A stretch of DNA of 64,000 nucleotides from an uncultured Bacteroidales bacterium (GTDB taxonomy: Bacteria; Bacteroidota; Bacteroidia; Bacteroidales; P3), in contig CAJOEN010000012.1 of assembly GCA_905233475.1 (NCBI GenBank), positions 1 through 64,000 on the forward strand. Direction: 5' to 3'. A program made the position numbers and the translations under genes. Below are positions 1 through 64,000 of the stretch, piece by piece; position 1 is the stretch's first letter, and the number at the start of each line of letters is the position of its first letter. The notes beneath the pieces were generated by a model. The model did no database searches. It was not told the origin of the DNA and worked only from the letters and a program-made list of their open reading frames with translations.

Positions 1-1125
1 GCACTCGGTGTGGGTGCCTATGGACACAGTGGGTTTTTGGTTGCACGCGCTTACGTACAGCGACGAGCGTATGGGTTTTGACGGGTCGAGGTAGGATGTA
101 AGCACGCACTTGAAGGTGTTGCACTGGTAGCGGTTGCCAGTGCTGGGGTCGTAGGGGAAATCCTCCACGTACACGTCCAGAATGGAGTCCTGACCGCGTG
201 TGCCCGGTATTGGCTCGAAATTGGAAGCCACGTTGATTTGGTTGCTGCCCAGCTCCCCGTAGCGGCTTCGGTACCACTGGTATCCCGACAAGCCCGAAGG
301 TGCTGTGATGGTGGCCACCTCGTTGGAAGCTCCGGGGGAACAACCGCTGGCAGAAAGAGTCATCGGCTGACAGTCGCCGGCTATGTAGCAGTAGCCGTAG
401 TGTCCTGACGCTTGACAGTCGCCGACAAGCACTTCTATACGTATGGTTTCGTAAAGATAATCGTACAAATTTATTGCGGCCTTAGCCCAAGGTTTGTAAA
501 CGGCATTTCCTGTCCGTGTCCAAACACCAAGAGAACCTCCGGAGACGGGACTCTGAACCACATAAAAAAGAGTGTCGGAAATATTTGAAAAAGCATTGCC
601 GTTTTGTCTTTTAACACGTATAATAAACTCGGGGTTTTGGGCGGCGGAGTGCAAGGCGTTTTCCAAAACTATGGCATAATAAATGAACACAAGAGCGTTT
701 TGAGGGGTAACGGTCATTGTATAGTATAAAGCCTCTGCTTCGGCAGAGGAGCAGGTATTACCTAAACGTATTGAGCTGATATAATCGCTGTTTGGTAAAT
801 TCGGGAGCTGGCCTGAAGTATTTGGGTCGCTTCCGGAACCCATAATCAAAAATCGCCTTTGCTTGGTTTCTGTGGGCCAAGAGCCCGAACATCCTACACT
901 GCTTTCTTCGTTAGCCAAACGAGTGTTAGGAATTATCGCACTTGTAAGGTTGATAAACGTTTGAGTATAGGTACTTACTCCATTCTCACGCGTACCTGTC
1001 TGCCCCGAGTAATTTTGGTACAACGAGAAATTTATGGGGTTCTTCAAACCCTGACACGAATTGCTTTGCGCTTGTACCAATATGGCACAAAACGTCAATA
1101 TTGTGATTGTTAGAAACCTCTTCAT
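1..1125 (-). CDS. Large secreted protein, N-terminal part (runs off left edge)
   Basis: An open frame starts at the ATG at 1125-1123 and continues without a stop to base 1, giving at least 375 residues of a longer protein. It begins with a typical signal peptide (MKRFLTITILTFCAILVQAQ), so the product is exported. The mature part is rich in Gly, Ser, Thr, Asn and Tyr with scattered Cys pairs. Near residues 255-300 it contains stretches such as GLSGYQWYRS, like the Ig/PKD-type repeats of large Bacteroidota surface proteins secreted by the type IX system. The missing C-terminus would show whether a type IX sorting domain is present; gldD and gldE in this window make that plausible. A -7 box lies 126 bases upstream. 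Specific function unknown. Confidence 0.75.
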   Translation of the reverse strand, partial: MKRFLTITILTFCAILVQAQSNSCQGLKNPINFSLYQNYSGQTGTRENGVSTYTQTFINLTSAIIPNTRLANEESSVGCSGSWPTETKQRRFLIMGSGSDPNTSGQLPNLPNSDYISSIRLGNTCSSAEAEALYYTMTVTPQNALVFIYYAIVLENALHSAAQNPEFIIRVKRQNGNAFSNISDTLFYVVQSPVSGGSLGVWTRTGNAVYKPWAKAAINLYDYLYETIRIEVLVGDCQASGHYGYCYIAGDCQPMTLSASGCSPGASNEVATITAPSGLSGYQWYRSRYGELGSNQINVASNFEPIPGTRGQDSILDVYVEDFPYDPSTGNRYQCNTFKCVLTSYLDPSKPIRSSLYVSACNQKPTVSIGTHTEC

Positions 1126-1250
1126 AACGTATTGTGTTTATAAAATAACATATTACACAAACTTCGAATTCGCCTGAATATTATACAAAACTCAAAATAA
1201 CGGCAAAAACGCACTTTGCTTTTTTACGCAACTTCCGAAAAAAAGTTGTG

Positions 1251-1258
1251 CAAATATA
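1251..1258 (-). promoter_or_regulatory. Bacteroidota -7 promoter element
   Basis: On the minus strand the sequence TATATTTG, followed by CAC, matches the Bacteroidota -7 consensus TAnnTTTG. It lies in the AT-rich gap between the divergent left-edge gene and manA, and would give the left-edge gene a leader of about 120 bases. Confidence 0.55.
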
Positions 1259-1338
1259 CGCATAAATATCGAATAAAATACAATATTTTGCAATTTTTAT
1301 AGTTTTTTGTATTTTAAATCATTTCAAATATCCGCAAC

Positions 1339-2373
1339 ATGGAAGATTCGGCACTATATCCGTTGAAATTTTATCCTCTTTTTAAAAATAAAATATGGGG
1401 GGGGAATAAGATAAAAAACGAGCTCGGCATCGACTATTCGCCATTGCCCAACTGCGGGGAGATGTGGATTTTGTCGGGCGTGGAAGGCAATGAATCGATG
1501 GTGGAGAACGGCTTCCTGGCCGAAAACAACCTTAACGAAGTTCTGGAGATATACAACGCCGACCTTGTGGGTGAAGCCAATTACGCACGTTTCGGCAACG
1601 AATTTCCGATTTTGGTTAAGATTATCGACGCCAACGACCGTCTTTCGGTGCAGGTGCACCCCGACGACGAACATGCCCGTCAGCAGGGCCTCGACTGCGG
1701 AAAAACCGAGATGTGGTACGTGATGGACGCCGAAAAGGACTCCATCATCATCGACGGTTTTTCGAAAAAACTTACCAAAGAGACTTATCAGAAAGTGCTT
1801 GACGAGGGTAAGTTGCTCGACAACCTCAACGTTGAACATCCGCAAAAAGGCGACGTGTTTTTCATCCCGGGCGGTCGTGTTCACGCCTTGGGCAAAGGCT
1901 TGCTAATAGCAGAGATACAGCAGACTTCGGACACCACCTATCGTATCTACGACTGGGAGCGCACCGACGAAAACGGCAACGGCCGCGAGCTGCACACCGC
2001 ACAAGCCCTCGAAGTGTTGGACTTCTCCCCCGTGAAAAACGCAAAAACGCCTTACTCGTACACAAAAAACGCCACCGCACCCATAGTGAAAAGTCCTTAT
2101 TTCACTACAAGTTTGTTGGTTTTCGACAAACCCATAAAAAAGGACTTCGGTAGCCTCGACTCCTTTGTGGCCTACTGCTGTATTGAGGGAATCTGTGCCA
2201 TACGCGCCCTTAACAAAATTGTGCCAATGCGAGCAGGAGAGTGCATACTTGTCCCGGCAATAGCCGACATTGTTGAGATTTTTCCCGAAAAGGAAGCCAA
2301 AATACTCGAAATATTCATCGATAATTCAAAATTCGGAACTCAGAATTCGGAACCTGATTTAGTTTATAATTGA
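1339..2373 (+). CDS. manA: Mannose-6-phosphate isomerase, class I
   Basis: 344 residues, the short form of type I phosphomannose isomerase, which interconverts mannose-6-phosphate and fructose-6-phosphate in the cytosol and feeds GDP-mannose supply. The cupin metal site is visible: QVHPDDEHA near residue 107 (Gln and His ligands), EMWYVMDA with its Glu, and a later His in PGGRVHALGKG. The N-terminal Y/FYPLFKNKIWGG is the family signature. The start ATG at 1339 is the first in the frame. It precedes two lipoprotein genes and three glycosyltransferases in the same direction, so it may support surface glycan synthesis. Confidence 0.93.
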   Translation: MEDSALYPLKFYPLFKNKIWGGNKIKNELGIDYSPLPNCGEMWILSGVEGNESMVENGFLAENNLNEVLEIYNADLVGEANYARFGNEFPILVKIIDANDRLSVQVHPDDEHARQQGLDCGKTEMWYVMDAEKDSIIIDGFSKKLTKETYQKVLDEGKLLDNLNVEHPQKGDVFFIPGGRVHALGKGLLIAEIQQTSDTTYRIYDWERTDENGNGRELHTAQALEVLDFSPVKNAKTPYSYTKNATAPIVKSPYFTTSLLVFDKPIKKDFGSLDSFVAYCCIEGICAIRALNKIVPMRAGECILVPAIADIVEIFPEKEAKILEIFIDNSKFGTQNSEPDLVYN

Positions 2374-2401
2374 TAGTTAAGGATTTAAGAGACTGTTTTT
2401 T

Positions 2402-4096
2402 ATGTGGAATAGACTGATTTATATGTTGTTGATGGCCTCGGTGTTGGTAGGCTGCAAGAATTCGGCAAAAGTGAGTGAGCCAAAAGGCAAATACGTGCGC
2501 AACCCCATCACGGAGGTACGTATGAGCGACCTGCAGGCCGATGCCAAAGCCATAGACGCAAAAATGCAGGTGGAGACGGGAAACTACGGAAAAGCCATAA
2601 GCATATACAAAGAACTTTTAGACCAATATCCCGACTACGCTGTGGCATACTACGAACTTGGCAGTCTGTACTACTCCTTGGGCGAGGTGGGCAAAGCCAT
2701 AGAATATTCGAAAAAAGCCGACCAGCTGTCGCCCGATAACATTTGGTATAAATTGCAACTTGCCGAGCTTTACAACATTACCCATCAGACCTCTGAACTG
2801 ATAAAGGTTCGTTCGGAGATGGTGGAACTGGAGAAAACCAAACCGGAGTTTTACTACGAGCTTGCCAACGCCTACACTGCCGCAGGACGCTACAAGGACG
2901 CCATTGCGGTGTTCAACCGGGTGGAGAAAATAATCGGCTTTACCGAGCCTGTGTCCATGCAGAAACAAAAGCTGTGGTATGCCGTTGGCGATTCCACCAA
3001 AGCAATGAAAGAGATTGAGGCTTTGGCCAAAGCCAATCCTGACGAGCAGAAATACAACGCCATTCTTGCCAATATGAACATGGAGCGTCGCAACTACCCC
3101 GAAGCGCTGAAATACTACACCCGCATTGCCGAAAACAATCCCGACGACGAATACATACATGTTTCGCTGGCCGAATACTACAAAAAAGTGGGAAATTCCG
3201 AAAAGGCCTACGACGAGCTGAAAAAGGCTTTCCAAAATCCCAAGCTCGACATACGTTCGAAACGTCAGATACTCGGCACGTTTTACAATAGCGAGGAATT
3301 TTACACCACGCAGTCGAAATATGCTTTCGATTTGGCGGAGACTTTGATAAAGCAAGACCCCGATTCGGCCTCGTACTCAGTTTTTTACGGTGATATACTA
3401 ATGCGTCAGGGCAAATACTACCGTGCTGCCAACTACCTTCGCACATACCTTGAACAAGACAGTAGCGATGTAGAAATATGGACAGCCCTTATCCATTGCG
3501 ACTATGAGTTGAAAAACGACAGCCTTGTAATGGACGACTCTCGTCGCGCCAGCGATATTTTCCCCACCAACCCCATTTTTTACTATATGCAAGGCATCAG
3601 TCTGCACCGCTTGAAACGCACCGACGAAGCCATCGCTGTTCTTGAAAAAGGCTCAAAGAACGGTTTCGCCAACGTGTATCTCGAGGCCGACTTCTACCAG
3701 ATACTTGCCGAACTGCACCACCAGCAGGGTAACAACGAGGTGAGCGACGCCTACTACGAAAAGGTGCTCAAAATTATGCCCGACGACATAAGTGTGATGA
3801 ACAACTACGCTTACTCCTTGGCGGGACGCGGAATGAATCTCGACAAAGCACACAAGATGTCGAGGACAACAATCGAAAAAGAACCGAAAAACGCTTATTA
3901 CTTAGATACTTACGCTTGGGTGCTCTACAAAATGGGCAACTACAAAGAGGCCGAGCGGTACATACTTTTGGCAATAAAATATTCCGAAAAGGAAGACCAA
4001 AGCACAAACTACGAACATTACGTGGAAATTCTTAAAGCTCAGGGCAAAACGTCCGAAGCTGAAACAATAATCAAGAAATATCTTGACAGAAAATAG
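2402..4096 (+). CDS. TPR-repeat lipoprotein
   Basis: 564 residues. A lipoprotein signal ends at LVGC (Cys18), so the mature protein should be lipid-anchored in the envelope. The rest is tetratricopeptide repeats: recurrent units such as AVAYYELGSLYYSLGEVGKA around residue 80, and further ones near residues 125-170, 210-260, 330-360, 400-450 and 470-540. Such proteins are scaffolds. The next gene starts 12 bases downstream and encodes a DUF4292 lipoprotein. A TPR protein beside DUF4292 is a recurrent arrangement in Bacteroidota, which suggests a joint envelope role. Substrate or partner cannot be told from sequence. Confidence 0.85.
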   Translation: MWNRLIYMLLMASVLVGCKNSAKVSEPKGKYVRNPITEVRMSDLQADAKAIDAKMQVETGNYGKAISIYKELLDQYPDYAVAYYELGSLYYSLGEVGKAIEYSKKADQLSPDNIWYKLQLAELYNITHQTSELIKVRSEMVELEKTKPEFYYELANAYTAAGRYKDAIAVFNRVEKIIGFTEPVSMQKQKLWYAVGDSTKAMKEIEALAKANPDEQKYNAILANMNMERRNYPEALKYYTRIAENNPDDEYIHVSLAEYYKKVGNSEKAYDELKKAFQNPKLDIRSKRQILGTFYNSEEFYTTQSKYAFDLAETLIKQDPDSASYSVFYGDILMRQGKYYRAANYLRTYLEQDSSDVEIWTALIHCDYELKNDSLVMDDSRRASDIFPTNPIFYYMQGISLHRLKRTDEAIAVLEKGSKNGFANVYLEADFYQILAELHHQQGNNEVSDAYYEKVLKIMPDDISVMNNYAYSLAGRGMNLDKAHKMSRTTIEKEPKNAYYLDTYAWVLYKMGNYKEAERYILLAIKYSEKEDQSTNYEHYVEILKAQGKTSEAETIIKKYLDRK

Positions 4097-4108
4097 CTTT
4101 ATAACGAC

Positions 4109-4903
4109 ATGAAAAACAGACAATTATACATATTGCCCTTGGCTGTGGCTGTAGCGCTGATTTTTGCAACGGCCTGCAAGTCTACCAAACCATCCGCAAC
4201 ACCATCAACAAAAGTGAGGCCTTCTGTTGCGGATAACTCTATGGCAAACAACAAGATAGATGATTTGGATTTTGAAACCCTGTCAATGAATTTCAGTACC
4301 GAAATTATGGACGTAAGTGTATCGGGGCAGATACGCATGCTGAAAGATCGAATAATTTGGGTAAGTATCAGCAAACTAATAGAATTGGGACGTGTTAAGA
4401 TGACGCCCGATTCGGTTTACGCTTATGTAAAAGTGAAAAATCAGGCTTTCCAAGGCACTTACGAGCAGTTTCAGAAAAAATTCGGCATAGCCATCAATTT
4501 CGACATAGCACAGGCCATCATAATAGGCAACGACATAAGCACTTATACCGAAGGAACCCCGACCTACAAAGTTACGGGCAATACCACTACCATTGCTTTC
4601 GACCAGCGTCGAAATCCCAAACAGCCACTTGTGGTAAAACACAGCATGGTTGTGGACCATAGTACACTTAAAATAGTGCGACACAATATGATAACTTCCA
4701 ATCCCGACCAAAGACTGAATGTGGATTACTCACGTTTCGAGAGCTTTGGCAAGGCAACCCTCCCGCAGATAGTGGACATCAGTATTTCGGGCACCAATTC
4801 GGGTAATGTAAGTGCCCGACTGGAGTTCTCCAAAGTCCAACTGAACCAGAAACTTACATATCCAATAAGCATCTCCAGTCGAGCAAAAACCATAAGCCTT
4901 TGA
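4109..4903 (+). CDS. DUF4292 lipoprotein
   Basis: 264 residues with a lipoprotein signal (ATAC, Cys at about residue 22). The mature part resembles DUF4292: a predicted beta-rich domain opening with DDLDFETLSMNFS, then RIIWVSISKLIELGRVKMTPDSVY, a hallmark of the family. It ends with a run of beta strands that fits a LolA/LolB-like half-barrel, an inference from the pattern. The family has no established activity; an envelope lipid or lipoprotein handling role is a guess. It follows the TPR lipoprotein by 12 bases and precedes the glycosyltransferase by 13, so all are probably co-transcribed. Confidence 0.85.
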   Translation: MKNRQLYILPLAVAVALIFATACKSTKPSATPSTKVRPSVADNSMANNKIDDLDFETLSMNFSTEIMDVSVSGQIRMLKDRIIWVSISKLIELGRVKMTPDSVYAYVKVKNQAFQGTYEQFQKKFGIAINFDIAQAIIIGNDISTYTEGTPTYKVTGNTTTIAFDQRRNPKQPLVVKHSMVVDHSTLKIVRHNMITSNPDQRLNVDYSRFESFGKATLPQIVDISISGTNSGNVSARLEFSKVQLNQKLTYPISISSRAKTISL

Positions 4904-4916
4904 TTTATAGAAAAAT

Positions 4917-5684
4917 ATGAAAATTTCCGTAGTAATAATAACCAAAAATGAGGAACGCAATATCGTGCGTTGCCTTGAGTCGCTGCAAGGCGTTGCAGAT
5001 GAGATTGTTGTGGTGGACAGCGGCTCCACCGACCGCACCGAGGAACTATGCCGCGGCTTTGAGTTGCGTTTCGAAAATCATGAGTGGGAAGGCTATTCCG
5101 AACAAAAGAACTATGCAAACAGCCTTGCCTCGAACGACTGGATACTTTCCATCGACGCCGACGAGGTTCTTTCGGAAGAGTTGAGACAGTCGCTGCATAA
5201 GCTGAAGCAGACGCAAGTTCCCGACAATCAGGTGTTTGCCGTAAACCGCCTTACCAACTACTGCGGAAATTGGATACATCACTGCGGCTGGTACCCCGAC
5301 CGCAAAATCCGTCTGTTCAACCGAACAAAGAAACAGTGGACGGGCACAATACACGAAATACTTGCCGACACAGCTGAACCTACTGTTACACAGGTGCTTC
5401 CCGGTGATTTGCACCATTATTCCTATCACACAGTGGAAGACCATATCCGCCAAGCCGACAAATTCACCACCCTCACCGCGCAAGAGGCTTTCAATAAAGG
5501 CAAAAAGGCAGGTATCGCCGCCATTATTTTCCGTCCATGCTGGAAATTCTGTCGCGACTACATTTTCAAAGGCGGTTTCCTCGACGGCTATGCCGGCTAC
5601 CAAGTGTGCAAAATCTCTGCTTTTGCCACCTTTTTGAAATACAGCAAATTACGAATGTTACACAAGAACAAAAATAGCAAATGA
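4917..5684 (+). CDS. Glycosyltransferase family 2 (WaaE/KdtX-like)
   Basis: 255 residues. The GT-A fold N-terminus MKISVVIITKNEERNIVRCL, the acidic patch VVVDSGSTDRT (residues 33-43) and the DXD-like motif SIDADEVL (about 77-84) are those of family 2 enzymes. The central NRLTNYCGNWIHHCGWYPDRKIRLF block is characteristic of the WaaE-like branch that adds glucose to the LPS inner core. The C-terminus has a short hydrophobic/basic amphipathic stretch that may rest on the membrane. Its last four bases (ATGA) overlap the next glycosyltransferase, indicating translational coupling. Sugar donor and acceptor are inferred, not shown. Confidence 0.88.
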   Translation: MKISVVIITKNEERNIVRCLESLQGVADEIVVVDSGSTDRTEELCRGFELRFENHEWEGYSEQKNYANSLASNDWILSIDADEVLSEELRQSLHKLKQTQVPDNQVFAVNRLTNYCGNWIHHCGWYPDRKIRLFNRTKKQWTGTIHEILADTAEPTVTQVLPGDLHHYSYHTVEDHIRQADKFTTLTAQEAFNKGKKAGIAAIIFRPCWKFCRDYIFKGGFLDGYAGYQVCKISAFATFLKYSKLRMLHKNKNSK

Positions 5685-7210
5685 ACTTTGAAAAATTAAA
5701 ACAGTCATACCTTGCCAATCCGCTGAGATACATTATATTGGCTGCGTTGATACTGCGGCTGGTGTCGGCATTTTTTGCCAAAGGCTACGGCATGCACGAC
5801 GACCATTTTTTGGTGATAGAATCGTCGTACTCGTGGGTGAAAGGCTACGACTACAACAACTGGCTTCCCAAGGACGACGGCAGCGCCCCTACACCTTCGG
5901 GACACTCGTTTTTCTATCCCGCCCTGCACTACCTCGCTTTTTCGGCAATGGATAAGATGGGGATAGCCTCGCTTGATGCCAAAATGTATATAATCAGGAT
6001 ATTACACGCACTTTTCTCGTTGCTTACCGTGTTTTTTGTGTACAAAATTACTTTTGGCGCGAGCGGAAGTCGGAAAGTGGCGTCGTGGGCCGGGTGGACC
6101 ACCGCAATTTTGTGGTGTCTGCCGTGGCTTTCGGTGCGCAATTTGGTGGAAGTGTTCTGCATACCATTTCTGCTCGGCTCCACATGGTTTTATGTACGAA
6201 AAAACGACAAGCCTTCCGTTGCCGACGTGATAATATCGGGATTGCTGATGGGATGCGCCTTTTCGGTGCGTTTCCAAGTGATATTTTTCATCGGCGGTTT
6301 TGGCTTGGCGATGCTAATCTACAAGCGTTGGCGCGATGCCGTGCTCTGGACAGTGGCGGTAATTGCTGCCGTGTGCGTTACACAAATCACCGACCTGATA
6401 GTATGGGGCGAGCCTTTTGTGGAGCTGCGCGAGTACGTCAATTACAATTTCACCCACTCCGGCGACTACCTTTCGGGCTCGTTTTTCAAGTATTTCGGCG
6501 TGTTGCTGGGTCTGATAGTTCCGCCGCTGAGCATGCTGCTCCTGTTCGGCTTTTTCTACGGATTCCGCCGACTGGTACTGTTCCTGCCGGCATTCTGTTT
6601 CCTGCTGTTCCATAGCATTTTCCCCAACAAGCAGGAGCGTTTTATCTTTCCCATTATCGCTTCCGTTATAATACTGGGTTTTGTGGGATGCTACGATTTC
6701 TACAAAAAATACAAGGAGAAAAAAGGTGGCACTTGGCTGAAAACCTTCAAAGTTTGCGCAATTATTTCTTTGGTAATCAATGTTATACTGCTCGTTCCCG
6801 TAACAGTGCACTATTCCAAGCGGGCAAGGGTAGAATCGATGGTGTATCTATCTAAATTCGAGGATGTTAAATCGGTGATGATAGAAAATACCAACGGCGA
6901 CAGCTACAAGATGTTGCCCAAGACCTATTCGGGATACAATTTCAACGAAGTGCCGCTTACAGCCGAAAACAAGGAAGCTTTCTACGCTTCGGCGGAGAAC
7001 GGCGCCCCCGACGTGGATTTCATACTTTTCGACGGAACCCAAAACCTCGACAAACGTGTCGAAGAGGTAAAAACCATCTATCCCGAAATAACTTACGAAA
7101 CCAACATCACTCCGAGTTTCATCGACAAACTTTTGCACCGCATGAATCCGCGACACATTGTAAACGAGGAAGTTGTGATATATCGTAACCCCAAAACACA
7201 AAACAAATGA
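5681..7210 (+). CDS. Membrane glycosyltransferase, GT22/Alg9-like
   Basis: 509 residues with about ten hydrophobic segments between residues 15 and 380, then a soluble C-terminal domain of about 120 residues. The GT-C fold is supported by the acidic first loop (YGMHDDHFLV, residues 37-46) and by NKQERFIFPI near residue 325, which matches the HKEXRF signature of GT22 (Alg9/PIG-B mannosyltransferases) with Asn for His. Such enzymes use polyprenyl-phosphate sugars and act on the periplasmic face. It overlaps by 4 bases both the GT2 gene upstream and the GT9 gene downstream, so the three probably build one lipid-linked or LPS-type glycan. Confidence 0.78.
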   Translation: MNFEKLKQSYLANPLRYIILAALILRLVSAFFAKGYGMHDDHFLVIESSYSWVKGYDYNNWLPKDDGSAPTPSGHSFFYPALHYLAFSAMDKMGIASLDAKMYIIRILHALFSLLTVFFVYKITFGASGSRKVASWAGWTTAILWCLPWLSVRNLVEVFCIPFLLGSTWFYVRKNDKPSVADVIISGLLMGCAFSVRFQVIFFIGGFGLAMLIYKRWRDAVLWTVAVIAAVCVTQITDLIVWGEPFVELREYVNYNFTHSGDYLSGSFFKYFGVLLGLIVPPLSMLLLFGFFYGFRRLVLFLPAFCFLLFHSIFPNKQERFIFPIIASVIILGFVGCYDFYKKYKEKKGGTWLKTFKVCAIISLVINVILLVPVTVHYSKRARVESMVYLSKFEDVKSVMIENTNGDSYKMLPKTYSGYNFNEVPLTAENKEAFYASAENGAPDVDFILFDGTQNLDKRVEEVKTIYPEITYETNITPSFIDKLLHRMNPRHIVNEEVVIYRNPKTQNK

Positions 7211-8214
7211 CGATAGGGAAAAACATACTTATCAGCCGTACCGACAGCATAGGGGATGTGGTGCTTACCCTCCCGATGGCGGGACTTTTGAAACGGAATT
7301 ACCCCGACAGCCGTGTGTTTTTCCTCGGCGCCGAATACACCCACGCCGTGGTGGACTGCTGTAAGGACGTGGACGAGTTTGTAAGCTGGACTGATTTGAA
7401 AACCAAATCTTTACAGGAACAGATTGCTTTTGTCAAGGATTTGAATATCGACACAGTGTTGCACGTTTTTCCAAATCGTGAGGTGGCGGCCTTGGCCAAG
7501 AAAGCTGGCATAGCCAATCGTGTAGGCACCTCGCACCGCATTTTCCATTGGACCACCTGCAACAGGCTTGTTAATTTTTCACGCAAGAAATCGCCTTTGC
7601 ACGAGAGTCAGCTCAACTGTATGTTGCTGCAGCACTTTGTGGAGAATATGCCTCCCGCCTTGGGTGATATGGCCGATTATCTGCATTTCCAAGCCTCCGA
7701 ACTCTCTCCCGAATTTGCCGAGCTCATCGACACAAAACGTTTCAATCTGATACTCCACCCAAAATCCAAGGGCAGTGCCCGCGAGTGGGGAGTGGAAAAT
7801 TTTGCAAGGCTGATAGAACTCCTTCCCGAAGAGCGTTTCCAGATTTTCATAAGCGGCACCCAAGCCGAGGGCGACCTTGTAAGGGACTCGCTTATAAATC
7901 CTTACGCCAACCGCATAACCGACCTGACCGGCAAGATGCCTTTGTCGCAGTTCATTGCCTTTATTGCCCGTTGCGATGCGCTGATAGCCGCCAGCACAGG
8001 GCCTTTGCACATAGCCTCGGCAAGCGGAGTGCAGGCCATAGGCATCTATCCCCCGATGCGTCCCATACACCCGGGACGCTGGATGCCGATAGGAAAAAAA
8101 GTGAAGGTTTTCGTTGCCGACAAGGAATGTTCGCTTTGTCGCAATACACCCGACCGCTGCCAGTGCATGCAGTCCATTACGCCGGAAGAAGTAAAGGAGT
8201 TTTTTGAGGAATAA
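7207..8214 (+). CDS. Glycosyltransferase family 9 (heptosyltransferase-like)
   Basis: 335 residues. The N-terminal ILISRTDSIGDVVLTLPMAGLLK and the C-terminal half-site (LHPKSKGSAREWGVENFARL; then AASTGPLHIASASG near residues 258-271) are the GT-B nucleotide-sugar motifs of ADP-heptose:LPS heptosyltransferases. A Cys-rich tail (CSLCRNTPDRCQC) is typical of this branch. It overlaps the GT22 gene by four bases and is the last gene of the glycosylation operon; its stop codon lies inside a terminator hairpin. Expected to act in the cytosol on LPS core. The exact sugar is not determinable here. Confidence 0.87.
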   Translation: MTIGKNILISRTDSIGDVVLTLPMAGLLKRNYPDSRVFFLGAEYTHAVVDCCKDVDEFVSWTDLKTKSLQEQIAFVKDLNIDTVLHVFPNREVAALAKKAGIANRVGTSHRIFHWTTCNRLVNFSRKKSPLHESQLNCMLLQHFVENMPPALGDMADYLHFQASELSPEFAELIDTKRFNLILHPKSKGSAREWGVENFARLIELLPEERFQIFISGTQAEGDLVRDSLINPYANRITDLTGKMPLSQFIAFIARCDALIAASTGPLHIASASGVQAIGIYPPMRPIHPGRWMPIGKKVKVFVADKECSLCRNTPDRCQCMQSITPEEVKEFFEE

Positions 8215-8229
8215 TTTTAATTATTCCTC
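8206..8229 (+). terminator. Hairpin terminator containing the GT9 stop codon
   Basis: GAGGAATAA and TTATTCCTC form a perfect nine-pair stem around a TTTTAA loop. The stop TAA of the GT9 gene is the last triplet of the left arm. T-rich and A-rich runs on the two sides would allow termination in either direction. Confidence 0.6.
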
Positions 8230-8251
8230 AAAAAAAAACGATTTTTTTTCG

Positions 8252-8259
8252 TATTTTTG
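8252..8259 (+). promoter_or_regulatory. -7 promoter element for the lptG-GH3-sufE-sufT run
   Basis: TATTTTTG matches the Bacteroidota -7 consensus and sits 63 bases before the LptF/G start, directly after the terminator hairpin, marking a new transcription unit. Confidence 0.5.
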
Positions 8260-8322
8260 TAAGTTGTTATATTACATTGTTTTAACACATAAAAAGCGGT
8301 GTAACAACACTATACAAAAACA

Positions 8323-9408
8323 ATGAACAAACTGAAGATAATAGATAAATATGTTCTGCGCAAGTTTATCGCCACATTCTGCCTCGCGATAAGCCTGATT
8401 ATTGTCATCATCATTGTTTTCGACGTGTCAGAAAAGTTGGACGACTTTCTTGAGAACCATGCGCCGTTACATCTCATTGTTTTTCAATATTATCTGAACT
8501 TCATACCAAGTTTTATAAATCTTTTCAGCCCATTGTTCGTGTTCATTTCGGTGGTTTATTTCACTTCCAAAATGGCGGGCAATACCGAAATTATAGCTAT
8601 ACTTGGTAACGGCATAAGTTTCAAGCACTTCCTGCGTCCATACCTTATAGGTTCGGCAGGCATAGCCTTTGTGATACTAATCCTCGGCAACTTTATAATA
8701 CCAATCAACAACACCTATGTAACCGACTTTGAACGGAAATACATCAAAAACGCTTACAACAACCGCTACACCAACATACACATACAGTACCGCACAGGCC
8801 ATCAGGTGTACGCCGAAAGTTTCGACAACCACAACAACCTTGCAGTGCGCTATACCGAAGAGTTTTTCAAAGGCAAGGAGATGATTAAAAAAATTACCGC
8901 CGACCAAATTTCTTACGACTCCGTTCAGGACAAATGGCGTGCTTTCAACTACACCTGCCGCACCATGTCGGGACTAAAGGAGTCGCTACACCGCACCGTG
9001 GACACCATGATAAGCCTGCCCATCAAACCCAACGAGTTCAATATCAACTACGAAAAAGTTGAGACCATGAACTTTTTCGAACTGCGTGATTTTATAAAAC
9101 AGGAAGAACTCCGAGGCTCACATCTTGTGGTGGGCTACCGTATAGAATACTACCAACGTATGTTCAACCCGTTGGCAATCATTATAATGACATTTATAGG
9201 CATTGCCGTTTCGTCGCGCAAACAACGCGGTGGCATGGGTCTGCACCTCGCCATAGGCATAGCAATAGCCTTTTTCTTTGTTATATTCATGAAAATCACC
9301 ACGGTATTCGCCACAAACAGTAGCCTTGGTCCGATTATGGCAGTGCTTTTGCCAATAATAGTCTTCGGCATAGCAGCCTTAATTCTGATAAAAAAATCGC
9401 CCAAATAA
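8323..9408 (+). CDS. LptF/LptG family LPS export permease
   Basis: 361 residues of the YjgP/YjgQ family. Three N-terminal membrane segments (about residues 17-38, 60-80, 100-125), a periplasmic jellyroll-type domain (about 130-265) and three C-terminal segments (about 280-300, 305-325, 335-355) give the usual layout. The N-terminal KLKIIDKYVLRKFIATFCL is the family signature. LptF and LptG are the inner-membrane half of the ABC transporter that moves LPS to the outer membrane. Which of the two it is cannot be settled. It starts a run of four tightly spaced genes. Confidence 0.9.
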   Translation: MNKLKIIDKYVLRKFIATFCLAISLIIVIIIVFDVSEKLDDFLENHAPLHLIVFQYYLNFIPSFINLFSPLFVFISVVYFTSKMAGNTEIIAILGNGISFKHFLRPYLIGSAGIAFVILILGNFIIPINNTYVTDFERKYIKNAYNNRYTNIHIQYRTGHQVYAESFDNHNNLAVRYTEEFFKGKEMIKKITADQISYDSVQDKWRAFNYTCRTMSGLKESLHRTVDTMISLPIKPNEFNINYEKVETMNFFELRDFIKQEELRGSHLVVGYRIEYYQRMFNPLAIIIMTFIGIAVSSRKQRGGMGLHLAIGIAIAFFFVIFMKITTVFATNSSLGPIMAVLLPIIVFGIAALILIKKSPK

Positions 9409-9416
9409 TTTCCGTT

Positions 9417-10937
9417 ATGAACATAATAAACCAGACGGCTTACAGGATAATGAAAAAACGGTTCCGCAAGGTGGAACGCTATATCAACGACCCTGTTGGG
9501 GTACAACAGCAGGTGTTCGAAATGCTGATAAAAAGTGGTCGCAACACGGAATGGGGACATAAATACCACTATAGCGACATACGCTCGTGGAACGATTTCG
9601 ACAAACAAGTGCCAATAAGCACTTACCCCGACCTTTACCCATACATAGAGCGTTTGATGAAAGGCGAACAACGCCTGCTTTGGAACCAAGATGTGAGATG
9701 GTTTGCTAAATCGTCGGGAACAACCGGAAAGGCAAGCAAATTCATACCTGTAACCCCCGATGCCTTATACAACTGCCACTACAAAGGGGGCAAAGACATG
9801 GTGGCAATATACTGCAATATGTTCTACGACACACATCTGTTTACCGGATACAACCTAGCCCTCGGCGGTAGTCGTCAAGAAAACAAGGACACCAAGGCCT
9901 TTTGCGGCGACGTGTCGGCAATACTTATGGACAACCTTCCAGCATGGGCGGAATACTTCCGCTTTCCGCGCAAAAACGTAGCCCTTATGCAGGAATGGGA
10001 GACAAAACTTCAGGCTCTGATAAAATCCACATACAACCGCAACATAGTGAGCCTTTCGGGTGTGCCGTCGTGGATGTCGGTGCTGTTGCAGAAAAGCCTC
10101 GAATTTACAGGAAAAAACAACATTATGGAAATGTGGCCAAATTTGGAGACTTTCTTCTACGGCGGTGTACATTTCGACCCCTACCGCAAAAAATTCGACC
10201 AACTTATCGGCAATCCCGATATGCACTATATAAACATTTACAACGCTTCAGAGGGCTTTTTTGGCGTTCAGGACCAGCCAAACAGCAGCGATATGTTACT
10301 GCTTCTCGACAACGGAGTTTTCTACGAATTTATACCTACAGAAGAACTCGACACTGCACAGCCCAAAGCTATAAGCCTTGCCGATGTAAAAACAGGTACC
10401 AACTATGCTATGATAATAAGCACTAACTCAGGACTTTGGCGATACGTAATAGGCGATACCGTAACATTTACATCGCTACGTCCCTACCGCATACAAATCA
10501 CCGGAAGAACAAAAAACTTTATCAACGTGTGCGGCGAGGAACTTATAGTGGACAATGCAATTCAGGCACTGAACACCACCTGCGCCGAGACATCCTGCGA
10601 GGTAAAGGAGTTTACGGCGGCACCGTATTTCTCCGAAGATGGCAAACCCGTTGGACATCAGTGGCTTGTGGAATTTGAGACGGAACCATCTAATTTGGAC
10701 GTCTTTGCCGAAAAACTCGACAAAAACCTCCAGACGGTGAATACCGACTACCGTTCCAAACGCTACAAAGACCTGATATTACGCCCATTGCAACTGTCGG
10801 TAGCACCCGAAGGCACTTTCTTCGAATGGCAGAAACAGCACAACCGATTGGGCGGACAAAGCAAAGTGCCGAGACTTAATAATTCCCGAGAAACAATAGA
10901 CCCTCTTTTGGATATAGCAAATAAATTACAGAAATGA
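9417..10937 (+). CDS. GH3-like acyl-adenylating enzyme
   Basis: 506 residues, the usual length of bacterial GH3 homologues. The family belongs to the ANL superfamily (acyl-adenylate/amide forming). The AMP-binding core is visible as WFAKSSGTTGKASKFIPVT (about residues 99-117), and later YNASEGFFG (about 276-284) and the hinge region RTKNFINVCGEELIVD (about 363-378). Plant members conjugate amino acids to jasmonate or auxin; the substrate of the bacterial ones is unknown. It starts nine bases after lptF/G and ends in an ATGA overlap with sufE, a coupling common in this phylum without known biochemical reason. Confidence 0.88.
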   Translation: MNIINQTAYRIMKKRFRKVERYINDPVGVQQQVFEMLIKSGRNTEWGHKYHYSDIRSWNDFDKQVPISTYPDLYPYIERLMKGEQRLLWNQDVRWFAKSSGTTGKASKFIPVTPDALYNCHYKGGKDMVAIYCNMFYDTHLFTGYNLALGGSRQENKDTKAFCGDVSAILMDNLPAWAEYFRFPRKNVALMQEWETKLQALIKSTYNRNIVSLSGVPSWMSVLLQKSLEFTGKNNIMEMWPNLETFFYGGVHFDPYRKKFDQLIGNPDMHYINIYNASEGFFGVQDQPNSSDMLLLLDNGVFYEFIPTEELDTAQPKAISLADVKTGTNYAMIISTNSGLWRYVIGDTVTFTSLRPYRIQITGRTKNFINVCGEELIVDNAIQALNTTCAETSCEVKEFTAAPYFSEDGKPVGHQWLVEFETEPSNLDVFAEKLDKNLQTVNTDYRSKRYKDLILRPLQLSVAPEGTFFEWQKQHNRLGGQSKVPRLNNSRETIDPLLDIANKLQK

Positions 10938-11365
10938 CCATACAAGAAATTGAAAACCAGATTATGAGCGAGTTCGCGAATTTCGAGGACTGGCTCGACA
11001 AATACAATTACATCATCGAAATGGGCAAGAGCTGTCCGCAAATCGACGAAAAAGACAAAATCAATGAAAACCTCATAAAAGGCTGTCAATCAAAAGTATG
11101 GCTAAGCGCTAAATTAGAAGACAACCGCATACGTTTCTGTGCCGACAGCGATGCCGTGATAACACGTGGCATTGCCGCCCTACTGATACGTGCCTTGGAC
11201 AACCAAACACCTGCCGACATACTTGCCGCCGACCTTTCGTTCATCGAACAAATCGGTCTCAAGGAACATCTCTCCCCAACTCGTTCAAACGGCCTCACAG
11301 CCATGATAAAACAGATGAAAATTTACGCCCTCGCATTTAACACTTTAGCACAGAAACAGCAATGA
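10934..11365 (+). CDS. sufE: SufE family Fe-S assembly protein
   Basis: 143 residues, the full length for SufE. The acceptor cysteine loop is LIKGCQSKVW (Cys at about residue 51), and YIIEMGKSCPQID matches the conserved N-terminal helix region. SufE accepts persulfide from the cysteine desulfurase SufS and stimulates it. It overlaps the GH3 gene before it and the SufT-like gene after it by four bases each. sufC and sufD are about 14 kb away on the other strand; no sufS or sufB is in the window. Confidence 0.92.
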   Translation: MTIQEIENQIMSEFANFEDWLDKYNYIIEMGKSCPQIDEKDKINENLIKGCQSKVWLSAKLEDNRIRFCADSDAVITRGIAALLIRALDNQTPADILAADLSFIEQIGLKEHLSPTRSNGLTAMIKQMKIYALAFNTLAQKQQ

Positions 11366-11679
11366 CACCAACCAAAGATACCATACATTCGGCGGTAATT
11401 GACGCACTGAAATCGACCTACGACCCCGAAATTCCTGTAAACATTTACGACCTCGGCTTCATTTACAATATCGAAGTTTCGGACACACTTGCGGTTAAAA
11501 TCCTTATGACCCTTACCGCCCCCAACTGCCCTGTGGCCGACTCGCTACCTATCGAAGTGCGCAGTAAAATCCTTAGTATTCATGGAGTTACCGATGCAGA
11601 CGTTGAAATAACTTTCGACCCGCCTTGGAGCATGGACAAAATGAGCGATGTGGCAAAAATGGAACTCGACCTTTTTTAA
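11362..11679 (+). CDS. SufT/PaaD-like (MIP18 family) Fe-S protein
   Basis: 105 residues of the DUF59/MIP18 family. The diagnostic DPEIPVNIYDLGFIYNIEV (about residues 20-38) and the Cys in MTLTAPNCPVADSL are present. Members aid maturation or delivery of Fe-S clusters; in Bacteroidota a short form sits beside sufE, as here. It is translationally coupled to sufE by ATGA. The gene ends the operon; the 183 bases to gldD hold no recognisable feature. Confidence 0.9.
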   Translation: MTPTKDTIHSAVIDALKSTYDPEIPVNIYDLGFIYNIEVSDTLAVKILMTLTAPNCPVADSLPIEVRSKILSIHGVTDADVEITFDPPWSMDKMSDVAKMELDLF

Positions 11680-11862
11680 ATGTTATTAGTCAGACAAACC
11701 GCGGTGAAGAGTGGTAGTTGCAGTTTTGCAAAGTGTTTGAGCAATATTTTGGCACTCAGTGTGGCGGAATGAAATTCTAACCGCAGAAAAACGACTAAGG
11801 CAAACAATGGAAAAATCGGGATGTCACGAAAAAAGGCAATTACATGGTTGTCGTAATCTTTC

Positions 11863-12456
11863 CTACTTCTTCCACCGCAATGTTTCGAGGATGTGGCGGG
11901 CATCGTCCTGTATGTAGTTTATCACAGGCTCGAGGGAGTCGTAGTTGGGGGTGTTGTTGATATACATGGCTCCACGCACAAAATTCCTTACGCTGTCGGT
12001 AGCCCAGAATTGGAAAGTCGAGGCAACTTGCTGACCTTTAAGTCGATAGGTGTTGGCAAAAACTCGTTCTTCAGGGTTGTTGTACGCCTGTTCCTCCACT
12101 CCCGAGGCCTTTTGGAAATGAATTTTCAGCAACTGATAAGCCGTATCCACCTCCATAGCAAGGGCTGCAGGCGTTTTTAATTTCTTGTAACTAAGAAAGA
12201 TAACTCCGTTGTATTCGGGATATGATATGTCTATCCATTTCACCGAGGGCAGGTCTTTTTTCATAGAAACCACAGCATTGGTGGGATATTCGAAAGTGAT
12301 GCCCAAAGCGGCGGTGTCGTAGGTCTGGTACGACTTTTCGGGCAGGGTTATGCGGTAGTAGGTTGTGGGCTTGGGGGCGTATGTCTGTTCGCTGTTGCAC
12401 GCCACAACGGCAAATAACAGCAGTATTGCGCTAATTGTAAATATGTTAGTTTTCAT
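11863..12456 (-). CDS. gldD: Gliding motility lipoprotein GldD
   Basis: 197 residues with a lipoprotein signal ending at VVAC (Cys20). The mature protein has the GldD pattern: YRITLPEKSYQTYD near residue 38, then paired Lys/Trp segments (SVKWIDISYPEYNG, residues 70-83) and FWATDSVRNFVRGAMYI near residue 150. GldD is an envelope lipoprotein needed for gliding and type IX secretion in Flavobacterium. It overlaps gldE by 11 bases and follows it, the conserved gldE-gldD order. Its presence implies a functional type IX pathway, consistent with the exported protein at the left edge. Confidence 0.9.
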   Translation of the reverse strand: MKTNIFTISAILLLFAVVACNSEQTYAPKPTTYYRITLPEKSYQTYDTAALGITFEYPTNAVVSMKKDLPSVKWIDISYPEYNGVIFLSYKKLKTPAALAMEVDTAYQLLKIHFQKASGVEEQAYNNPEERVFANTYRLKGQQVASTFQFWATDSVRNFVRGAMYINNTPNYDSLEPVINYIQDDARHILETLRWKK

Positions 12457-13729
12457 TTTCGGATGATTTGTTGATTGAAACTTTCACTTCCTCTATGCGG
12501 CGGTTGTCGGCCTTTTGTATTTTGAAGTTTAAGTTTTTGATTTTCACGTCGGTACCGGGATGAGGAATCTCGCCCACCACTTCGAGTATAAGTCCGGCAA
12601 GAGTCTCGGCGTCGCCGCGCACTTCGTCGAATTCCTCGTCGTCGAGGTCGAGGGTTTTGCAGAAATCTATTATGCTTGTCTTGGCCTCAAAGACGAAGGT
12701 GTTTTCGTCCAACTTGCGGAAAGCTGTCTCGGCTTTGTCGTATTCGTCGGTGATTTCGCCCACAATCTCTTCGATAATGTCCTCGAGGGTTACAATGCCT
12801 GAAGTGCCGCCGTACTCGTCCACCACTATGGCGAGGTGTATTTTCAGCGTCTGAAATTCGTGCAGCAGGTCGCTAACACTCTTGGTCTCAGGCACAAATA
12901 ACGGCTCGCGCAACAGGCTTGTCCAGGCTTTTGTCTTGTCCTTGGCCATCACCGAAAGGAGGTCTTTCACATAAAGTATGCCCTTTATATTGTCCACCGA
13001 GCCGTCGTACACGGGGATACGCGAAAAGCCGGTGCTTTCGTACAGGGCCACCACATTGTCGAGACTTTCGTCCATTTCCACCGCAACAATGTCGATACGC
13101 GACTTCATTATCTCGTTCACCACAAGGTCGCCGAAACGCACAATGCCTTTCAGCATCTGGGCTTCGGTCTCCACATCCTCGCCGCCTTCGGCAATCTCTA
13201 TTACGTCGGACATCTCGTCGCCCGAGAGCGCGTTGGTGTTGTTGGTGGTAGTAAAATGCGATTTCAGCCTTACCGAAAGCATAGCGAAAGGTTTGAAAAG
13301 CCATGCAAGGAACTGAATCGTTACTGCGTTGCCGGAGATAATCCTCGACTCTTTTTCCTTGGCGTAATATCTTGGCAACCAATACACAAACACGGCGGCG
13401 ATAAGCAAATAAAACAGAGTGCCGGCCACCATAAGCAGCTCGGTGTACCACGGCCATACCTCGGGAAGGTTGAGGTAGCACATCAGCAGAAGCAAAAACA
13501 GGGCAAAGCTTTGGAAAGTGAATGTGGCAAACTCCAGTGCCGACAGGGTTCGGTCTTCGTTGTCGAGCAGTTTCACCACCCTTGTGGCGGCAGTGGTGCC
13601 GGTGTTTTTAATCTCGTCGTATTCGCTGTGGCTGAGTTCTTCCACGGCGTGGTAGAACATCGATGAAAAAACAGCAAGCAGAAACAGTATTACGGCTCCT
13701 GTGGCCATCAATATGTTTGTAAGTAACAT
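12446..13729 (-). CDS. gldE: Gliding-associated CBS-domain membrane protein GldE
   Basis: 427 residues from the ATG at 13729. An upstream TTG in frame is rejected because it overlaps the -7 promoter box. Order of parts: DUF21/CNNM transmembrane domain (hydrophobic segments about residues 5-27, 60-85, 90-115, 125-145), two CBS motifs (about 195-310, including SRIPVYDGSVDNIKGILYVKDL and IVVDEYGGTSGIVTLEDI), and a CorC/HlyC-type C-terminal domain (about 330-425). Related proteins are Mg2+/Co2+ efflux or regulatory factors. It overlaps gldD. Confidence 0.9.
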   Translation of the reverse strand: MLLTNILMATGAVILFLLAVFSSMFYHAVEELSHSEYDEIKNTGTTAATRVVKLLDNEDRTLSALEFATFTFQSFALFLLLLMCYLNLPEVWPWYTELLMVAGTLFYLLIAAVFVYWLPRYYAKEKESRIISGNAVTIQFLAWLFKPFAMLSVRLKSHFTTTNNTNALSGDEMSDVIEIAEGGEDVETEAQMLKGIVRFGDLVVNEIMKSRIDIVAVEMDESLDNVVALYESTGFSRIPVYDGSVDNIKGILYVKDLLSVMAKDKTKAWTSLLREPLFVPETKSVSDLLHEFQTLKIHLAIVVDEYGGTSGIVTLEDIIEEIVGEITDEYDKAETAFRKLDENTFVFEAKTSIIDFCKTLDLDDEEFDEVRGDAETLAGLILEVVGEIPHPGTDVKIKNLNFKIQKADNRRIEEVKVSINKSSENEN

Positions 13730-13765
13730 CTTTACAGTTGCAAAATCTTTATTAAAATAATAGTG

Positions 13766-13773
13766 CAAATTTA
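13766..13773 (-). promoter_or_regulatory. -7 promoter element of gldE-gldD
   Basis: TAAATTTG on the minus strand lies 37 bases upstream of the chosen gldE start and is preceded by an A/T-rich tract. It fits the phylum's -7 consensus. Confidence 0.55.
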
Positions 13774-14059
13774 CACTTTTTTTATCGTTTTTTTGTGTTT
13801 ATTTTGCAATAAATTGATTTTCAAATAATTAATCTCAAAACAAAGTGCTTACAGTTTTATGGTCTTAGGTAGTTTTGCCGTGTTTTACGCCGTTTTTGGC
13901 ACAAGTCATTTCAGTTTTGTTGTGAATTGATATTTGCCTCTGCCCACATTTTGTGACTTCGACTGATACTGCCAGCTGAAACGAGGCTGTGCGGTTTGCA
14001 GTGCCTGCGGAATGGTTTTCATATGCAAAAATACTGTTTTCTGCCGACGTTTGGATTTT

Positions 14060-14163
14060 TTTAGGGGACTTCTATTTATTCGTTTGAGAGCGCGTGTCTC
14101 CGACACGCCTGTTCTTTATTTGCTTGATATACCTCACATTAGCATGCGAGGTTATTGAGAGTT
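14060..14163 (+). repeat. Mosaic hairpin repeat, copy R1 (right end lost)
   Basis: Starts with the element end TTTAGGGGACTTCTAT, continues through the GCGTGTCtccGACACGC hairpin and the CCTCACAttagcaTGCGAGG hairpin, and stops matching the fuller copy at 61103-61229 soon after TTATTGAGAG. It lies just upstream of the SanA-like gene. The rest of the gap, 13774-14059, is AT-rich with nothing recognised. Apparent reading frames here (for example one in frame with the SanA-like gene) are products of the repeat. Confidence 0.8.
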
Positions 14164-14204
14164 TTTTCCGTATTTTCGCAGTCTTATTTTTTGAGGGAAA
14201 GGAG

Positions 14205-14876
14205 ATGAAATTAAAATTTAAACTAAAGAAAATTAAAGGTTGGCCGAGGTACAAAAAAGTCATAGCTTTCACTATCGTGTCCATGGCTTTTGTTTCAGTA
14301 ATTACGACTGTTGTTGCAAATATTTTGGTAAACAACTCGGCAAAGGGCAGATGTTACACCTCTGTTGATGATATTCCATACCGCCGTGTAGGAGTAATTC
14401 TTGGAACTTCGCGTTTTACCAAGCGAGGCGCCGAGAATTTATATTTCAAATATCGTATACAGGCGTGTGCCAACCTATACCATTGTGGAAAAATCAGTTA
14501 CATACTTATAAGCGGAGACAACGGCCACAAAAGCTACAATGAACCTGCCGACATGCGAAACTCTCTTATTGCCGAGAGAGTACCCGATAGCGTATTTTTA
14601 CTGGATTATGCCGGTTTCAGCACATACGACTCCATGGTGCGGACAAAAAAAGTTTTTGGACAAGATTCTGTTACCGTAATCTCTCAAAATTGGCACAACA
14701 AACGCGCCCTATTTATAGCAAAAAAATATGGAATAGATGCCGTTGGTTTCAATGCCAATGACGTTGCCTTTTCCTTGATAACAGCCATACGCGAATGGCT
14801 TGCACGAACGAAAATGGTCATCGACCTATTGTTTCAGAAAGAACCTCATTTCTTGGGAGACCCAATTGAGATATGA
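14205..14876 (+). CDS. SanA/YdcF-like membrane protein (DUF218)
   Basis: 223 residues from the ATG at 14205, which directly follows GAAAGGAG. A longer in-frame start at 14094 is rejected because it would translate the repeat R1. One membrane anchor (about residues 18-42) is followed by a DUF218 domain: RVGVILGTSRF (about 66-76), ISYILISGDNGHKSYNEPADM (about 103-123) and VTVISQNWHNKRALFIAKKYGIDA near the C-terminus, which are the conserved acidic and His/Arg positions. Escherichia coli SanA affects envelope barrier function; the biochemical activity is not established. Transcribed towards the minus-strand cassette that ends at 14921. Confidence 0.82.
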   Translation: MKLKFKLKKIKGWPRYKKVIAFTIVSMAFVSVITTVVANILVNNSAKGRCYTSVDDIPYRRVGVILGTSRFTKRGAENLYFKYRIQACANLYHCGKISYILISGDNGHKSYNEPADMRNSLIAERVPDSVFLLDYAGFSTYDSMVRTKKVFGQDSVTVISQNWHNKRALFIAKKYGIDAVGFNANDVAFSLITAIREWLARTKMVIDLLFQKEPHFLGDPIEI

Positions 14877-14920
14877 AAAGCGTTTGTAAGTTATTAAAAC
14901 ACAGCACTGTGGTATGGCTG

Positions 14921-15133
14921 TCAAGATAATTTTGTTTCTACCGCACTAATAATTCCTTTTATATCATAAAGTGTATATTCAACTCCGGCGGTGTGTAGGG
15001 CATCGTAATGGTCGATAATATATTGTCCGGCACCCGACTGTTCAAAAAGGCGAAACGTTTCCTTGCCGCTTATCCCGTGAAGTCGTTTGTATTCCTCGAT
15101 ACAGTATATCAGAAATTCCAGTTTTATGTTCAT
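14921..15133 (-). CDS. DUF3791 protein, third gene of cassette A
   Basis: 70 residues from the ATG at 15133, which overlaps the previous stop by four bases (ATGA); this overlap fixes the start. The sequence FLIYCIEEYKRLHGISGKE, then FRLFEQSG and DHYDALHTAGVEYTLYDI, matches DUF3791, a small helical family often found next to DUF3990. The pairing and size suggest the antitoxin or adaptor of a toxin-antitoxin-like unit; this is inference. It is last in the operon coaBC, DUF3990, small gene, DUF3791. Confidence 0.75.
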   Translation of the reverse strand: MNIKLEFLIYCIEEYKRLHGISGKETFRLFEQSGAGQYIIDHYDALHTAGVEYTLYDIKGIISAVETKLS

Positions 15134-15378
15134 GCTTCTTCTGGATAGATGATTTTTCCTGTGGTATATTCGCTGTGCCATAGTTCGGCCAAAGCCAATG
15201 GACTAAGATGCCATAGTTTTGAACTTTCGCGTTCCAAATCGGAGTAAACTTTTGAATTGTAAAGCATACGCATGGCGTCAGTAGCTTCAAAGCCATATTC
15301 TTTTGATATGCTAGCAATTACCTGAGGCACTATCAATTGTAGTGTGGCTGTAAATTGTATCTGTTCCTGCTCTGTCAT
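15130..15378 (-). CDS. Small helical protein, second gene of cassette A
   Basis: 82 residues. The start is set by the ATGA overlap with the stop of the DUF3990 gene. Its core, DAMRMLYNSKVYSDLERES, resembles DAFGRVYNSEIYKKLL in the third gene of cassette B (35164-35379), so both belong to one small family: about 70-80 residues, all-helical, with a conserved YNS-Y motif. It overlaps DUF3791 by four bases as well, so all three proteins are translationally coupled. Function unknown; likely a binding partner of the DUF3990 protein. Confidence 0.72.
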   Translation of the reverse strand: MTEQEQIQFTATLQLIVPQVIASISKEYGFEATDAMRMLYNSKVYSDLERESSKLWHLSPLALAELWHSEYTTGKIIYPEEA

Positions 15379-15854
15379 ACAGAATAGCTTGTTACAAAAT
15401 GAGTATAATCCAATGCTTTTTCCGTTTTGAATGTCAGCTGATTGTATAATTTTCGCACTTTTAGTCGTGCTAGGGTTTCCTCCTTTGTGAGCAGTCCGGC
15501 TTGAAAAGCTGCAAGAGTTCTGAAAACATCGTCGTTTGCCACGGGTCCGTAAACAAAATCGCATTCGGGAGTGGCAATGCCGTTTCGGTTGTCGCTCACA
15601 TAGTCGAGCCATGCTTCGTCGGGATTGTCGAGCCAAATGTTTCTCAGTTCCGATTCCATTTTTTCGACATCTGTCTCGTAAACATTTACAATACCTTGTT
15701 CAGCGCCGTTACGGTCCTGAACCTTGCGCGCAAAGTTCTTGGCCTGCATTTCGTTCAGTGTAGTATAAAACCCCTTGCCGAAATCCAAAGCCCTGTTAGG
15801 CTCTAAAATTTTCGGTGTTTCAATTTTTCTGTCGCTTCCGTGGTAAGTAATCAT
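15375..15854 (-). CDS. DUF3990 protein (ADP-ribosyltransferase-like), cassette A
   Basis: 159 residues. The start MITYHGSD carries the conserved YHGS/T; ALDFGKGFYTTLNEMQAKNFA (about residues 23-43) and CDFVYGPVANDDVF (about 98-111) are the other blocks shared with the copy at 34694-35167. The H (YHG), Y (GKGFY) and late acidic positions resemble the H-Y-E layout of ADP-ribosyltransferases, to which this family has been related. Activity here is unproven. Starting 27 bases after the coaBC stop on the same strand, it is probably read from the coaBC promoter. Confidence 0.78.
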   Translation of the reverse strand: MITYHGSDRKIETPKILEPNRALDFGKGFYTTLNEMQAKNFARKVQDRNGAEQGIVNVYETDVEKMESELRNIWLDNPDEAWLDYVSDNRNGIATPECDFVYGPVANDDVFRTLAAFQAGLLTKEETLARLKVRKLYNQLTFKTEKALDYTHFVTSYSV

Positions 15855-15881
15855 ATTATTTGCAACGCTGATGGTTGCGAT

Positions 15882-17075
15882 TTATTGTCCAAGCATATCC
15901 ACAATATCCTTTGCCACATCGGCTTTGGATTTGAGGGTGCCTTCGCGTACCGTTCCGTCGGCGGTGATGACGGTAACCTTGTTGGTGTCGTGGCCGAAGC
16001 CCGCACCAGCATCGTGGAGCGAGTTCAGCACAATCATATCGAGGTTTTTGCGCGTGAGCTTGGCTTTGGCGTTCTCCAATTCGTTGTCAGTTTCGAGGGC
16101 AAAGCCGATAAGCCGTTGCCCTGCCGTTTTCATCTTGCCCAAAGAGGCCAGAATATCGGGGTTTTGCACAAGGTGTATGTCGAGGGTCTCGGTACCTGCG
16201 GTCTTTTTTATCTTGTGGTCGGCCACGGTTTCGGGACGGTAGTCGGCCACGGCTGCCGAGAGTATGGCGGCGTTGCAACGAGGGAAAATCTCCACACATT
16301 TGTTGTACATCTCCCGTGCCGATTCCACGTTAATCTGCTCAATATTAGCGTGTTTTGCAGTAAGGTGAGTTGGCCCGGCCACCAAAAACACTTTTGCACC
16401 GCGTGTGGCAAGCTCTTCGGCAATGGCGAAACCCATTTTGCCGGTGGAGAAATTACCCACAAAGCGCACTGCGTCAATACGTTCGTAGGTAGGACCGGCG
16501 GTAACGAGGAACGTCTTTCCGCCAAGGGTGAGTTTTTTATCGAAAATACCGTTCACATATTCGAAAATAGCTTCCGGTTCGGGCATGCGTCCCACGCCGG
16601 AAGTGCCGCAGGCCAGCTCGCCCTCGGCGGGAGATAGGATATTCACGCCTTTGTCCTTTAAACAGCGTATGTTGTCCTGCACCGCCGCATTGTCATACAT
16701 GGCGCTGTTCATGGCCGGACACACCACCACATCTTTGGCGAAAGCCAGAAAGAGGGTGGAGAGGGCATCGTCGGCAATGCCGTTGGCAAACTTGCCTATG
16801 ATATTGGCCGTGGCCGGTGCCACAACCAGCATGTCGGCCCAGTCGGCGAGGGCTATGTGCTCGGTGCTGTACTCGTTTTTGGTGGCAAAGACATCGCTGT
16901 ACACGGCGTTGCCCGACACAGTCTCAAGGGTGAGGGGAGTAACAAACTGCAAGGCGTTTCTGGTGGCAACCACCTTCACCTCGGCACCGTTCTTAACGAA
17001 GAGACGTATCAGCTGAGGCACCTTGTAGGCGGCAATTCCGCCCGTTATCCCTATTATTATCTTTTTGTCCTTCAT
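15882..17075 (-). CDS. coaBC: Bifunctional phosphopantothenoylcysteine decarboxylase / phosphopantothenate-cysteine ligase
   Basis: 397 residues, full length. The N-terminal flavoprotein half (1-185) shows IIIGITGGIAAYK, the His in STEHIALADWADM, VCPAMNSAMY and the catalytic Cys region ACGTSGVGRMPEPE. The C-terminal CTP-dependent ligase half shows FLVTAGPTYERIDAVRFVGN (about 189-208) and KMGFAIAEE. It makes 4'-phosphopantetheine in coenzyme A synthesis in the cytosol. The DUF3990 cassette follows on the same strand; a receptor gene lies upstream. Confidence 0.96.
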   Translation of the reverse strand: MKDKKIIIGITGGIAAYKVPQLIRLFVKNGAEVKVVATRNALQFVTPLTLETVSGNAVYSDVFATKNEYSTEHIALADWADMLVVAPATANIIGKFANGIADDALSTLFLAFAKDVVVCPAMNSAMYDNAAVQDNIRCLKDKGVNILSPAEGELACGTSGVGRMPEPEAIFEYVNGIFDKKLTLGGKTFLVTAGPTYERIDAVRFVGNFSTGKMGFAIAEELATRGAKVFLVAGPTHLTAKHANIEQINVESAREMYNKCVEIFPRCNAAILSAAVADYRPETVADHKIKKTAGTETLDIHLVQNPDILASLGKMKTAGQRLIGFALETDNELENAKAKLTRKNLDMIVLNSLHDAGAGFGHDTNKVTVITADGTVREGTLKSKADVAKDIVDMLGQ

Positions 17076-17198
17076 TTTTCTTTTGTTTGTTTTTTTTCTG
17101 TCGCAGACAGAATCAATCGTTAAGATTCACCGGATTTCTTGAGCGAAGCGAGCAGGAGAATAAAAGAGTCTTTTCAGCGAGCAGAAAAAAATCTTGAT

Positions 17199-19850
17199 TT
17201 ATTCTTCGGAATCGTCGCTGTCGGTACCGGTCTTGGCCTGACGTTCGAGTTCCATCTTGCCGAAACGCAATGTAATGCCGGCACTTATGAAACGGCTGTT
17301 TACAGTCTTACGTGTAGATTCGGTCAGGTAATAGGGGTTTGTGTTCGATGAGCCTGTACCGTAGCGTCCGCCCCAGTTGAAAATATCCTGCACGTTGATA
17401 AATACCGACAGTTTGCGTTTGAAGAAATCGCTACGTACCCCCATATTCATGGAGTAACGCGCTTTGGTTTCGGAGAGCAGTCCGATGGTGGGCGAGTTGT
17501 AGTTTGCCGAAAGGTGTATTTGATAGTTATTCCAAACTTTTGTCCAGGCGTTCATCCTAACACTCCACGACAGTTTTTCCTCGGTAATATCCTGATGTTT
17601 TACATTGCCGAAATTGTCAATACGGTCGTATTCCATGTGGTAGCCGTAGTTGTAGAGGTTGGCGTACAAGCGCACGTTGAAAAATCCTGTGGGACGGTAG
17701 GTCATATTGAGCGATGTCCCGTAGCGCCACGAAGAACCTATATTATAAGGTATTGAATAGGAAACAATACGGTCGGTTAGGTATTCGTCTTGGTTGGTAG
17801 CGTCGGTTAGGGAGCTTATCTCGTTGGTGGAGAGGCGTCCGTAACCTTCCACACCTACATTGCCAAAATTGGTGAAATATTTTGTCCAGCCAGCCTCGGT
17901 AGAGTGGGTGTACGACTGTTTCAAGTTGCTGTTACCGATACGGTAGCTTTCGTCGCCGTAGATACGGAATGCGGTGAGCTTCGACTCGTCGGGTTGCTTC
18001 ATGCGCATGGAGTAGTTGAGCTTGATGTTGTGCATGCTTTCGGTGCGGTAGGTTAGGTGTATCGAAGGACGTGCCACGAAGAAGTTACGACTGCCATTGT
18101 CAGCAAAATTCATTGCAGAACCGTAATTCCACGAAAGGCTTTCTACGCCAAGTCCCAAACCAGAGGAAAGGGTGAATCCGCCCCAGCGGTGGGTCCAGTT
18201 CACATCGGCGCTTACATTGCTGGTATAGCCTTCAAAATCGTAGGTGCGCAATGTGTCGGTAATGGCTTTGGGGTTGTCGTCGGTACGGAAATAGCGGTCG
18301 TAAATGTTGTGGGTGTTTTGGTAGTCGGCGTTGAGGCCGTAGCTCATTTCGCCATCCTTGCTGTAGGGACGGTTATAGCGGGCAAAGAGGCTTCCACCAC
18401 CGTTGTTCTGGTCTGTAAGACGGTAGCGATATTCGTCATCGAGACTTACATATTCCTTGTAATCGCGGTCGTAAAATTCGGTGGAGCCGTTGTGCGAAAA
18501 ACGTCCGTTTATGCCAATACGCAAATTATGGCCGTCAAGGTCGAACTTTTTGGTGTAGTCGGCACCAAGCATACCAAAATAGCTTGGATTACGAGTGCTG
18601 TCGTAAGTGGTGTAGGCCATCAGGCTGTCGGGCGAAAAAAGCTGTCGCATAACGCTGTTGCCGGAAACGTTGCAGTTGTACGAACCATTTATGCTCCCAT
18701 GAATTTCGAGGTCGGACATAGAGTCTATCTCGTAATTGATATTGGCAAAAAGGTTGCCACCAAAGTTTTTGCTCCAATTCGACGAGGTATCGGTCTGGTA
18801 GCGTGTGGTATCGTAAGTGTCGGGGTTTGCACCGTCCACACGGGTGTAAGCCCAACTCGACGCTTCGTTTTCCTTGTAGGAATAGCGGCCGCTGGCGTAT
18901 AGGTTGATGCTCAATTTCTCCTTAGCCCACATATATGATACCCAAGGGCTTACATTTGGCTGGCTACTGCCGTTGATACCAAAACTTACAAACTGGTTGC
19001 TTTTCACATGTGCCGAAGTAATTATGTTTATAACGGCTTCGGCATCGGTGGCGTATTTGGCCGATGGGTTGGTTATAGCCTCAATGCGGTCGAGGGCGTT
19101 GGCAGGCAGTGTCTCGAGGTAGGTTTTGAGGTTCTCTTCGGTAAGTTTCGACGGTTTGTCGTTAATCCAAATTTCCACACTCGACACACCACGCAGTGTG
19201 ATGTTTCCTTCCACGTCCACTTCCACACCCGGGGCGTTCTGCAGGGCGTCGTTGGTGGTTCCTGTTTGTATGGAAGGGTCGTCGGCCACGTTGTACACTA
19301 TCTTTTCGCCGTCCATAGCATAGAGCGGACGCTGAGCCTTAACGGTAACGGCTTTTAGCAACGACGCACCCTCTGTCATATTTATGCTGCCGATGGCAGT
19401 GTTGTTCTCCACTTTGGTGGGCAGAAAACGTGTGCCATATCCAATGCACGACACACGCAGTAAGTATTCGCCGGCAGGTACTTCCGTTACCTCGAAATAT
19501 CCGTAAAGATTGGTGGTTGCACCATGTACGAGACTGCTGTCTTCCTTGTCGAGTACGGCCACATTGCCGTAAGCTATTGGTTCGTTTTTGGCACTGTCGA
19601 TAAGGGTTCCCACCACTTTGAAAGTAGAGCCGCTACGAACTTTTTTCTGTTTCACTGTCTGACCTTTTGTTTGGGCGTCGCGCATATTACGGTCGAAACG
19701 CTCGCCGCGCGGGAAACCGCCTTCTGGTCTTCCGCCGCCCGGAGGTGGACCACCGGGGAAACCGCCCGGCCTACCACCGGGACCTTGTGCCAAAGTTGAA
19801 ACGCTGATTATTACAGACAAAAAGAATATTGCTACTGATATTTTTTTCAT
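17199..19850 (-). CDS. TonB-type outer-membrane receptor with Gly/Pro-rich N-terminus
   Basis: 883 residues from ATG 19850; eleven extra in-frame residues upstream are rejected because the signal peptide starts with MKKISVAIFF. Order: signal peptide to about residue 22; a stretch of about 30 residues made mainly of Gly, Pro and Arg; a carboxypeptidase-regulatory-like domain (about 65-150, GTLIDSAKNEPIAYGNVAVL); a plug-like domain (DALQNAPGVEVDVEGNITLR); then a long beta-barrel of the OMP_b-brl_3 type ending in ITLRFGKMELERQ. It is a paralogue of the interrupted receptor at 42915. No SusD partner is adjacent. Ligand unknown. Confidence 0.87.
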   Translation of the reverse strand: MKKISVAIFFLSVIISVSTLAQGPGGRPGGFPGGPPPGGGRPEGGFPRGERFDRNMRDAQTKGQTVKQKKVRSGSTFKVVGTLIDSAKNEPIAYGNVAVLDKEDSSLVHGATTNLYGYFEVTEVPAGEYLLRVSCIGYGTRFLPTKVENNTAIGSINMTEGASLLKAVTVKAQRPLYAMDGEKIVYNVADDPSIQTGTTNDALQNAPGVEVDVEGNITLRGVSSVEIWINDKPSKLTEENLKTYLETLPANALDRIEAITNPSAKYATDAEAVINIITSAHVKSNQFVSFGINGSSQPNVSPWVSYMWAKEKLSINLYASGRYSYKENEASSWAYTRVDGANPDTYDTTRYQTDTSSNWSKNFGGNLFANINYEIDSMSDLEIHGSINGSYNCNVSGNSVMRQLFSPDSLMAYTTYDSTRNPSYFGMLGADYTKKFDLDGHNLRIGINGRFSHNGSTEFYDRDYKEYVSLDDEYRYRLTDQNNGGGSLFARYNRPYSKDGEMSYGLNADYQNTHNIYDRYFRTDDNPKAITDTLRTYDFEGYTSNVSADVNWTHRWGGFTLSSGLGLGVESLSWNYGSAMNFADNGSRNFFVARPSIHLTYRTESMHNIKLNYSMRMKQPDESKLTAFRIYGDESYRIGNSNLKQSYTHSTEAGWTKYFTNFGNVGVEGYGRLSTNEISSLTDATNQDEYLTDRIVSYSIPYNIGSSWRYGTSLNMTYRPTGFFNVRLYANLYNYGYHMEYDRIDNFGNVKHQDITEEKLSWSVRMNAWTKVWNNYQIHLSANYNSPTIGLLSETKARYSMNMGVRSDFFKRKLSVFINVQDIFNWGGRYGTGSSNTNPYYLTESTRKTVNSRFISAGITLRFGKMELERQAKTGTDSDDSEE

Positions 19851-19919
19851 TACAGATGGATTTTTTAACACTATTTTGTACAAAAAACGAGGGAAAACTT
19901 TCGCCTCGTTCTATTTTTT

Positions 19920-21248
19920 CTATTTCTTAAATTTTTCTTCGCCCCAGATGTCTTTCATCTCAGGATCTTGTGCGTTGTTCATAAATACGCATCGTTCGAG
20001 GGATGCGTTGCGGCACACTATGTCTTCTGCTAAGGCGTTGCACGAGGGGCTTCCGCACACACCGCAGTCGATTTGCGGCAGCTTGGCTTTGATTTTCTGT
20101 ATCTTCTCCATCTTTTCCAAAGCCTTGGAAACGTCCTCGTCGAGGGCAAGCATAGAACGCGGTTTCACTGCCGACACACGCACGTCCTGCAGTAGAAAAT
20201 CGCGTTCGGCGTCGAGTTTGGAGTCGTTGGTGGTTTCGCCGTTGCGCTCACGCTCGGCAATTTTGCGGGCGCGAGCGTACATGCATTCGCTTATCAGGAA
20301 ACGGTTTTGGCATAAAAGCACCCCTCCGGCGCAGCTTTGGTCGCAGGCACGCAATTCCAGAAATTCTATATCCTCAATCTCTTCGTTTTCAACTTTTTCC
20401 AGAAATTCGGTAACGTTGTGTATTTCATCTATGGCCAGCGAGTGTTTGGCCAAGCAGAGACGGCGTTCGCCATTGGTGAGGGTGGAGAGCACCGCATCCG
20501 ACGACAGTCGCGCCATCGAAAAACCGGGGACGGTGTAGTTCTTGCCCAGTTCTTTCATTTTTTTCTGCACACGGTTGTAAAGTTCGTCCATGTTGATAAT
20601 GCCGTCCACCATGGATTTTTCCTCGCCAACCGGGCTTTTCACGGCGGCCACCTTGGCGGCGCATGGCGAGATGTAGAACAGACCTATATCCTTGCGCGGG
20701 ACACCGCGTTCCACAAGGGTTTTGTATGCGTATTTGGCTACTATGTCCACAGGGGCTTTCACCGGAATTATATTATCCACCAACGACGGGAATCGTACCT
20801 GTATCAGACGCACAATGGCTGGACAGAACGAAGAAATTAGAGGTTTTTCGCCAAGGCCTTCAATGGCGTACTGGTTTTTGGCCTGGGCAAAAATCTGCAC
20901 CGCCGATTCCACCTCGAAAACATGGGTGAATCCTATCTCCTTAAGCACGGAATACACGCGCGAGGCGGGGATGTCCTCGGCAAACTGACCGAGAAAAACG
21001 GCCGGCACCAGAGCTACGCGGCATTTGTAGTCGAAAATGCGGTCGAAATCGTCCTGTTTTATGTAGATGGCCTTTACGGGGCACACTTTGAAACAGTTGC
21101 CGCAGTCCACGCAGCGGTGTTCCGATATGGTGGCGTGTCCGTCAACAACACGTATTGCCTCGGTGGGACAGCTTTTCATGCAGCGTGCGCAGGCAATGCA
21201 CTGGTCCTCATCTACCTGCAGCGCATGATAGAAAGTCTGTTTGCTCAT
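19920..21248 (-). CDS. [FeFe]-hydrogenase-like sensory protein with ferredoxin domain
   Basis: 442 residues. N-terminus: two 4Fe-4S motifs (CIACARCMKSCP near 18-29; CVDCGNCFKVCP near 46-57). Middle: hydrogenase large-subunit-like domain with SFCPA, SPCAAK and ACDQSCAGG at the places of the H-cluster motifs TSCCPxW, MPCxxK and ACxxGCxxGG; four cluster-ligand cysteines can be matched, but flanking residues differ from catalytic enzymes. C-terminus: a four-Cys Fe-S domain (CGVCGSPSCNALAEDIVC). This fits the non-bifurcating, presumed H2-sensing groups. It is last after a DRTGG protein and an HATPase, suggesting signalling. Confidence 0.85.
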   Translation of the reverse strand: MSKQTFYHALQVDEDQCIACARCMKSCPTEAIRVVDGHATISEHRCVDCGNCFKVCPVKAIYIKQDDFDRIFDYKCRVALVPAVFLGQFAEDIPASRVYSVLKEIGFTHVFEVESAVQIFAQAKNQYAIEGLGEKPLISSFCPAIVRLIQVRFPSLVDNIIPVKAPVDIVAKYAYKTLVERGVPRKDIGLFYISPCAAKVAAVKSPVGEEKSMVDGIINMDELYNRVQKKMKELGKNYTVPGFSMARLSSDAVLSTLTNGERRLCLAKHSLAIDEIHNVTEFLEKVENEEIEDIEFLELRACDQSCAGGVLLCQNRFLISECMYARARKIAERERNGETTNDSKLDAERDFLLQDVRVSAVKPRSMLALDEDVSKALEKMEKIQKIKAKLPQIDCGVCGSPSCNALAEDIVCRNASLERCVFMNNAQDPEMKDIWGEEKFKK

Positions 21249-21272
21249 TTTTGTCTCTATTTTTTTATGTAA

Positions 21273-21686
21273 TCAATTGAAATTCACTTCCATCTCTACG
21301 GTGGTGCCTACGCCCACAGTACTCTGGACGTTGAGCTTGTCCACGTTGTTTTTGATGTTGGGCAGACCCATTCCAGCACCGAAACCCATGTCGCGCACTT
21401 CGGGACGGGCGGTGGAGTAGCCTTCCTGCATAGCGAGGTCAATGTCGGGGATGCCCGGCCCTTTGTCGGCCACCACAAGGCGTATCTTGTCGGAGTCGAT
21501 GTCGGCGGTAACCGTTCCGCCGCAGGCGTGGGCTATGGCGTTTACCTCGGCCTCGTACAGAGCCACCACCACACGTTTGATGATGGCGGGAGGTATATTG
21601 AGCTGTTTCAGCGTTTTCTTTACCGAACTCGATGCTATGCCAGCGTTCACAAAGTCGCCTTCTATTACTTTATATTCAAAATGCAT
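21273..21686 (-). CDS. RsbW-like anti-sigma / HATPase protein
   Basis: 137 residues of the small GHKL ATPase family. N box EAEVNAIAHACGG (about 45-57), G1 box VADKGPGIPD (about 71-80) and G2 box GFGAGMGLPNIKNN (about 101-114) are intact, so ATP binding is expected. Relatives are serine kinases that phosphorylate an anti-sigma antagonist, or switch proteins. It sits between the DRTGG gene and the hydrogenase-like gene, 24 bases from the latter, pointing to a redox- or hydrogen-linked switch. Confidence 0.87.
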   Translation of the reverse strand: MHFEYKVIEGDFVNAGIASSSVKKTLKQLNIPPAIIKRVVVALYEAEVNAIAHACGGTVTADIDSDKIRLVVADKGPGIPDIDLAMQEGYSTARPEVRDMGFGAGMGLPNIKNNVDKLNVQSTVGVGTTVEMEVNFN

Positions 21687-21718
21687 GGTATTGTAGTTTT
21701 GGTTTTAATTTTGACTTG

Positions 21719-22063
21719 TTAGAACAGAGGTTTTATGTCGTTGGCGTACAGCAGTCCGCAGGCTTTGAACATGGAGAAGTCGCTTTCTATCAGCACCATG
21801 TCGTTGTCCTGTGCCAATTCTATCATCTCTTCGGTGGCTTTTTTCTTGCGCACGAAGATTATGATTTCCAGCCCGGCCATCTCGCAGGTGCGGATGGTCT
21901 GCACATTGCACAGGCCAGTAAGGAGCAGGGGGGTCTGTTTCAGTGTAAGAACGTCGCTCATAAGATCCGACGCAAAAGCGGTTTTTATGTCCTCTGTAAG
22001 TTGTTCTTCGGTGCCGCAAACTATCTTTGCTTCAAGCAGTTCTGCTATTTCTTTTACCGTCAT
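21719..22063 (-). CDS. DRTGG-domain protein
   Basis: 114 residues covering one DRTGG domain (MTVKEIAELLEAKIVCG, then ASDLMSDVLTL and TGLCNVQTIRTCEMAG). Such domains are found alone or fused to CBS domains and phosphotransacetylase-like proteins and are thought to sense nucleotides or act as regulatory modules. It is the first gene of the operon with the HATPase and the hydrogenase-like protein, a gene set seen in hydrogen-metabolising anaerobes. The start ATG at 22063 is 57 bases from a -7 box. Confidence 0.85.
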   Translation of the reverse strand: MTVKEIAELLEAKIVCGTEEQLTEDIKTAFASDLMSDVLTLKQTPLLLTGLCNVQTIRTCEMAGLEIIIFVRKKKATEEMIELAQDNDMVLIESDFSMFKACGLLYANDIKPLF

Positions 22064-22119
22064 TGATGTAGGTTTTTTACGTTTTATAATTTTGTTTTTT
22101 TGCTATTTATAATAAGGTG

Positions 22120-22127
22120 CAAATTTA
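22120..22127 (-). promoter_or_regulatory. -7 promoter of the DRTGG-HATPase-hydrogenase operon
   Basis: TAAATTTG on the minus strand fits the -7 consensus and is the only good candidate in the gap; it would produce one transcript for all three signalling genes. Confidence 0.55.
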
Positions 22128-22254
22128 CGAAAAAAAAATGAATTTTGTGAGGAGAGTGAAATTTCCACCCGTATTTTTCTTTCAAGAGAAAAAAGGGAGA
22201 TGAAGAAAACCAAGGGAACTAATAACTGTGTAGTATATAACAATTTATCGGATA

Positions 22255-22397
22255 TTAAGGGGACTTCTATTTATTCGTTTGAGAGCGTTATTATTCTCCG
22301 TTTCACTATCGAAAAAGCCACAGGCGTTTTCTTCACTCCGACACGCCTGTTCTTTGAGAGTTTGCCTCTCCGAGGCAATTTATAGAAGCCCCCTTAA
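22255..22397 (+). repeat. Mosaic hairpin repeat, copy R2 (both ends intact)
   Basis: 143 bases with inverted ends TTAAGGGGACTTCTAT (left) and ATAGAAGCCCCCTTAA (right). Inside it carries the left block ending GAGAGCG, the alternative hairpin module D (22306-22335: CTATCGAAA, AGCC-aca-GGC, TTTCTTCA), the right half of hairpin A and the TTGCCTC-tcc-GAGGCAA hairpin. It lacks the CCTCACA hairpin present in R1, R3 and R4. Upstream, 22175-22196 shares a run of about 20 bases (CTTTCAAGAGAAAAAAG) with 53969-53990. Confidence 0.82.
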
Positions 22398-22522
22398 TAG
22401 AATTTTAATGCATTACAAGCTTTACGGAAGGCATGGCCTTGTGAAAGGATACGAAACTTTCTCAATTTATATCTTTAGTATCAAACACTTGCATATGTAG
22501 CCTGATTTTTTTATGGAGAAAT

Positions 22523-22553
22523 TTTGTTTTATTGAAAATAAGTTTTATTTTTG
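22523..22553 (+). promoter_or_regulatory. Textbook Bacteroidota promoter
   Basis: TTTG (22523-22526), 19-base spacer, TATTTTTG (22546-22553): an exact fit to the phylum's -33/-7 pattern. It points at a 37-codon frame (22588) and, further on, the secreted protein at 22737. Confidence 0.65.
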
Positions 22554-22587
22554 CAGCAAGAAAATATCAATTATTACAGATAATACT

Positions 22588-22701
22588 ATGAACTATAGCA
22601 CCAACAAAAACATAAGCAATTCTGGAAGGCTGTATTATTTAGATGAAGCCAGCCCAACTAGAGGCATTCTTCTTACGGTGGGGGCAAAAAATATGACATA
22701 A
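22588..22701 (+). CDS. Possible 37-residue leader peptide
   Basis: The first ATG after the promoter at 22523-22553 opens a 37-codon frame (MNYSTNKNISNSG...). It has no recognisable domain and no close ribosome site. It ends 35 bases before the secreted protein at 22737. It could be a short translated leader or only untranslated RNA of that gene. Low confidence. Confidence 0.25.
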   Translation: MNYSTNKNISNSGRLYYLDEASPTRGILLTVGAKNMT

Positions 22702-22736
22702 GTGTATGATGAATCATTTATAAAAATAAATATATC

Positions 22737-23204
22737 ATGAAAAAAGTAACATTAATTATTATTTCAGTGCTGTTTTGTGGACTTGCTTGTGCACAATACA
22801 AACCATCCAACGTCAAAGAACGCAGACCTATAATAGACAGCGTAGAGTTGAACGGCCATAAATATTTGACGGTATCGTTCCTTGCTAAAGACGACAAACT
22901 TATGTACGTTATGGAACAGATTGAAGAATGCGGCTGGGAATTTGCTGCTTGTCAAACAGAAGGCGATAATACACGGATATGTGCCAAATGCCCTATGAAA
23001 GGTAACGATCCAATACCAGTGCTTTGCATAGGAAAATTCGATTATCCGGATGGTTCATTCAACTTTGAGGGACTTTCGGCTTATGGAAAGAAACTTGTAA
23101 CAACCTGCACTTTCAAAAATGGGAAGCTCGTAAGCGTACTTCGGGATGACAAAGACGTTACACCAAGGTTTGTCGTTTCGCCAGATGAGAAAGATGTGTG
23201 GTAG
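22737..23204 (+). CDS. Secreted protein of unknown function
   Basis: 155 residues. The signal peptide (MKKVTLIIISVLFCGLACAQ) has LACA near its cleavage site, so the product is periplasmic or secreted. The mature part has a Cys cluster in the middle (ECGWEFAACQTEGDN, then ICAKCPMKG and VLCIGKF, about residues 61-100) that could form disulfides or bind metal, and ends with TPRFVVSPDEKDVW. I do not recognise a family. Own promoter upstream and terminator downstream make it a single-gene unit, between a mosaic repeat and the convergent TPR/PD40 gene. Confidence 0.65.
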   Translation: MKKVTLIIISVLFCGLACAQYKPSNVKERRPIIDSVELNGHKYLTVSFLAKDDKLMYVMEQIEECGWEFAACQTEGDNTRICAKCPMKGNDPIPVLCIGKFDYPDGSFNFEGLSAYGKKLVTTCTFKNGKLVSVLRDDKDVTPRFVVSPDEKDVW

Positions 23205-23236
23205 TTGTCCATATCCCATGTGAGAATAATAATTCT

Positions 23237-23267
23237 AAAGGCTGGCCTACAAGGGTCGGCCTTTTTT
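23237..23267 (+). terminator. Intrinsic terminator
   Basis: AAAGGCTGGCC and GGTCGGCCTTT pair over eleven positions (two G-T wobbles) around TACAAG, followed by six T. It ends the single-gene unit at 22737-23204. Confidence 0.75.
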
Positions 23268-23282
23268 ATGAAGTAGTGGGTG

Positions 23283-24908
23283 CTATTTTCTCCTCAAAAA
23301 CACAATCTCTCCTCGGCATCCTGCTGTGTCGGGGCCAACTTTCTTGGTGGCGAGGCAGCGGCCGTTCTGCATCAGGCTTATGTCGTTGCCACATTCGGCC
23401 TTCACTACCACGGTAAAACGTCCGTTGCGTTCGTTGACGGGGAATTCGGTGCGTTTTTTTGTGGTGTTTTCCACAACGGCAACCTTTTCGCCAATGGCGT
23501 TCCCGTTTTTGTCTATGGCTTTGCCCTTGAGCACAATCATACGTTTGGGACGTGCCTGTTGGTAAAGCTCGAACTCGAAGATGTCCATCCCGCCCTTGCC
23601 TGGGTAGCGGTTGGATGAGAAATATGCCTTGTTGCCGTCGGCGGTGATGCCGAATCCCACCTCGTCGTAGGCGGTGTTGATGGGGTAGCCGAGGTTGCGT
23701 GCGGTGTCCTTGGCGCTTAGCCTAACGTAGAAGACGTCGTAGCTGCCCATGCCCATCCATCCGTCGGAGGAGAAGAACAGTGTCTCGCCATCAGCGCAGA
23801 TAAAGGGGAAACGCTCGTTGCCGGGGGAGTTCACCCGCGGGCCGAGGTTGTACGGCTCGCCCCATTGTCCGTCGCTCTGTCGTTCGGCGCACCAGATATC
23901 GTCGCCACCGAAGCCCCCTTCGCGGTTGCTTGCGAAATACAGCCGTTTGCCGTCGGGAGTTACCGATGGCTGTGCCTCCCTTGCGTTGGCGTGGTTTATT
24001 GTCGGACCGACGCTCTCGGCAGGCTGCCAGCGTCCGCCCTTGAACTCGGAGACATATATGTCGCTGTTCGTATAGCCGTTAATCTCCTGTTTTGTAAGCG
24101 AATAATAAAGTTGGTGGTTGTCGGCGGTAAGGGTTACGCCGCTTTCCGTTCCGGTGCGGTTGAAAGGCGTGCCCATCACCTTGCCTTCGGAGTAGTTGCC
24201 GTAGGGCAGAAGGCGGCACTGGAAAAAACGTATCAGCTTTTCCTGCGCTGCCGGGTCGTAGCCGAAGCCCTCGCTGCGATATTTCGGTACAAAGCGATAG
24301 AGGAAAAACATGCTGCCGTCCACGGTCATGTAAGGCATTATGTCGTCGTATTTAGAGGCTATGTTTACCATCGGCGTGGGCGCGAAAGGTTTGGGGTCGT
24401 TGTACATCGCCGAAAGGAAAACCGACCACCGGCGGTAGGTCTTGGCGTCTTCCAGAAGGTCGGAATAGTTGGGAGAGGGGTTTGCCTCGGCAATCTCGAA
24501 ATATCTGCGGAAACTCTTTGCCGCCGCCCCGAAATCGTCGTTACTGTAGTGTATCATACCGATGAAGAAATGGGCGCGGGCGTCCGGGTAGTCGGGACAG
24601 AGGGCGTTTACCTTCTTGAACATCGCCGACACTTTCATGAGATTTTCGCGCTTGGCGTAGATAAGCCCCATAAGGAAATAAGGATGAGGCGATTGCGGAG
24701 CCTGTTTCATCACGCCGCGTGCGAGTTTCACGCACTCGGTGTAGCGACGGTTGTTGTATTTCTCGTAGGCAAGACGTAGGTCGTCGGCTTGGCTGCTGCT
24801 CAGCTGCTGTCCGCAGGATACGGAGAGCAGGCGGTCGAAGTCATTTTGTGCTGTAGCAACGGAAAATGATACGATTACGAGTATTAGCAACAGCGTTTGG
24901 CGAATCAT
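23283..24908 (-). CDS. TPR and PD40 beta-propeller envelope protein
   Basis: 541 residues from ATG 24908; the frame is open further upstream but that part lies within sufD, and the ATGA overlap with the sufD stop sets the start. Signal peptide MIRQTLLLILVIVSFSVATA, then TPR-like helices (about 45-160), then repeated PD40/WD40-type blades (TPDGKRLYFASNREGGFGGDDIW near 330-350; CADGETLFFSSDGWMGMGSYD; TADGNKAYFSSNRYPGKGGMDIF), then a short beta domain. It resembles the front part of PorE/OmpA-type Bacteroidota proteins but has no OmpA domain. Coupling to sufD is unexpected. Confidence 0.83.
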   Translation of the reverse strand: MIRQTLLLILVIVSFSVATAQNDFDRLLSVSCGQQLSSSQADDLRLAYEKYNNRRYTECVKLARGVMKQAPQSPHPYFLMGLIYAKRENLMKVSAMFKKVNALCPDYPDARAHFFIGMIHYSNDDFGAAAKSFRRYFEIAEANPSPNYSDLLEDAKTYRRWSVFLSAMYNDPKPFAPTPMVNIASKYDDIMPYMTVDGSMFFLYRFVPKYRSEGFGYDPAAQEKLIRFFQCRLLPYGNYSEGKVMGTPFNRTGTESGVTLTADNHQLYYSLTKQEINGYTNSDIYVSEFKGGRWQPAESVGPTINHANAREAQPSVTPDGKRLYFASNREGGFGGDDIWCAERQSDGQWGEPYNLGPRVNSPGNERFPFICADGETLFFSSDGWMGMGSYDVFYVRLSAKDTARNLGYPINTAYDEVGFGITADGNKAYFSSNRYPGKGGMDIFEFELYQQARPKRMIVLKGKAIDKNGNAIGEKVAVVENTTKKRTEFPVNERNGRFTVVVKAECGNDISLMQNGRCLATKKVGPDTAGCRGEIVFLRRK

Positions 24909-26266
24909 ATAGCCGAAACATCGATGGTGAAATGACAGTTGTCGGTGGGACAGCTCATCACGCAGTTGTCGCACGACGAGAGTTCGCCCTGCAGACGGCG
25001 TTGCACCATCTCGCGCAACTGCTGTTGTAATGGGGCTATGCCGACACTTTTCAGCACCTCGTCGCAGAAAGCGAACATAAGCAAGGTGCGGGCAGTGTGG
25101 GGACGTATGCCGCGCTGCATAAGGTAGAATAAAGCCTGCTCGTCGAGTTGGCCTATGCTGGAGCCGTGCGAGCATTTCACGTCGTCGTTGTAGATTTCGA
25201 GGAAAGGCTTGGAGTTGATGGTGGCTTTGTCGGTGAGCAGTATGTTTTTGTTCGACTGCTGGGCGTTGGTTTTGGAGGCGCCGTCGCACACAAGCACATG
25301 GCCGTTGAAACTGCCGTGGGCGTTGTCGTCCATAATGCCTTTGAAAAGTTCGTAGCTGTTGCAGTTGGGATGGCTGTGTTCCACAAAAACGTAGTTGTCG
25401 ATACGTTGTTCCTTGTCCATAAGGTAAAGCCCGTGAACCTGCACGTCGCAGTGCTCGCCGTCCATGCGTATCTCGTTGTGGTTGCGTATATTGCCGCCGT
25501 TGAACGAGATGCCGTTGGAAAGCAGTGTGGCATTTTGCCGCATCCTTACGAAAGTCTGGTTGATAAGTCCCGAATTGTCGTTGAGGTTTTGCATCTTGTA
25601 GTGGTCGAGACGTGCGTACTCGTCGATGACAATCTCGGTTACGGTGTTGGAAAAACAACGGTTGTGGTTGTACGAATCGTCGCAGTGTATCAGCGTAAGA
25701 CTGCTGTTTTTGCCTACATACACGAGGTTGCGCGTCTGCAGGAAGATGGATTTTTCGTGGTCGGCCACGCCAAGAATCTGCAAGGGCTTTGCAACGTTGG
25801 CATTGTCAGGGATATAGATAAAAACTCCGTCGGTAAACATTGCGGTGTTGGCCGCCAGAAAACTGTTGTTTACGGGAGTGGTGGTGCCAAAAACTTTGGC
25901 CACAAGGTCGGGGCATTGTGCAATGGCTGTGCGCAGACTGCCTATCACAACGCCGTTGCCGAGTTTCTGCAAAGGCTCGCCGTCGGTTTGGTAAAAACCG
26001 TTGCGGATGGTGAGCTGAGTGGTATCCAGATTGGGTATTCCGCAGGTGAATTTGGTTTGCGGGGTGGGGGCGTTCTGTTGCGGCACAAGGAGTTCGTCGT
26101 TCATAAAATCGCTGAAATCCACGTTGCGCCACACCTCGTTTTTGGCAAAGGCAAACTTGTTGGCGTCGAGGAAGTCGGCGGCTTCTTTCTGCACCGAGGC
26201 CATGCTCTGCGGCAATTGCACCGTTGCGGTGTCGCAATGACTGAGTATCAAGTCGGTAGTGGTCAT
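24905..26266 (-). CDS. sufD: Fe-S cluster assembly scaffold subunit SufD
   Basis: 453 residues. The right-handed beta-helix core is visible (for example LDHYKMQNLNDNSGLINQTFV, NHNEIRMDGEHCDVQVHGLYLMD), followed by KCSHGSSIGQLDEQALFYLMQRGI near residues 365-388, the SufBD C-terminal signature with the conserved His. SufD pairs with SufB and SufC in the SufBC2D scaffold. It follows sufC by 10 bases. sufB, normally beside sufC, is absent from this locus. Confidence 0.94.
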   Translation of the reverse strand: MTTTDLILSHCDTATVQLPQSMASVQKEAADFLDANKFAFAKNEVWRNVDFSDFMNDELLVPQQNAPTPQTKFTCGIPNLDTTQLTIRNGFYQTDGEPLQKLGNGVVIGSLRTAIAQCPDLVAKVFGTTTPVNNSFLAANTAMFTDGVFIYIPDNANVAKPLQILGVADHEKSIFLQTRNLVYVGKNSSLTLIHCDDSYNHNRCFSNTVTEIVIDEYARLDHYKMQNLNDNSGLINQTFVRMRQNATLLSNGISFNGGNIRNHNEIRMDGEHCDVQVHGLYLMDKEQRIDNYVFVEHSHPNCNSYELFKGIMDDNAHGSFNGHVLVCDGASKTNAQQSNKNILLTDKATINSKPFLEIYNDDVKCSHGSSIGQLDEQALFYLMQRGIRPHTARTLLMFAFCDEVLKSVGIAPLQQQLREMVQRRLQGELSSCDNCVMSCPTDNCHFTIDVSAI

Positions 26267-26276
26267 AGCCGAGGGT

Positions 26277-27044
26277 TTATTTGTTTGAGTTTTCGAGTTC
26301 TTCCTTAATCCAAGCGTAGCCTTTTTCCTCCAGTTCGAGGGCCAGGTTCTTGTCGCCGGTCTTCACTATGCGTCCGTCGTAGAGTATATGCACAAAGTCG
26401 GGCACTATGTAGTCGAGCAGACGCTGGTAGTGGGTGATGACGATGGTTGCGTTGTCGGGGCGGCGCAGCTTGTTAACGCCGTTTGCCACAATGCGCAGGG
26501 CGTCGATGTCGAGGCCGGAGTCCGTCTCGTCGAGGATGGCCATCTTGGGGTCGAGCATAGCCATCTGGAAAATCTCGTTTTTCTTCTTCTCGCCTCCCGA
26601 AAAGCCTTCGTTAACCGAGCGGCTGGCAAGGTTGGCGGTAAGTTCCACAATCTGTTTCTTTTCCTCCATCAGTTTCATGAACTCGCTTCCCGAAAGCGGG
26701 TCGAGGCCGCGGTATTTGCGCTGCTCGTTGACGGCGGTGCGCATAAAAGTGCTGATGCTCACGCCCGGAATCTCCACAGGATACTGGAACCCGAGGAACA
26801 GACCTTCGGCGGCGCGCTCCTCCACAGGCATTTCAAGCACGTTTTTGCCTTTGAAAATCACCTCGCCTTGGGTTACGGTGAATTTGCTGTTGCCCACTAT
26901 TACGGCGGCAAGGGTGCTCTTGCCGTTGCCGTTGGGACCCATTATCGAGTGTACTTCGCCCTCGTTTATTTCGAGGTTCACACCTTTAAGTATCTCCTTG
27001 TCGCCTATCGAGGCGTGCAGATTGCGTATCGAAAGTAATGACAT
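26277..27044 (-). CDS. sufC: Fe-S assembly ATPase SufC
   Basis: 255 residues of the ABC ATPase family. Walker A GPNGNGKST (about residues 36-44), the signature region GFSGGEKKKNEIFQ (about 147-160), Walker B MAILDETDSGLD (about 168-179) and the H-loop His in TIVITHYQRLL are present; ETDSGLDIDAL is specific to SufC. It powers the SufBCD scaffold in the cytosol. First gene of this run, with its own promoter 75 bases upstream. Confidence 0.95.
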   Translation of the reverse strand: MSLLSIRNLHASIGDKEILKGVNLEINEGEVHSIMGPNGNGKSTLAAVIVGNSKFTVTQGEVIFKGKNVLEMPVEERAAEGLFLGFQYPVEIPGVSISTFMRTAVNEQRKYRGLDPLSGSEFMKLMEEKKQIVELTANLASRSVNEGFSGGEKKKNEIFQMAMLDPKMAILDETDSGLDIDALRIVANGVNKLRRPDNATIVITHYQRLLDYIVPDFVHILYDGRIVKTGDKNLALELEEKGYAWIKEELENSNK

Positions 27045-27118
27045 CTGTCGTTAGTTTTGTTTGTAAAAATCTAAAAATCAATAATGTGCGTATGGTAAAG
27101 AGCCACCGCTATTCCTTG

Positions 27119-27126
27119 CAAATATA
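27119..27126 (-). promoter_or_regulatory. -7 promoter of sufCD
   Basis: TATATTTG on the minus strand, followed by CAAGG, fits the -7 consensus and indicates that sufC starts the transcript, so no sufB is expected immediately upstream on the same message. Confidence 0.5.
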
Positions 27127-27285
27127 CGTAAAAAAAATGAGAGTCGAGCAGATATTTGTGGAGACGATTTGTGTATCGTTCTTTTATTGTGGAACAAATT
27201 ACTTTTATTTATTAGTGTCCGATTAAAAAGTCGGATGTAGCGTGCCAGTTATTATTATGTGTTTTGCTTCGTCTCCCTTTTTTTC

Positions 27286-27393
27286 TTTAGGGGACTTCTA
27301 TTTATTCGTTTGAGAGCGCGTGTCTCCGACACGCCTGTTCTTTATTTGCCTGATATACCTCACATTAGCATGTGAGGTTATTGACCCCCTTAA
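27286..27393 (+). repeat. Mosaic hairpin repeat, copy R3 (internal deletion)
   Basis: Left end TTTAGGGGACTTCTAT, hairpin A (GCGTGTCtccGACACGC) and hairpin B (CCTCACAttagcaTGTGAGG) are present; then the sequence jumps from TTATTGA straight to the right-end CCCCCTTAA, missing hairpin C. This is the same element as R1 and R4 with a precise right-side deletion. Confidence 0.82.
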
Positions 27394-27580
27394 GAGAAAG
27401 AAGTAACAAAAAAGTTCAAGAAAGCTTTTTGGTTCTCCGCCCTTCGGGCTATCAAAACGGCCACTGGCAGTTTCTTCATCCCCTATCCACCTTGCAAGCC
27501 CGCGCTTCCCGGGTGAGCGTTCATGCCACTGCGCCACCGATTTTTTTAACAAAAATCGTTAGGTTAGTGTCCCGTTTTTT
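27394..27580 (+). repeat. Second repeat family with an inserted module D
   Basis: AAAAAGTTCAAGAA at 27408-27421 and CCCTATCCA...CGCTTCCCGGGT...CGATTTT...AAAATCGTTA at 27481-27563 match 53992-54097. Here, between those parts, lies module D (27431-27478: CTCCGCCCTTCGGGCTATC, GGCC-act-GGC, TTTCTTCAT). The other copy lacks it at this point. 27581-27659 holds nothing recognised. Confidence 0.65.
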
Positions 27581-27659
27581 AGTTTTTTATCACAACCTTG
27601 AATTTGGGCATCTTTTGTTTAAAGTCAAAAATCAATAAACTTGTCAGGACAGCATTATG

Positions 27660-28143
27660 TCATATTGCGTTTTGTAGTTCCTGTTGCAGCCTAACCAATT
27701 GCATTTCATATTGGGATTTCAGCCTTACATACGACATGTAAAGGCTATATGAAGTGGCGTTCCTACCTTCCAGTTCCATCTTTTTGATGTCCCAATCCAC
27801 TTGATTGATTTTGCTTTGCACATTGCTGATGTCAATTTGGATTTCAGTAACCGAGCGACATCTTCGACTACTGCCTTGTTGTTGAAAAGTTCCACTTGGG
27901 CCGCTCATGGGCTTCGGTGTTCTTCTTGGAATGTCACAGGTTGTGCAAATTCCTGTACCGCCGCAATAGGAGCATTGCGACACACCACTATTGAAACTGA
28001 AGGAATAGCCTTGTCCATTACAATGACGGCATTTGTGCGTTCCATGACATTCGGGACATTCACCAACCCAGTTACTGTCGAGAGACAGATGCTGATGTAC
28101 TACGTAAACATCTTAAGTTTCCTTGAAAATCTGGAGCGTACAT
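27660..28143 (-). pseudogene. Zinc-ribbon (DnaJ-type CxxCxGxG) protein, probably frameshifted
   Basis: Downstream of about 28110 one frame encodes four Cys-pair knuckles (ECPECHGTHKCRHCNGQG, then QCSYCGGTGICTTC), like the zinc domain of DnaJ or small bacterial zinc-ribbon proteins, and then a coiled-coil C-terminus (EIQIDISNVQSKINQVDWDIKKME). That frame has a TAA and no ATG just upstream. The other frame has ATG at 28143 (MYAPDFQGNL) and ends soon after. Dropping one A near 28111 would join them. I infer a single-base insertion; a sequencing error or a GTG start at 27983 are alternatives. Confidence 0.5.
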
Positions 28144-28292
28144 GGCAGAAAATCAATGAAGGTCGAAGTAGGAGTGCGACAGGGCAACTGGAGATGTGTT
28201 TTTGATAGGGGGGGGCTTACTTTGACAAATTGCTGTTTGGCAAACCACATCATTGCTATATATCAATGCTTTACATTTTTATTACGTTGCCT

Positions 28293-28437
28293 ATGAGTCC
28301 GGGTTACCACGCCCACTCATCTAACAAGTTATTCCACGCCGTATCACAATACGGCATTTATAACCTATCCTTGATGAGTGCGTCCTCTGTGAGGAACAAG
28401 TGGTAAATGGACTTCAAGGATAGCAATAAACGCTATC
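28293..28437. other. Densely structured intergenic segment, candidate RNA
   Basis: No coding frame is convincing between 28144 and 28584, but inverted repeats are packed here: ATGAGT/ACTCAT (28293-28298, 28315-28320); GCCGTAT-caca-ATACGGC (28338-28355); CTATCCTTGA/TCAAGGATAG (28365-28374, 28414-28423) with GTCC/GGAC nested; CCTC-tgt-GAGG (28384-28394); GATAGC/GCTATC (28419-28437). CACTCAT at 28314-28320 can also pair with ATGAGTG at 28374-28380. The strand is unknown. It matches no RNA family I recognise. Confidence 0.35.
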
Positions 28438-28584
28438 TTATACTATTTAGATTTAATTGTTTACATAAGTCTTATTTTGTTTGAGATGAATTTTATTGTT
28501 TGCAAATATACACAAAAAAAATGAGATTGTGGTATTCAATTTTAATTACCCAAAAACGCAACATTTCCGAAAAAAACGGACTTG

Positions 28585-29370
28585 TCATTTCATGAGTTCC
28601 CAAAAAGTTACGGCAGAGGCGGCAGCTACGTTAAGGGAATCCACACCTCTCATCATCGGTATAGTGGCTATATAATCGGCTTGTTGCAGCACATTCTTTT
28701 CAAGACCTTCGCCTTCGGCACCCATTACGATTGCAATTTTTTCGCATTTTTTCAGTGAAGGTTCGGATATTGGCAAAGCATTGTCGGCAAGAGCCATTGC
28801 CACAACGGTAAAACCCTTATCCTTAAGTTGTTTGTACGATTCAAAGAATGTCCACGGCAGTTGAAACACCGTTCCCATGCTCACCCTGCATGCCCGTCGC
28901 ACCAAAGGGTCGCAACATGTGCGTGTAAGCAATACAGCGTCTATGCCGAGGGCTGCCGCCGAACGAAAGATGGCTCCGGTATTCTCGGAATTCACCACCC
29001 CGTCGAGTACTGCTATACGTCGGGCACCGCTGAGAACTTCGCTCAACGGAGGCAGCTGCGGCCTACGCATGGCACACAACACACCACGACTTAGCTCGTA
29101 TCCAGTAAGTTGCTTCAATACATTGCGCGAAGCCGTATATATAGGTACATCTACTTGCAATTCGCTTATTTGGGTATCGATAAACTTTTCTTCGCACAAA
29201 AACGACACCGGCACCATGCCATATTGCAAAGCTACACGTATCACCTTGATACTCTCGCAGATAAATATCCCCTCCTCGGGATGGAGACGGTTCATCAACT
29301 GAGCCTCGGTAAGGCGGGCATAAGGTGCTAAAGCCTCATCCGCTATACTATCTACATATATCACATTCAT
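28585..29370 (-). CDS. SpoU/TrmH-type RNA methyltransferase
   Basis: 261 residues from ATG 29370, chosen because the promoter box lies just upstream and would cut off the longer frame. An N-terminal substrate-binding part (EGIFICESIKVIRVAL) precedes the SPOUT catalytic domain with its motifs: RRIAVLDGVVNSENTGAIFRS (about 123-143, motif 1 with N and E), AIVMGAEGEGLEKNVLQQAD (about 207-226, motif 2) and IPMMRGVDSLNVAAASAV (about 230-247, motif 3 with SLN). It 2'-O-methylates ribose in tRNA or rRNA with S-adenosylmethionine. Specific target not inferable. Confidence 0.9.
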   Translation of the reverse strand: MNVIYVDSIADEALAPYARLTEAQLMNRLHPEEGIFICESIKVIRVALQYGMVPVSFLCEEKFIDTQISELQVDVPIYTASRNVLKQLTGYELSRGVLCAMRRPQLPPLSEVLSGARRIAVLDGVVNSENTGAIFRSAAALGIDAVLLTRTCCDPLVRRACRVSMGTVFQLPWTFFESYKQLKDKGFTVVAMALADNALPISEPSLKKCEKIAIVMGAEGEGLEKNVLQQADYIATIPMMRGVDSLNVAAASAVTFWELMK

Positions 29371-29374
29371 AATG

Positions 29375-29382
29375 CAAAGATA
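29375..29382 (-). promoter_or_regulatory. -7 promoter of the SpoU gene, start-proximal
   Basis: TATCTTTG on the minus strand ends only four bases from the ATG at 29370. A transcript starting at the usual distance would begin at or next to the start codon, so the message may be leaderless. Confidence 0.55.
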
Positions 29383-29602
29383 CGAAAAAGTTTTTAGTTG
29401 GAACAAACCTTAAAAGGAGGAACTTGACACACAGGCCAACTTAGCCACTACGCAAAGCCAATTACTCCAAACGAAACCTAACCAAAACATGGAAGCCACT
29501 AAAAAACTTTATTTTGCGGTTTAATGGACAAAAAGTAGGCTAAAAAATCTGTAAAATATTAATAATTAGACTGCTATATTATTTCAAAGGTCATAAACAA
29601 AA

Positions 29603-29740
29603 TGGGTTTCCTGTGTTCGTTCGATTGTCAATAAAAATGGTAACAAAAGCGGTCATCAGATGTACAAATGTCACTCCTGCACAAGGCAATTCCAAGGCAG
29701 TGACAGAAGAAATCCTCAAATAATTATTGTTGTCCGATAA
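29603..29740 (+). pseudogene. Transposase zinc-ribbon fragment
   Basis: The frame TGG GTT TCC TGT... reads SCVRSIVNKNGNKSGHQMYK, then CHSCTRQFQGSDRRN and soon a stop. The C-x-NGxxxGHQxYKCxxCxxQFQG pattern is the N-terminal zinc ribbon of IS1/IS1595-like transposases. No catalytic domain follows, so it is a decayed insertion-sequence remnant in the 700-base gap before fabH. The rest of that gap (29400-29600, 29741-29950) is AT-rich with nothing else recognised. Confidence 0.5.
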
Positions 29741-29956
29741 AACTTTTTCGGACAGCAAAATTTCAACGAATTTTCGACCATTAATTTTGACTATCATACC
29801 CTGACTCCTCATCTAAAAGCAATTTTTGTTTCTTTTTTGTATAAAAAAACGTCATTTTCAAAAATCGCCTGTCGTTTTGCGGCCGTTAAATAATGTTAAG
29901 TGTTTTTATGTAAACCACTTATAATCAAGATGATTGATTGGAAAGGCGGTGCAAAA

Positions 29957-29988
29957 TTTGTCTATATCAAAAAATAGTCGTATTTTTG
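29957..29988 (+). promoter_or_regulatory. Promoter of the fabH-fabF run
   Basis: TTTG (29957-29960), 20-base spacer and TATTTTTG (29981-29988), followed by CAATGCG; 99 bases before fabH. Confidence 0.55.
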
Positions 29989-30087
29989 CAATGCGCAATT
30001 GAAGTAAAAAAACTGTAAAGACAAGGTGCAGTTTGTGTAAACATCTGTATCTGAACAAAACTAGTTATTAACTAATTAAAAAACTGT

Positions 30088-31035
30088 ATGAAAATATTAG
30101 GAACAGGAAGCGCATTACCGTCATTATCGGTTACGAACCACGAACTGGCGACATTTTTAGACACAAGTGATGAGTGGATTACCGAACGCACAGGTATCAA
30201 AACACGTCGCCTACTCTCCACCGAAACATTATATGACATTGCCGAAATAGCTGCAAAAAAAGCCATCCAAGCGTCGGGCTTGAACCCCGAACAGATAGAT
30301 TTTCTGTTATGTTCCAACGTGGCCAACCGCCATGTTACTCCCGGCATCAGCTGCATTATGCAGGAACGCATCGGCGTTAAATGCGCCGGCTTGGACATCA
30401 ACGTGGCCTGCGCCGGATTTGTAAATGCCATGATGTTGGCCGACAGCATGATAAAGGCCGGCAACGCAAGGTATATCATGATACTCTGTGCCGAGGAACC
30501 GTCGAAGTACTGCAACTGGGCCGAACGCGACTGCAGCATACTCTTCGCCGACGGCGCGGGAGCGGTGATTGTGGGTCCCGGCGACTCGTTCAAGGACGTG
30601 CAGCTTACCATGATTTCCAACCGCGACGTGCTCTACTACGAGCGTCCGCTGGAAAAGACACCCTTCGAGGAAAACCGAGTGGAAGGACAACCGCTGGTGA
30701 TGAAAGGCCGCGAGCTTTTCCGTCAGGCTGTGTCCGAATCGTCGAAAGACATCATGAAACTCCTTTCCCGTCAGGGGCTTACCCCATCCGACATCGACTA
30801 TTACCTTATCCATCAGGCCAACAAGCGTATCATTGACGGAATACGCTCGCTGCTCAAAGAACCCGAGGAGAAATTCCCCACCAACATCGAATACTACGGC
30901 AACACCTCATCGGCAAGCATACCCATTCTGCTCGACGAGATGCTGGCCAACGGACGTATCCACAAGGGCGACAAGATAGTGATGTCGGCTTTCGGAGCCG
31001 GTTTCGTGTCGGCAGCCTGCCTGCTGGAATGGTAG
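30088..31035 (+). CDS. fabH: 3-oxoacyl-ACP synthase III (FabH-type)
   Basis: 315 residues, a normal length. Active-site Cys108 in DINVACAGF, His in YYLIHQANKRIID (about residue 236) and Asn in YYGNTSSASI (about 271) form the thiolase-fold Cys-His-Asn triad. It condenses a short acyl-CoA with malonyl-ACP to start fatty acid synthesis in the cytosol. fabF follows after 113 bases and fabG after that, so the locus gives three steps of acyl chain building. With the etf and acyl-CoA dehydrogenase genes downstream, a specialised chain or short-chain acid pathway is possible. Confidence 0.92.
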   Translation: MKILGTGSALPSLSVTNHELATFLDTSDEWITERTGIKTRRLLSTETLYDIAEIAAKKAIQASGLNPEQIDFLLCSNVANRHVTPGISCIMQERIGVKCAGLDINVACAGFVNAMMLADSMIKAGNARYIMILCAEEPSKYCNWAERDCSILFADGAGAVIVGPGDSFKDVQLTMISNRDVLYYERPLEKTPFEENRVEGQPLVMKGRELFRQAVSESSKDIMKLLSRQGLTPSDIDYYLIHQANKRIIDGIRSLLKEPEEKFPTNIEYYGNTSSASIPILLDEMLANGRIHKGDKIVMSAFGAGFVSAACLLEW

Positions 31036-31148
31036 GTTTTAATTCGGAATTCGGAGTTCGGAATTCGGAATGTTTTGTCAAAGGTCAAAGCACCAGCGAC
31101 CAACCAACAATTAAACAACTAAACACACAACAATTAAACATTAAATAA

Positions 31149-32378
31149 ATGGAAAAAAGAGTAGTAATAACAGGAATAGGCGTAGTTTCGCCGCTCGGAC
31201 ACGACGTTGCCACTTTTTGGGACAACCTGCAGAAAGGCGTTTGCGCTATCCGCCCAATACAAAATATACCAACCGAAGGACTTAAAGTAAGCGTGGCCGC
31301 CGAAATCACCGATTTCGACCCCGCCAGTTTCGACGTGGACAAAGGCACCATGCGTCGTGCCGACCGCTATTCGCAGTTCGCCCTTGCCGCCGCTTCGCAG
31401 GCTATGGCCGACAGCGGACTGGAGTGTGAACCCGAGCGTTTCGGCGTTTACGTGGGCTCCGGCGTGGGGGGCATTCACACCCTCTGCTCCGAGCACGAGA
31501 AAATGCTCAACGAAGGCGTGGGACGTGTGTCGCCGCTTTTCGTGCCTATGATGATTTCCAACATAGCCGCCGGCAATATCGCCATACAGTATCACGCCGA
31601 AGGACCCTGTCTGCCCATAGTAACGGCCTGTGCCACAGCCACTCACTCCATAGGCGAGGCCTTCCGCACCATCAAATACGGCTATGCCGACGCCATCATC
31701 GCCGGCGGTGCCGAATCGGCAATAGTGCCTATAGCCGTGTCGGGATTCGCCAACAGCAAAGCCCTCTCGCTTGCCACCGACCCCAACGAGGCGTCGCTGC
31801 CGTTCGACAAACGTCGTGGCGGTTTCGTGATAGGCGAAGGCTCGGGCATCGTCATCCTCGAGGAATACGAACATGCCAAACGTCGTGGCGCCAAGATTTA
31901 CGCCGAGGTGTGCGGCTTTGGCAACACCTGCGACGCCTACCACTACACGGCACCGCGCTCCGACGCCAAATCGCAGACCATCGCCATTGCCAACGCACTG
32001 AAAGAAGCCAATTTCAGCGACAGCGAAAAGCTGTATGTCAATGCCCACGGCACCGGCACGGCCCTCAACGACAAAACCGAGACTCTGGCACTGAAACAGG
32101 CACTCGGCGAGGACCTCGCACACAAGATAATGATAAGTTCCAACAAATCGATGTTCGGACACTGCCTCGGCGCCGCCGGAGGACTGGAGATGGTGGCTAC
32201 GGTGCTTTCACTCAAAAACGGAGTGCTGCCGCCCACTATCAACCTCAACGAGTCCGACCCCGACTGCGACCTCGACTACATTCCCCATACCGCCCGCAAG
32301 GCTCAGGCCGACATAGCCATTTCGAACAGCTTCGGCTTCGGCGGACAAAACGCCTGCGTGGCTGTAAGGAGGGTTTAA
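31149..32378 (+). CDS. fabF: 3-oxoacyl-ACP synthase II (FabF-type)
   Basis: 409 residues. Catalytic Cys161 in VTACATATHS, His in VNAHGTGTALNDKTE (about residue 299) and His in NKSMFGHCLGAAGGLE (about 336) complete the KAS I/II triad; the C-terminal NSFGFGGQNACV is the family end. It elongates acyl-ACP with malonyl-ACP. Sequence between fabH and fabF (31036-31148) contains short direct repeats of GGAATTCGGA-type and nothing else. A mid-chain specific or secondary-metabolite KAS cannot be excluded. Confidence 0.93.
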   Translation: MEKRVVITGIGVVSPLGHDVATFWDNLQKGVCAIRPIQNIPTEGLKVSVAAEITDFDPASFDVDKGTMRRADRYSQFALAAASQAMADSGLECEPERFGVYVGSGVGGIHTLCSEHEKMLNEGVGRVSPLFVPMMISNIAAGNIAIQYHAEGPCLPIVTACATATHSIGEAFRTIKYGYADAIIAGGAESAIVPIAVSGFANSKALSLATDPNEASLPFDKRRGGFVIGEGSGIVILEEYEHAKRRGAKIYAEVCGFGNTCDAYHYTAPRSDAKSQTIAIANALKEANFSDSEKLYVNAHGTGTALNDKTETLALKQALGEDLAHKIMISSNKSMFGHCLGAAGGLEMVATVLSLKNGVLPPTINLNESDPDCDLDYIPHTARKAQADIAISNSFGFGGQNACVAVRRV

Positions 32379-32380
32379 CG

Positions 32381-32440
32381 GTAGAGACGTGGCGTGCCGC
32401 GTCTGTTCTAAACAGAGACGTGGAGCGCCGCGTCTGTACA
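32381..32440 (+). repeat. Two imperfect palindromes (GAGACG...CGTCT)
   Basis: AGAGACGTGGCGTGCCGCGTCT (32384-) and AGAGACGTGGAGCGCCGCGTCT occur side by side with TGTTCTAAAC between them. Each can fold into a 9-pair stem. Similar GAGACG-type palindromes are scattered in Bacteroidota genomes. Downstream, 32558-32583 has a TGCCTGAGCTTGTCGAAGGC tract, another common dispersed motif. No gene lies in 32379-32704. Confidence 0.6.
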
Positions 32441-32637
32441 TTTTAGTAAGTTGAAAGTTGATAATTGAAAGTTGAAATGGACAATGAATTTTAATTTAGA
32501 GTTTGCAGTTGAAAAATTCAGGCGAGGGTTAGACAGGCACACACCGCTTGCTATGCATTTCGGTGCCTGAGCTTGTCGAAGGCACATCCCCAGTCACAGT
32601 TCACTGATCACTTATCACTAATTACAAAAAAAAATCG

Positions 32638-32645
32638 TATATTTG
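32638..32645 (+). promoter_or_regulatory. -7 promoter of fabG
   Basis: TATATTTG, followed by CAATTT and preceded by AAAAAAAAATCG, fits the -7 consensus 60 bases before fabG, so fabG has its own start in addition to any read-through from fabF. Confidence 0.6.
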
Positions 32646-32704
32646 CAATTTATTTTGCAGAGTAAAAAGTAATTAAAAAGAATAAAAACAAAAAATATAT
32701 AGAC

Positions 32705-33454
<750 letters not shown>

Positions 33455-33575
33455 TGAGAGTTTAATTGTTGAGTTGTTTAAATTGTTAAGTAAAAAAACA
33501 AACAGTCCCGAAGGGACTACATCCCAATAACCCCGCACAAGCGAAGCGCAGTGTGGGGACAAAAGAAAAAAGACA

Positions 33576-34376
33576 ATGTATAAAATAGTAGTACTGATAA
33601 AGCAGGTTCCCGACACACAGAATGTGGGTCCCGACGCAATGAATGCCGACGGCACAGTAAACCGTCAGGCGCTGCCTGCCATTTTCAACCCCGAAGACCT
33701 GAAAGCCCTCGAGATGGCCTTGCAGGTGAAAGAACAGAATCCCGGCACCGAAATCACCGTCCTCACCATGGGTCCGGACCGTGCCGCCTCCATCATACGC
33801 GACGCCCTCTCGCGTGGCGCCGACAAGGGTGTGATAATCTCCGACATGCGTTTTGCCGGTTCCGACACCCTCGCCACGACGTACGCTCTGGCTTGCGCCA
33901 TAAAGAAGATAGGACACTACGACATGGTGTTCGGTGGCCGTCAGGCTATCGACGGCGACACCGCACAGGTGGGTCCGCAGGTGGCCGAAAAGCTCAACCT
34001 GCCGCAGATTACCTACGCCGAAAAGCTGGTAAGTCTCAAAGACAACACCATAACCCTCACCCGTCGCTTGGACAACGGCGTGGAGACGGTGGAAGCCACC
34101 CTTCCGGTGCTTGTTACCGTTACCGCCTCGGCAACCGACTGCCGTTATCCCCACGCACACCGTCTGCTGAAATACGCCAAGGCCGCGCCCGAGATATGGA
34201 ACGCCGACGCCATCGACCCGGAGATGGAGCGTCTCGGACTTAAAGGCTCGCCTACCAAGGTGAAAAAGATAGACAATGTGGTGCTTGCCCACAAGGACGC
34301 CCAGCAGGTGGAACCCACCGAGGCCGCCCTCAACGACCTTGTGGCCGGACTGATGAAAGACCATATCATTGGGTAG
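33576..34376 (+). CDS. etfB: Electron transfer flavoprotein, beta subunit
   Basis: 266 residues, normal for EtfB. MYKIVVLIKQVPDTQNV at the N-terminus, NPEDLKALEMALQVKE near residue 38, and the DYDMVFGGRQAIDGDTAQVGPQVAE equivalent near residue 112 (nucleotide-binding loop) are conserved. EtfAB is an FAD heterodimer taking electrons from acyl-CoA dehydrogenases. The partner etfA normally follows directly but is here 2.4 kb away, after an AT-rich insert of four genes. Confidence 0.94.
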   Translation: MYKIVVLIKQVPDTQNVGPDAMNADGTVNRQALPAIFNPEDLKALEMALQVKEQNPGTEITVLTMGPDRAASIIRDALSRGADKGVIISDMRFAGSDTLATTYALACAIKKIGHYDMVFGGRQAIDGDTAQVGPQVAEKLNLPQITYAEKLVSLKDNTITLTRRLDNGVETVEATLPVLVTVTASATDCRYPHAHRLLKYAKAAPEIWNADAIDPEMERLGLKGSPTKVKKIDNVVLAHKDAQQVEPTEAALNDLVAGLMKDHIIG

Positions 34377-34484
34377 TATTAACGAAAGTATGCGTTGCTG
34401 CGGAATACTTGTTGAGAATCACTGTTTTTGTCGCCTTGTTTTTGATGATATACAATAAAAACAGATGCATGGCGTTATAATGAT

Positions 34485-34697
34485 ATGATGGACAAAATTC
34501 GATACATCAACCTTTGTATTGTTGAGTTTGGCAAACGCTACGGGATGCCAGCAACTCAAGCGTTCAATTATTTGGATACTTACAAGGGTTTTGCATTCCT
34601 CGTCAAAAACTACGAAGCCGAACATTTGTTGCCACTCAACGACACCATTGCCGACCTTGCAGCATATTGTAAACGTCATGGAGGAACTATGGCATGA
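34485..34697 (+). CDS. DUF3791 protein, first gene of cassette B
   Basis: 70 residues (two adjacent ATG codons at 34485 and 34488; the second gives 69). The pattern RYINLCIVEFGKRYGM, FNYLDTYKGFAFLVKNYEAEHLL follows the DUF3791 fold of the 14921-15133 protein with low identity. It overlaps the DUF3990 gene by four bases. In cassette A the homologue is last in the operon; here it is first. Likely the regulatory or antitoxin-like member; unproven. Confidence 0.68.
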   Translation: MMDKIRYINLCIVEFGKRYGMPATQAFNYLDTYKGFAFLVKNYEAEHLLPLNDTIADLAAYCKRHGGTMA

Positions 34698-35167
34698 TAC
34701 TCTATCACGGTACTAACACGGATTTTGCAGAGATTGTCCTCGCTAAATGCCGCCCCAACAAGGATTTCGGTCAAGGTTTTTACTTGACGGATATACGTAG
34801 CCAGGCGGAGAATATGGCAGTGCGCAGATGCGAGTTCGAAGGAGCTGGAGTTCCAATAGTTCAAGAATATAGCTTTGATGAAAATCTTTTGAATAGTTGT
34901 GACCTCAAAGTTCTGAAATTTGATGGCGTTAGTGATGATTGGGCAGAGTTTATTCTGATGAACCGTATGGCAAAAGGTGAACGTAAACATGACAACGACA
35001 TTGTTGTTGGACCAGTGGCAGACGATGGAGTGGTGTTTCAGCTGAACCTTTATTTGCAGCATCTTATCGACTTGGACACATTGGTGGAAAAATTAAGATT
35101 CCGTAAATTGAACAACCAATATTATTTCGGAACCGAACGTGCAATTCAAAAACTGGAACGTATATGA
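34694..35167 (+). CDS. DUF3990 protein (ADP-ribosyltransferase-like), cassette B
   Basis: 157 residues. YHGTNTDF at the start, DFGQGFYLTDIRSQAENMA (about 26-44) and NDIVVGPVADDGVVF (about 102-116) match the cassette A copy block by block, while the sequence between is divergent, so the copies are old or arrived separately. The conserved His (YHG), Tyr (GQGFY) and acidic positions suggest an ADP-ribosyltransferase-like active site. ATGA overlaps link it to the genes on both sides. A toxin role is inferred from family and context. Confidence 0.77.
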   Translation: MILYHGTNTDFAEIVLAKCRPNKDFGQGFYLTDIRSQAENMAVRRCEFEGAGVPIVQEYSFDENLLNSCDLKVLKFDGVSDDWAEFILMNRMAKGERKHDNDIVVGPVADDGVVFQLNLYLQHLIDLDTLVEKLRFRKLNNQYYFGTERAIQKLERI

Positions 35168-35379
35168 ACATAACACAGGAACAATTTCAGTTTATCGTAA
35201 ACAGTGACGTGGAACAGCTTGTATGCCGTTTGCAAGAAGACAAAGGTATGTCTATTTCCGATGCTTTTGGTCGTGTGTATAACTCGGAAATATATAAAAA
35301 ACTGCTGAATGTAAACACAGGGCTCTATCTTCAAAGTTCAGATTATATCTACGACTACCTATGCGAAGAAGTGCGATGA
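35164..35379 (+). CDS. Small helical protein, third gene of cassette B
   Basis: 71 residues; start fixed by the ATGA overlap with DUF3990. MNITQEQFQFIVNSDVEQLV then DAFGRVYNSEIYKKLL shares the DA-x4-YNS-x-Y motif with the second gene of cassette A (15130-15378). It is AT-rich in codon use. Predicted helical, no membrane segment, no DNA-binding motif that I can see. Function unknown. Confidence 0.68.
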   Translation: MNITQEQFQFIVNSDVEQLVCRLQEDKGMSISDAFGRVYNSEIYKKLLNVNTGLYLQSSDYIYDYLCEEVR

Positions 35380-35493
35380 CGATGAGGAACAGGAGCGGGA
35401 TTACAAATCAGACACGACGAAAAAATATAATCTCAATAGTAGATGGAGAATTACACATATTAAAGAATAAATAAAAAATCAATATAATGAAAT

Positions 35494-36735
35494 ATGGGTA
35501 AGAAAAGCGAACAACTTAGTTATTTGGATTTCCTTGACGCTCTTGATAAGTGTAAATCTGGATCGGATGAAGAATTTGAGATTTACAAGGGACTTGTTGA
35601 GTATTTGGAAAGTGAATCGGAAATCAACGAGTTGAAAGAAACTTTGATATCAGATGAGGGCAGGATAATATGTCCATATACAGAAGATGTGAAATATGAG
35701 GATGATATGAAGTTTCACATATTTCCTGCATTTTTGGATGACATAGCTGCACCATTTGACAACCTTGCAGTTATGTATATGGATAGGAATGATTATGAAA
35801 ATGCTTTCTTATTGTTACAAAAAGCTTTGCCTTTGTACCGAGCAATGGAAATCTATAATCCCGCATTAACATATCAAAGGTATTATGCAACTCTGAGGCT
35901 AGTTGAATGCTTACATAAAATGGGAAATGAAAAATTAGCCTTATACTATGAATATGAAATGAAGTATCTTAAATGCGATGTGTTGGAAGAAAGGGAATAT
36001 AGAAATATTCGTCGTTTGCTTTTGTATTTGAAGAAAAAAGGCATCACACCGTTTATTGGTTATGGAAACCCTAATGCCGACATTTTGATAGTTGGTAAAG
36101 AATGTGCCCACGTAGAAGGTGATGAGAATTATGATAAGTTCTATAAGTCGAATTTCGAACATTGGTATGAAACCGTTTTTTGTGGTCATAAATGTACATA
36201 TAAATCAGGTGAGGAACCATATGATTTCGAACATGGGAACTTTCATCCAATAAATCCTTTTTATAAATTAGAGAATAAAAAACAATCAAGCAAAAAAGAA
36301 ATTGGCAGACCAAGTGCAACGTATTACTATTACCAACGTCTGATAGATAAAATAAGAGCGTGTCGCAGTGGCAAAGGATGTGGGAAATCGGAAATTATAG
36401 ACTTTTTTAGCGATTGTTTTATTACAGAATTAAGCGATAAATGTCGTCCTAACAATAAAAATATTTCAAAATCAGATAGAATTGCTACAGAAGAAAGTAT
36501 AAGAAATAGATTTGATTGGATGCGAGAAACAGATTTTTTTAGGCAGTTTAAAGTGGTAATTCTTGCGTGTGGTCCTTCTTATGCAAAAAGAATTATGGAA
36601 GATGAAACATTGCGCTTGCAACTATTTGGAAATGCTCAAGTTTTTTATTGCAATCAACTCTCGCGTTGGGACAAGACATTAGATAAAAAAATACCGGAAA
36701 TACAAAAAGTGTTGTATGAAGGTCTTTACAGTTAA
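35494..36735 (+). CDS. AT-rich protein: TPR-like N-terminus, uracil-DNA-glycosylase-like C-terminus
   Basis: 413 residues. The N-terminal part (about 1-180) is helical, with a TPR-like unit (FDNLAVMYMDRNDYENAFLLLQKA cut around residues 88-111). The C-terminal part begins GYGNPNADILIVGKECAHVEGDE (about 188-210), resembling the PxADILxVGExPG strand-loop of UDG-superfamily proteins, and continues with FFRQFKVVILACGPSYAKRI and NAQVFYCNQLSRW where that fold has its last strands. Codon use is much more AT-rich than in etfB and etfA. No catalytic residue can be assigned confidently. It may belong to a defence or accessory module. Confidence 0.6.
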   Translation: MGKKSEQLSYLDFLDALDKCKSGSDEEFEIYKGLVEYLESESEINELKETLISDEGRIICPYTEDVKYEDDMKFHIFPAFLDDIAAPFDNLAVMYMDRNDYENAFLLLQKALPLYRAMEIYNPALTYQRYYATLRLVECLHKMGNEKLALYYEYEMKYLKCDVLEEREYRNIRRLLLYLKKKGITPFIGYGNPNADILIVGKECAHVEGDENYDKFYKSNFEHWYETVFCGHKCTYKSGEEPYDFEHGNFHPINPFYKLENKKQSSKKEIGRPSATYYYYQRLIDKIRACRSGKGCGKSEIIDFFSDCFITELSDKCRPNNKNISKSDRIATEESIRNRFDWMRETDFFRQFKVVILACGPSYAKRIMEDETLRLQLFGNAQVFYCNQLSRWDKTLDKKIPEIQKVLYEGLYS

Positions 36736-36814
36736 TGATTCAAGTTGTTTTGGATTTATAAACCAGAAAATACAAGATATTCAAATAAAAATAGAATAAT
36801 AAAACAAAAAAATC

Positions 36815-37831
36815 ATGATACTGATATATTGCGAACTTGCAGAAAACGGCCATGTGGCCGATGTAAGTCTGGAACTCTGCACCAAGGGTCGCAGCCTTGC
36901 CAACGAGCTGGGCACGCAGCTTGCCGCTTTGGTTTGCGGCAGCGGTCTCGACACCATCGAACAGCAGCTGTATCCCTTTGGCGTGGACCAAGTGTTCAAA
37001 GCCGACGACAAACGTTTGTCGCCATACCGCACCCTGCCTCATTTTGCGGTGCTTTCTAAAGTCATCGAGGAAAACCGTCCCGACGTGGTGCTTATGGGTG
37101 CCACCTGCGTGGGACGCGACCTCGCGCCGCGTATCTCCTCGTACCTGCGTTGCGGCCTCACCGCCGACTGCACATCGCTGGAGATAGGTCCCTACGAGGA
37201 TAAGGTTACCAAAAAACAATACGACAAGATTCTCTATCAGATTCGTCCCGCTTTCGGCGGAAACATAATAGCCACCATTGTGAACCCCGAAACCCGTCCG
37301 CAGATGGCCACCGTGCGCGAAGGCGTGATGAAGAAAGAAGTCGTGGATGCCAACTACAAAGGCACCGTAACGTCCCTCGACGCCAATAAATACCTGCGTG
37401 GCGAGGACGAATGCGTGAAGATAATCGCCCGCGAGATAGAGCAGCAGAAAATCAACATAAAGAACTCGTCCATCATCGTTTCCGGTGGCTACGGCATGGG
37501 CAGCAAGGAGAATTTCGAGATGCTGCACCAGCTGGCACAGGCCCTTGGCGGTGAGGTGGGAGCCACCCGCGCCGCCGTGGATGCTGGTTTTGCCGAAGGC
37601 GACCGCCAGATAGGACAGACGGGCGTTACCGTACGACCGAAACTCTACATCGCCTGCGGTATCTCCGGAGCCGTGCAGCACCGCGCCGGCATGGACCAGT
37701 CGGGCAAGATAATCTCCATCAACACCGACCCCGAAGCGCCTATCAACGCCATCGCCGACTACACCATTATCGGCGACGTGTGCAAAGTGGTGCCGCAACT
37801 GATAGCTTGTTACAATAAAAACAAAAAATAA
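36815..37831 (+). CDS. etfA: Electron transfer flavoprotein, alpha subunit
   Basis: 338 residues. The C-terminal FAD domain is clear: IIVSGGYGMGSKENFEMLHQ (about 215-234), GATRAAVDAGF, then GQTGVTVRPKLYIACGISGA and QHRAGMDQSGKIISINTDPE (about 280-305). It binds FAD and passes electrons from the dehydrogenase. The acyl-CoA dehydrogenase gene starts 12 bases downstream, so etfA and the dehydrogenase form a unit from which etfB has been separated by the insert. Confidence 0.95.
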   Translation: MILIYCELAENGHVADVSLELCTKGRSLANELGTQLAALVCGSGLDTIEQQLYPFGVDQVFKADDKRLSPYRTLPHFAVLSKVIEENRPDVVLMGATCVGRDLAPRISSYLRCGLTADCTSLEIGPYEDKVTKKQYDKILYQIRPAFGGNIIATIVNPETRPQMATVREGVMKKEVVDANYKGTVTSLDANKYLRGEDECVKIIAREIEQQKINIKNSSIIVSGGYGMGSKENFEMLHQLAQALGGEVGATRAAVDAGFAEGDRQIGQTGVTVRPKLYIACGISGAVQHRAGMDQSGKIISINTDPEAPINAIADYTIIGDVCKVVPQLIACYNKNKK

Positions 37832-37842
37832 ATCCGTAAGCC

Positions 37843-39537
37843 ATGAATTTTTACACAGATAACGACAGCCTTAAATTTCATCTCACTCATCCCGACATGA
37901 AGAAAATCGCCTCCCTCAAGGAGCGCGGTTTCGCCGACAACGGCCAGTACGAGGATGCTCCGGCCAACGCCGACGAGGCAATAGAAAACTACGACCGTGT
38001 GCTCTCGCTCGTTGGCGACATCGCCGGCGATGTGATAGCCCCCAACGCCGAAGAGGTGGACCACGTGGGTCCGCATATCGACAACAACAGCGTGGTTTAC
38101 GCCCCCGGCACACAGCAGAACTACGACGTCCTCCGTCAGTCGGGACTGTTCGGCATATCGATGCCGCGCAAATACCACGGCCTTAATTTCCCGTATGTGC
38201 CTTTTATTATGACAACGGAGATAATCTCGCGCGCCGACACCGGTTTCGGCACTATCTGGAGTCTTCAGGACTGCGCCGAGACTATCAGCTCCTTTGCTGA
38301 CGAGGCGATAAAAGACAAATTCCTGCCCCGTATCTACGAGGGCGCCTCATGCTCCATGGACCTCACCGAGCCCGACGCCGGTAGCGACCTGCAGAGCGTC
38401 CGCCTGAAAGCCACTTTCGACGAGGCCAACAACTGCTGGCGCCTCAACGGTGTGAAACGTTTCATCACCAACGGCGGTGCCGACCTGCACCTCGTTTTGG
38501 CACGTTCCGAAGAGGGCACCAACGACGGCCGCGGACTTTCGTACTACGTTTACGACCGCAACGACGGTGGACTTACGGTGCGTCGCTTGGAGAATAAAAT
38601 GGGTATCAAAGGCTCTCCCACAGCCGAGCTGGTGTTCAACAACGCCCCGGCCTACATAGTGGGCGAACGCCGTTTGGGACTTATCAAATACGTGATGACG
38701 TTGATGAACGACGCCCGCTTGGGTGTTGGTTCCCAGTCGGTTGGGCTGTGCGAGGCCGCTTGTCGCGAGGCTGTGGCTTACGCCGCAGAGCGCGAGCAGT
38801 TCGGACAGGCTATCGAGAAATTCCCCGCAGTGCGCGACCTGCTTACAACCATGCGTGCCCGCACCGACGCCGCACGTACACTGCTTTACGAGACATCGCG
38901 TATGGTGGACACCTACAAGGCTTACGAGGCCAAAGGCAAAGTGGAAAGCGACGAACGTGCCGACTACAAAGCCGCTCAGCGTAGCGCCGACATCCTTACC
39001 CCGCTGCTGAAACTCTCCGCTTCGGAATTTGCCAACCGCAACGCCTACGACTGCATACAGGTGCATGGCGGCAGCGGATTTATGAAGGAATATGCCTGCG
39101 AACGCCTCTACCGCGACGCACGTATCCTCAGCATATACGAAGGCACTTCGCAGCTGCAGGTGGTGGCCGCTCAGAAAGGCATCGCCAACGGCGCCTACAT
39201 AGCCAAGATTGAGGAATACGACGCACGTCCCATCCACAAAGACCTCGAGCCTTTGCGCGAGCTCCTGCGCCAAGCCACGGCAAACTACAAAACCCTTGCC
39301 GAACTTGCCGAACTTGCCAACGCCAACGCCGATACCGACTACGACTTCCGTCGTATGCAGACCGACGTAATAGCCGCAATAATAATGGGTTACCTGCTTA
39401 TTTTCGATGTTAATCGTCAGCTCAACGGCGACGAATCCTGCACACGCAGCTTTATGCCGTCGGCACGCTATATGACCGCCTACGCCCACGCCGAATCGTT
39501 GCGCAGCGTAGCCATGGCCAAAGCGTATTGCAAATAA
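37843..39537 (+). CDS. Acyl-CoA dehydrogenase family protein
   Basis: 564 residues, the longer type with an additional C-terminal helical domain (about 455-560). FAD/substrate motifs: MDLTEPDAGSDLQSVRLKA (about 172-190), NGVKRFITNGG, then RDARILSIYEGTSQLQ (about 425-440) where the Glu of YEGT is the usual catalytic base. With EtfAB it can oxidise acyl-CoA or, in anaerobes, reduce enoyl-CoA. Chain length is unknown. It precedes hydE by 117 bases. Confidence 0.93.
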   Translation: MNFYTDNDSLKFHLTHPDMKKIASLKERGFADNGQYEDAPANADEAIENYDRVLSLVGDIAGDVIAPNAEEVDHVGPHIDNNSVVYAPGTQQNYDVLRQSGLFGISMPRKYHGLNFPYVPFIMTTEIISRADTGFGTIWSLQDCAETISSFADEAIKDKFLPRIYEGASCSMDLTEPDAGSDLQSVRLKATFDEANNCWRLNGVKRFITNGGADLHLVLARSEEGTNDGRGLSYYVYDRNDGGLTVRRLENKMGIKGSPTAELVFNNAPAYIVGERRLGLIKYVMTLMNDARLGVGSQSVGLCEAACREAVAYAAEREQFGQAIEKFPAVRDLLTTMRARTDAARTLLYETSRMVDTYKAYEAKGKVESDERADYKAAQRSADILTPLLKLSASEFANRNAYDCIQVHGGSGFMKEYACERLYRDARILSIYEGTSQLQVVAAQKGIANGAYIAKIEEYDARPIHKDLEPLRELLRQATANYKTLAELAELANANADTDYDFRRMQTDVIAAIIMGYLLIFDVNRQLNGDESCTRSFMPSARYMTAYAHAESLRSVAMAKAYCK

Positions 39538-39654
39538 AACGAGAGAGTTACGAGAGTCGTTTGCCGCGGATTAACAAGAAGACATCTCAAAAAAAACTCA
39601 AAGGACAAAATAATTTTTGCTTTTTGGCGTTTTTTGATGTTGATAATTTAGAAT

Positions 39655-40815
39655 ATGGAAAAATCCGCGAACAATCTTTCGGAACAGGGCAAACAGTCGG
39701 CAACGCAGCCCGAGTCCTCGCTGTTGGCACCCACTGCCGAGCAGCTGAAGGCCGAAGCCACCGCCGACGTACTGCCTATAATGCAACAGATTGATGTCCT
39801 CGCCACAGAGCAGGACATCAGTCTTTCTTTTTTGGAGCACCTTCTTTCGATGCCCAAAAACAATGCCGTGAAATACCTTCACGCCAAGGCCCGCAAGGCA
39901 GTGGAAACGGTCTATGGCGACAAAATTTTCCTTCGCGGACTGATAGAGATAACGAGTTATTGTCGCAACAACTGCAACTACTGCGGCATACGTCGCAGCA
40001 ACAAGACTTTGGAGCGTTACCGCATGACGCCCGAAACGATAATGACTTGTTGCAAAGAGGGTTACAGCTACGGCATGCGCACTTTCGTGATTCAGGGCGG
40101 CGAGGATATGTGGTGGAACGACGAGCGATTGGGCGCTCTGGTCTCCGACATCCGTAGCCAATACCCCGACTGCGCCATCACCCTGTCGATGGGCGAACAC
40201 TCGCGCGAGAGCTACCAACGGCTTTTCGACTTGGGTGCCAACCGCTACCTGCTCCGTCACGAAACCGCCGACGAGAACCATTACTCTTATCTGCACCCCT
40301 CCGAGATGTCGTTCCAAAACCGCATGCAGTGTCTGCAATGGCTCAAGGAGATAGGCTTTCAGGTGGGATGCGGCTTTATGGTTGGCTCGCCCGGACAAAC
40401 GCCGCAGACAATCCACAAGGACTTGCAGTTTATCCGCACTTTCCGTCCGCAGATGGTAGGCATAGGGCCTTTCGTGGCCACACAGCACACGCCTTTCGCC
40501 GAGGAACCCAACGGCTCGGTGGAGACTACCTTGCGACTGCTTTCGATAATACGTCTGTTGCACCCCCATGTGTTGCTGCCTTCCACAACGGCATTGGGCA
40601 GTCTGCACCCTCTTGGCCGCGAGCTGGGCATCCTGGCCGGAGCCAACGTACTTATGCCTAACCTTTCGCCCGTGGAAAACCGCGAGCTGTACAATATCTA
40701 CGACAACAAAATCTGTCTCGGCGACGGCATCGACCACTGCTACGACTGCCTGCAGACGCGCATGGAATCCACCGGCCGAAGGATAGTGGTGGAGCGAGGC
40801 GATTTTGTAGGGTGA
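39655..40815 (+). CDS. hydE: [FeFe]-hydrogenase H-cluster maturase HydE
   Basis: 386 residues. Radical SAM Cys motif CRNNCNYC (about 103-110, CxxxCxxC) within ITSYCRNNCNYCGIRRSN, followed by FVIQGGEDMWW (about 145-155) and NRYLLRHETADE, PGQTPQTIHKDL, all typical of the HydE branch. The first 60 residues include a variable extension. HydE acts with HydF and HydG in building the diiron site. Its presence supports an active H2 metabolism; the hydrogenase-like protein at 19920 may be one client. The last ~60 bases are duplicated twice downstream. Confidence 0.92.
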   Translation: MEKSANNLSEQGKQSATQPESSLLAPTAEQLKAEATADVLPIMQQIDVLATEQDISLSFLEHLLSMPKNNAVKYLHAKARKAVETVYGDKIFLRGLIEITSYCRNNCNYCGIRRSNKTLERYRMTPETIMTCCKEGYSYGMRTFVIQGGEDMWWNDERLGALVSDIRSQYPDCAITLSMGEHSRESYQRLFDLGANRYLLRHETADENHYSYLHPSEMSFQNRMQCLQWLKEIGFQVGCGFMVGSPGQTPQTIHKDLQFIRTFRPQMVGIGPFVATQHTPFAEEPNGSVETTLRLLSIIRLLHPHVLLPSTTALGSLHPLGRELGILAGANVLMPNLSPVENRELYNIYDNKICLGDGIDHCYDCLQTRMESTGRRIVVERGDFVG

Positions 40816-40913
40816 AAGGTATCTTTAACGCAAAAAATGATGTGAGATTGCACGACACAAAAAAGACGTGTAATAAACATAATAGCTAAAAAAAGTATAA
40901 TTTATTAAACTTT

Positions 40914-40972
40914 TTTGCGTTGAATTAGAAAAAAAACGTATCTTTGCAGTGCAAAAGTTTATTATAATAAAC
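40914..40972 (+). promoter_or_regulatory. hipBST promoter with palindromic operator
   Basis: TTTG (40914-40917) and TATCTTTG (40939-40946) form a promoter. Right after the -7 box lies the perfect 16-base palindrome GTTTATTATAATAAAC (40957-40972), overlapping the expected transcription start. Related half-sites TAATAAAC (40871-40878) and TTTATTAAAC (40901-40910) occur upstream. It is the obvious operator for the adjacent HipB-type repressor. Confidence 0.7.
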
Positions 40973-40974
40973 CG

Positions 40975-41178
40975 ATGATGAAACTAAGAGACACGATAAA
41001 AAACAGGCGTGAACAAACGAATTTGTCGCAGAAAGACCTTGCGGAAATGTCTGGCGTGAGCCTCGCAACGGTGAAAGATATTGAACGCGGAAAGGGTAAC
41101 CCTTCGCTGCAAACGGTGGAAAAAATTCTCGCTGTTTTGGGTATGGAGGTCGTTTATCAACTGCGAAAGACTGTGTAA
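40975..41178 (+). CDS. hipB: HipB-like Xre-family antitoxin/repressor
   Basis: 67 residues, essentially one helix-turn-helix domain: LSQKDLAEMSGVSLATVKDIERGKGNP cut over residues 18-44 is the classical Xre five-helix motif, ending VLGMEVVYQLRKTV. Preceded by a promoter and a palindrome, as expected for autoregulation. The next two genes split the HipA kinase in two, so it is best read as HipB of a tripartite HipBST system. In the E. coli HipBST system HipS rather than HipB neutralises the kinase. Confidence 0.82.
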   Translation: MMKLRDTIKNRREQTNLSQKDLAEMSGVSLATVKDIERGKGNPSLQTVEKILAVLGMEVVYQLRKTV

Positions 41179-41201
41179 AAAATGGATTTGTAAATGCGTA
41201 A

Positions 41202-41540
41202 TTGACTATGCGACAGTTGGATGTTTATTGGAATGGCATGCTTGCCGGAACCCTTAGGGAGCAAACGGCGGGAAAGGGGTACAGTTTCAAGTATGATACC
41301 TCATACCTTGGCGGGGATTTCCCCCCCATTACCTTAACACTGCCTAAAACAGAGGTTCCCTATAACAGCGACACTTTGTTTCCTTTTTTCGCCAATCTTC
41401 TGCCCGAAGGTGCGTTGCGCAGGGTCGTGTGCCGCCGGCATCGTGTGGATGAAAACGACCTTTTCGGCATATTGTGCGCTATGTCGAGTGCCGACTCTAT
41501 CGGGGCAGTAAACGTCAAGGAGGTGAGGGATGAAAGATAA
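41202..41540 (+). CDS. hipS: HipS-like protein (HipA N-terminal subdomain)
   Basis: 112 residues matching only the N-terminal subdomain of HipA: MRQLDVYWNGMLAGTLRE (1-18), FKYDTSYLGGDFPPITLTLP, LFPFFANLLPEG and DENDLFGILCAMSSADSIGAV. It has no kinase motif. The stop lies 11 bases inside the following hipT, so translation is coupled. In characterised HipBST systems this small protein is the antitoxin. Confidence 0.82.
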   Translation: MTMRQLDVYWNGMLAGTLREQTAGKGYSFKYDTSYLGGDFPPITLTLPKTEVPYNSDTLFPFFANLLPEGALRRVVCRRHRVDENDLFGILCAMSSADSIGAVNVKEVRDER

Positions 41541-42471
41541 TAACCGTCTTTTCGACCGGCCGAGGGTATCAATGGTACTTGGCTTTGATTTGGACGAACG
41601 TCATCATACCGAGGAGATGACCCGGGCGATGTTGCGTATCTCGGTGTCGGGAGTGCAGGAAAAATTTCCCGCAGTGGTGGACGGAAACAAAGTGCGTTTG
41701 GCCAACGAAGGGGAACAGTCGACTCACATACTTAAACCAGCCCCGTGGGATGCCACTCTTCGGGATAAATGGTATATCCCTGCCAATGAACATCTTACTA
41801 TGCAGATTGCCTCGCAGGTGTATGGTATTTCCACGGCTGCCAACGGCATCTGTTCAACTCCGAGCGGCCATGCTGTTTATATCACCCGCCGTTTCGACGT
41901 TGGCGACGATGGCAATAAGTATCCAATGGAGGATATGGCCACGCTTATAGGCAAAAGCGAAGCCGATGGCGGTACCACGTTCAAATATCACGGCTCGTAT
42001 TTGGATATAGCGGACGCTATTCGTCGCTACATTGAGGCATGGATGGTGGATATGGAACGTTTTTTCGAGCTGGTGGTCTTCAACTATATCTATGCAAATG
42101 GCGATGCCCACCTCAAAAATTTCTCCATCATACGTTTTGCCGATGATTACCGCCTGGCTCCGGCCTACGACCTTATTAATACAGCCCTTCATGTGAGTGA
42201 CGAGGATTTTGCCCTCTCTGATGGCCTGTCCGCACTATTGCCAAAGAGCGATGCATATCTCCGCACTGGGCATCCCTGCCGACAGGATTTCGAGTGGTTC
42301 GGAAAAGAGATAGGACTTGTGGAAACCCGTATGCACCGTATCTTGGACAAATATTCAGTTTTGCCGGACAAGACAGTGAAACTAGTGAAAACAAGCCACC
42401 TTACGCAAAAATTGCAGCGCAATTATTTACGCATCGTCCAAGAGCGTGTTAGCAGGTTTGTCAGGAGTTGA
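41530..42471 (+). CDS. hipT: HipT-like serine/threonine kinase toxin
   Basis: 313 residues, the HipA kinase core without its N-terminal subdomain. Gly-rich loop RISVSGVQEKF with Ser38 and Ser40 in the SxS pattern known for autophosphorylation in HipT; HILKP with the ATP Lys at about 69; catalytic loop NGDAHLKNFSI (Asp192, Asn197) and metal Asp214 in APAYDLINT. All key residues are present, so the kinase looks active. HipT is reported to inactivate tryptophanyl-tRNA synthetase in E. coli. Followed closely by a duplicate of the hydE 3' end. Confidence 0.83.
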   Translation: MKDNNRLFDRPRVSMVLGFDLDERHHTEEMTRAMLRISVSGVQEKFPAVVDGNKVRLANEGEQSTHILKPAPWDATLRDKWYIPANEHLTMQIASQVYGISTAANGICSTPSGHAVYITRRFDVGDDGNKYPMEDMATLIGKSEADGGTTFKYHGSYLDIADAIRRYIEAWMVDMERFFELVVFNYIYANGDAHLKNFSIIRFADDYRLAPAYDLINTALHVSDEDFALSDGLSALLPKSDAYLRTGHPCRQDFEWFGKEIGLVETRMHRILDKYSVLPDKTVKLVKTSHLTQKLQRNYLRIVQERVSRFVRS

Positions 42472-42525
42472 TGAAAAGTCGCCTATGCGCTTGATTTAAA
42501 AAAGGAAATGATTTTGTATTACCTA

Positions 42526-42589
42526 TGCCTGCAGACGCGCATGGAATCCACCGGCCGAAGGATAGTTGTGGAGCGGGGCGATTTTGTGG
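42526..42589 (+). repeat. Duplicate of hydE 3' end, copy 2
   Basis: TGCCTGCAGACGCGCATGGA and onward matches hydE 40747-40810 over 64 bases with two or three differences (for example GTTGTG for GTGGTG, CGGGGC for CGAGGC). It comes 54 bases after the hipT stop and is not attached to any gene. It diverges from hydE after GATTTTGT. Confidence 0.88.
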
Positions 42590-42712
42590 AAGATTGATTA
42601 TCCATAGAAAGTCTTAATAATTTTCATTTCCATCGATATTTTTATGAAAAAAAATACAGATGTGCAATAAAAATGATATTGTGTCGTTATTAACGATGTG
42701 ATATTTGATACG

Positions 42713-42835
42713 ATGAAGTCTATTGTTTATAATGAACCGAACAATCCTGCCTCAATGACCTATATGGAAGACGGCGATGTTCCTGCCATGCAGAACGAGG
42801 CGGTGACGTTCCACGAGGCGATGCGGGCGCCGTGA
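42713..42835 (+). pseudogene. N-terminal fragment of a zinc-type alcohol dehydrogenase/quinone oxidoreductase
   Basis: A 40-residue frame, MKSIVYNEPNNPASMTYMED then GDVPAMQNEAVTFHEA, has the N-terminal pattern of MDR-family oxidoreductases (MKAIVY...P..L...DVP.P...EV). It ends at a TGA with no continuation in any frame. It lies between the hydE-tail copy and the interrupted receptor, so it is probably a remnant left by recombination. Confidence 0.4.
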
Positions 42836-42914
42836 ATGTCGGCTTTTCGGCTATTTGGATAGTCCGAACATGCTGTAATTCATTCTTTTGTTTCATTATA
42901 AATCAACATCAAAC

Positions 42915-45326
42915 ATGCTGAAGAAAATCTTTTTGGCTGTGCTCATAGTGGGCATTGCCGATGCTGCAATGGCACAAACATCATATTCGCTTGTCGGCAT
43001 TGTGGCCGACGTAAAAGGGGAAACGTTGCCATTTACAAATTGTGTGCTCTTGCACGAAACTGACAGCTCTTTCGCTTACGGCACTACGGGCGACATGGAC
43101 GGGCATCTCTCCGTGAGCAACATCGTAGGGGGAGCATATCTGTTGCGCATCACTTACATGGGGTATGTGTCTCATTGGCAACGTCTTGAAATAAATAAAA
43201 ATATAGACCTTGGAACTGTTACTCTCGAAAAAAACGCCACCTTACTGAAAGAGGTTCATGTTACTGCCCGTCGTCCGCTCTATTCCGCCGACGGCGAGAA
43301 GGTGTTTTACAACGTCGGCGACGACCCCAGCGTGCAGAGCGGCAATGCCACCGACGCACTACAGAACGCCCCGGGCGTGGAAGTAGATGCCGAGGGCAAC
43401 ATAAAGTATCGCGGTGGAGCCGAGGTCTCTATCTGGATTAATGACAAACCGTCGCACCTCAAGGCCGAAAGTCTCAAGCAATACCTCAAGTCGCTGCCGG
43501 CAGGCACGTTGCAGCGTATCGAAGTCATCGCACATCCCTCGGCCAAGTATCATACGCAGAATTGTGTGGTTAATATTGTTACAACCGCCAAGGTGAAACG
43601 CAACGAGTTGCTGTGTCTCGGACTTAACGTCAACAGCAAACCGCAGTTAGGCCCGTGGGTGGATTATGTGTGGAGCAACGAGAAAGTCCGATTCAATATC
43701 TTTGTCAGTGGCGACTACGACAGCTACAGCGGCGATGCCTCGAACGACAGCCGTCTGCTGGCGCGGGACAGCACACTCTCGTCCACCATCGGCATCAAAG
43801 GACACAGCAAGAACCGCACCCTTGGCGGCAATTTTGGCTTGGATTTCGATTATAACTTCGATACAAGCACGCTGCTCAATCTCTGGCTGTGGACTACCGC
43901 CGCACACGACAGCAGCAACCTCGCCACTCGCACCGAGCGCACCGAGTTTCTAAACAATGCGGGACGTTATTTTTACAATGATGACGTGCGTAACGGCAAC
44001 ACTATGGCCGACGCCTCTTTCGGTGTGATGTTGGAAAAGAAATTCGACACTCTGGGCGGCATGCTCTTTGTCGATTATACCGGCACATTGACTCGCAAAT
44101 ACTCAATCGCAAGAAATATCCGAACTTTCGACAGCCTTACGGCTCTCAATTTCGACCGCCGGAAGACAACTCTCAATCCATCGCAGTGGCACGGCGTTAC
44201 TGCTGACATTGCAATTCCATACAATAAACACGGCGAGCTGGACTTAGGCCTTATGGCAAGTCTTTCGCCGGAAAGTAAGGATGTGGATGAGACTGTCGGC
44301 GGTGTTTCCGACTTTCTGCGTAGCTACGCCTATATCAACGGTACTTACGAACTCTCTCTCTATGCCGGTGCCGAGCATCATTTCGGACGTTTAACCCTCG
44401 GAGCGTCGCTCTCGGTGGACAACGCCTGGTATAGTCTGCTTTATTCCGGTGCCGACAGCGGCGACGTAAGCAAACATTACCTCACTTTCAGTCCGACCAT
44501 ACACGCATCCTACAGCACCGAGTCGATGCACAATTTCACTTTCAGCTACACACACTATGTAGCACCGCCTACAGCCACGCAACTTACATCTTTCACGGTG
44601 TTCGGTTACGATGGCTACTCAATTGGTAATCCGTCGCTTAAAAATGGCTACACAGACAATCTGGAGCTGGGTTGGCAACGCTATTTCGACCATCTTGGAA
44701 GTATCGGCGTCAGTGCGTGGTACAAGTCGATGCGCGACCAAACGGGCACCCTCACCGATGTGGCTTATTGCGACCAATTCGGGCGTGTGGTGGCTTTTAG
44801 CCAGCCGTTCAATATCGGCACATCCCGCAACGGCGGTCTCGGATTGAACGCCACCCTTCGTCCGGCCAACTTTATGAATATCCGTTTCTATGCCAATCTT
44901 TTCGACGACTACTATCGTGTGCAATATCGTCCCGGCAAGTGGATGGAAAGCGAGATGCTTTGCTATTCCTTGCGTCTCAACTTTTGGGCTAAGTTGTGGG
45001 ACAAATTTCAGGTGTTCGTCAATGCCACCTACCGAAGCCGTACATAGACACTCCTGGCGGAGGTGGATCCTTACTTTACCATAGATTGTGGCATAAGTAC
45101 CGACCTATTCGACCGCAGCTTGTCGCTGTTCCTCAATGCCAACGACATCTTCGGCACTGTCCGCACGGGAGGCGAGAGTGTCAACCCCTATAACCCCTCC
45201 ACCAGCGAGAGCACCGTTACCAGCCAGTATGTCAGTCTTGGTATTACATGGCGTATCGGTCGTGCCGAGATGGAAAGCCAGCAAAGTCATGGAAAAAAAT
45301 CGGGCACAAAAAAGTCGAAAAAGTAG
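42915..45326 (+). pseudogene. TonB-type outer-membrane receptor interrupted by one in-frame TAG
   Basis: From ATG 42915 (MLKKIFLAVLIVGIADAAMA, signal peptide) the frame encodes a regulatory-like domain, plug (DALQNAPGVEVDAEGNIKYR) and barrel to a TAG at 45045-45047, then continues in the same frame to 45326, ending with the barrel C-terminus and a Lys-rich tail. Around the stop it aligns without gaps to the paralogue at 17199-19850 (YRSRT*TLLAEV against YNSPTIGLLSET). A single substitution explains the stop. If it is real, the product lacks the last barrel strands and should not fold. Confidence 0.75.
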
Positions 45327-45390
45327 TCGGGGAGTCCTTTGCCAACATCGTTGCATACAATAAGAGGGCAGATGTTACGTTATAATAAAT

Positions 45391-46764
45391 ATGAACATTG
45401 AACTGGCAGGACATTACGGATACCGACGTGTGTTGAAATCGGTGTTGCCGAGCATAGGGATGGTGCTGATAACCTCCATCTACAGCATTGTGGACGGTTT
45501 TTTCGTGTCCAATTATGCGGGTAAGACAGCGTTTGCCGCGGTAAACCTTACCATGCCGGTTATCATGCTTGTCGGTTCGTTGGGGTTGATGATAGGCACC
45601 GGAGGAGCGGCCCTTACTGCCAAGCTGAAAGGCGAGGGCTATCAGAACAAGGCCAATCGTGTTTTTTCGATGCTGACATTTTTTGGGTTGGCTCTGGGGG
45701 TGGTTACGGGTGTGCTGCTTGCCATAGCGGCACCAATTATCTCGCTCTGGCTGGGTGCCGACGAAGCTATGATGAACGACTGTGTGGTTTATATCCGGCT
45801 GGTTATGATTGGCATGCCGGGCTTTGTCCTGCAGATGGCTTTTCAGTCGTTTTATATGGCCGCCGAGCGACCGCAACTGGGCACTAAGATGAGTGTCGTG
45901 GCTGGTCTTACCAACGCCGCACTCGACGCCGTGCTTGTGTGGGCCTTCGACATGGGTGTTACGGGAGCCGCGCTGGCAACCACAGCAGGTTGTATCGTGG
46001 GTGGATTCTTCCCGATATATTATTTCCGTTCGAAACATAACCGCGGAAGTCTGCATCTGGTGCGCACTCGCATGCTCTGGCCATACGTCCGTAAGGCTTG
46101 TGCCAATGGACTGTCGGAATATGTGGGCAATATTGCAATGAATGTTGTGGGAGTATGTTATAATCTGCAACTGATGCGCTATCTCGGCGAGGACGGTGTG
46201 GCGGCTTTCGGGGTGCTTATGTACATCGGGTTTATATTCGTTGCGTTGTTTATTGGCTACAACATCGGCATAACGCCTATTATCGGCTATCACTACGGAG
46301 CCGGCAATGTGCGCGAACAACGGTCGCTGCTGCGGAAATCGTTGGTTGTTATCGGCATGGCAGGGGCTGTATTGACACTCATTTCGGAACTGTTGGCCGA
46401 ACCACTGTCGCAATTATTTGTGGGATACGACGAGGATCTGAAGCAACTCACCGTGGACGCTTTCCGTCTATACATGCTTGCCATGCTTATCTGTGGATGG
46501 AATATGTTTGTGTCGGCATTGTTCACAGGTCTGAACAACGGCATAGTGTCGGCCGTGTCGTCCTTTACCCGCACCCTTGTTTTCGAGTTGGCCTGTGTAT
46601 GGTTGCTGCCTTTATTCTTCGGCATCGATGGCATTTGGCTCTCATGGCCTGTGGCAGAGCTTGTTTCGCTCTTTTTCTGCGCGTTCCTAATCTTTCGTTT
46701 CGCTCCGCAACTGGTGTCGCGAGAAAAAGTGGATTGCACTGATATCGACAATAGCGATAGCTGA
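45391..46764 (+). CDS. MATE family efflux transporter
   Basis: 457 residues with twelve hydrophobic segments in two halves. VLPSIGMVLITSIYSIVDGFFVSN at the N-terminus and the mirrored motif in the second half (YVGNIAMNVVGVCYNLQLMRYLG, about residues 240-262) are typical of MatE proteins, which export cationic drugs or metabolites using Na+ or H+. Its stop codon is followed immediately by hydE-tail copy 3, showing that the recombination junction lies exactly at its end. Substrate unknown. Confidence 0.9.
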   Translation: MNIELAGHYGYRRVLKSVLPSIGMVLITSIYSIVDGFFVSNYAGKTAFAAVNLTMPVIMLVGSLGLMIGTGGAALTAKLKGEGYQNKANRVFSMLTFFGLALGVVTGVLLAIAAPIISLWLGADEAMMNDCVVYIRLVMIGMPGFVLQMAFQSFYMAAERPQLGTKMSVVAGLTNAALDAVLVWAFDMGVTGAALATTAGCIVGGFFPIYYFRSKHNRGSLHLVRTRMLWPYVRKACANGLSEYVGNIAMNVVGVCYNLQLMRYLGEDGVAAFGVLMYIGFIFVALFIGYNIGITPIIGYHYGAGNVREQRSLLRKSLVVIGMAGAVLTLISELLAEPLSQLFVGYDEDLKQLTVDAFRLYMLAMLICGWNMFVSALFTGLNNGIVSAVSSFTRTLVFELACVWLLPLFFGIDGIWLSWPVAELVSLFFCAFLIFRFAPQLVSREKVDCTDIDNSDS

Positions 46765-46812
46765 CGGCCGAAGGATAGTGGTGGAGCGGGGCGATTTTGT
46801 GGGGTGAAAGGT
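46765..46812 (+). repeat. Duplicate of hydE 3' end, copy 3
   Basis: CGGCCGAAGGATAGTGGTGG and onward matches hydE 40772-40820 with two substitutions, including the hydE stop and the eight bases after it (GAAAGGT). It abuts the MATE stop codon, and the following LD-carboxypeptidase gene starts 72 bases later. Confidence 0.9.
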
Positions 46813-46884
46813 GCTCTGGATGTAAAAGTCAAAGACAATAAAACGGGATTGGGGCGTTATAGAATAAATTTTATGTACAACAAT

Positions 46885-47985
46885 ATGAAGAAACTATTTT
46901 TACTCGGCGCAATTGCGGCACTGTTTTTTGTGTCGTGCGAAAAGGAGGATAACAACACCAGACCCTACTCCAATGGAACGATGACGTTGAATTGTGTTAA
47001 ACCCGCATATCTGAGTGCCGGCGACACAGTGGCGCTTATCTCCCCGTCTTACTACACCCCGATGGAGAACGTCGAAGCTACCGCCGACCTGCTACGGTCG
47101 TGGGGACTGGTTCCGGTTATCGGTCCCAATGTGGGCAAGGTGGAGGATGGTAAGTATGCTGGAACCGTTGCCGAGCGTGTCAGCGATATTCTTTGGGCCT
47201 TCGACAACCCGAATATCAAGGCTATTATATGCAACCGTGGCGGCTACGGCACCATACAGCTCATCGGCCAGATTCCGCTTTCAAAGTTGTCTGCCTCGCC
47301 CAAATGGTTCGTCGGATTCAGCGACATCTGCACCCTGCATGGCTTGCTGAACCGTGCCGGTGTGATGAGCGTCCACGGCACTATGAGCTCCTTTCTGGCA
47401 CGTGGTGGATCAGACACTACCAGCACGATGATGCGCGACCTGCTGCTTGGGCAGATTCCACGCTATCATCTGCCAGCCCATGCCCAGAACATTACGGGAA
47501 CGGCAAGCGGTGTGCTGGTGGGAGGCAACCTCTGCACCTTCACTCCCAACCTTGGCTCGCAGGCCGACGCAATGATGGGACGGGATCTTATCCTTTTTGT
47601 GGAGGAGGTGGGAGAGTCGATGCACAATATCGACCGCCAGATGCGCATCCTGCAGATGAACGGAGTGCTCGACCGCTGCAAGGGAATTGTCCTCGGCGAG
47701 TTTGCGGACTGCGGGTCGGAGTTTACATACGAGAATGTCGAGGAGATGATTCGCCGGATTGTGGAACCTTACGGCATACCGATGCTCTGCGGTTTACCTG
47801 CCGGTCACGGTGACGTGAACCTTCCGCTCGTCATGGGCGCACCCGTAACCATCGACGTGCGTGCCGACGGAGCTACCCTGAGCTTCGATATCGACGGAGA
47901 GCAGCACGATGTCAATACCACCGACGTCGTAGCCAAGGCAAAACCCGCCGCCTACCGTATGAGGCTTGCCGGTAAAACAATGTAG
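46885..47985 (+). CDS. LD-carboxypeptidase (peptidase S66), lipoprotein form
   Basis: 366 residues from ATG 46885 (MKKLFLLGAIAALFFVSC); a longer frame to 46804 runs through the hydE-tail repeat and is rejected. The signal ends at Cys18, followed by EKED, a K-[DE]-[DE] pattern like the Bacteroidota surface lipoprotein export signal. S66 signs: VALISPSYYTP (about 50-60), ICNRGGYGTIQLI (about 115-127), the nucleophile region KWFVGFSDICTLHG (about 139-152), and late Glu and His (GLPAGHGDVNLPL). The family cleaves L-Ala/Lys-D-Ala bonds in muropeptides and is usually cytosolic. Confidence 0.85.
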   Translation: MKKLFLLGAIAALFFVSCEKEDNNTRPYSNGTMTLNCVKPAYLSAGDTVALISPSYYTPMENVEATADLLRSWGLVPVIGPNVGKVEDGKYAGTVAERVSDILWAFDNPNIKAIICNRGGYGTIQLIGQIPLSKLSASPKWFVGFSDICTLHGLLNRAGVMSVHGTMSSFLARGGSDTTSTMMRDLLLGQIPRYHLPAHAQNITGTASGVLVGGNLCTFTPNLGSQADAMMGRDLILFVEEVGESMHNIDRQMRILQMNGVLDRCKGIVLGEFADCGSEFTYENVEEMIRRIVEPYGIPMLCGLPAGHGDVNLPLVMGAPVTIDVRADGATLSFDIDGEQHDVNTTDVVAKAKPAAYRMRLAGKTM

Positions 47986-48196
47986 AACAGCGTTAAAACA
48001 CAACAAGGCCATAAGCGAATATGGCCACCAAGAGTAAAAACAATATCTACCCGACGCGTGGCCACCGTTAGCGTCGGCATGGCCGCTTGTGCCAAAAAAA
48101 ACGACACTCTTATCACAATTCACTCCTTAATTCCTTAGTTTCTTAACTTCTTAACAAAAAAAACACTGTTCACCAATCACTTTTTACAAAAAATCG

Positions 48197-48204
48197 TATC
48201 TTTG
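48197..48204 (+). promoter_or_regulatory. -7 promoter of the dcp gene
   Basis: TATCTTTG followed by CAGTC, preceded by AAAAAATCG, 24 bases before the start codon: a strong match to the phylum's consensus. Confidence 0.7.
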
Positions 48205-48227
48205 CAGTCTATAAAATAATCATACAA

Positions 48228-50261
48228 ATGAAAAAAACACTGTTAATTGCCGGAAGTGCGTTGCTGATGCTCGCCACTGGATGTAAAGAAAAAAATACCG
48301 CTATGCAAAACGACAATCCTTTTATCGCAGGGTTCGACACCCCGTACAACATCCCCGATTTCGAGAAGATTAAGACCGAACACTACATGCCGGCTTTCGA
48401 AGAGGGCATGCGTAGGCAGAAAGAAGAAATCGACGCCATTGTGAACAACCCCGAAGCCCCCACTTTCGAAAATACCGTGGAGGCCTATGAATACAGCGGC
48501 GAACTGCTCTCTACCGTGAACAGCGTTTTTTTCAACCTTAACGAGTGCGAAAACTCGCCCGAGATGGAAGCCATAGCCGAAGAGGTTACGCCCCTGCTCT
48601 CGGCTCACAAGGACGACATCGCCCTTAACGCCATGCTCTTTGCCCGCATCAAGGCTGTGTACGAGCAGAAAGACTCGCTGGACCTCAACCCCGAACAGAT
48701 GCGTCTGCTCGAAGAGACCTACAAAGACTTTGTGCGTGGCGGCGCCAATGTGCCGGAGGACAAGCAGCCGCGTTTCCGCGAACTCAACGAGCGCATTGCC
48801 TCGCTCACGCTGCGTTTCGCCCAAAATGTGCTGAAAGCCACCAACGCCTACAGCAAGAAACTCGACGACGGCACCGAGGTTACCCTGCAGCTGCCCTCGT
48901 GGGAGCCTTTCATGCAGACCTGTCCCGACCGCAAGCTGCGCGAAGAGGTGTGGCACGCCTATGCCGACCGCTGCAACGGCGGCGAGTTCGACAACACCAA
49001 GATTATCGACACGCTTACCAACCTGCGTCTCGAACGCGCCAACATCCTCGGTTTCCCCACCCATGCCGACTATATGCTCGACGACTGTCTGGCCAAGACC
49101 CCTGCCGCCGTTTACAAATGTCTGATGCAGATATGGACTCCTGCGCTGAAGAAAGCCAAAGCCGAGTGCGCCGAATACCAGAAAATGCTCGAAAAGGACG
49201 AGCCCGGTGCCAAGCTGCAGCCGTGGGACTGGCGTTACTACAGCGAAAAGCTGAGAGCCGAGAAATATAGTCTCGAAGACTCGGTGGTGCGTCCCTATTT
49301 CGCCCTCGACAATGTGCTGGGCGGCGCTTTCGACGTGGCCGGACGCTTGTATGGCCTTGTTTTCGAGCCCACCGACACCCTGCCCACCTACAACAAGGAG
49401 GCCCGTTGTTTCTTGGTGAAAGACAGCGGCAATGTCATAGGCATACTGTATATGGATTTCTTCCCACGAAAAAGCAAACGCAGCGGCGCTTGGATGACCG
49501 AGTTCCGCGGACAGAAAGTGAACCGCAAAGGCGAAAACGTGATACCCATAATACAGGTGGTGTGCAACTTTACCAAGCCCACCGGCGACAAGCCTTCGCT
49601 GCTTAATTTCGACGAAAGCGAGACACTCTTCCACGAGTTCGGCCACGCCCTGCACGGACTCCTCAGCAAGTGCCACTATCCCTCGCTGGCCGGTACCAAC
49701 GTGCCGCGCGATTTTGTGGAGCTGCCGTCGCAGATTATGGAAAACTGGTGTCGCAACAAGCAGGTGATGAAATCCTTTGCCAAGCACTACAAGACCGGCG
49801 AGGCCATTCCCGACGAGCTGATAGCCAAGATTGCCGCCGCGCAGACCTACGGACAGGGCTTTATCAATACCGAGCTGCTGGCCGCCTCGCTCCTCGACAT
49901 GGACTACCATTCCATCACCGAAAAGCAGTCCATCGACCCCAACAAGTTCGAGCAGGAGCACATGGACAAAATCGGCCTGATACCCGAAATTATCAGCCGT
50001 TACAAGAGCCCTTATTTCCAGCATATCTTCACCACAGGCTACGATGCCGGATACTACAGCTACACATGGACCGCCATCCTCGACCACGATGCCTTTGCGG
50101 CTTTCACCGAGAGCGGCGATATCTTCAACCCCGAACTTGCCAAGAAATTCCGCCACTTGCTGGAGCGCGGCAATACCGTTGAGCCGATGAAGATGTATTT
50201 CGAATTCCGCGGCAAAGAGCCCAGCGTAAAACCCCTGCTTAAAGATAGAGGATTGATGTAA
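48228..50261 (+). CDS. dcp: Peptidyl-dipeptidase Dcp-like M3 metallopeptidase
   Basis: 677 residues. A lipoprotein-type signal (MLATGC, Cys19) places it in the envelope. The zinc site HEFGH (469-473, in TLFHEFGHALHGLL) and the downstream Glu in FVELPSQIMENW (about 498) are intact; the C-terminal YDAGYYSYTWTAILD is the M3 substrate site. It removes dipeptides from the C-termini of oligopeptides. Single gene with its own promoter and terminator. Confidence 0.93.
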   Translation: MKKTLLIAGSALLMLATGCKEKNTAMQNDNPFIAGFDTPYNIPDFEKIKTEHYMPAFEEGMRRQKEEIDAIVNNPEAPTFENTVEAYEYSGELLSTVNSVFFNLNECENSPEMEAIAEEVTPLLSAHKDDIALNAMLFARIKAVYEQKDSLDLNPEQMRLLEETYKDFVRGGANVPEDKQPRFRELNERIASLTLRFAQNVLKATNAYSKKLDDGTEVTLQLPSWEPFMQTCPDRKLREEVWHAYADRCNGGEFDNTKIIDTLTNLRLERANILGFPTHADYMLDDCLAKTPAAVYKCLMQIWTPALKKAKAECAEYQKMLEKDEPGAKLQPWDWRYYSEKLRAEKYSLEDSVVRPYFALDNVLGGAFDVAGRLYGLVFEPTDTLPTYNKEARCFLVKDSGNVIGILYMDFFPRKSKRSGAWMTEFRGQKVNRKGENVIPIIQVVCNFTKPTGDKPSLLNFDESETLFHEFGHALHGLLSKCHYPSLAGTNVPRDFVELPSQIMENWCRNKQVMKSFAKHYKTGEAIPDELIAKIAAAQTYGQGFINTELLAASLLDMDYHSITEKQSIDPNKFEQEHMDKIGLIPEIISRYKSPYFQHIFTTGYDAGYYSYTWTAILDHDAFAAFTESGDIFNPELAKKFRHLLERGNTVEPMKMYFEFRGKEPSVKPLLKDRGLM

Positions 50262-50284
50262 ATCTCTTTGCTGAAGCAAAAAAT

Positions 50285-50312
50285 CAAAGCCCCCCTCAAG
50301 AGGGGCTTTTTT
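50285..50312 (+). terminator. Intrinsic terminator of dcp
   Basis: AAAGCCCC(CC) and GGGGCTTT pair around a short loop (TCAAGA), followed by a run of T (TTTTTTG). Confidence 0.85.
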
Positions 50313-50369
50313 GTTTGTGCTATTTTGAAGAAAAAATGCTGATAGATAATGATTTTTGGATTTTTGTAT

Positions 50370-50455
50370 GTAAAATAGTGCAGTTTACGAGTCCAAAATC
50401 TGTAAAATAGTGCAGTTTGGAAGCTCAAAATTTGCAAAATAGTGCAGTTTGGATG
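50370..50455 (+). repeat. Three direct repeats, 32-base period
   Basis: GTAAAATAGTGCAGTTT starts at 50370 and 50402, and GCAAAATAGTGCAGTTT at 50434. The 15-base spacers are partly conserved (GAGTCCAAAATCT, GAAGCTCAAAATTT). It lies between the dcp terminator and the lipoprotein at 50548. With three units and no cas gene it is not a CRISPR. Confidence 0.85.
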
Positions 50456-50547
50456 TATTTAGATGTTCTATTTCTGCGATTCGTGTTCAAAATAAACAAT
50501 AAAAAGATTCTTGCCACGTTTATACTAAATTAGAAAACATAAAGACA

Positions 50548-51054
50548 ATGAAGAAACTCCTTTTTATTTGTACGTTATTTACCATTGTAATGATGACCGC
50601 ATGTAGGAATTGGACGGCTAATCGTAATAACGATAAACTTACGCTTATAGGCCATTGGGAAACTGTTTTAGGGCAAGAAGACTGGATTTGTGATCAAAGT
50701 CAAGAATATGAAGAATTGATTCGCGAAGGAAACACTGCCGATTCCGTTATATATAGCTCCTTTATCTTGGATTCGGCATACTATCAGTATATTTCATTTG
50801 ATATTGACGAAGACTCAATTTCTATGTTGATGCATGACAAAGGCTGTGACATAGTGCCTCCGTTTGAGATAAACAAATTGACGGTGGGGTATTCCGTTGA
50901 TAGTTCAGGTATAGTAACATGGTATTGGCCTGATGGTAGAATAATTCCTATGTGGAAAATCGTTGAACTTACAGCAGATAAACTTGTGTTCAAAGAGGAT
51001 TATCCGTTCGAAAACTGTGAAGGTACGTGGACTTACACTATGAGAAAACGCTAA
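50548..51054 (+). CDS. Lipoprotein of unknown function
   Basis: 168 residues. Lipoprotein signal MKKLLFICTLFTIVMMTAC (Cys19). The mature part is mostly predicted beta strand with repeated hydrophobic/polar alternation (KLTLIGHWETVL, ISFDIDEDSISMLM, GIVTWYWPDGRIIPMWKIVEL, CEGTWTYTMRKR), and resembles the small lipocalin-like lipoproteins common in this phylum, whose family names I cannot fix. The three-fold repeat array lies upstream. The LtaS-like gene follows after 26 bases and may be co-transcribed. Confidence 0.68.
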   Translation: MKKLLFICTLFTIVMMTACRNWTANRNNDKLTLIGHWETVLGQEDWICDQSQEYEELIREGNTADSVIYSSFILDSAYYQYISFDIDEDSISMLMHDKGCDIVPPFEINKLTVGYSVDSSGIVTWYWPDGRIIPMWKIVELTADKLVFKEDYPFENCEGTWTYTMRKR

Positions 51055-51080
51055 TTATTTTGTATAAAGGTATAAAGACA

Positions 51081-53009
51081 ATGAAGAAGGCAAGCCCTTG
51101 TAAATCACAGTTTTCGCATCTGTACTACCTGCTTTCGATGTATGGCGTGGGGATAGTGGCCTTTACGCTGTTCAGGGCTATCAACACTCTGGTTTTCTGT
51201 CTAAAAGCCGAACACACCGACTGGGGCTGGGACCTCGCGCGGGCCTTTTTTATGGGCTGGCGTTTCGATACGGTCATAAGCTGCTATATCCTCAGTCTGC
51301 CCTTGCTGTATCTGTCTGTGATAAAGTTGATTGGTGTCAAGCGCAAAGGCTTTTACCTCGGGGCACACGTTTTTGTGGCGGCGCTTTATCTGGTGTCGTT
51401 TTTCGCCTGTGCGGCGGATATACCGTATTTCAACTACTTTTTCACACGGCTCAACGTGTCGGCACTTGCGTGGATGGACTCCCTCGGCTTTGTAGTTAAG
51501 ATGATTGTCGAGGAGCCACGTTTTCTGCTTTATCTTGCTGTCTTTCTGGTTTTTGCAGTGGCCTACGTGCTGGTGATGCGTCGCCTTTACCGCAAGTTTC
51601 TCAAAGAGAGCGAGGGTAATGTCCAGTATTTCAAACAGATAGTCGTGGGGCTGCTTTTGGTGGGACTCTGTTTCTTGGGTATGCGCGGACGTATAGCCTT
51701 GAAAAGTCCCATCCGTGTGGGGACGGCCTATTTCTGCAACGACGCTTTCCTCAACCAGCTGGGGCTGAACCCGATGTACACTTTTTTCAACAGTATCAAG
51801 GAAAGCCGCAAAAACAAGGACATCCACCTTATCGACTCCGACGCTGCCGCCGACGTCTATGCCCGGCAGCTGGCCGACAACACCCTGTGCGATAGCAATA
51901 TAGTGCAGCTCCGCCCCAATACCAATGTGGTTGTGGTGATAATGGAGTCCATGGCCGCCTGCCGTCTGGGGCATTTCAATCCCGACCTTAACCTCTCGCC
52001 CTGCCTCGACACCATCGCGGCGCACGGCATGAGTTTCGAAAACGCCTACAGCGCGGGCATCCACACCTACAACGGTATCTACTCCACGCTCTTTTCGTTC
52101 CCTGCCGTGCTCGACCATCACAGCATGAAAAAGACCGACATTCCGGTGATGTGCGGAATGCCACATCATTTCAAGGCTCACGGCTATCATACCATGTATT
52201 TCACCACCCACGACGAGCAGTTCGACAATGTGGCGGGTTTTTTGTATGGTAATGATATAGAGAGGGTTGTGTCGCAGAAGGATTATCCCGTCAAGGAGGT
52301 GAAAAGCACCCTCGGCGTCCCCGACCACGTGCTTTTCGGCCATGTGGTGGAGGAGTTGGACAAACTGCCGACCGACAAGCCTTTCTTTGCCAGCGCTATG
52401 ACCGCCAGCTACCACAATCCTTTTATCCTGCCCGACGACATCGGGTGGAAACCCCGTTCCGAGAAGATGGAGGACAAAATGGTGGAGTACGCCGACTGGT
52501 CGATAGGGGAGTTTGTGCGCGCAGCCAAGGAAAAGCCGTGGTTTGCCAACACCCTGTTTGTTTTCGTCGCCGACCACGGAGTTTCGGGCAGCTCGCCCTA
52601 CGATATGTCGCTCAACTACCACCACATGCCGATGATTTTCTATTGTCCGTCGCAGATACAGCCGCAGACGCGCTCACAGCTCGCTTTGCAGATAGATGTC
52701 GGCCCCACCGTTTTGGGCATGCTTTTCCCCGACGACGACAACAACACCTTCGGCCTCGACTTGCAGCGACAGAGGCGGCAATACGCCTTTTTCAGTGCCG
52801 ATGACAAAATCGGGGTGCTCGACAGCGCCCGTTTTTACCGTTACAGAGTTGCCGACGCCAACGAGGCGTTGTATTTCTATCGCACCGAAGATGTTGAAAA
52901 CCATATAGATGCCGAACGCGCCAAAGCCGATGCCATGCGCGAGTACGGTTTCGGCATGATACAGCACGCTTTCGACCGCCTGAAAAACAAAAAGACCTCC
53001 TGCCGGTAG
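51081..53009 (+). CDS. LtaS-like membrane sulfatase / phosphotransferase
   Basis: 642 residues from ATG 51081 (a longer frame begins inside the preceding gene). Five membrane segments (about residues 15-40, 58-80, 88-112, 133-155, 185-205) carry a periplasmic alkaline-phosphatase-fold domain. NTNVVVVIMESMAACRLG (about 286-303) supplies the first metal Glu, AGIHTYNGIYSTL (about 325-337) the Thr nucleophile, and FVFVADHGVSG (about 500-510) the Asp-His metal pair. Relatives transfer glycerol-phosphate or phosphoethanolamine. Bacteroidota have no teichoic acid, so a lipid A or glycan phospho-transfer is more likely. Confidence 0.85.
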   Translation: MKKASPCKSQFSHLYYLLSMYGVGIVAFTLFRAINTLVFCLKAEHTDWGWDLARAFFMGWRFDTVISCYILSLPLLYLSVIKLIGVKRKGFYLGAHVFVAALYLVSFFACAADIPYFNYFFTRLNVSALAWMDSLGFVVKMIVEEPRFLLYLAVFLVFAVAYVLVMRRLYRKFLKESEGNVQYFKQIVVGLLLVGLCFLGMRGRIALKSPIRVGTAYFCNDAFLNQLGLNPMYTFFNSIKESRKNKDIHLIDSDAAADVYARQLADNTLCDSNIVQLRPNTNVVVVIMESMAACRLGHFNPDLNLSPCLDTIAAHGMSFENAYSAGIHTYNGIYSTLFSFPAVLDHHSMKKTDIPVMCGMPHHFKAHGYHTMYFTTHDEQFDNVAGFLYGNDIERVVSQKDYPVKEVKSTLGVPDHVLFGHVVEELDKLPTDKPFFASAMTASYHNPFILPDDIGWKPRSEKMEDKMVEYADWSIGEFVRAAKEKPWFANTLFVFVADHGVSGSSPYDMSLNYHHMPMIFYCPSQIQPQTRSQLALQIDVGPTVLGMLFPDDDNNTFGLDLQRQRRQYAFFSADDKIGVLDSARFYRYRVADANEALYFYRTEDVENHIDAERAKADAMREYGFGMIQHAFDRLKNKKTSCR

Positions 53010-53020
53010 GGAGGAGGGTG
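52983..53020 (+). terminator. Terminator-like hairpin overlapping the LtaS-like stop; repeated at 54374
   Basis: ACCTCC-tgccggtaggga-GGAGG begins inside the last codons of the LtaS-like gene. A 29-base run starting AAAAACAAAAAGACCTCCTG is identical to 54374-54402. Weaker stem than the second copy. Confidence 0.5.
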
Positions 53021-53079
53021 TAAAAATTTTTTGTTTCGATGTGCGAAACTATCTTATATTGAATGATTTAGGACAAAAA

Positions 53080-53110
53080 TTTGGCAGATTGAAATAAAAT
53101 CGTAACTTTG
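53080..53110 (+). promoter_or_regulatory. Promoter for the gene at 53220
   Basis: TTTG (53080-53083), 19-base spacer, TAACTTTG (53103-53110). Confidence 0.6.
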
Positions 53111-53194
53111 CAGTGTTGTTTTGTTCGTTATTTGTTTAACGGACTTCGCAAAAAATCGGATAAAATGACTATGAAATCAGAAATAATCTAAAAT

Positions 53195-53209
53195 TAGAAG
53201 TCCCCTAAA
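53195..53209 (-). repeat. Solo end of the mosaic repeat
   Basis: TAGAAGTCCCCTAAA is the exact reverse complement of the left end TTTAGGGGACTTCTA found in R1 and R3. No other part of the element is present; it sits 11 bases before the ATG at 53220. Confidence 0.6.
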
Positions 53210-53219
53210 AAATAAGCTA

Positions 53220-53729
53220 ATGAGAAATATTTGTTTAGTTTCAGTATTTATAATCTTTATTAGTGTTTTTTTCTCTTGCACACATAGAAAAACTGCAGCC
53301 GACTATATTAGATTAGGGGAAAGTTCTGAGCAATACAATTCTGTCAAAGAATATTATGATGACAGACCGAGTGTGATTGATACCACTTTTTTGCTCAAGT
53401 TTATGTTTTTAAATAATCCATATAACCTTGACGAAAAAAACATTATATCAATTTATTTGAATTCTGAATTAGTTTATAGAGGACCATTTAAAATGCTTAT
53501 TGATTTATATGGAAATTCCGATTTATTATTTAAGAAAAGAAATCAAATGATATTTTTCATGGAAATTCTTACTGATAAAACAAAAAAGACAATATGGGTA
53601 CATCAATTTAGTAGTAAAATGGTTTTCTCTTGGAATGAAAATTATAAGATTGTTTATTGTGGATTTTCACCAACTAATGAAGACGTAGAAAAAGTCTTCT
53701 TTATTCCACAATTAGAACCAATGCAATAA
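53220..53729 (+). CDS. AT-rich lipoprotein of unknown function
   Basis: 169 residues. Lipoprotein-type signal MRNICLVSVFIIFISVFFSC (Cys20). The mature part (DYIRLGESSEQYNSVKEYYD, later NLDEKNIISIYLNSELVYRG, then KTIWVHQFSSKMVFSWNENY) has no family that I recognise. Base composition is markedly more AT-rich than the flanking genes, which suggests acquisition. It lies between two copies of a terminator sequence (52983 and 54374), next to a solo repeat end. Confidence 0.6.
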   Translation: MRNICLVSVFIIFISVFFSCTHRKTAADYIRLGESSEQYNSVKEYYDDRPSVIDTTFLLKFMFLNNPYNLDEKNIISIYLNSELVYRGPFKMLIDLYGNSDLLFKKRNQMIFFMEILTDKTKKTIWVHQFSSKMVFSWNENYKIVYCGFSPTNEDVEKVFFIPQLEPMQ

Positions 53730-53968
53730 TAAATCAATAACGTTTTCCTACCTAAGGTAATTTTATAAATAACAATAGCTTTATACGTTCACGAGGTTGT
53801 TGATACTCCACCACAAAAAAACTAATGCAACACTGCACCGCCTGACACAAACGGCAACAGCCCCAACCAATCGATTTTTGTAAAAAAGTTGAAATAAAGA
53901 AAAAAAATTATTGGAGTCCAGTAAAAATAATGGTCTCGGTTAACGATTATGTTCTCCCTTTTTCTTTC

Positions 53969-54097
53969 TTTTTTCTTTCAAGAGAAAAAAGAAAGAAAAA
54001 AGTTCAAGAACATTTAATCCCTATCCAGCGCACTTGCCCCCGCTTCCCGGGTAAATGTTCGGCCCACCGCGCATTCGATTTTCTGCGAAAATCGTTA
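53969..54097 (+). repeat. Second repeat family, copy without module D
   Basis: TTTTTCTTTCAAGAGAAAAA then AAAAAAGTTCAAGAACATTT, TCCCTATCCAGCGCACTTGC, CGCTTCCCGGGTAAATGTTC and CGATTTTCTGCGAAAATCG form a block that parallels 27394-27580. The first run also matches 22175-22196. 53730-53968 shows only AT-rich sequence. Confidence 0.65.
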
Positions 54098-54162
54098 TGT
54101 TTAGAAAAACCGAATCCAAACCCAAGTGCGGCAGCCTAAAGGCATTGAGAAAAAAACGTTAA

Positions 54163-54255
54163 GATGAAGAAAAGTCCTGTGGACTTTTCGATAGCCGAAG
54201 GCGAAGAACATCTTTCTCCGCTACGCTATCGAAACATTCACTGAATGTTTCTTCA
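54163..54255 (+). repeat. Two facing module D hairpins
   Basis: On the minus strand CTATCGAAAAGTCCACAGGA and CTTTTCTTCAT (54163-54196), and on the plus strand CTATCGAAACATTCACTGAA then TGTTTCTTCAT (54226-54255). Both keep the CTATCGAAA...TTTCTTCAT flanks, each with its own self-complementary stem (GTCC/GGAC; ACATTC/GAATGT). CGATAGC/GCTATCG between them can close a larger hairpin. 54256-54373 shows nothing else. Confidence 0.75.
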
Positions 54256-54373
54256 TATTTCAAGACAAAAGAAACAGAAGAAGAGAGTTTAAAAAAGCAA
54301 TATTATTTCTGCTTTGTATTGTCTAACTTGTTGTTTAATTGTGAGTTGTGGTATTTGTTCAAAACCACTGTCC

Positions 54374-54411
54374 AAAAACAAAAAGACCTCCTGCCGGTAG
54401 GGTGGAGGTCT
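54374..54411 (-). terminator. Terminator of ssb
   Basis: AGACCTCC (54384-54391) and GGAGGTCT (54404-54411) pair perfectly; on the minus strand the stem is followed by a T-rich run (TTTTGTTTTT). Shares 29 identical bases with 52983-53011. Confidence 0.75.
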
Positions 54412-54437
54412 GAGGTTTTCTTACTTAAAAAGCTGCT

Positions 54438-54854
54438 TTAGAACGGCAGATTTTCCAGAGGTTCAGTCTCGTCGTTCAAAATTTTGTCTAAGGGCTGTTC
54501 TGCTTCCTGGTTGTTATCAGGATGGTTGCGGTTGGCCAGAACGGAGAAATTGTCGGCTACTACTTCCGTGATGTAGCGTTTGTTGCCGTCCTTGTCCTCC
54601 CACGAGCGGGTACGGAGTTTTCCTTCGATAAAAATCTGTGTGCCTTTTTTCAGAATTTTTTCGGCAATATCGGCTAAACCGCGCCAGCACACAATGTTGT
54701 GCCATTCGGTCTGCTCAATTTTTTGTCCCTCTTTGTTTTTGAAATATTCCGTGGTGGCTAATGGAAAAGTGGCTTTTTTCGCGGTTTCGAACGTGATGAT
54801 TTCGGGATCTTTGCCTAAATTTCCGATAAGGATAACTTTGTTTACTCCTGCCAT
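54438..54854 (-). CDS. ssb: Single-stranded DNA-binding protein
   Basis: 138 residues: one OB-fold domain (MAGVNKVILIGNLGKDPEI at the start, TEWHNIVCWRGLADIAEKIL and GTQIFIEGKLRTRSWEDKDG, about 48-95), then an acidic tail ending ENLPF, the interaction tip that recruits replication and repair proteins. Single gene followed by a strong terminator. Short for the family, so either the chromosomal ssb of a group with a short tail or a second paralogue. Confidence 0.93.
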   Translation of the reverse strand: MAGVNKVILIGNLGKDPEIITFETAKKATFPLATTEYFKNKEGQKIEQTEWHNIVCWRGLADIAEKILKKGTQIFIEGKLRTRSWEDKDGNKRYITEVVADNFSVLANRNHPDNNQEAEQPLDKILNDETEPLENLPF

Positions 54855-55114
54855 AGCTCTTTATTTTTTGGTTGATAATGAAATGTTTATACTTAATGAT
54901 TTTCGTCAGAGTTTTCCGAAAAAAAACTGAACAAAGTTATGTTTTTTTTTCTTAATAAGCAAACAAAAAAGAAAAATAAATGTAATATCCTGATTAATAA
55001 TGTGTTGTCAGGTGTTTTTTCGGGGGATGAGAATATGAAAAACAGAAAACTTTGTAGTGAAAAGCTCTCAAATCACATTGTTGTCGGATTTGTTTTTTTT
55101 GTAATATTGACCGT

Positions 55115-55993
55115 TTAAGGCAAATCGATATATCTGTTGGAGTAAACCACATCGGTGTCGTTATATCCCTCAATTACTAAGATGAGATTTGCCATTGGCG
55201 AACAGTTGGTGTTGTTGAAAGACAAAGTGCGGTTAATTTTGTCTTCACTTATTGTGGCGGAACCTTCTTTGAACCAAAAGCACGAGTGAGGTGCATAGTA
55301 GTGTCCTGATATGCTGAGACTTAGAAAATTTGTGTCTTGTGTTGCCGTTGATGTTCCCGATATATAAAACACATCGTCATAAATAGTGGCGGTAGTGTCT
55401 CCCGAAGTCATGTGATAAATTTTATTAGCTGAATATCTGAAACTTTTGCCGTCTTTTTTCGAGAAAATGATATTGTTTGTTACAAAATCGAAAAAGGGAC
55501 ATTGTTTTGTGAGGTAATTGTGCTTTCCGCGGTTGGCAAATTCTATCACCCCGTTGCAAGTCATCATTCCCGATAGGCGAAGCGATGTGGCTGTAATGGT
55601 TATGTTGGAGCCTGATTTATGCCATTCGTCGGTGAGGGTAATGCTAAGAATACCGCTACGTGTTCGCATATCGCCGATAGCGGTGTGCAGCAGGGTTGTG
55701 GTATCGGCAGTGCCAAAATCTATAGTTATTGTTCGGGGGTATGAAGTGTCCGATGTGGCTGTAACTATCGGGAAACCACCAATATTCCAAAGGGATGTGT
55801 CGCCTGCGAAATTCAAGGCTGTTATAAGCAGGTCGTGCGACATGGACTCGGCCTGACCCAATGACATTGGAAAACTGGATACCGAAGACGGATGGTAAGT
55901 AGTGGTGTCGATGGGCACGGTATCTTTGTCGGTGCAAGAATTTAGGAGAGCCAAAGCAAGCACGGCCATTGTTACAAATATCGTATTTTTCAT
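55115..55993 (-). CDS. Calycin-like lipoprotein of unknown function
   Basis: 292 residues with a lipoprotein signal (ALLNSC, Cys20). The mature part alternates hydrophobic and polar residues throughout with many Thr/Ser (TITIDFGTADTTTLLHTAIG, ILSITLTDEWHKSGSNITIT, GVIEFANRGKHNYLT), typical of secreted beta-rich proteins of the phylum. No family recognised. Divergent from gltX, with 135 bases between starts. The 260 bases between it and ssb are AT-rich without a clear feature. Confidence 0.65.
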   Translation of the reverse strand: MKNTIFVTMAVLALALLNSCTDKDTVPIDTTTYHPSSVSSFPMSLGQAESMSHDLLITALNFAGDTSLWNIGGFPIVTATSDTSYPRTITIDFGTADTTTLLHTAIGDMRTRSGILSITLTDEWHKSGSNITITATSLRLSGMMTCNGVIEFANRGKHNYLTKQCPFFDFVTNNIIFSKKDGKSFRYSANKIYHMTSGDTTATIYDDVFYISGTSTATQDTNFLSLSISGHYYAPHSCFWFKEGSATISEDKINRTLSFNNTNCSPMANLILVIEGYNDTDVVYSNRYIDLP

Positions 55994-56128
55994 AACTGAA
56001 TTGTTTTGAGTTGTAAAAAAAACGTAAAAGGTTTCGGGATATTGTGTGTCGGAAACTACAGTTTTCTTTTTTTCTTTACCACAATAAAAAAAAACTTTCG
56101 CCGTTGTATTGTGTTTAATGCTATAAAA

Positions 56129-57655
56129 ATGGAAAGAAAAATACGAGTACGATTTGCGCCAAGTCCCACAGGACCGCTACATATAGGCGGCGTGCGCACA
56201 GCCCTTTACAATTACTTTTTCGCCAAACAGCACGGTGGCGAAATGATACTGCGTATCGAAGATACCGACCAAACACGTTTTGTCCCGGGTGCCGAAGAAT
56301 ACATTATCGAAGCCCTGAAGTGGCTCGGAATCAAGTTCGACGAGGGCGTGGGCATTGGAGGCAACTACGGTCCATACCGCCAAAGCGAGCGCAAACCCAT
56401 GTACAAACAGTACGCCGACCAGCTTATAAACACGGGTTGGGCTTACTACGCTTTCGATAAACCAGAGGAACTTGACGCTAAGCGCAAAGAGTTCGAGGCA
56501 CAGAAAAAAACATTCCAGTACGACTGCAACACCCGTTCGGGAATGTGCAACTCGCTTACCCTGCCTGCCGTAGAGGTGGAACGGCGCATAAGTTCGGGAG
56601 AACCCTACGTAGTACGGTTTAAATTCCCTGCCGACACCGAAATACGTGTGCACGACCTGATACGTGGCGAGGTGAAGATGAACTCCAACCTTTTGGACGA
56701 CAAAGTTCTGTTCAAATCGGACGGAATGCCCACCTACCACCTTGCCAACATTGTGGATGACCACACTATGGAAATATCGCACGTGATACGCGGCGAGGAA
56801 TGGCTTCCCTCGGCGCCGTTGCATGTAATGCTGTACAAGGCTTTCGGTTGGGAAGACACTATGCCGCAGTTTGCCCATCTGCCACTGTTGCTAAAACCCG
56901 ATGGCAACGGCAAGCTCAGCAAACGCGACGGCGACCGCCTCGGTTTCCCTGTGTTCCCCCTCGAATGGCACGACCCAAAAACGGGCGAAGTATCGTCGGG
57001 CTACCGCGAAAAAGGCTATTTTCCTGAAGCAGTGGTGAATATCCTTGCTTTCCTCGGCTGGAATCCGGGTGTGGAACAAGAGATATTCAGCATAGACGAA
57101 TTAGTAAAAATTTTCTCATTGGACCGCATAAGCAAATCGGGAGCCAAATTCGATGTAGAAAAAGCCAAGTGGTTCAATCATAAATATATACAGGCAAAGT
57201 CCGATGAAGAAATCACAGCAATTTTCGAGAAAGACCTTGCTGAAAGGGGTATCAACGCAAAGCATGACTATGTTCTACAGGTTGTAGCCCTTATGAAGGA
57301 ACGCGTAAGTTTCGTGAGCGAGCTATGGGAGCAGACGACCTATTTCTTCCAAGCCCCGACGGAATACGACCCCGCAGTGATAAAAAAACGTTGGAAAGAA
57401 GATACTCCCGCGCATCTCACCGAGATCAGGAAAATTGTGGAGACTACTGCTTTCGAAAAACAGACTCTGCACGATGCCGTGATGGGTTACATACAAGGTA
57501 ATGAGTTGAACATGGGGCAGATAATGAACAGTTTCCGCCTCACCCTCGTGGGAGCCGCCAAAGGCCCCGACTTGTTCGAACTTATAAGCATGCTCGGAAA
57601 GGACGAAACCATAGCACGGCTACAAAAAGGAATTGAAACAATAAAACAAATTTAA
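56129..57655 (+). CDS. gltX: Glutamyl-tRNA synthetase
   Basis: 508 residues from ATG 56129 ([20 protein letters not shown]); 41 in-frame upstream residues are rejected as non-homologous. Class I motifs: HIGG at about 18-21 and [14 protein letters not shown] (about 258-271, the KMSKS equivalent), with [17 protein letters not shown] between. The C-terminal anticodon-binding helical domain ends at ETIKQI. It charges tRNA-Glu. The OmpH-like gene follows 13 bases later. Confidence 0.96.
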
Positions 57656-57668
57656 AACAAAAATAACG

Positions 57669-58367
57669 ATGGAAGACAATCTGAATATCCAAAACGAGGA
57701 GCTGAACGAAAACTCCTGCTGCTCCAACAACAGCGAAAACAAGAAATGCAATTGTAAATGTTCCCAAACGGCTTTGAACATAGTGCTTTCAGTGGCAGTG
57801 ATAGTGCTTTTCATACTACATTTCAGCGGTTCCGGTTCCCAGTCGGGGCAATCAGGCAAAACTGCGGTAAATCCAACGGAAAGTATTACAGTGGGTTTTG
57901 TGGACACCGACTCGCTCATCGACCAGTACGAATATGCTATTGAGTTGAATAGCAAGATGAAACGTTATGCCAATATGGAGGCTAACTATAAAGCTCAAGC
58001 CACCAAGCTGCAAGAAGACTACAACAATTACCTGAAAACAGGTGCCAATATGACCCTCACCGACCAGAAAAAGAACGAGGAATCTCTGAAAAAACGTGCC
58101 TCCGACTTGGAATATCTTGAAAGCCAACTTGTTGCCGAACAGCAGAAATTGGAATCCGTAATCAATGTAGACCAAAAGAAGATGATAGAAGCCGTTTACG
58201 CTTTTATAAGGGACTACAATGCAAAAAACCAAAACTTCACCATAATACTAAAAAAATCTTTCTCCGAAAGTCCTGTGCTGTATATCGACAGCTCCCTCAA
58301 CATCACACGCGAAATAATTGACGGACTTAACGAGGAGTATCGCGAATACAAAAAATCGGGAAAATAA
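57669..58367 (+). CDS. OmpH/Skp-like protein with Cys-rich N-tail and membrane anchor
   Basis: 232 residues. Unusual for OmpH-like proteins, it has no cleavable signal. A cytosolic N-tail with five cysteines in 15 residues (NSCCSNNSENKKCNCKCS, Cys17-31) leads to one membrane helix (about 34-54), then a periplasmic Skp-like part: VGFVDTDSLIDQYEYAIELN (about 75-94), a long coiled coil (about 95-175) and the closing LKKSFSESPVLYIDSSLNIT. Skp binds unfolded outer-membrane proteins. Next gene 25 bases downstream also has a Cys cluster at a membrane segment. Confidence 0.82.
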   Translation: MEDNLNIQNEELNENSCCSNNSENKKCNCKCSQTALNIVLSVAVIVLFILHFSGSGSQSGQSGKTAVNPTESITVGFVDTDSLIDQYEYAIELNSKMKRYANMEANYKAQATKLQEDYNNYLKTGANMTLTDQKKNEESLKKRASDLEYLESQLVAEQQKLESVINVDQKKMIEAVYAFIRDYNAKNQNFTIILKKSFSESPVLYIDSSLNITREIIDGLNEEYREYKKSGK

Positions 58368-58392
58368 GATTCCAAATTTTGAAAAAATTGAT

Positions 58393-58998
58393 ATGAGAAA
58401 AACAAAATTTATCTTTACTTTGATAGCGGTGTTGGCCGCCACATTTCTTCCTTTTAGAGCCAGCGCACAGCAAAGCAATGTACCACAGGAAGTTGCAGAA
58501 GTTTTTTCCACCGCGGCCTCCATTGATGAGTTCGGAGTTTGGAGCCGTGTGCTTGATTCCGACGGAATGTTGTTGGGGTATGTGGCCTATTCCAAGCCCG
58601 CCAGCGACAACATTCAGGGCTTCAACGGTGAAACACCGCTGATAGTGGTGTTCGATGCTCAAAAGACCATACGTAAGGTTGCATTGCTCGACAACGATGA
58701 AACCCCACGCTTTGTAACACGTGTGGAAGAAAACGGATTTTTCGAAGCATGGAACGGGCTCTCCATCGAAGAGGCCTTGGAAAAGGAGGTGGATGCTGTA
58801 AGCGGGGCAACATTCACGTCCAACGGCGTGAAACAATCATTGCAGGCATGCCTGAAAAACATAAAGATGAATATGCCCTCCGACGGTGAGAGCTGTACAA
58901 ATTCCTGTTGCTGTTGCACATGGTGCATAGTTGGTGTAATTGTGCTTATAGCAATTGTGGTGTGTTCGGTACTGTTGGTGCGCCGCCGCCGCAAATAA
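58393..58998 (+). CDS. FMN-binding domain protein with Cys-cluster and C-terminal membrane anchor
   Basis: 201 residues from ATG 58393. Signal peptide to about residue 25 (FRASAQ), then an FMN-binding domain (about 45-155): YVAYSKPASDNIQGFNGETP and the flavinylation motif DAVSGAT (134-140), whose Thr is the residue joined to FMN by ApbE. The tail has a cluster SCTNSCCCCTWC (168-178) next to a membrane helix (about 178-197) and RRRRK. Similar domains serve in RnfG and NqrC; here a short stand-alone electron carrier is likely. A perfect hairpin terminator follows. Confidence 0.83.
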   Translation: MRKTKFIFTLIAVLAATFLPFRASAQQSNVPQEVAEVFSTAASIDEFGVWSRVLDSDGMLLGYVAYSKPASDNIQGFNGETPLIVVFDAQKTIRKVALLDNDETPRFVTRVEENGFFEAWNGLSIEEALEKEVDAVSGATFTSNGVKQSLQACLKNIKMNMPSDGESCTNSCCCCTWCIVGVIVLIAIVVCSVLLVRRRRK

Positions 58999-59012
58999 TG
59001 AAATCCAAGAAC

Positions 59013-59049
59013 TGTATTGAAGGCGTGTCGCGACACGCCTTCAATTTTT
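59013..59049 (+). terminator. Strong palindromic terminator
   Basis: ATTGAAGGCGTGTCG and CGACACGCCTTCAAT form a perfect 30-base palindrome (59013-59042) followed by a run of T. It ends the gltX-OmpH-FMN run. Its core GGCGTGTCG/CGACACGCC matches hairpin A of the mosaic repeats. Confidence 0.9.
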
Positions 59050-59250
59050 TTCCACAATCAAGCAAAAGCCGTCGATTTTTCCAACAACATATCGGGTATG
59101 AATATTTTTTGTGGAAAGTTGGCTCAGGAATTATCACTTCGGAATACGTAATGAAAAAATATCAACACATAATAATCTGTCAGCAAAATTTTTAGACACA
59201 GATACGTGGCGACATTGCGAAAAATATTATATCGGAGTAGATAAAAATCG

Positions 59251-59258
59251 TATCTTTG
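59251..59258 (+). promoter_or_regulatory. -7 promoter of recJ
   Basis: TATCTTTG followed by CACCTTTG, 15 bases before the ATG at 59274; the leader is very short. Confidence 0.7.
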
Positions 59259-59273
59259 CACCTTTGAAAAAAG

Positions 59274-61106
59274 ATGAAAGAAAAACGTTGGATATTAAGA
59301 CAAGACTATGACATTGAGGCTGTAGAGAGGCTTCGTGCGCTTGGAGACAGCGAGACAATAGCCATACTTCTCGCCGAACGCGGAATTACCAACCGCGAGG
59401 AGCGTGAGGCTTTTTTCAATCCCTCGCTAACCCATATCCACGACCCTTTTTTGATGAGGGACATGGACAAAGTGGTATCCCGCATTGAGCGCGCCAAAGC
59501 CAACAAAGAACGCATACTTGTTTATGGCGACTACGATACCGACGGAACTACAGCTGTGGCCTTGCTTTACTCTTTCCTGCAAAAGTACTACGACGACATC
59601 GACTTTTATGTCCCCGACAGATACACCGAAGGTTACGGCATATCCCGCAAAGGCGTTGATTATGCCGTGGATACAGGTGTAAAACTCATCATAGCCCTCG
59701 ACTGCGGCATACGTGCCAACGAGCAGATAGCCTACGCCCTCGAAAACGGTATTGATACCATTGTCGGCGACCATCACCTGCCCGGCGACGAGCTTCCTCC
59801 TGCATACGCCATACTCGACCCTAAACGCGACGGGTGTACATATCCCTACAAAGAACTTTCGGGTTGTGGCATTGCTTTCAAGATTGCCGAGGCCATATTG
59901 GAAAAAAAAATTGGCGTAAGGCTATGCGACAGCCAACGGCAGAGCGAAGAATGTTACCAAAGGCTTAAAGGTGAACTGGCTAAATACCTCGACCTTGTGG
60001 TACTGAGCATAGCGTCGGACATAGTTCCCATAATGGGCGAAAACCGTGTGCTGGCTTATTTCGGACTAAAAATGATAAATTTCCGTCCTCGTCCGGGCAT
60101 TGAGGCAATACTTTATTACGGCAACATAAAACGCGACACCACACCCGACAGCGGACAATATTTCAGTAAAGAACTCACCATATCCGACCTCGTTTTCCTT
60201 GTTGGTCCGCGCATAAACGCGGCAGGACGGATATATTCGGCCAAAGACTCGGTGCAACTGCTACTCTGCAACGACATGACAAGTGCCAACCAATGGGCAC
60301 AGGACATCAACAAGTACAACGCCGAACGCAAAAAACTCGACCACACTGTTACCGAAGAGGCAAAAAATATAATATATTCCGACATACACCTGCAAGAAAA
60401 AAAATCCATAGTCCTGTACGGCGAAAACTGGCACAAAGGCGTAATTGGGATAGTAGCTTCGCGACTTATAGAGGAATTTTACAAGCCCACCATCATATTC
60501 ACCCAGTCCAACGGGCTGTACACCGGCTCGGCACGCTCGGTAAAAGATTTCGACATGTACTCCGCCATAGACCAATGTAGCGACCTGCTGGAACATTTTG
60601 GAGGTCATAAATATGCGGCGGGCGTGTCGGTTCGTCCCGAAAACTTTGAAAAATTCGTGGAACGTTTCGAAGAGGTCGTAAGTAACACAATATCAATAGA
60701 ACAAACTACACCCGATATTGAGATTGACGCAGTGGTCAGTTTCGCAAAAGAAATAGACGACCCCGTATTCTTGAAAAGGCTTAAGATGTTCGCACCTTTC
60801 GGTCCGCAGAACATGTTGCCAGTATTCCAAAGCGACAACCTTGTGGATACCGGCGAAGCTCGCGAAGTGGGCAACGACAAAGTGAAACACCTGAAATTTG
60901 AGGTTACGGAACGCGACCAAAAATCGGGAAAATACCCAGCCATAGGTTTCCAACTCGGCAAATACTGCGACGCGGTGAGAAAGGGCAAACGTTTCGACAT
61001 CTGCTACCATGTAGAGGACAACTTTTGGCACGGAAAAACCGAAACCCAACTCAACGTAAAGGACATTCATCTGCACAGCGAAGAGGACTATTTGGGACCT
61101 TTTTAA
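59274..61106 (+). CDS. recJ: Single-stranded-DNA-specific exonuclease RecJ
   Basis: 610 residues. DHH-family metal motifs: GDYDTDGTTA (Asp86, Asp88, Asp90), IALDCG (Asp143), DHHLPGDELP (Asp166-His-His168), the DHHA1 region with GVIGIVASRLIEEFYKPTII (about 387-406) and the RecJ OB domain at the C-terminus (about 460-600). RecJ degrades single strands 5'-3' in repair. Its stop codon is formed by the first bases of repeat R4. Confidence 0.95.
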   Translation: MKEKRWILRQDYDIEAVERLRALGDSETIAILLAERGITNREEREAFFNPSLTHIHDPFLMRDMDKVVSRIERAKANKERILVYGDYDTDGTTAVALLYSFLQKYYDDIDFYVPDRYTEGYGISRKGVDYAVDTGVKLIIALDCGIRANEQIAYALENGIDTIVGDHHLPGDELPPAYAILDPKRDGCTYPYKELSGCGIAFKIAEAILEKKIGVRLCDSQRQSEECYQRLKGELAKYLDLVVLSIASDIVPIMGENRVLAYFGLKMINFRPRPGIEAILYYGNIKRDTTPDSGQYFSKELTISDLVFLVGPRINAAGRIYSAKDSVQLLLCNDMTSANQWAQDINKYNAERKKLDHTVTEEAKNIIYSDIHLQEKKSIVLYGENWHKGVIGIVASRLIEEFYKPTIIFTQSNGLYTGSARSVKDFDMYSAIDQCSDLLEHFGGHKYAAGVSVRPENFEKFVERFEEVVSNTISIEQTTPDIEIDAVVSFAKEIDDPVFLKRLKMFAPFGPQNMLPVFQSDNLVDTGEAREVGNDKVKHLKFEVTERDQKSGKYPAIGFQLGKYCDAVRKGKRFDICYHVEDNFWHGKTETQLNVKDIHLHSEEDYLGPF

Positions 61107-61229
61107 GGGGGCTTCTATAAATTGCCTCGAAGAGGCAAACTCTCAATAACCTCACATGCTAATGTGAGGTATATCAGGCAAATAAAGAACAGGCGTGTCG
61201 GAGACACGCGCTCTCAAACGAATAAATAG
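61103..61229 (-). repeat. Mosaic hairpin repeat, copy R4 (most complete internally)
   Basis: Read on the minus strand: AATAAATAG remnant of the left end, CGTTTGAGAGCG, hairpin A (GCGTGTCtccGACACGC), hairpin B (CCTCACAttagcaTGTGAGG), TTATTGAGAG, hairpin C (TTGCCTCttcGAGGCAA) and right end ATAGAAGCCCCCTTAA. The outer left-end GGGGACTTC is missing. TTAA at 61103-61106 contains the recJ stop. 61230-61400 shows nothing else. Confidence 0.85.
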
Positions 61230-61406
61230 TTAGGGGCTGAAAACAATGCAAAAAGCCTTTGCCACAGCTTGAAACGTTCCGGCAAAACATAATTTAAAGC
61301 CACCCCGACAAAGATTTATAAAATATTAATTCATTGTAATACAGCATGTTGTATTGCAAGGCGTAAAAAAGTGTCACAGATATCGTTATTAACCGAAAAA
61401 AAATCG

Positions 61407-61414
61407 TATCTTTG
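61407..61414 (+). promoter_or_regulatory. -7 promoter of rimP-nusA-infB
   Basis: TATCTTTG followed by CAAAAG and preceded by AAAAAAATCG, giving a leader of about 100 bases before rimP that contains a terminator hairpin. Confidence 0.65.
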
Positions 61415-61475
61415 CAAAAGATTTTATGATGTAAGTTATAGGCAATTAGACGTTATTATTTCGAGATATAAACAG

Positions 61476-61501
61476 GAGGGGACGGGTAGTCCCCTCTTTT
61501 T
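61476..61501 (+). promoter_or_regulatory. Terminator hairpin in the rimP leader (possible attenuator)
   Basis: GAGGGGAC (61476-61483), loop GGGTA, GTCCCCTC (61489-61496), then five T: a complete intrinsic terminator placed between the promoter (61407) and the rimP ATG (61519). Its position argues for control of the operon by premature termination. Confidence 0.7.
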
Positions 61502-61518
61502 GATAAAAAAGCGAAACA

Positions 61519-61974
61519 ATGGATAAAGTAGCAATATTGGGTCTCATAAAAGACAAACTGGAAGGCACCGACAAATTTCTTGTCGATATGCACGTGTCAA
61601 ATGACAACCGCATTAACGTTGCCATTGACGGCGACAACGGTATAACCATTGACGACTGCGTGGAACTTAGCCGCCACATAGAGAAAAACCTCAACCGCGA
61701 CGAAGAGGACTTCGAACTCAATGTGGCCTCCGCTGGACTGGACAGCCCGCTAAAACTACACCGGCAGTATGTGAAAAACATCGGCAGAAGCCTTTCAATA
61801 ACTACTAACGATGGCGAAAAAATCAGCGGGAAACTGCTGGAAGTATCAGACACCGAGATAGTTGTGGAACCCGACAACAGTCCGAGAAAAAGAAAGTCGG
61901 ACACAGGGGAAGCCCCTGCAACAACCATTGCTTTCGACAACATTCAGGTAGCAAAAATAGCAGTAAAATTCTAA
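61519..61974 (+). CDS. rimP: Ribosome maturation factor RimP
   Basis: 151 residues, typical length. N-terminal domain with NRINVAIDGDNGITIDDCVELS (about 33-54) and LNVASAGLDSPLKLHRQYVKNIGR (about 72-95) are the family blocks, followed by the SH3-like C-terminal domain. It acts in 30S assembly. The conserved order rimP-nusA-infB is kept. Confidence 0.95.
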   Translation: MDKVAILGLIKDKLEGTDKFLVDMHVSNDNRINVAIDGDNGITIDDCVELSRHIEKNLNRDEEDFELNVASAGLDSPLKLHRQYVKNIGRSLSITTNDGEKISGKLLEVSDTEIVVEPDNSPRKRKSDTGEAPATTIAFDNIQVAKIAVKF

Positions 61975-61991
61975 TATAAAAATCAATTATC

Positions 61992-63233
61992 ATGGAAACA
62001 TCAAACTTGATTGATTCTTTTTCCGAATTCAAAGAATTTAAAAACATCGACAGAGAGACGTTGATGCGCATATTGGAAGACGTATTCCGCAGTGCCCTTA
62101 CAAAACGTTACGGCACCGACGAGAATTTCGACATAATCGTGAATATCGACAAGGGAGACCTTGAGATTTTCCGTAACCGAGAAATTGTTGAGGACGGACA
62201 GGTGAAAGACGACAAAACGCAGATAGCCTACTCCGAGGCAATAAAAATAGAGGCCGACTTCGAAGTTGGTGAAGAACTTTCGGAACGCATAAGCATGAGG
62301 GACTTCGGTCGTCGTGAGATACTGGCCATACGCCAAAATCTGGTGGCCAAAGTGCAGGACTACGAACGCACCACCGTTTATCAGAAATACAAAGAAAAAG
62401 TTGGACAAATAATTGTTGGAGAGGTATATCAGGTTTGGAACCGCGAAATACTTGTGCAGGACGAAGAGAAAATAGAACTTACATTGCCAAAATCGGAACA
62501 AATACCCTCCGACCGCTACCGCAAAGGCGACACAATCCGTGCCGTGGTGCTTAAAGTGGAACCGAAAAACAACAACCTTGTAATAACAATATCGCGCACA
62601 TCGCCGGTATTCCTCGAACGCCTTATGGAAGCCGAAGTGCCCGAAATTTACGACGGACTTATAACCATACGCAAGATAGTGCGTGAACCGGGCGAAAAAG
62701 CCAAAGTCGCAGTGGAATCCTACGACGACCGCATAGACCCCGTAGGCTCATGCGTGGGAATGAAAGGCGGACGCATACACGGCATTGTACGCGAACTGCG
62801 CAACGAGAACATCGACGTCATCAACTTTACATCCAACCCCGAACTATATGTGCAACGCGCGCTGAACCCGGCCAAAGTTACTTCAATCAAAATTCTTGAA
62901 GACGAGAAGAAAGCCGAAGTATTCATGCGCTCCGAGGACGTGTCGCTGGCCATAGGAAAAGGCGGACACAACATCAAATTGGCAAGCAAACTTACCGGCT
63001 ACGAAATCAACGTTTACCGTGCCGACGACGAAGGCTACGAAGAGGATGTGGATTTGCAGGAATTCTCCGACGAGATAGAACAGTGGATTATCGACGAGTT
63101 TAACCGCATTGGTTGCGACACAGCAAAAAGCGTACTCGCCATAACACCAGAGGAACTGTTGCAGCGCACCGACCTTGAAGAGGAAACCATCAACAACGTC
63201 ATCCAGATTCTCAAAGCCGAATTTGAAAAATAA
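61992..63233 (+). CDS. nusA: Transcription factor NusA
   Basis: 413 residues. N-terminal RNA-polymerase-binding domain (1-135), S1 domain (about 137-205, VGQIIVGEVYQVWNREILVQ), two KH domains with RIDPVGSCVGMKGGRIHGIV (about 247-266) and SLAIGKGGHNIKLASKLTGY (about 317-336). No acidic repeats at the C-terminus, as usual outside proteobacteria. It controls pausing and termination; it may feed back on the leader hairpin upstream. Confidence 0.96.
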   Translation: METSNLIDSFSEFKEFKNIDRETLMRILEDVFRSALTKRYGTDENFDIIVNIDKGDLEIFRNREIVEDGQVKDDKTQIAYSEAIKIEADFEVGEELSERISMRDFGRREILAIRQNLVAKVQDYERTTVYQKYKEKVGQIIVGEVYQVWNREILVQDEEKIELTLPKSEQIPSDRYRKGDTIRAVVLKVEPKNNNLVITISRTSPVFLERLMEAEVPEIYDGLITIRKIVREPGEKAKVAVESYDDRIDPVGSCVGMKGGRIHGIVRELRNENIDVINFTSNPELYVQRALNPAKVTSIKILEDEKKAEVFMRSEDVSLAIGKGGHNIKLASKLTGYEINVYRADDEGYEEDVDLQEFSDEIEQWIIDEFNRIGCDTAKSVLAITPEELLQRTDLEEETINNVIQILKAEFEK

Positions 63234-63304
63234 CGGCAGATTGAACGAAATACGAATCAGATAAAAAGTGCAGGTTTAATAGTTTTAAAAAGCAAGGAGG
63301 AACA

Positions 63305-64000
63305 ATGTCAGAAGAAACAAAAAGCATAAGATTAAGCAAAGCAGCAAAGGAATTCAACATTGGCGTAACCACAGCCGTTGAGTTTCTTGCCAAAAAAGGT
63401 CATACCATTGATAATAACCCCAACACAAGAATTTCGGAAGAGTTGTACGACTTGCTTTCCAAAAACTTTCAAAAGGAACGCGAAGTAAAGAAAAACGCCG
63501 ACAAAATACAGATTATGACACCGGTGAAGAACTCCGTTGTGGAAATGGACAAGGAAACTGTTACCGAATCCACAGAAACATCGGGCGATGATTCGGAAAT
63601 CATAATCAAAAACTTCAATGACAAACCGGAGGCGAAATCCGAAAAGCCTGCACTTGAACAACCTGCCGACACCGAAAAGGAAATCAGCAAAACAGAAAAT
63701 AAGTCCGAGAAAAAGGAGAAAAAGAAATCTGTTGAAAAACCGGAGGAAAAGCCAGCGGAAGACGAAAAGGTAATAGAAGAGGAAAAAGAAGAGGATTCAA
63801 AGTTCGAGCCTAAGGTCATTGCTCCAGCCGAATCGGGTACGGGACTTGCCGTGAAAGTCATAGACCAGATAGACCTCAATTCTATCAACGACAAAAACCG
63901 TCCGGCAAAGAAAACCAAAGAACAGAAGGAGAAAGACCGCAAAGAACGTCGCAAGAGCAGGGAGGCAAAAATAGAAACGGTTATACCGGCACCAGAACCC
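63305..64000 (+). CDS. infB: Translation initiation factor IF-2, N-terminal part (cut by window end)
   Basis: 232 residues are visible from ATG 63305 (preceded by a clear Shine-Dalgarno, AAGGAGGAACA, uncommon in this phylum). SIRLSKAAKEFNIGVTTAVEFLAKKGH is the IF-2 N-terminal helical domain, followed by a long low-complexity Glu/Lys-rich linker. The GTPase domain would follow beyond 64000. It brings initiator tRNA to the ribosome. Confidence 0.95.
   Translation, partial: MSEETKSIRLSKAAKEFNIGVTTAVEFLAKKGHTIDNNPNTRISEELYDLLSKNFQKEREVKKNADKIQIMTPVKNSVVEMDKETVTESTETSGDDSEIIIKNFNDKPEAKSEKPALEQPADTEKEISKTENKSEKKEKKKSVEKPEEKPAEDEKVIEEEKEEDSKFEPKVIAPAESGTGLAVKVIDQIDLNSINDKNRPAKKTKEQKEKDRKERRKSREAKIETVIPAPEP

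Follow-up and report, generated by a model that had tools for sequence, protein, structure and literature searches.

DNA glycosylases of the uracil-DNA glycosylase (UDG) superfamily that act in phage defence have been shown only recently, and the known members (Brig1 and Brig3; PMC11078745, PMC13160076) are few. Their descriptions place both in defence islands and name the family-4 enzyme of Sulfolobus tokodaii as the best solved match of Brig1, whose base-reading residue Glu147, at a site where uracil enzymes often carry Asn, is proposed to read the Watson-Crick face (PMC11078745). The window analysed here, a stretch of 64,000 nucleotides from an uncultured Bacteroidales bacterium, carries a gene whose product joins a TPR-like helical half to a half with predicted UDG fold. 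The family of the latter resembles Brig1 and Brig3 in superfamily and, for those members that have defence-type neighbours, in its setting; a family-4 enzyme is likewise its first structural match, and a Glu is nearly invariant at the place compared with E147. It differs in motif A, which is GKE here and N50-P51-S52 in Brig3 by the published description, and in its TPR partner or fusion, its exchange with a nuclease and its Bacteroidota range, none of which appears in the available parts of the Brig1 and Brig3 descriptions.

With family-4 UDG (4zbx/4zby) and TDG/MUG the family shares the fold, the strand order, a polar residue behind strand 1 and conservation of the loop that follows the last strand. 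The identity in structure alignments is only about 8–14%, a PF03167 match above cut-off is lacking, and motifs A (GKE) and B (HTRQLS or YCNQLS) are not those usual in these enzymes. PDC-S26 (PDDEXK_4), a phage-defence candidate of PADLOC, takes the place of the UDG-fold gene in front of this TPR gene at four loci (L142, L175, L176, which is partial, and L200) and has no significant sequence similarity to the UDG-fold effector. In the DefensePredictor paper (PMC13092281), a figure legend names both UDG and TPR as domains that occur in predicted systems. In the open-licence PMC literature we found no paper on the present UDG-fold family or on its nuclease exchange. New here are a UDG-fold family of Bacteroidota missed by all four libraries searched, and the exchange of a base-excision fold for a nuclease fold beside the same partner, whose limits can be seen in the DNA.

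The fused gene and its insertion between etfB and etfA

The original prediction had been made for an AT-rich ORF containing the quoted PNADILIVGKECAHVEGDE. This ORF is real, and the stretch is present in its 413-residue product. The locus is organised as follows:

33576..34376, plus strand: etfB, a subunit of electron transfer flavoprotein, bordering the insertion on the left (PF01012, E 8.4e-42)
34384..36814, no strand: AT-rich insertion absent from relatives; limits approximate, taken from the shared prefix after etfB to the start of etfA
35494..36735, plus strand: TPR plus UDG-fold fusion gene, intact ORF of 413 amino acids with ATG start
35494..36039, plus strand: helical, TPR-like half; its homologue in other genomes is a gene of its own behind a UDG-fold or PD-(D/E)XK gene
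36049..36732, plus strand: UDG-fold domain, residues 186–413, assigned from the model of a relative and from SMUG1 rows for the window protein's own model
36815..37831, plus strand: etfA, right flank of the insertion (PF01012 and PF00766)

The claim that codon use departs strongly from that of etfB and etfA was borne out. The codon distance to seven neighbouring genes is 17.4 for the fused gene against 5.1 for etfB and 3.0 for etfA, and its GC content of 0.335 (GC3 0.280) compares with 0.581 (GC3 0.712) and 0.559 (GC3 0.687), respectively. Further AT-rich patches of the window at 22001–23000 (GC 34.6%) and 53001–54000 (GC 29.2%) are perhaps other insertions.

A search for etfA in 41 genomes gave matches in 38 and returned 30 loci. 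In all 29 loci of relatives holding both genes etfB and etfA are adjacent, with a largest gap of about 135 bp, and in the same-genus genomes G001 and G002 the gap measures 28–29 bp. The stretch of 2.4 kb is thus an insertion in the window genome; horizontal transfer of the inserted module belongs to the explanation that we favour below.

Among 190 genomes of its family the window genome is the sole carrier of the fusion. A second intact fusion, 62% identical over its whole length, was found in another genome (locus L053), which argues against chance or artefact. A frameshift or an assembly error as source of the fusion was ruled out on the same ground.

A UDG-fold family of Bacteroidota and its candidate active site

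The C-terminal half of the window protein represents a Bacteroidota family of about 245 amino acids that is unrecognised by Pfam, NCBIfam, PADLOC and PHROGs. Standalone proteins of this length match window residues ~186–413 in searches in relatives and across the phylum, and scanning a species-genome collection with a six-row profile confirmed 38 loci from 103 pattern matches, 35 of them titled Bacteroidota and the other three Chlorobiota, Alphaproteobacteria and an unnamed MAG. The contig of L036, labelled Alphaproteobacteria, carries a gene near-identical to one of Balneicella (Bacteroidota) and is probably mis-binned. Alignment A4 has 39 members, and not one passes a Pfam cut-off; two of them match the UDG family PF03167 below it (best E 0.07), while the window protein gives no PF03167 match at E up to 1 and no Pfam match at all in its C-terminal half. 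No match was obtained for L021 and L141 in PADLOC, for L021, L141 and L059 in NCBIfam, or for the window protein in PHROGs.

In viral contigs the domain was confirmed at 3 loci from 193 pattern matches and the YC-type domain at two loci from 64, of which one lies on the L061 contig; none of 10 pattern matches to the window protein and none of 226 to the TPR half was confirmed there. The window protein had no match in phages and one weak TPR match in plasmids, and the standalone member L008 had none in either.

The AlphaFold2 model of the relative L021, computed from 39 rows, has a pLDDT of 90.5 and a pTM of 0.90. With this model, the first 25 Foldseek rows all belong to the UDG superfamily (best TDG, E 1.4e-4), and all 50 VIA-align rows do so as well, led by the family-4 UDG 4zbx with 162 aligned residues at 3.7 Å and a Z of 10.2, a value little above the Z of 8 that the tool calls common, in a list that is uniform. 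For the window protein the model is weaker (pLDDT 80.9, pTM 0.64); with it, Foldseek ranks TPR proteins first and gives SMUG1 rows at E 0.031, 0.11 and 0.12. Profile comparison with UNG was not significant (probability 0.3%), a sequence search of solved structures with the family profile returned only chance rows of Sm-like proteins and carboxylases, and in a viral structure library no row reached E 0.001, the most UDG-like ones being a crAss-like protein (0.029) and a crAssphage glycosylase (0.23). Judged from these models, the C-terminal half almost certainly adopts a UDG fold. The proposal that this half is of UDG type was therefore right at the level of the fold, and the unrelated fold that had been named as its refutation was not what structure prediction and fold search returned.

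The N-terminal half had been described as helical or TPR-like, and in the window model it is helical throughout. TPR chains lead the structure match of residues ~3–165 with a Z of 12.6, in a range where helical repeats match widely. By sequence, a TPR_10 stretch of the window protein scores E 1.2e-4 and 22.4 bits, under the Pfam cut-off of 27.5 bits, and that of L141 reaches 27.1 bits.

Candidate active-site residues were read from an alignment of 52 domains:

36094..36102, plus strand: motif-A-like G-K-E, residues 201–203, after the first strand; Glu invariant in 52 of 52
36331..36333, plus strand: Tyr280 in the TWxKYQ stretch, conserved in all 52 domains; may stack against the base or serve the structure
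36427..36429, plus strand: Glu312, where the second strand ends; candidate for reading the base; Glu in 49 and Asp in 3 of 52
36646..36663, plus strand: motif-B-like YCNQLS with Tyr385 for the usual His; His in 41 of 52

The 52 rows comprise the 39 of A4 and 13 more, with near-copies and identical rows included. L024 and L055 (broken frames) and L057 were left out of both structure and motif alignments; L174, with its changed C-terminal end, stood in an earlier alignment and, like loci L151–L171 and L188–L199, is not among the 52.

By its order in the fold, G-K-E would be equivalent to motif A; the UNG profile comparison, itself not significant, aligned it with GQD and its Glu with the Asp of GQDPYH. 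The order in the fold likewise points to the end of strand 2 and the loop after the last strand as the probable places of the base-reading residue and of motif B. As Glu312 would stand where Brig1 has E147 (PMC11078745), the analogy suggests that the base read is of cytosine type. In most of the 52 domains the last-strand loop reads H-T-x-Q-L-S. The window protein carries Tyr385 in place of the motif-B His, a replacement shown by all 6 TPR-linked rows, of which three are identical. Since this His is missing, catalysis may be lost in the window protein. MUG-type enzymes carry Asn at the site and still work, and base excision by the predicted Tyr-bearing domain is plausible.

Several loci carry altered copies of the domain. 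Broken or shortened UDG-like genes, as expected of an accessory gene, lie at L024 5998–6761, L143 7009–7371 and L174 7898–8560, and L143 matches the L053 region with 94.8% DNA identity over 1.7 kb. Shorter second UDG-like paralogues stand beside WYL genes at L048 5424–5936, L052 5405–5917 and L057 7225–7740; in these, GKE reads TQKE or VQKE, and they are probably degenerate.

Exchange of the effector gene beside the TPR gene

A profile built from two rows, the window protein and L053, was run on 393 genomes of the order, and the TPR search was extended to the families of G608, G764 and G808. In the window and at L053 the TPR and UDG-fold parts form one protein. At L140, L141, L173, L174 and L201 and in G1218 a UDG gene is followed by a neighbouring TPR gene, and at L141 and L173 a second UDG-like gene comes after the pair. 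At L141, L173, L142 and L200 the effector gene, including its stop codon, extends 4 to 11 bases into the TPR gene; at L140 the two do not overlap. The fusion did not arise by simple read-through, because the TPR part comes first in the fusion and the effector comes first in the operon. The TPR-linked UDG domains form one clade of 6 rows with a support of 100/99.

Family f135 has gene A, WYL, UDG and TPR in this order. Gene A, which lies upstream of WYL, effector and TPR genes in this family, has a conserved N-terminal stretch (SFK..GR/GK..., HSTPYRR or HRTYHRG; SFKR...HSTPYRR) and a hydrophobic C-terminal segment, which is strongly hydrophobic in 6 of 9 sequences (maximum 19-residue mean >2.4). 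It gave no family match worth keeping and was not found in the window genome.

Gene A copies: L141 9385–10062, L142 4693–5370, L029 455–1012, L040 5374–5934, L043 5387–5932

Longer forms of gene A occur at L030 1134–2501, L032 2828–4189, L036 3–1265 and L054 4563–5930, with a GINPS stretch in their C-terminal part. They possibly hold a second UDG-like domain; to the eye, GINPS resembles N50-P51-S52 of Brig3.

The same TPR gene was also found behind a PD-(D/E)XK protein (PDDEXK_4, E 1.7e-25) at the four loci named above. This nuclease-family protein matches PDC-S26 of PADLOC at L142 (E 5.7e-55), L200 (E 2.5e-51) and L175 (E 6.8e-64), and the partial piece at L176 gave no PADLOC match. Across the two forms, the TPR protein of L141 (UDG) shares 95.6% identity with that of L142 (nuclease), and the one of L140 (UDG) shares 92.1% with that of L200 (nuclease). 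For L141 and L142 the DNA identity is 82% over gene A and WYL as far as the effector gene, within which the two do not match; it resumes at 97% with the start of the TPR gene and continues from there. Between L174 and L175 the agreement is 98% in the TPR gene and 100% over the 69 bp just upstream of the effector. UDG-type and nuclease-type effectors share no segment (blastp best E 0.063). The exchange is not a single event in one strain, because it was seen in two families. At L028 a PDC-S26-like protein adjoins a UDG-like gene.

The window gene is highly probably a fused variant of this effector–TPR module with its exchangeable effector. As the fuller explanation we favour, with confidence evenly poised, that it is the single-chain form of a two-part accessory module of a UDG-fold effector and a TPR-like partner, inserted horizontally. 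The UDG-fold part would then probably be the effector and excise non-standard bases from invading DNA, of phages or other foreign elements, and the helical partner would hold, trigger or restrain it. Both exchangeable genes would attack DNA under control of the TPR part; the DNA-attacking part would be replaceable, and in the window effector and TPR would have become one protein with the TPR part first.

A wider reading, which we offer tentatively and believe less than not, sees a modular defence of Bacteroidales in which a constant TPR protein triggers or guides interchangeable UDG-fold or PD-(D/E)XK effectors and, in one lineage, acts with a membrane-anchored protein and a WYL regulator. If this were true, the fused window gene would show which parts of trigger and effector touch. 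The UDG–TPR and nuclease–TPR pairs would allow the TPR role to be tested directly, since one TPR gene could be paired with either effector in the assay.

The arrangement of the operons also brings to mind a toxin–antitoxin pair, in which the UDG-fold or PD-(D/E)XK protein would be a toxin damaging the cell's own DNA and the TPR protein its inhibitor, fused in cis in the window. The effector gene comes first, its partner follows with a stop/start overlap at the four loci given above, and the partner is constant while the effectors are interchangeable. One small TPR protein would, however, have to inhibit two folds without significant sequence similarity, and the two parts are fused in cis in two genomes; we regard such a pair as unlikely.

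Rather improbable, too, is a sensor, that is, a Tyr-bearing UDG fold that would bind unusual bases or flipped nucleotides without base excision and signal through the TPR part. The replacement of His by Tyr throughout the single well-supported TPR-linked clade would fit such a role. Against it stand the Glu of motif A and the acidic residue (Glu or Asp) at the end of the second strand, both kept in all 52 domains, and the activity of MUG-type enzymes with Asn at the His site; moreover, the exchange with a nuclease-family protein suggests the role of an effector.

Gene neighbourhoods and the cassette in front of the gene

The neighbours of the family were surveyed at 41 loci with 113 of 116 listed ORFs, those longer than 500 amino acids being cut to 500 and the three second UDG-like paralogues of L048, L052 and L057 dropped. 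Clustering placed gene A at 8 of the 41 loci, in each case upstream of the UDG-like gene, a WYL regulator at 6, an integrase-like gene at 5 and a family termed cl4 at 4; the names WYL and integrase were given from profile matches and by reading. Among the 113 neighbours, for which there was no control set, PADLOC recognised WYL (5), HsdR, HsdS, a type III methylase, DndC and others. A reverse transcriptase stands beside L061, a TIR protein at L059 and a DndD/PbeC-like protein at L033. Members of the family are thus often found near type I and III restriction, Dnd, WYL, reverse-transcriptase and TIR genes, and many others lie alone among ordinary or housekeeping genes (for example L027, L031, L038 and L046). 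Confinement of the homologues to stable core operons, the second observation that was to have overturned the original prediction, was not what the survey revealed. Genes of cl4 lie beside or near UDG-like genes at L056 6759–7661, L146 6785–7735, L202 5274–6206 and L203 4936–5904 and also at L042, L048 and L057, and the members tested matched neither Pfam nor PADLOC.

On this reading of sequences and gene order, a role of the family in defence is likely. An ordinary or stress-related repair glycosylase carried as accessory gene, with no part in defence, would accord with the function of the superfamily and with those members that lie alone among housekeeping genes. With a UNG already among its genes (L104), the window genome does not need the fusion for housekeeping uracil repair; the patchy presence, with the fusion in one of 190 genomes of the family, the frequent defence neighbours and the exchange with a nuclease also oppose a repair function, which we consider very improbable.

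The window gene had further been said to sit behind a toxin-like cassette, and three ORFs recognised as PDC-M13 do lie in a row directly in front of it:

34485..34697, plus strand: small ORF with DUF3791 (PF12668, E 3e-18), PDC-M13A of PADLOC (E 3e-21)
34694..35167, plus strand: DUF3990 ORF (PF13151, E 1.7e-47), PDC-M13B (E 2.3e-48)
35164..35379, plus strand: small ORF, PDC-M13C (PADLOC, E 1.3e-15)

PDC-M13 was counted in rumen genomes (PMC13356809). A weak ART-PolyVal match (E 0.011) indicates that the DUF3990 product is possibly ADP-ribosyltransferase-like. The window genome holds nine DUF3990 matches at eight places, the window copy counted, and the other copies are 31–48% identical to the latter over the aligned segments. 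Another DUF3990 gene within the window (15396–15854, minus strand) is ~32% identical to the copy at 34694. Of the seven other places, a single one is also matched by DUF3791 and M13C, and at none does a match to the TPR-UDG protein lie in the vicinity. For this reason the cassette was rejected as an explanation of the window gene; it is probably a separate multi-copy family, a neighbour in the same insertion and not a partner.

That cassette and fused gene might form one system, as their shared strand and insertion, their distance of ~115 bp and their common AT-richness could suggest, is scarcely credible in view of those seven places, of the two-gene forms, beside which no cassette gene was recognised (the cassette itself not being the query), and of the GC content, which is 38–43% in the cassette and 33.5% in the fused gene. 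Of the defence setting proposed originally, the part that stands rests on the relatives' neighbourhoods and on the exchange with a candidate nuclease of PADLOC; the toxin-like cassette had to be given up as evidence for it. Elsewhere in the window, at 40975–42471, a small helix-turn-helix-like ORF is followed by two ORFs that, by eye, resemble a HipA-type kinase.
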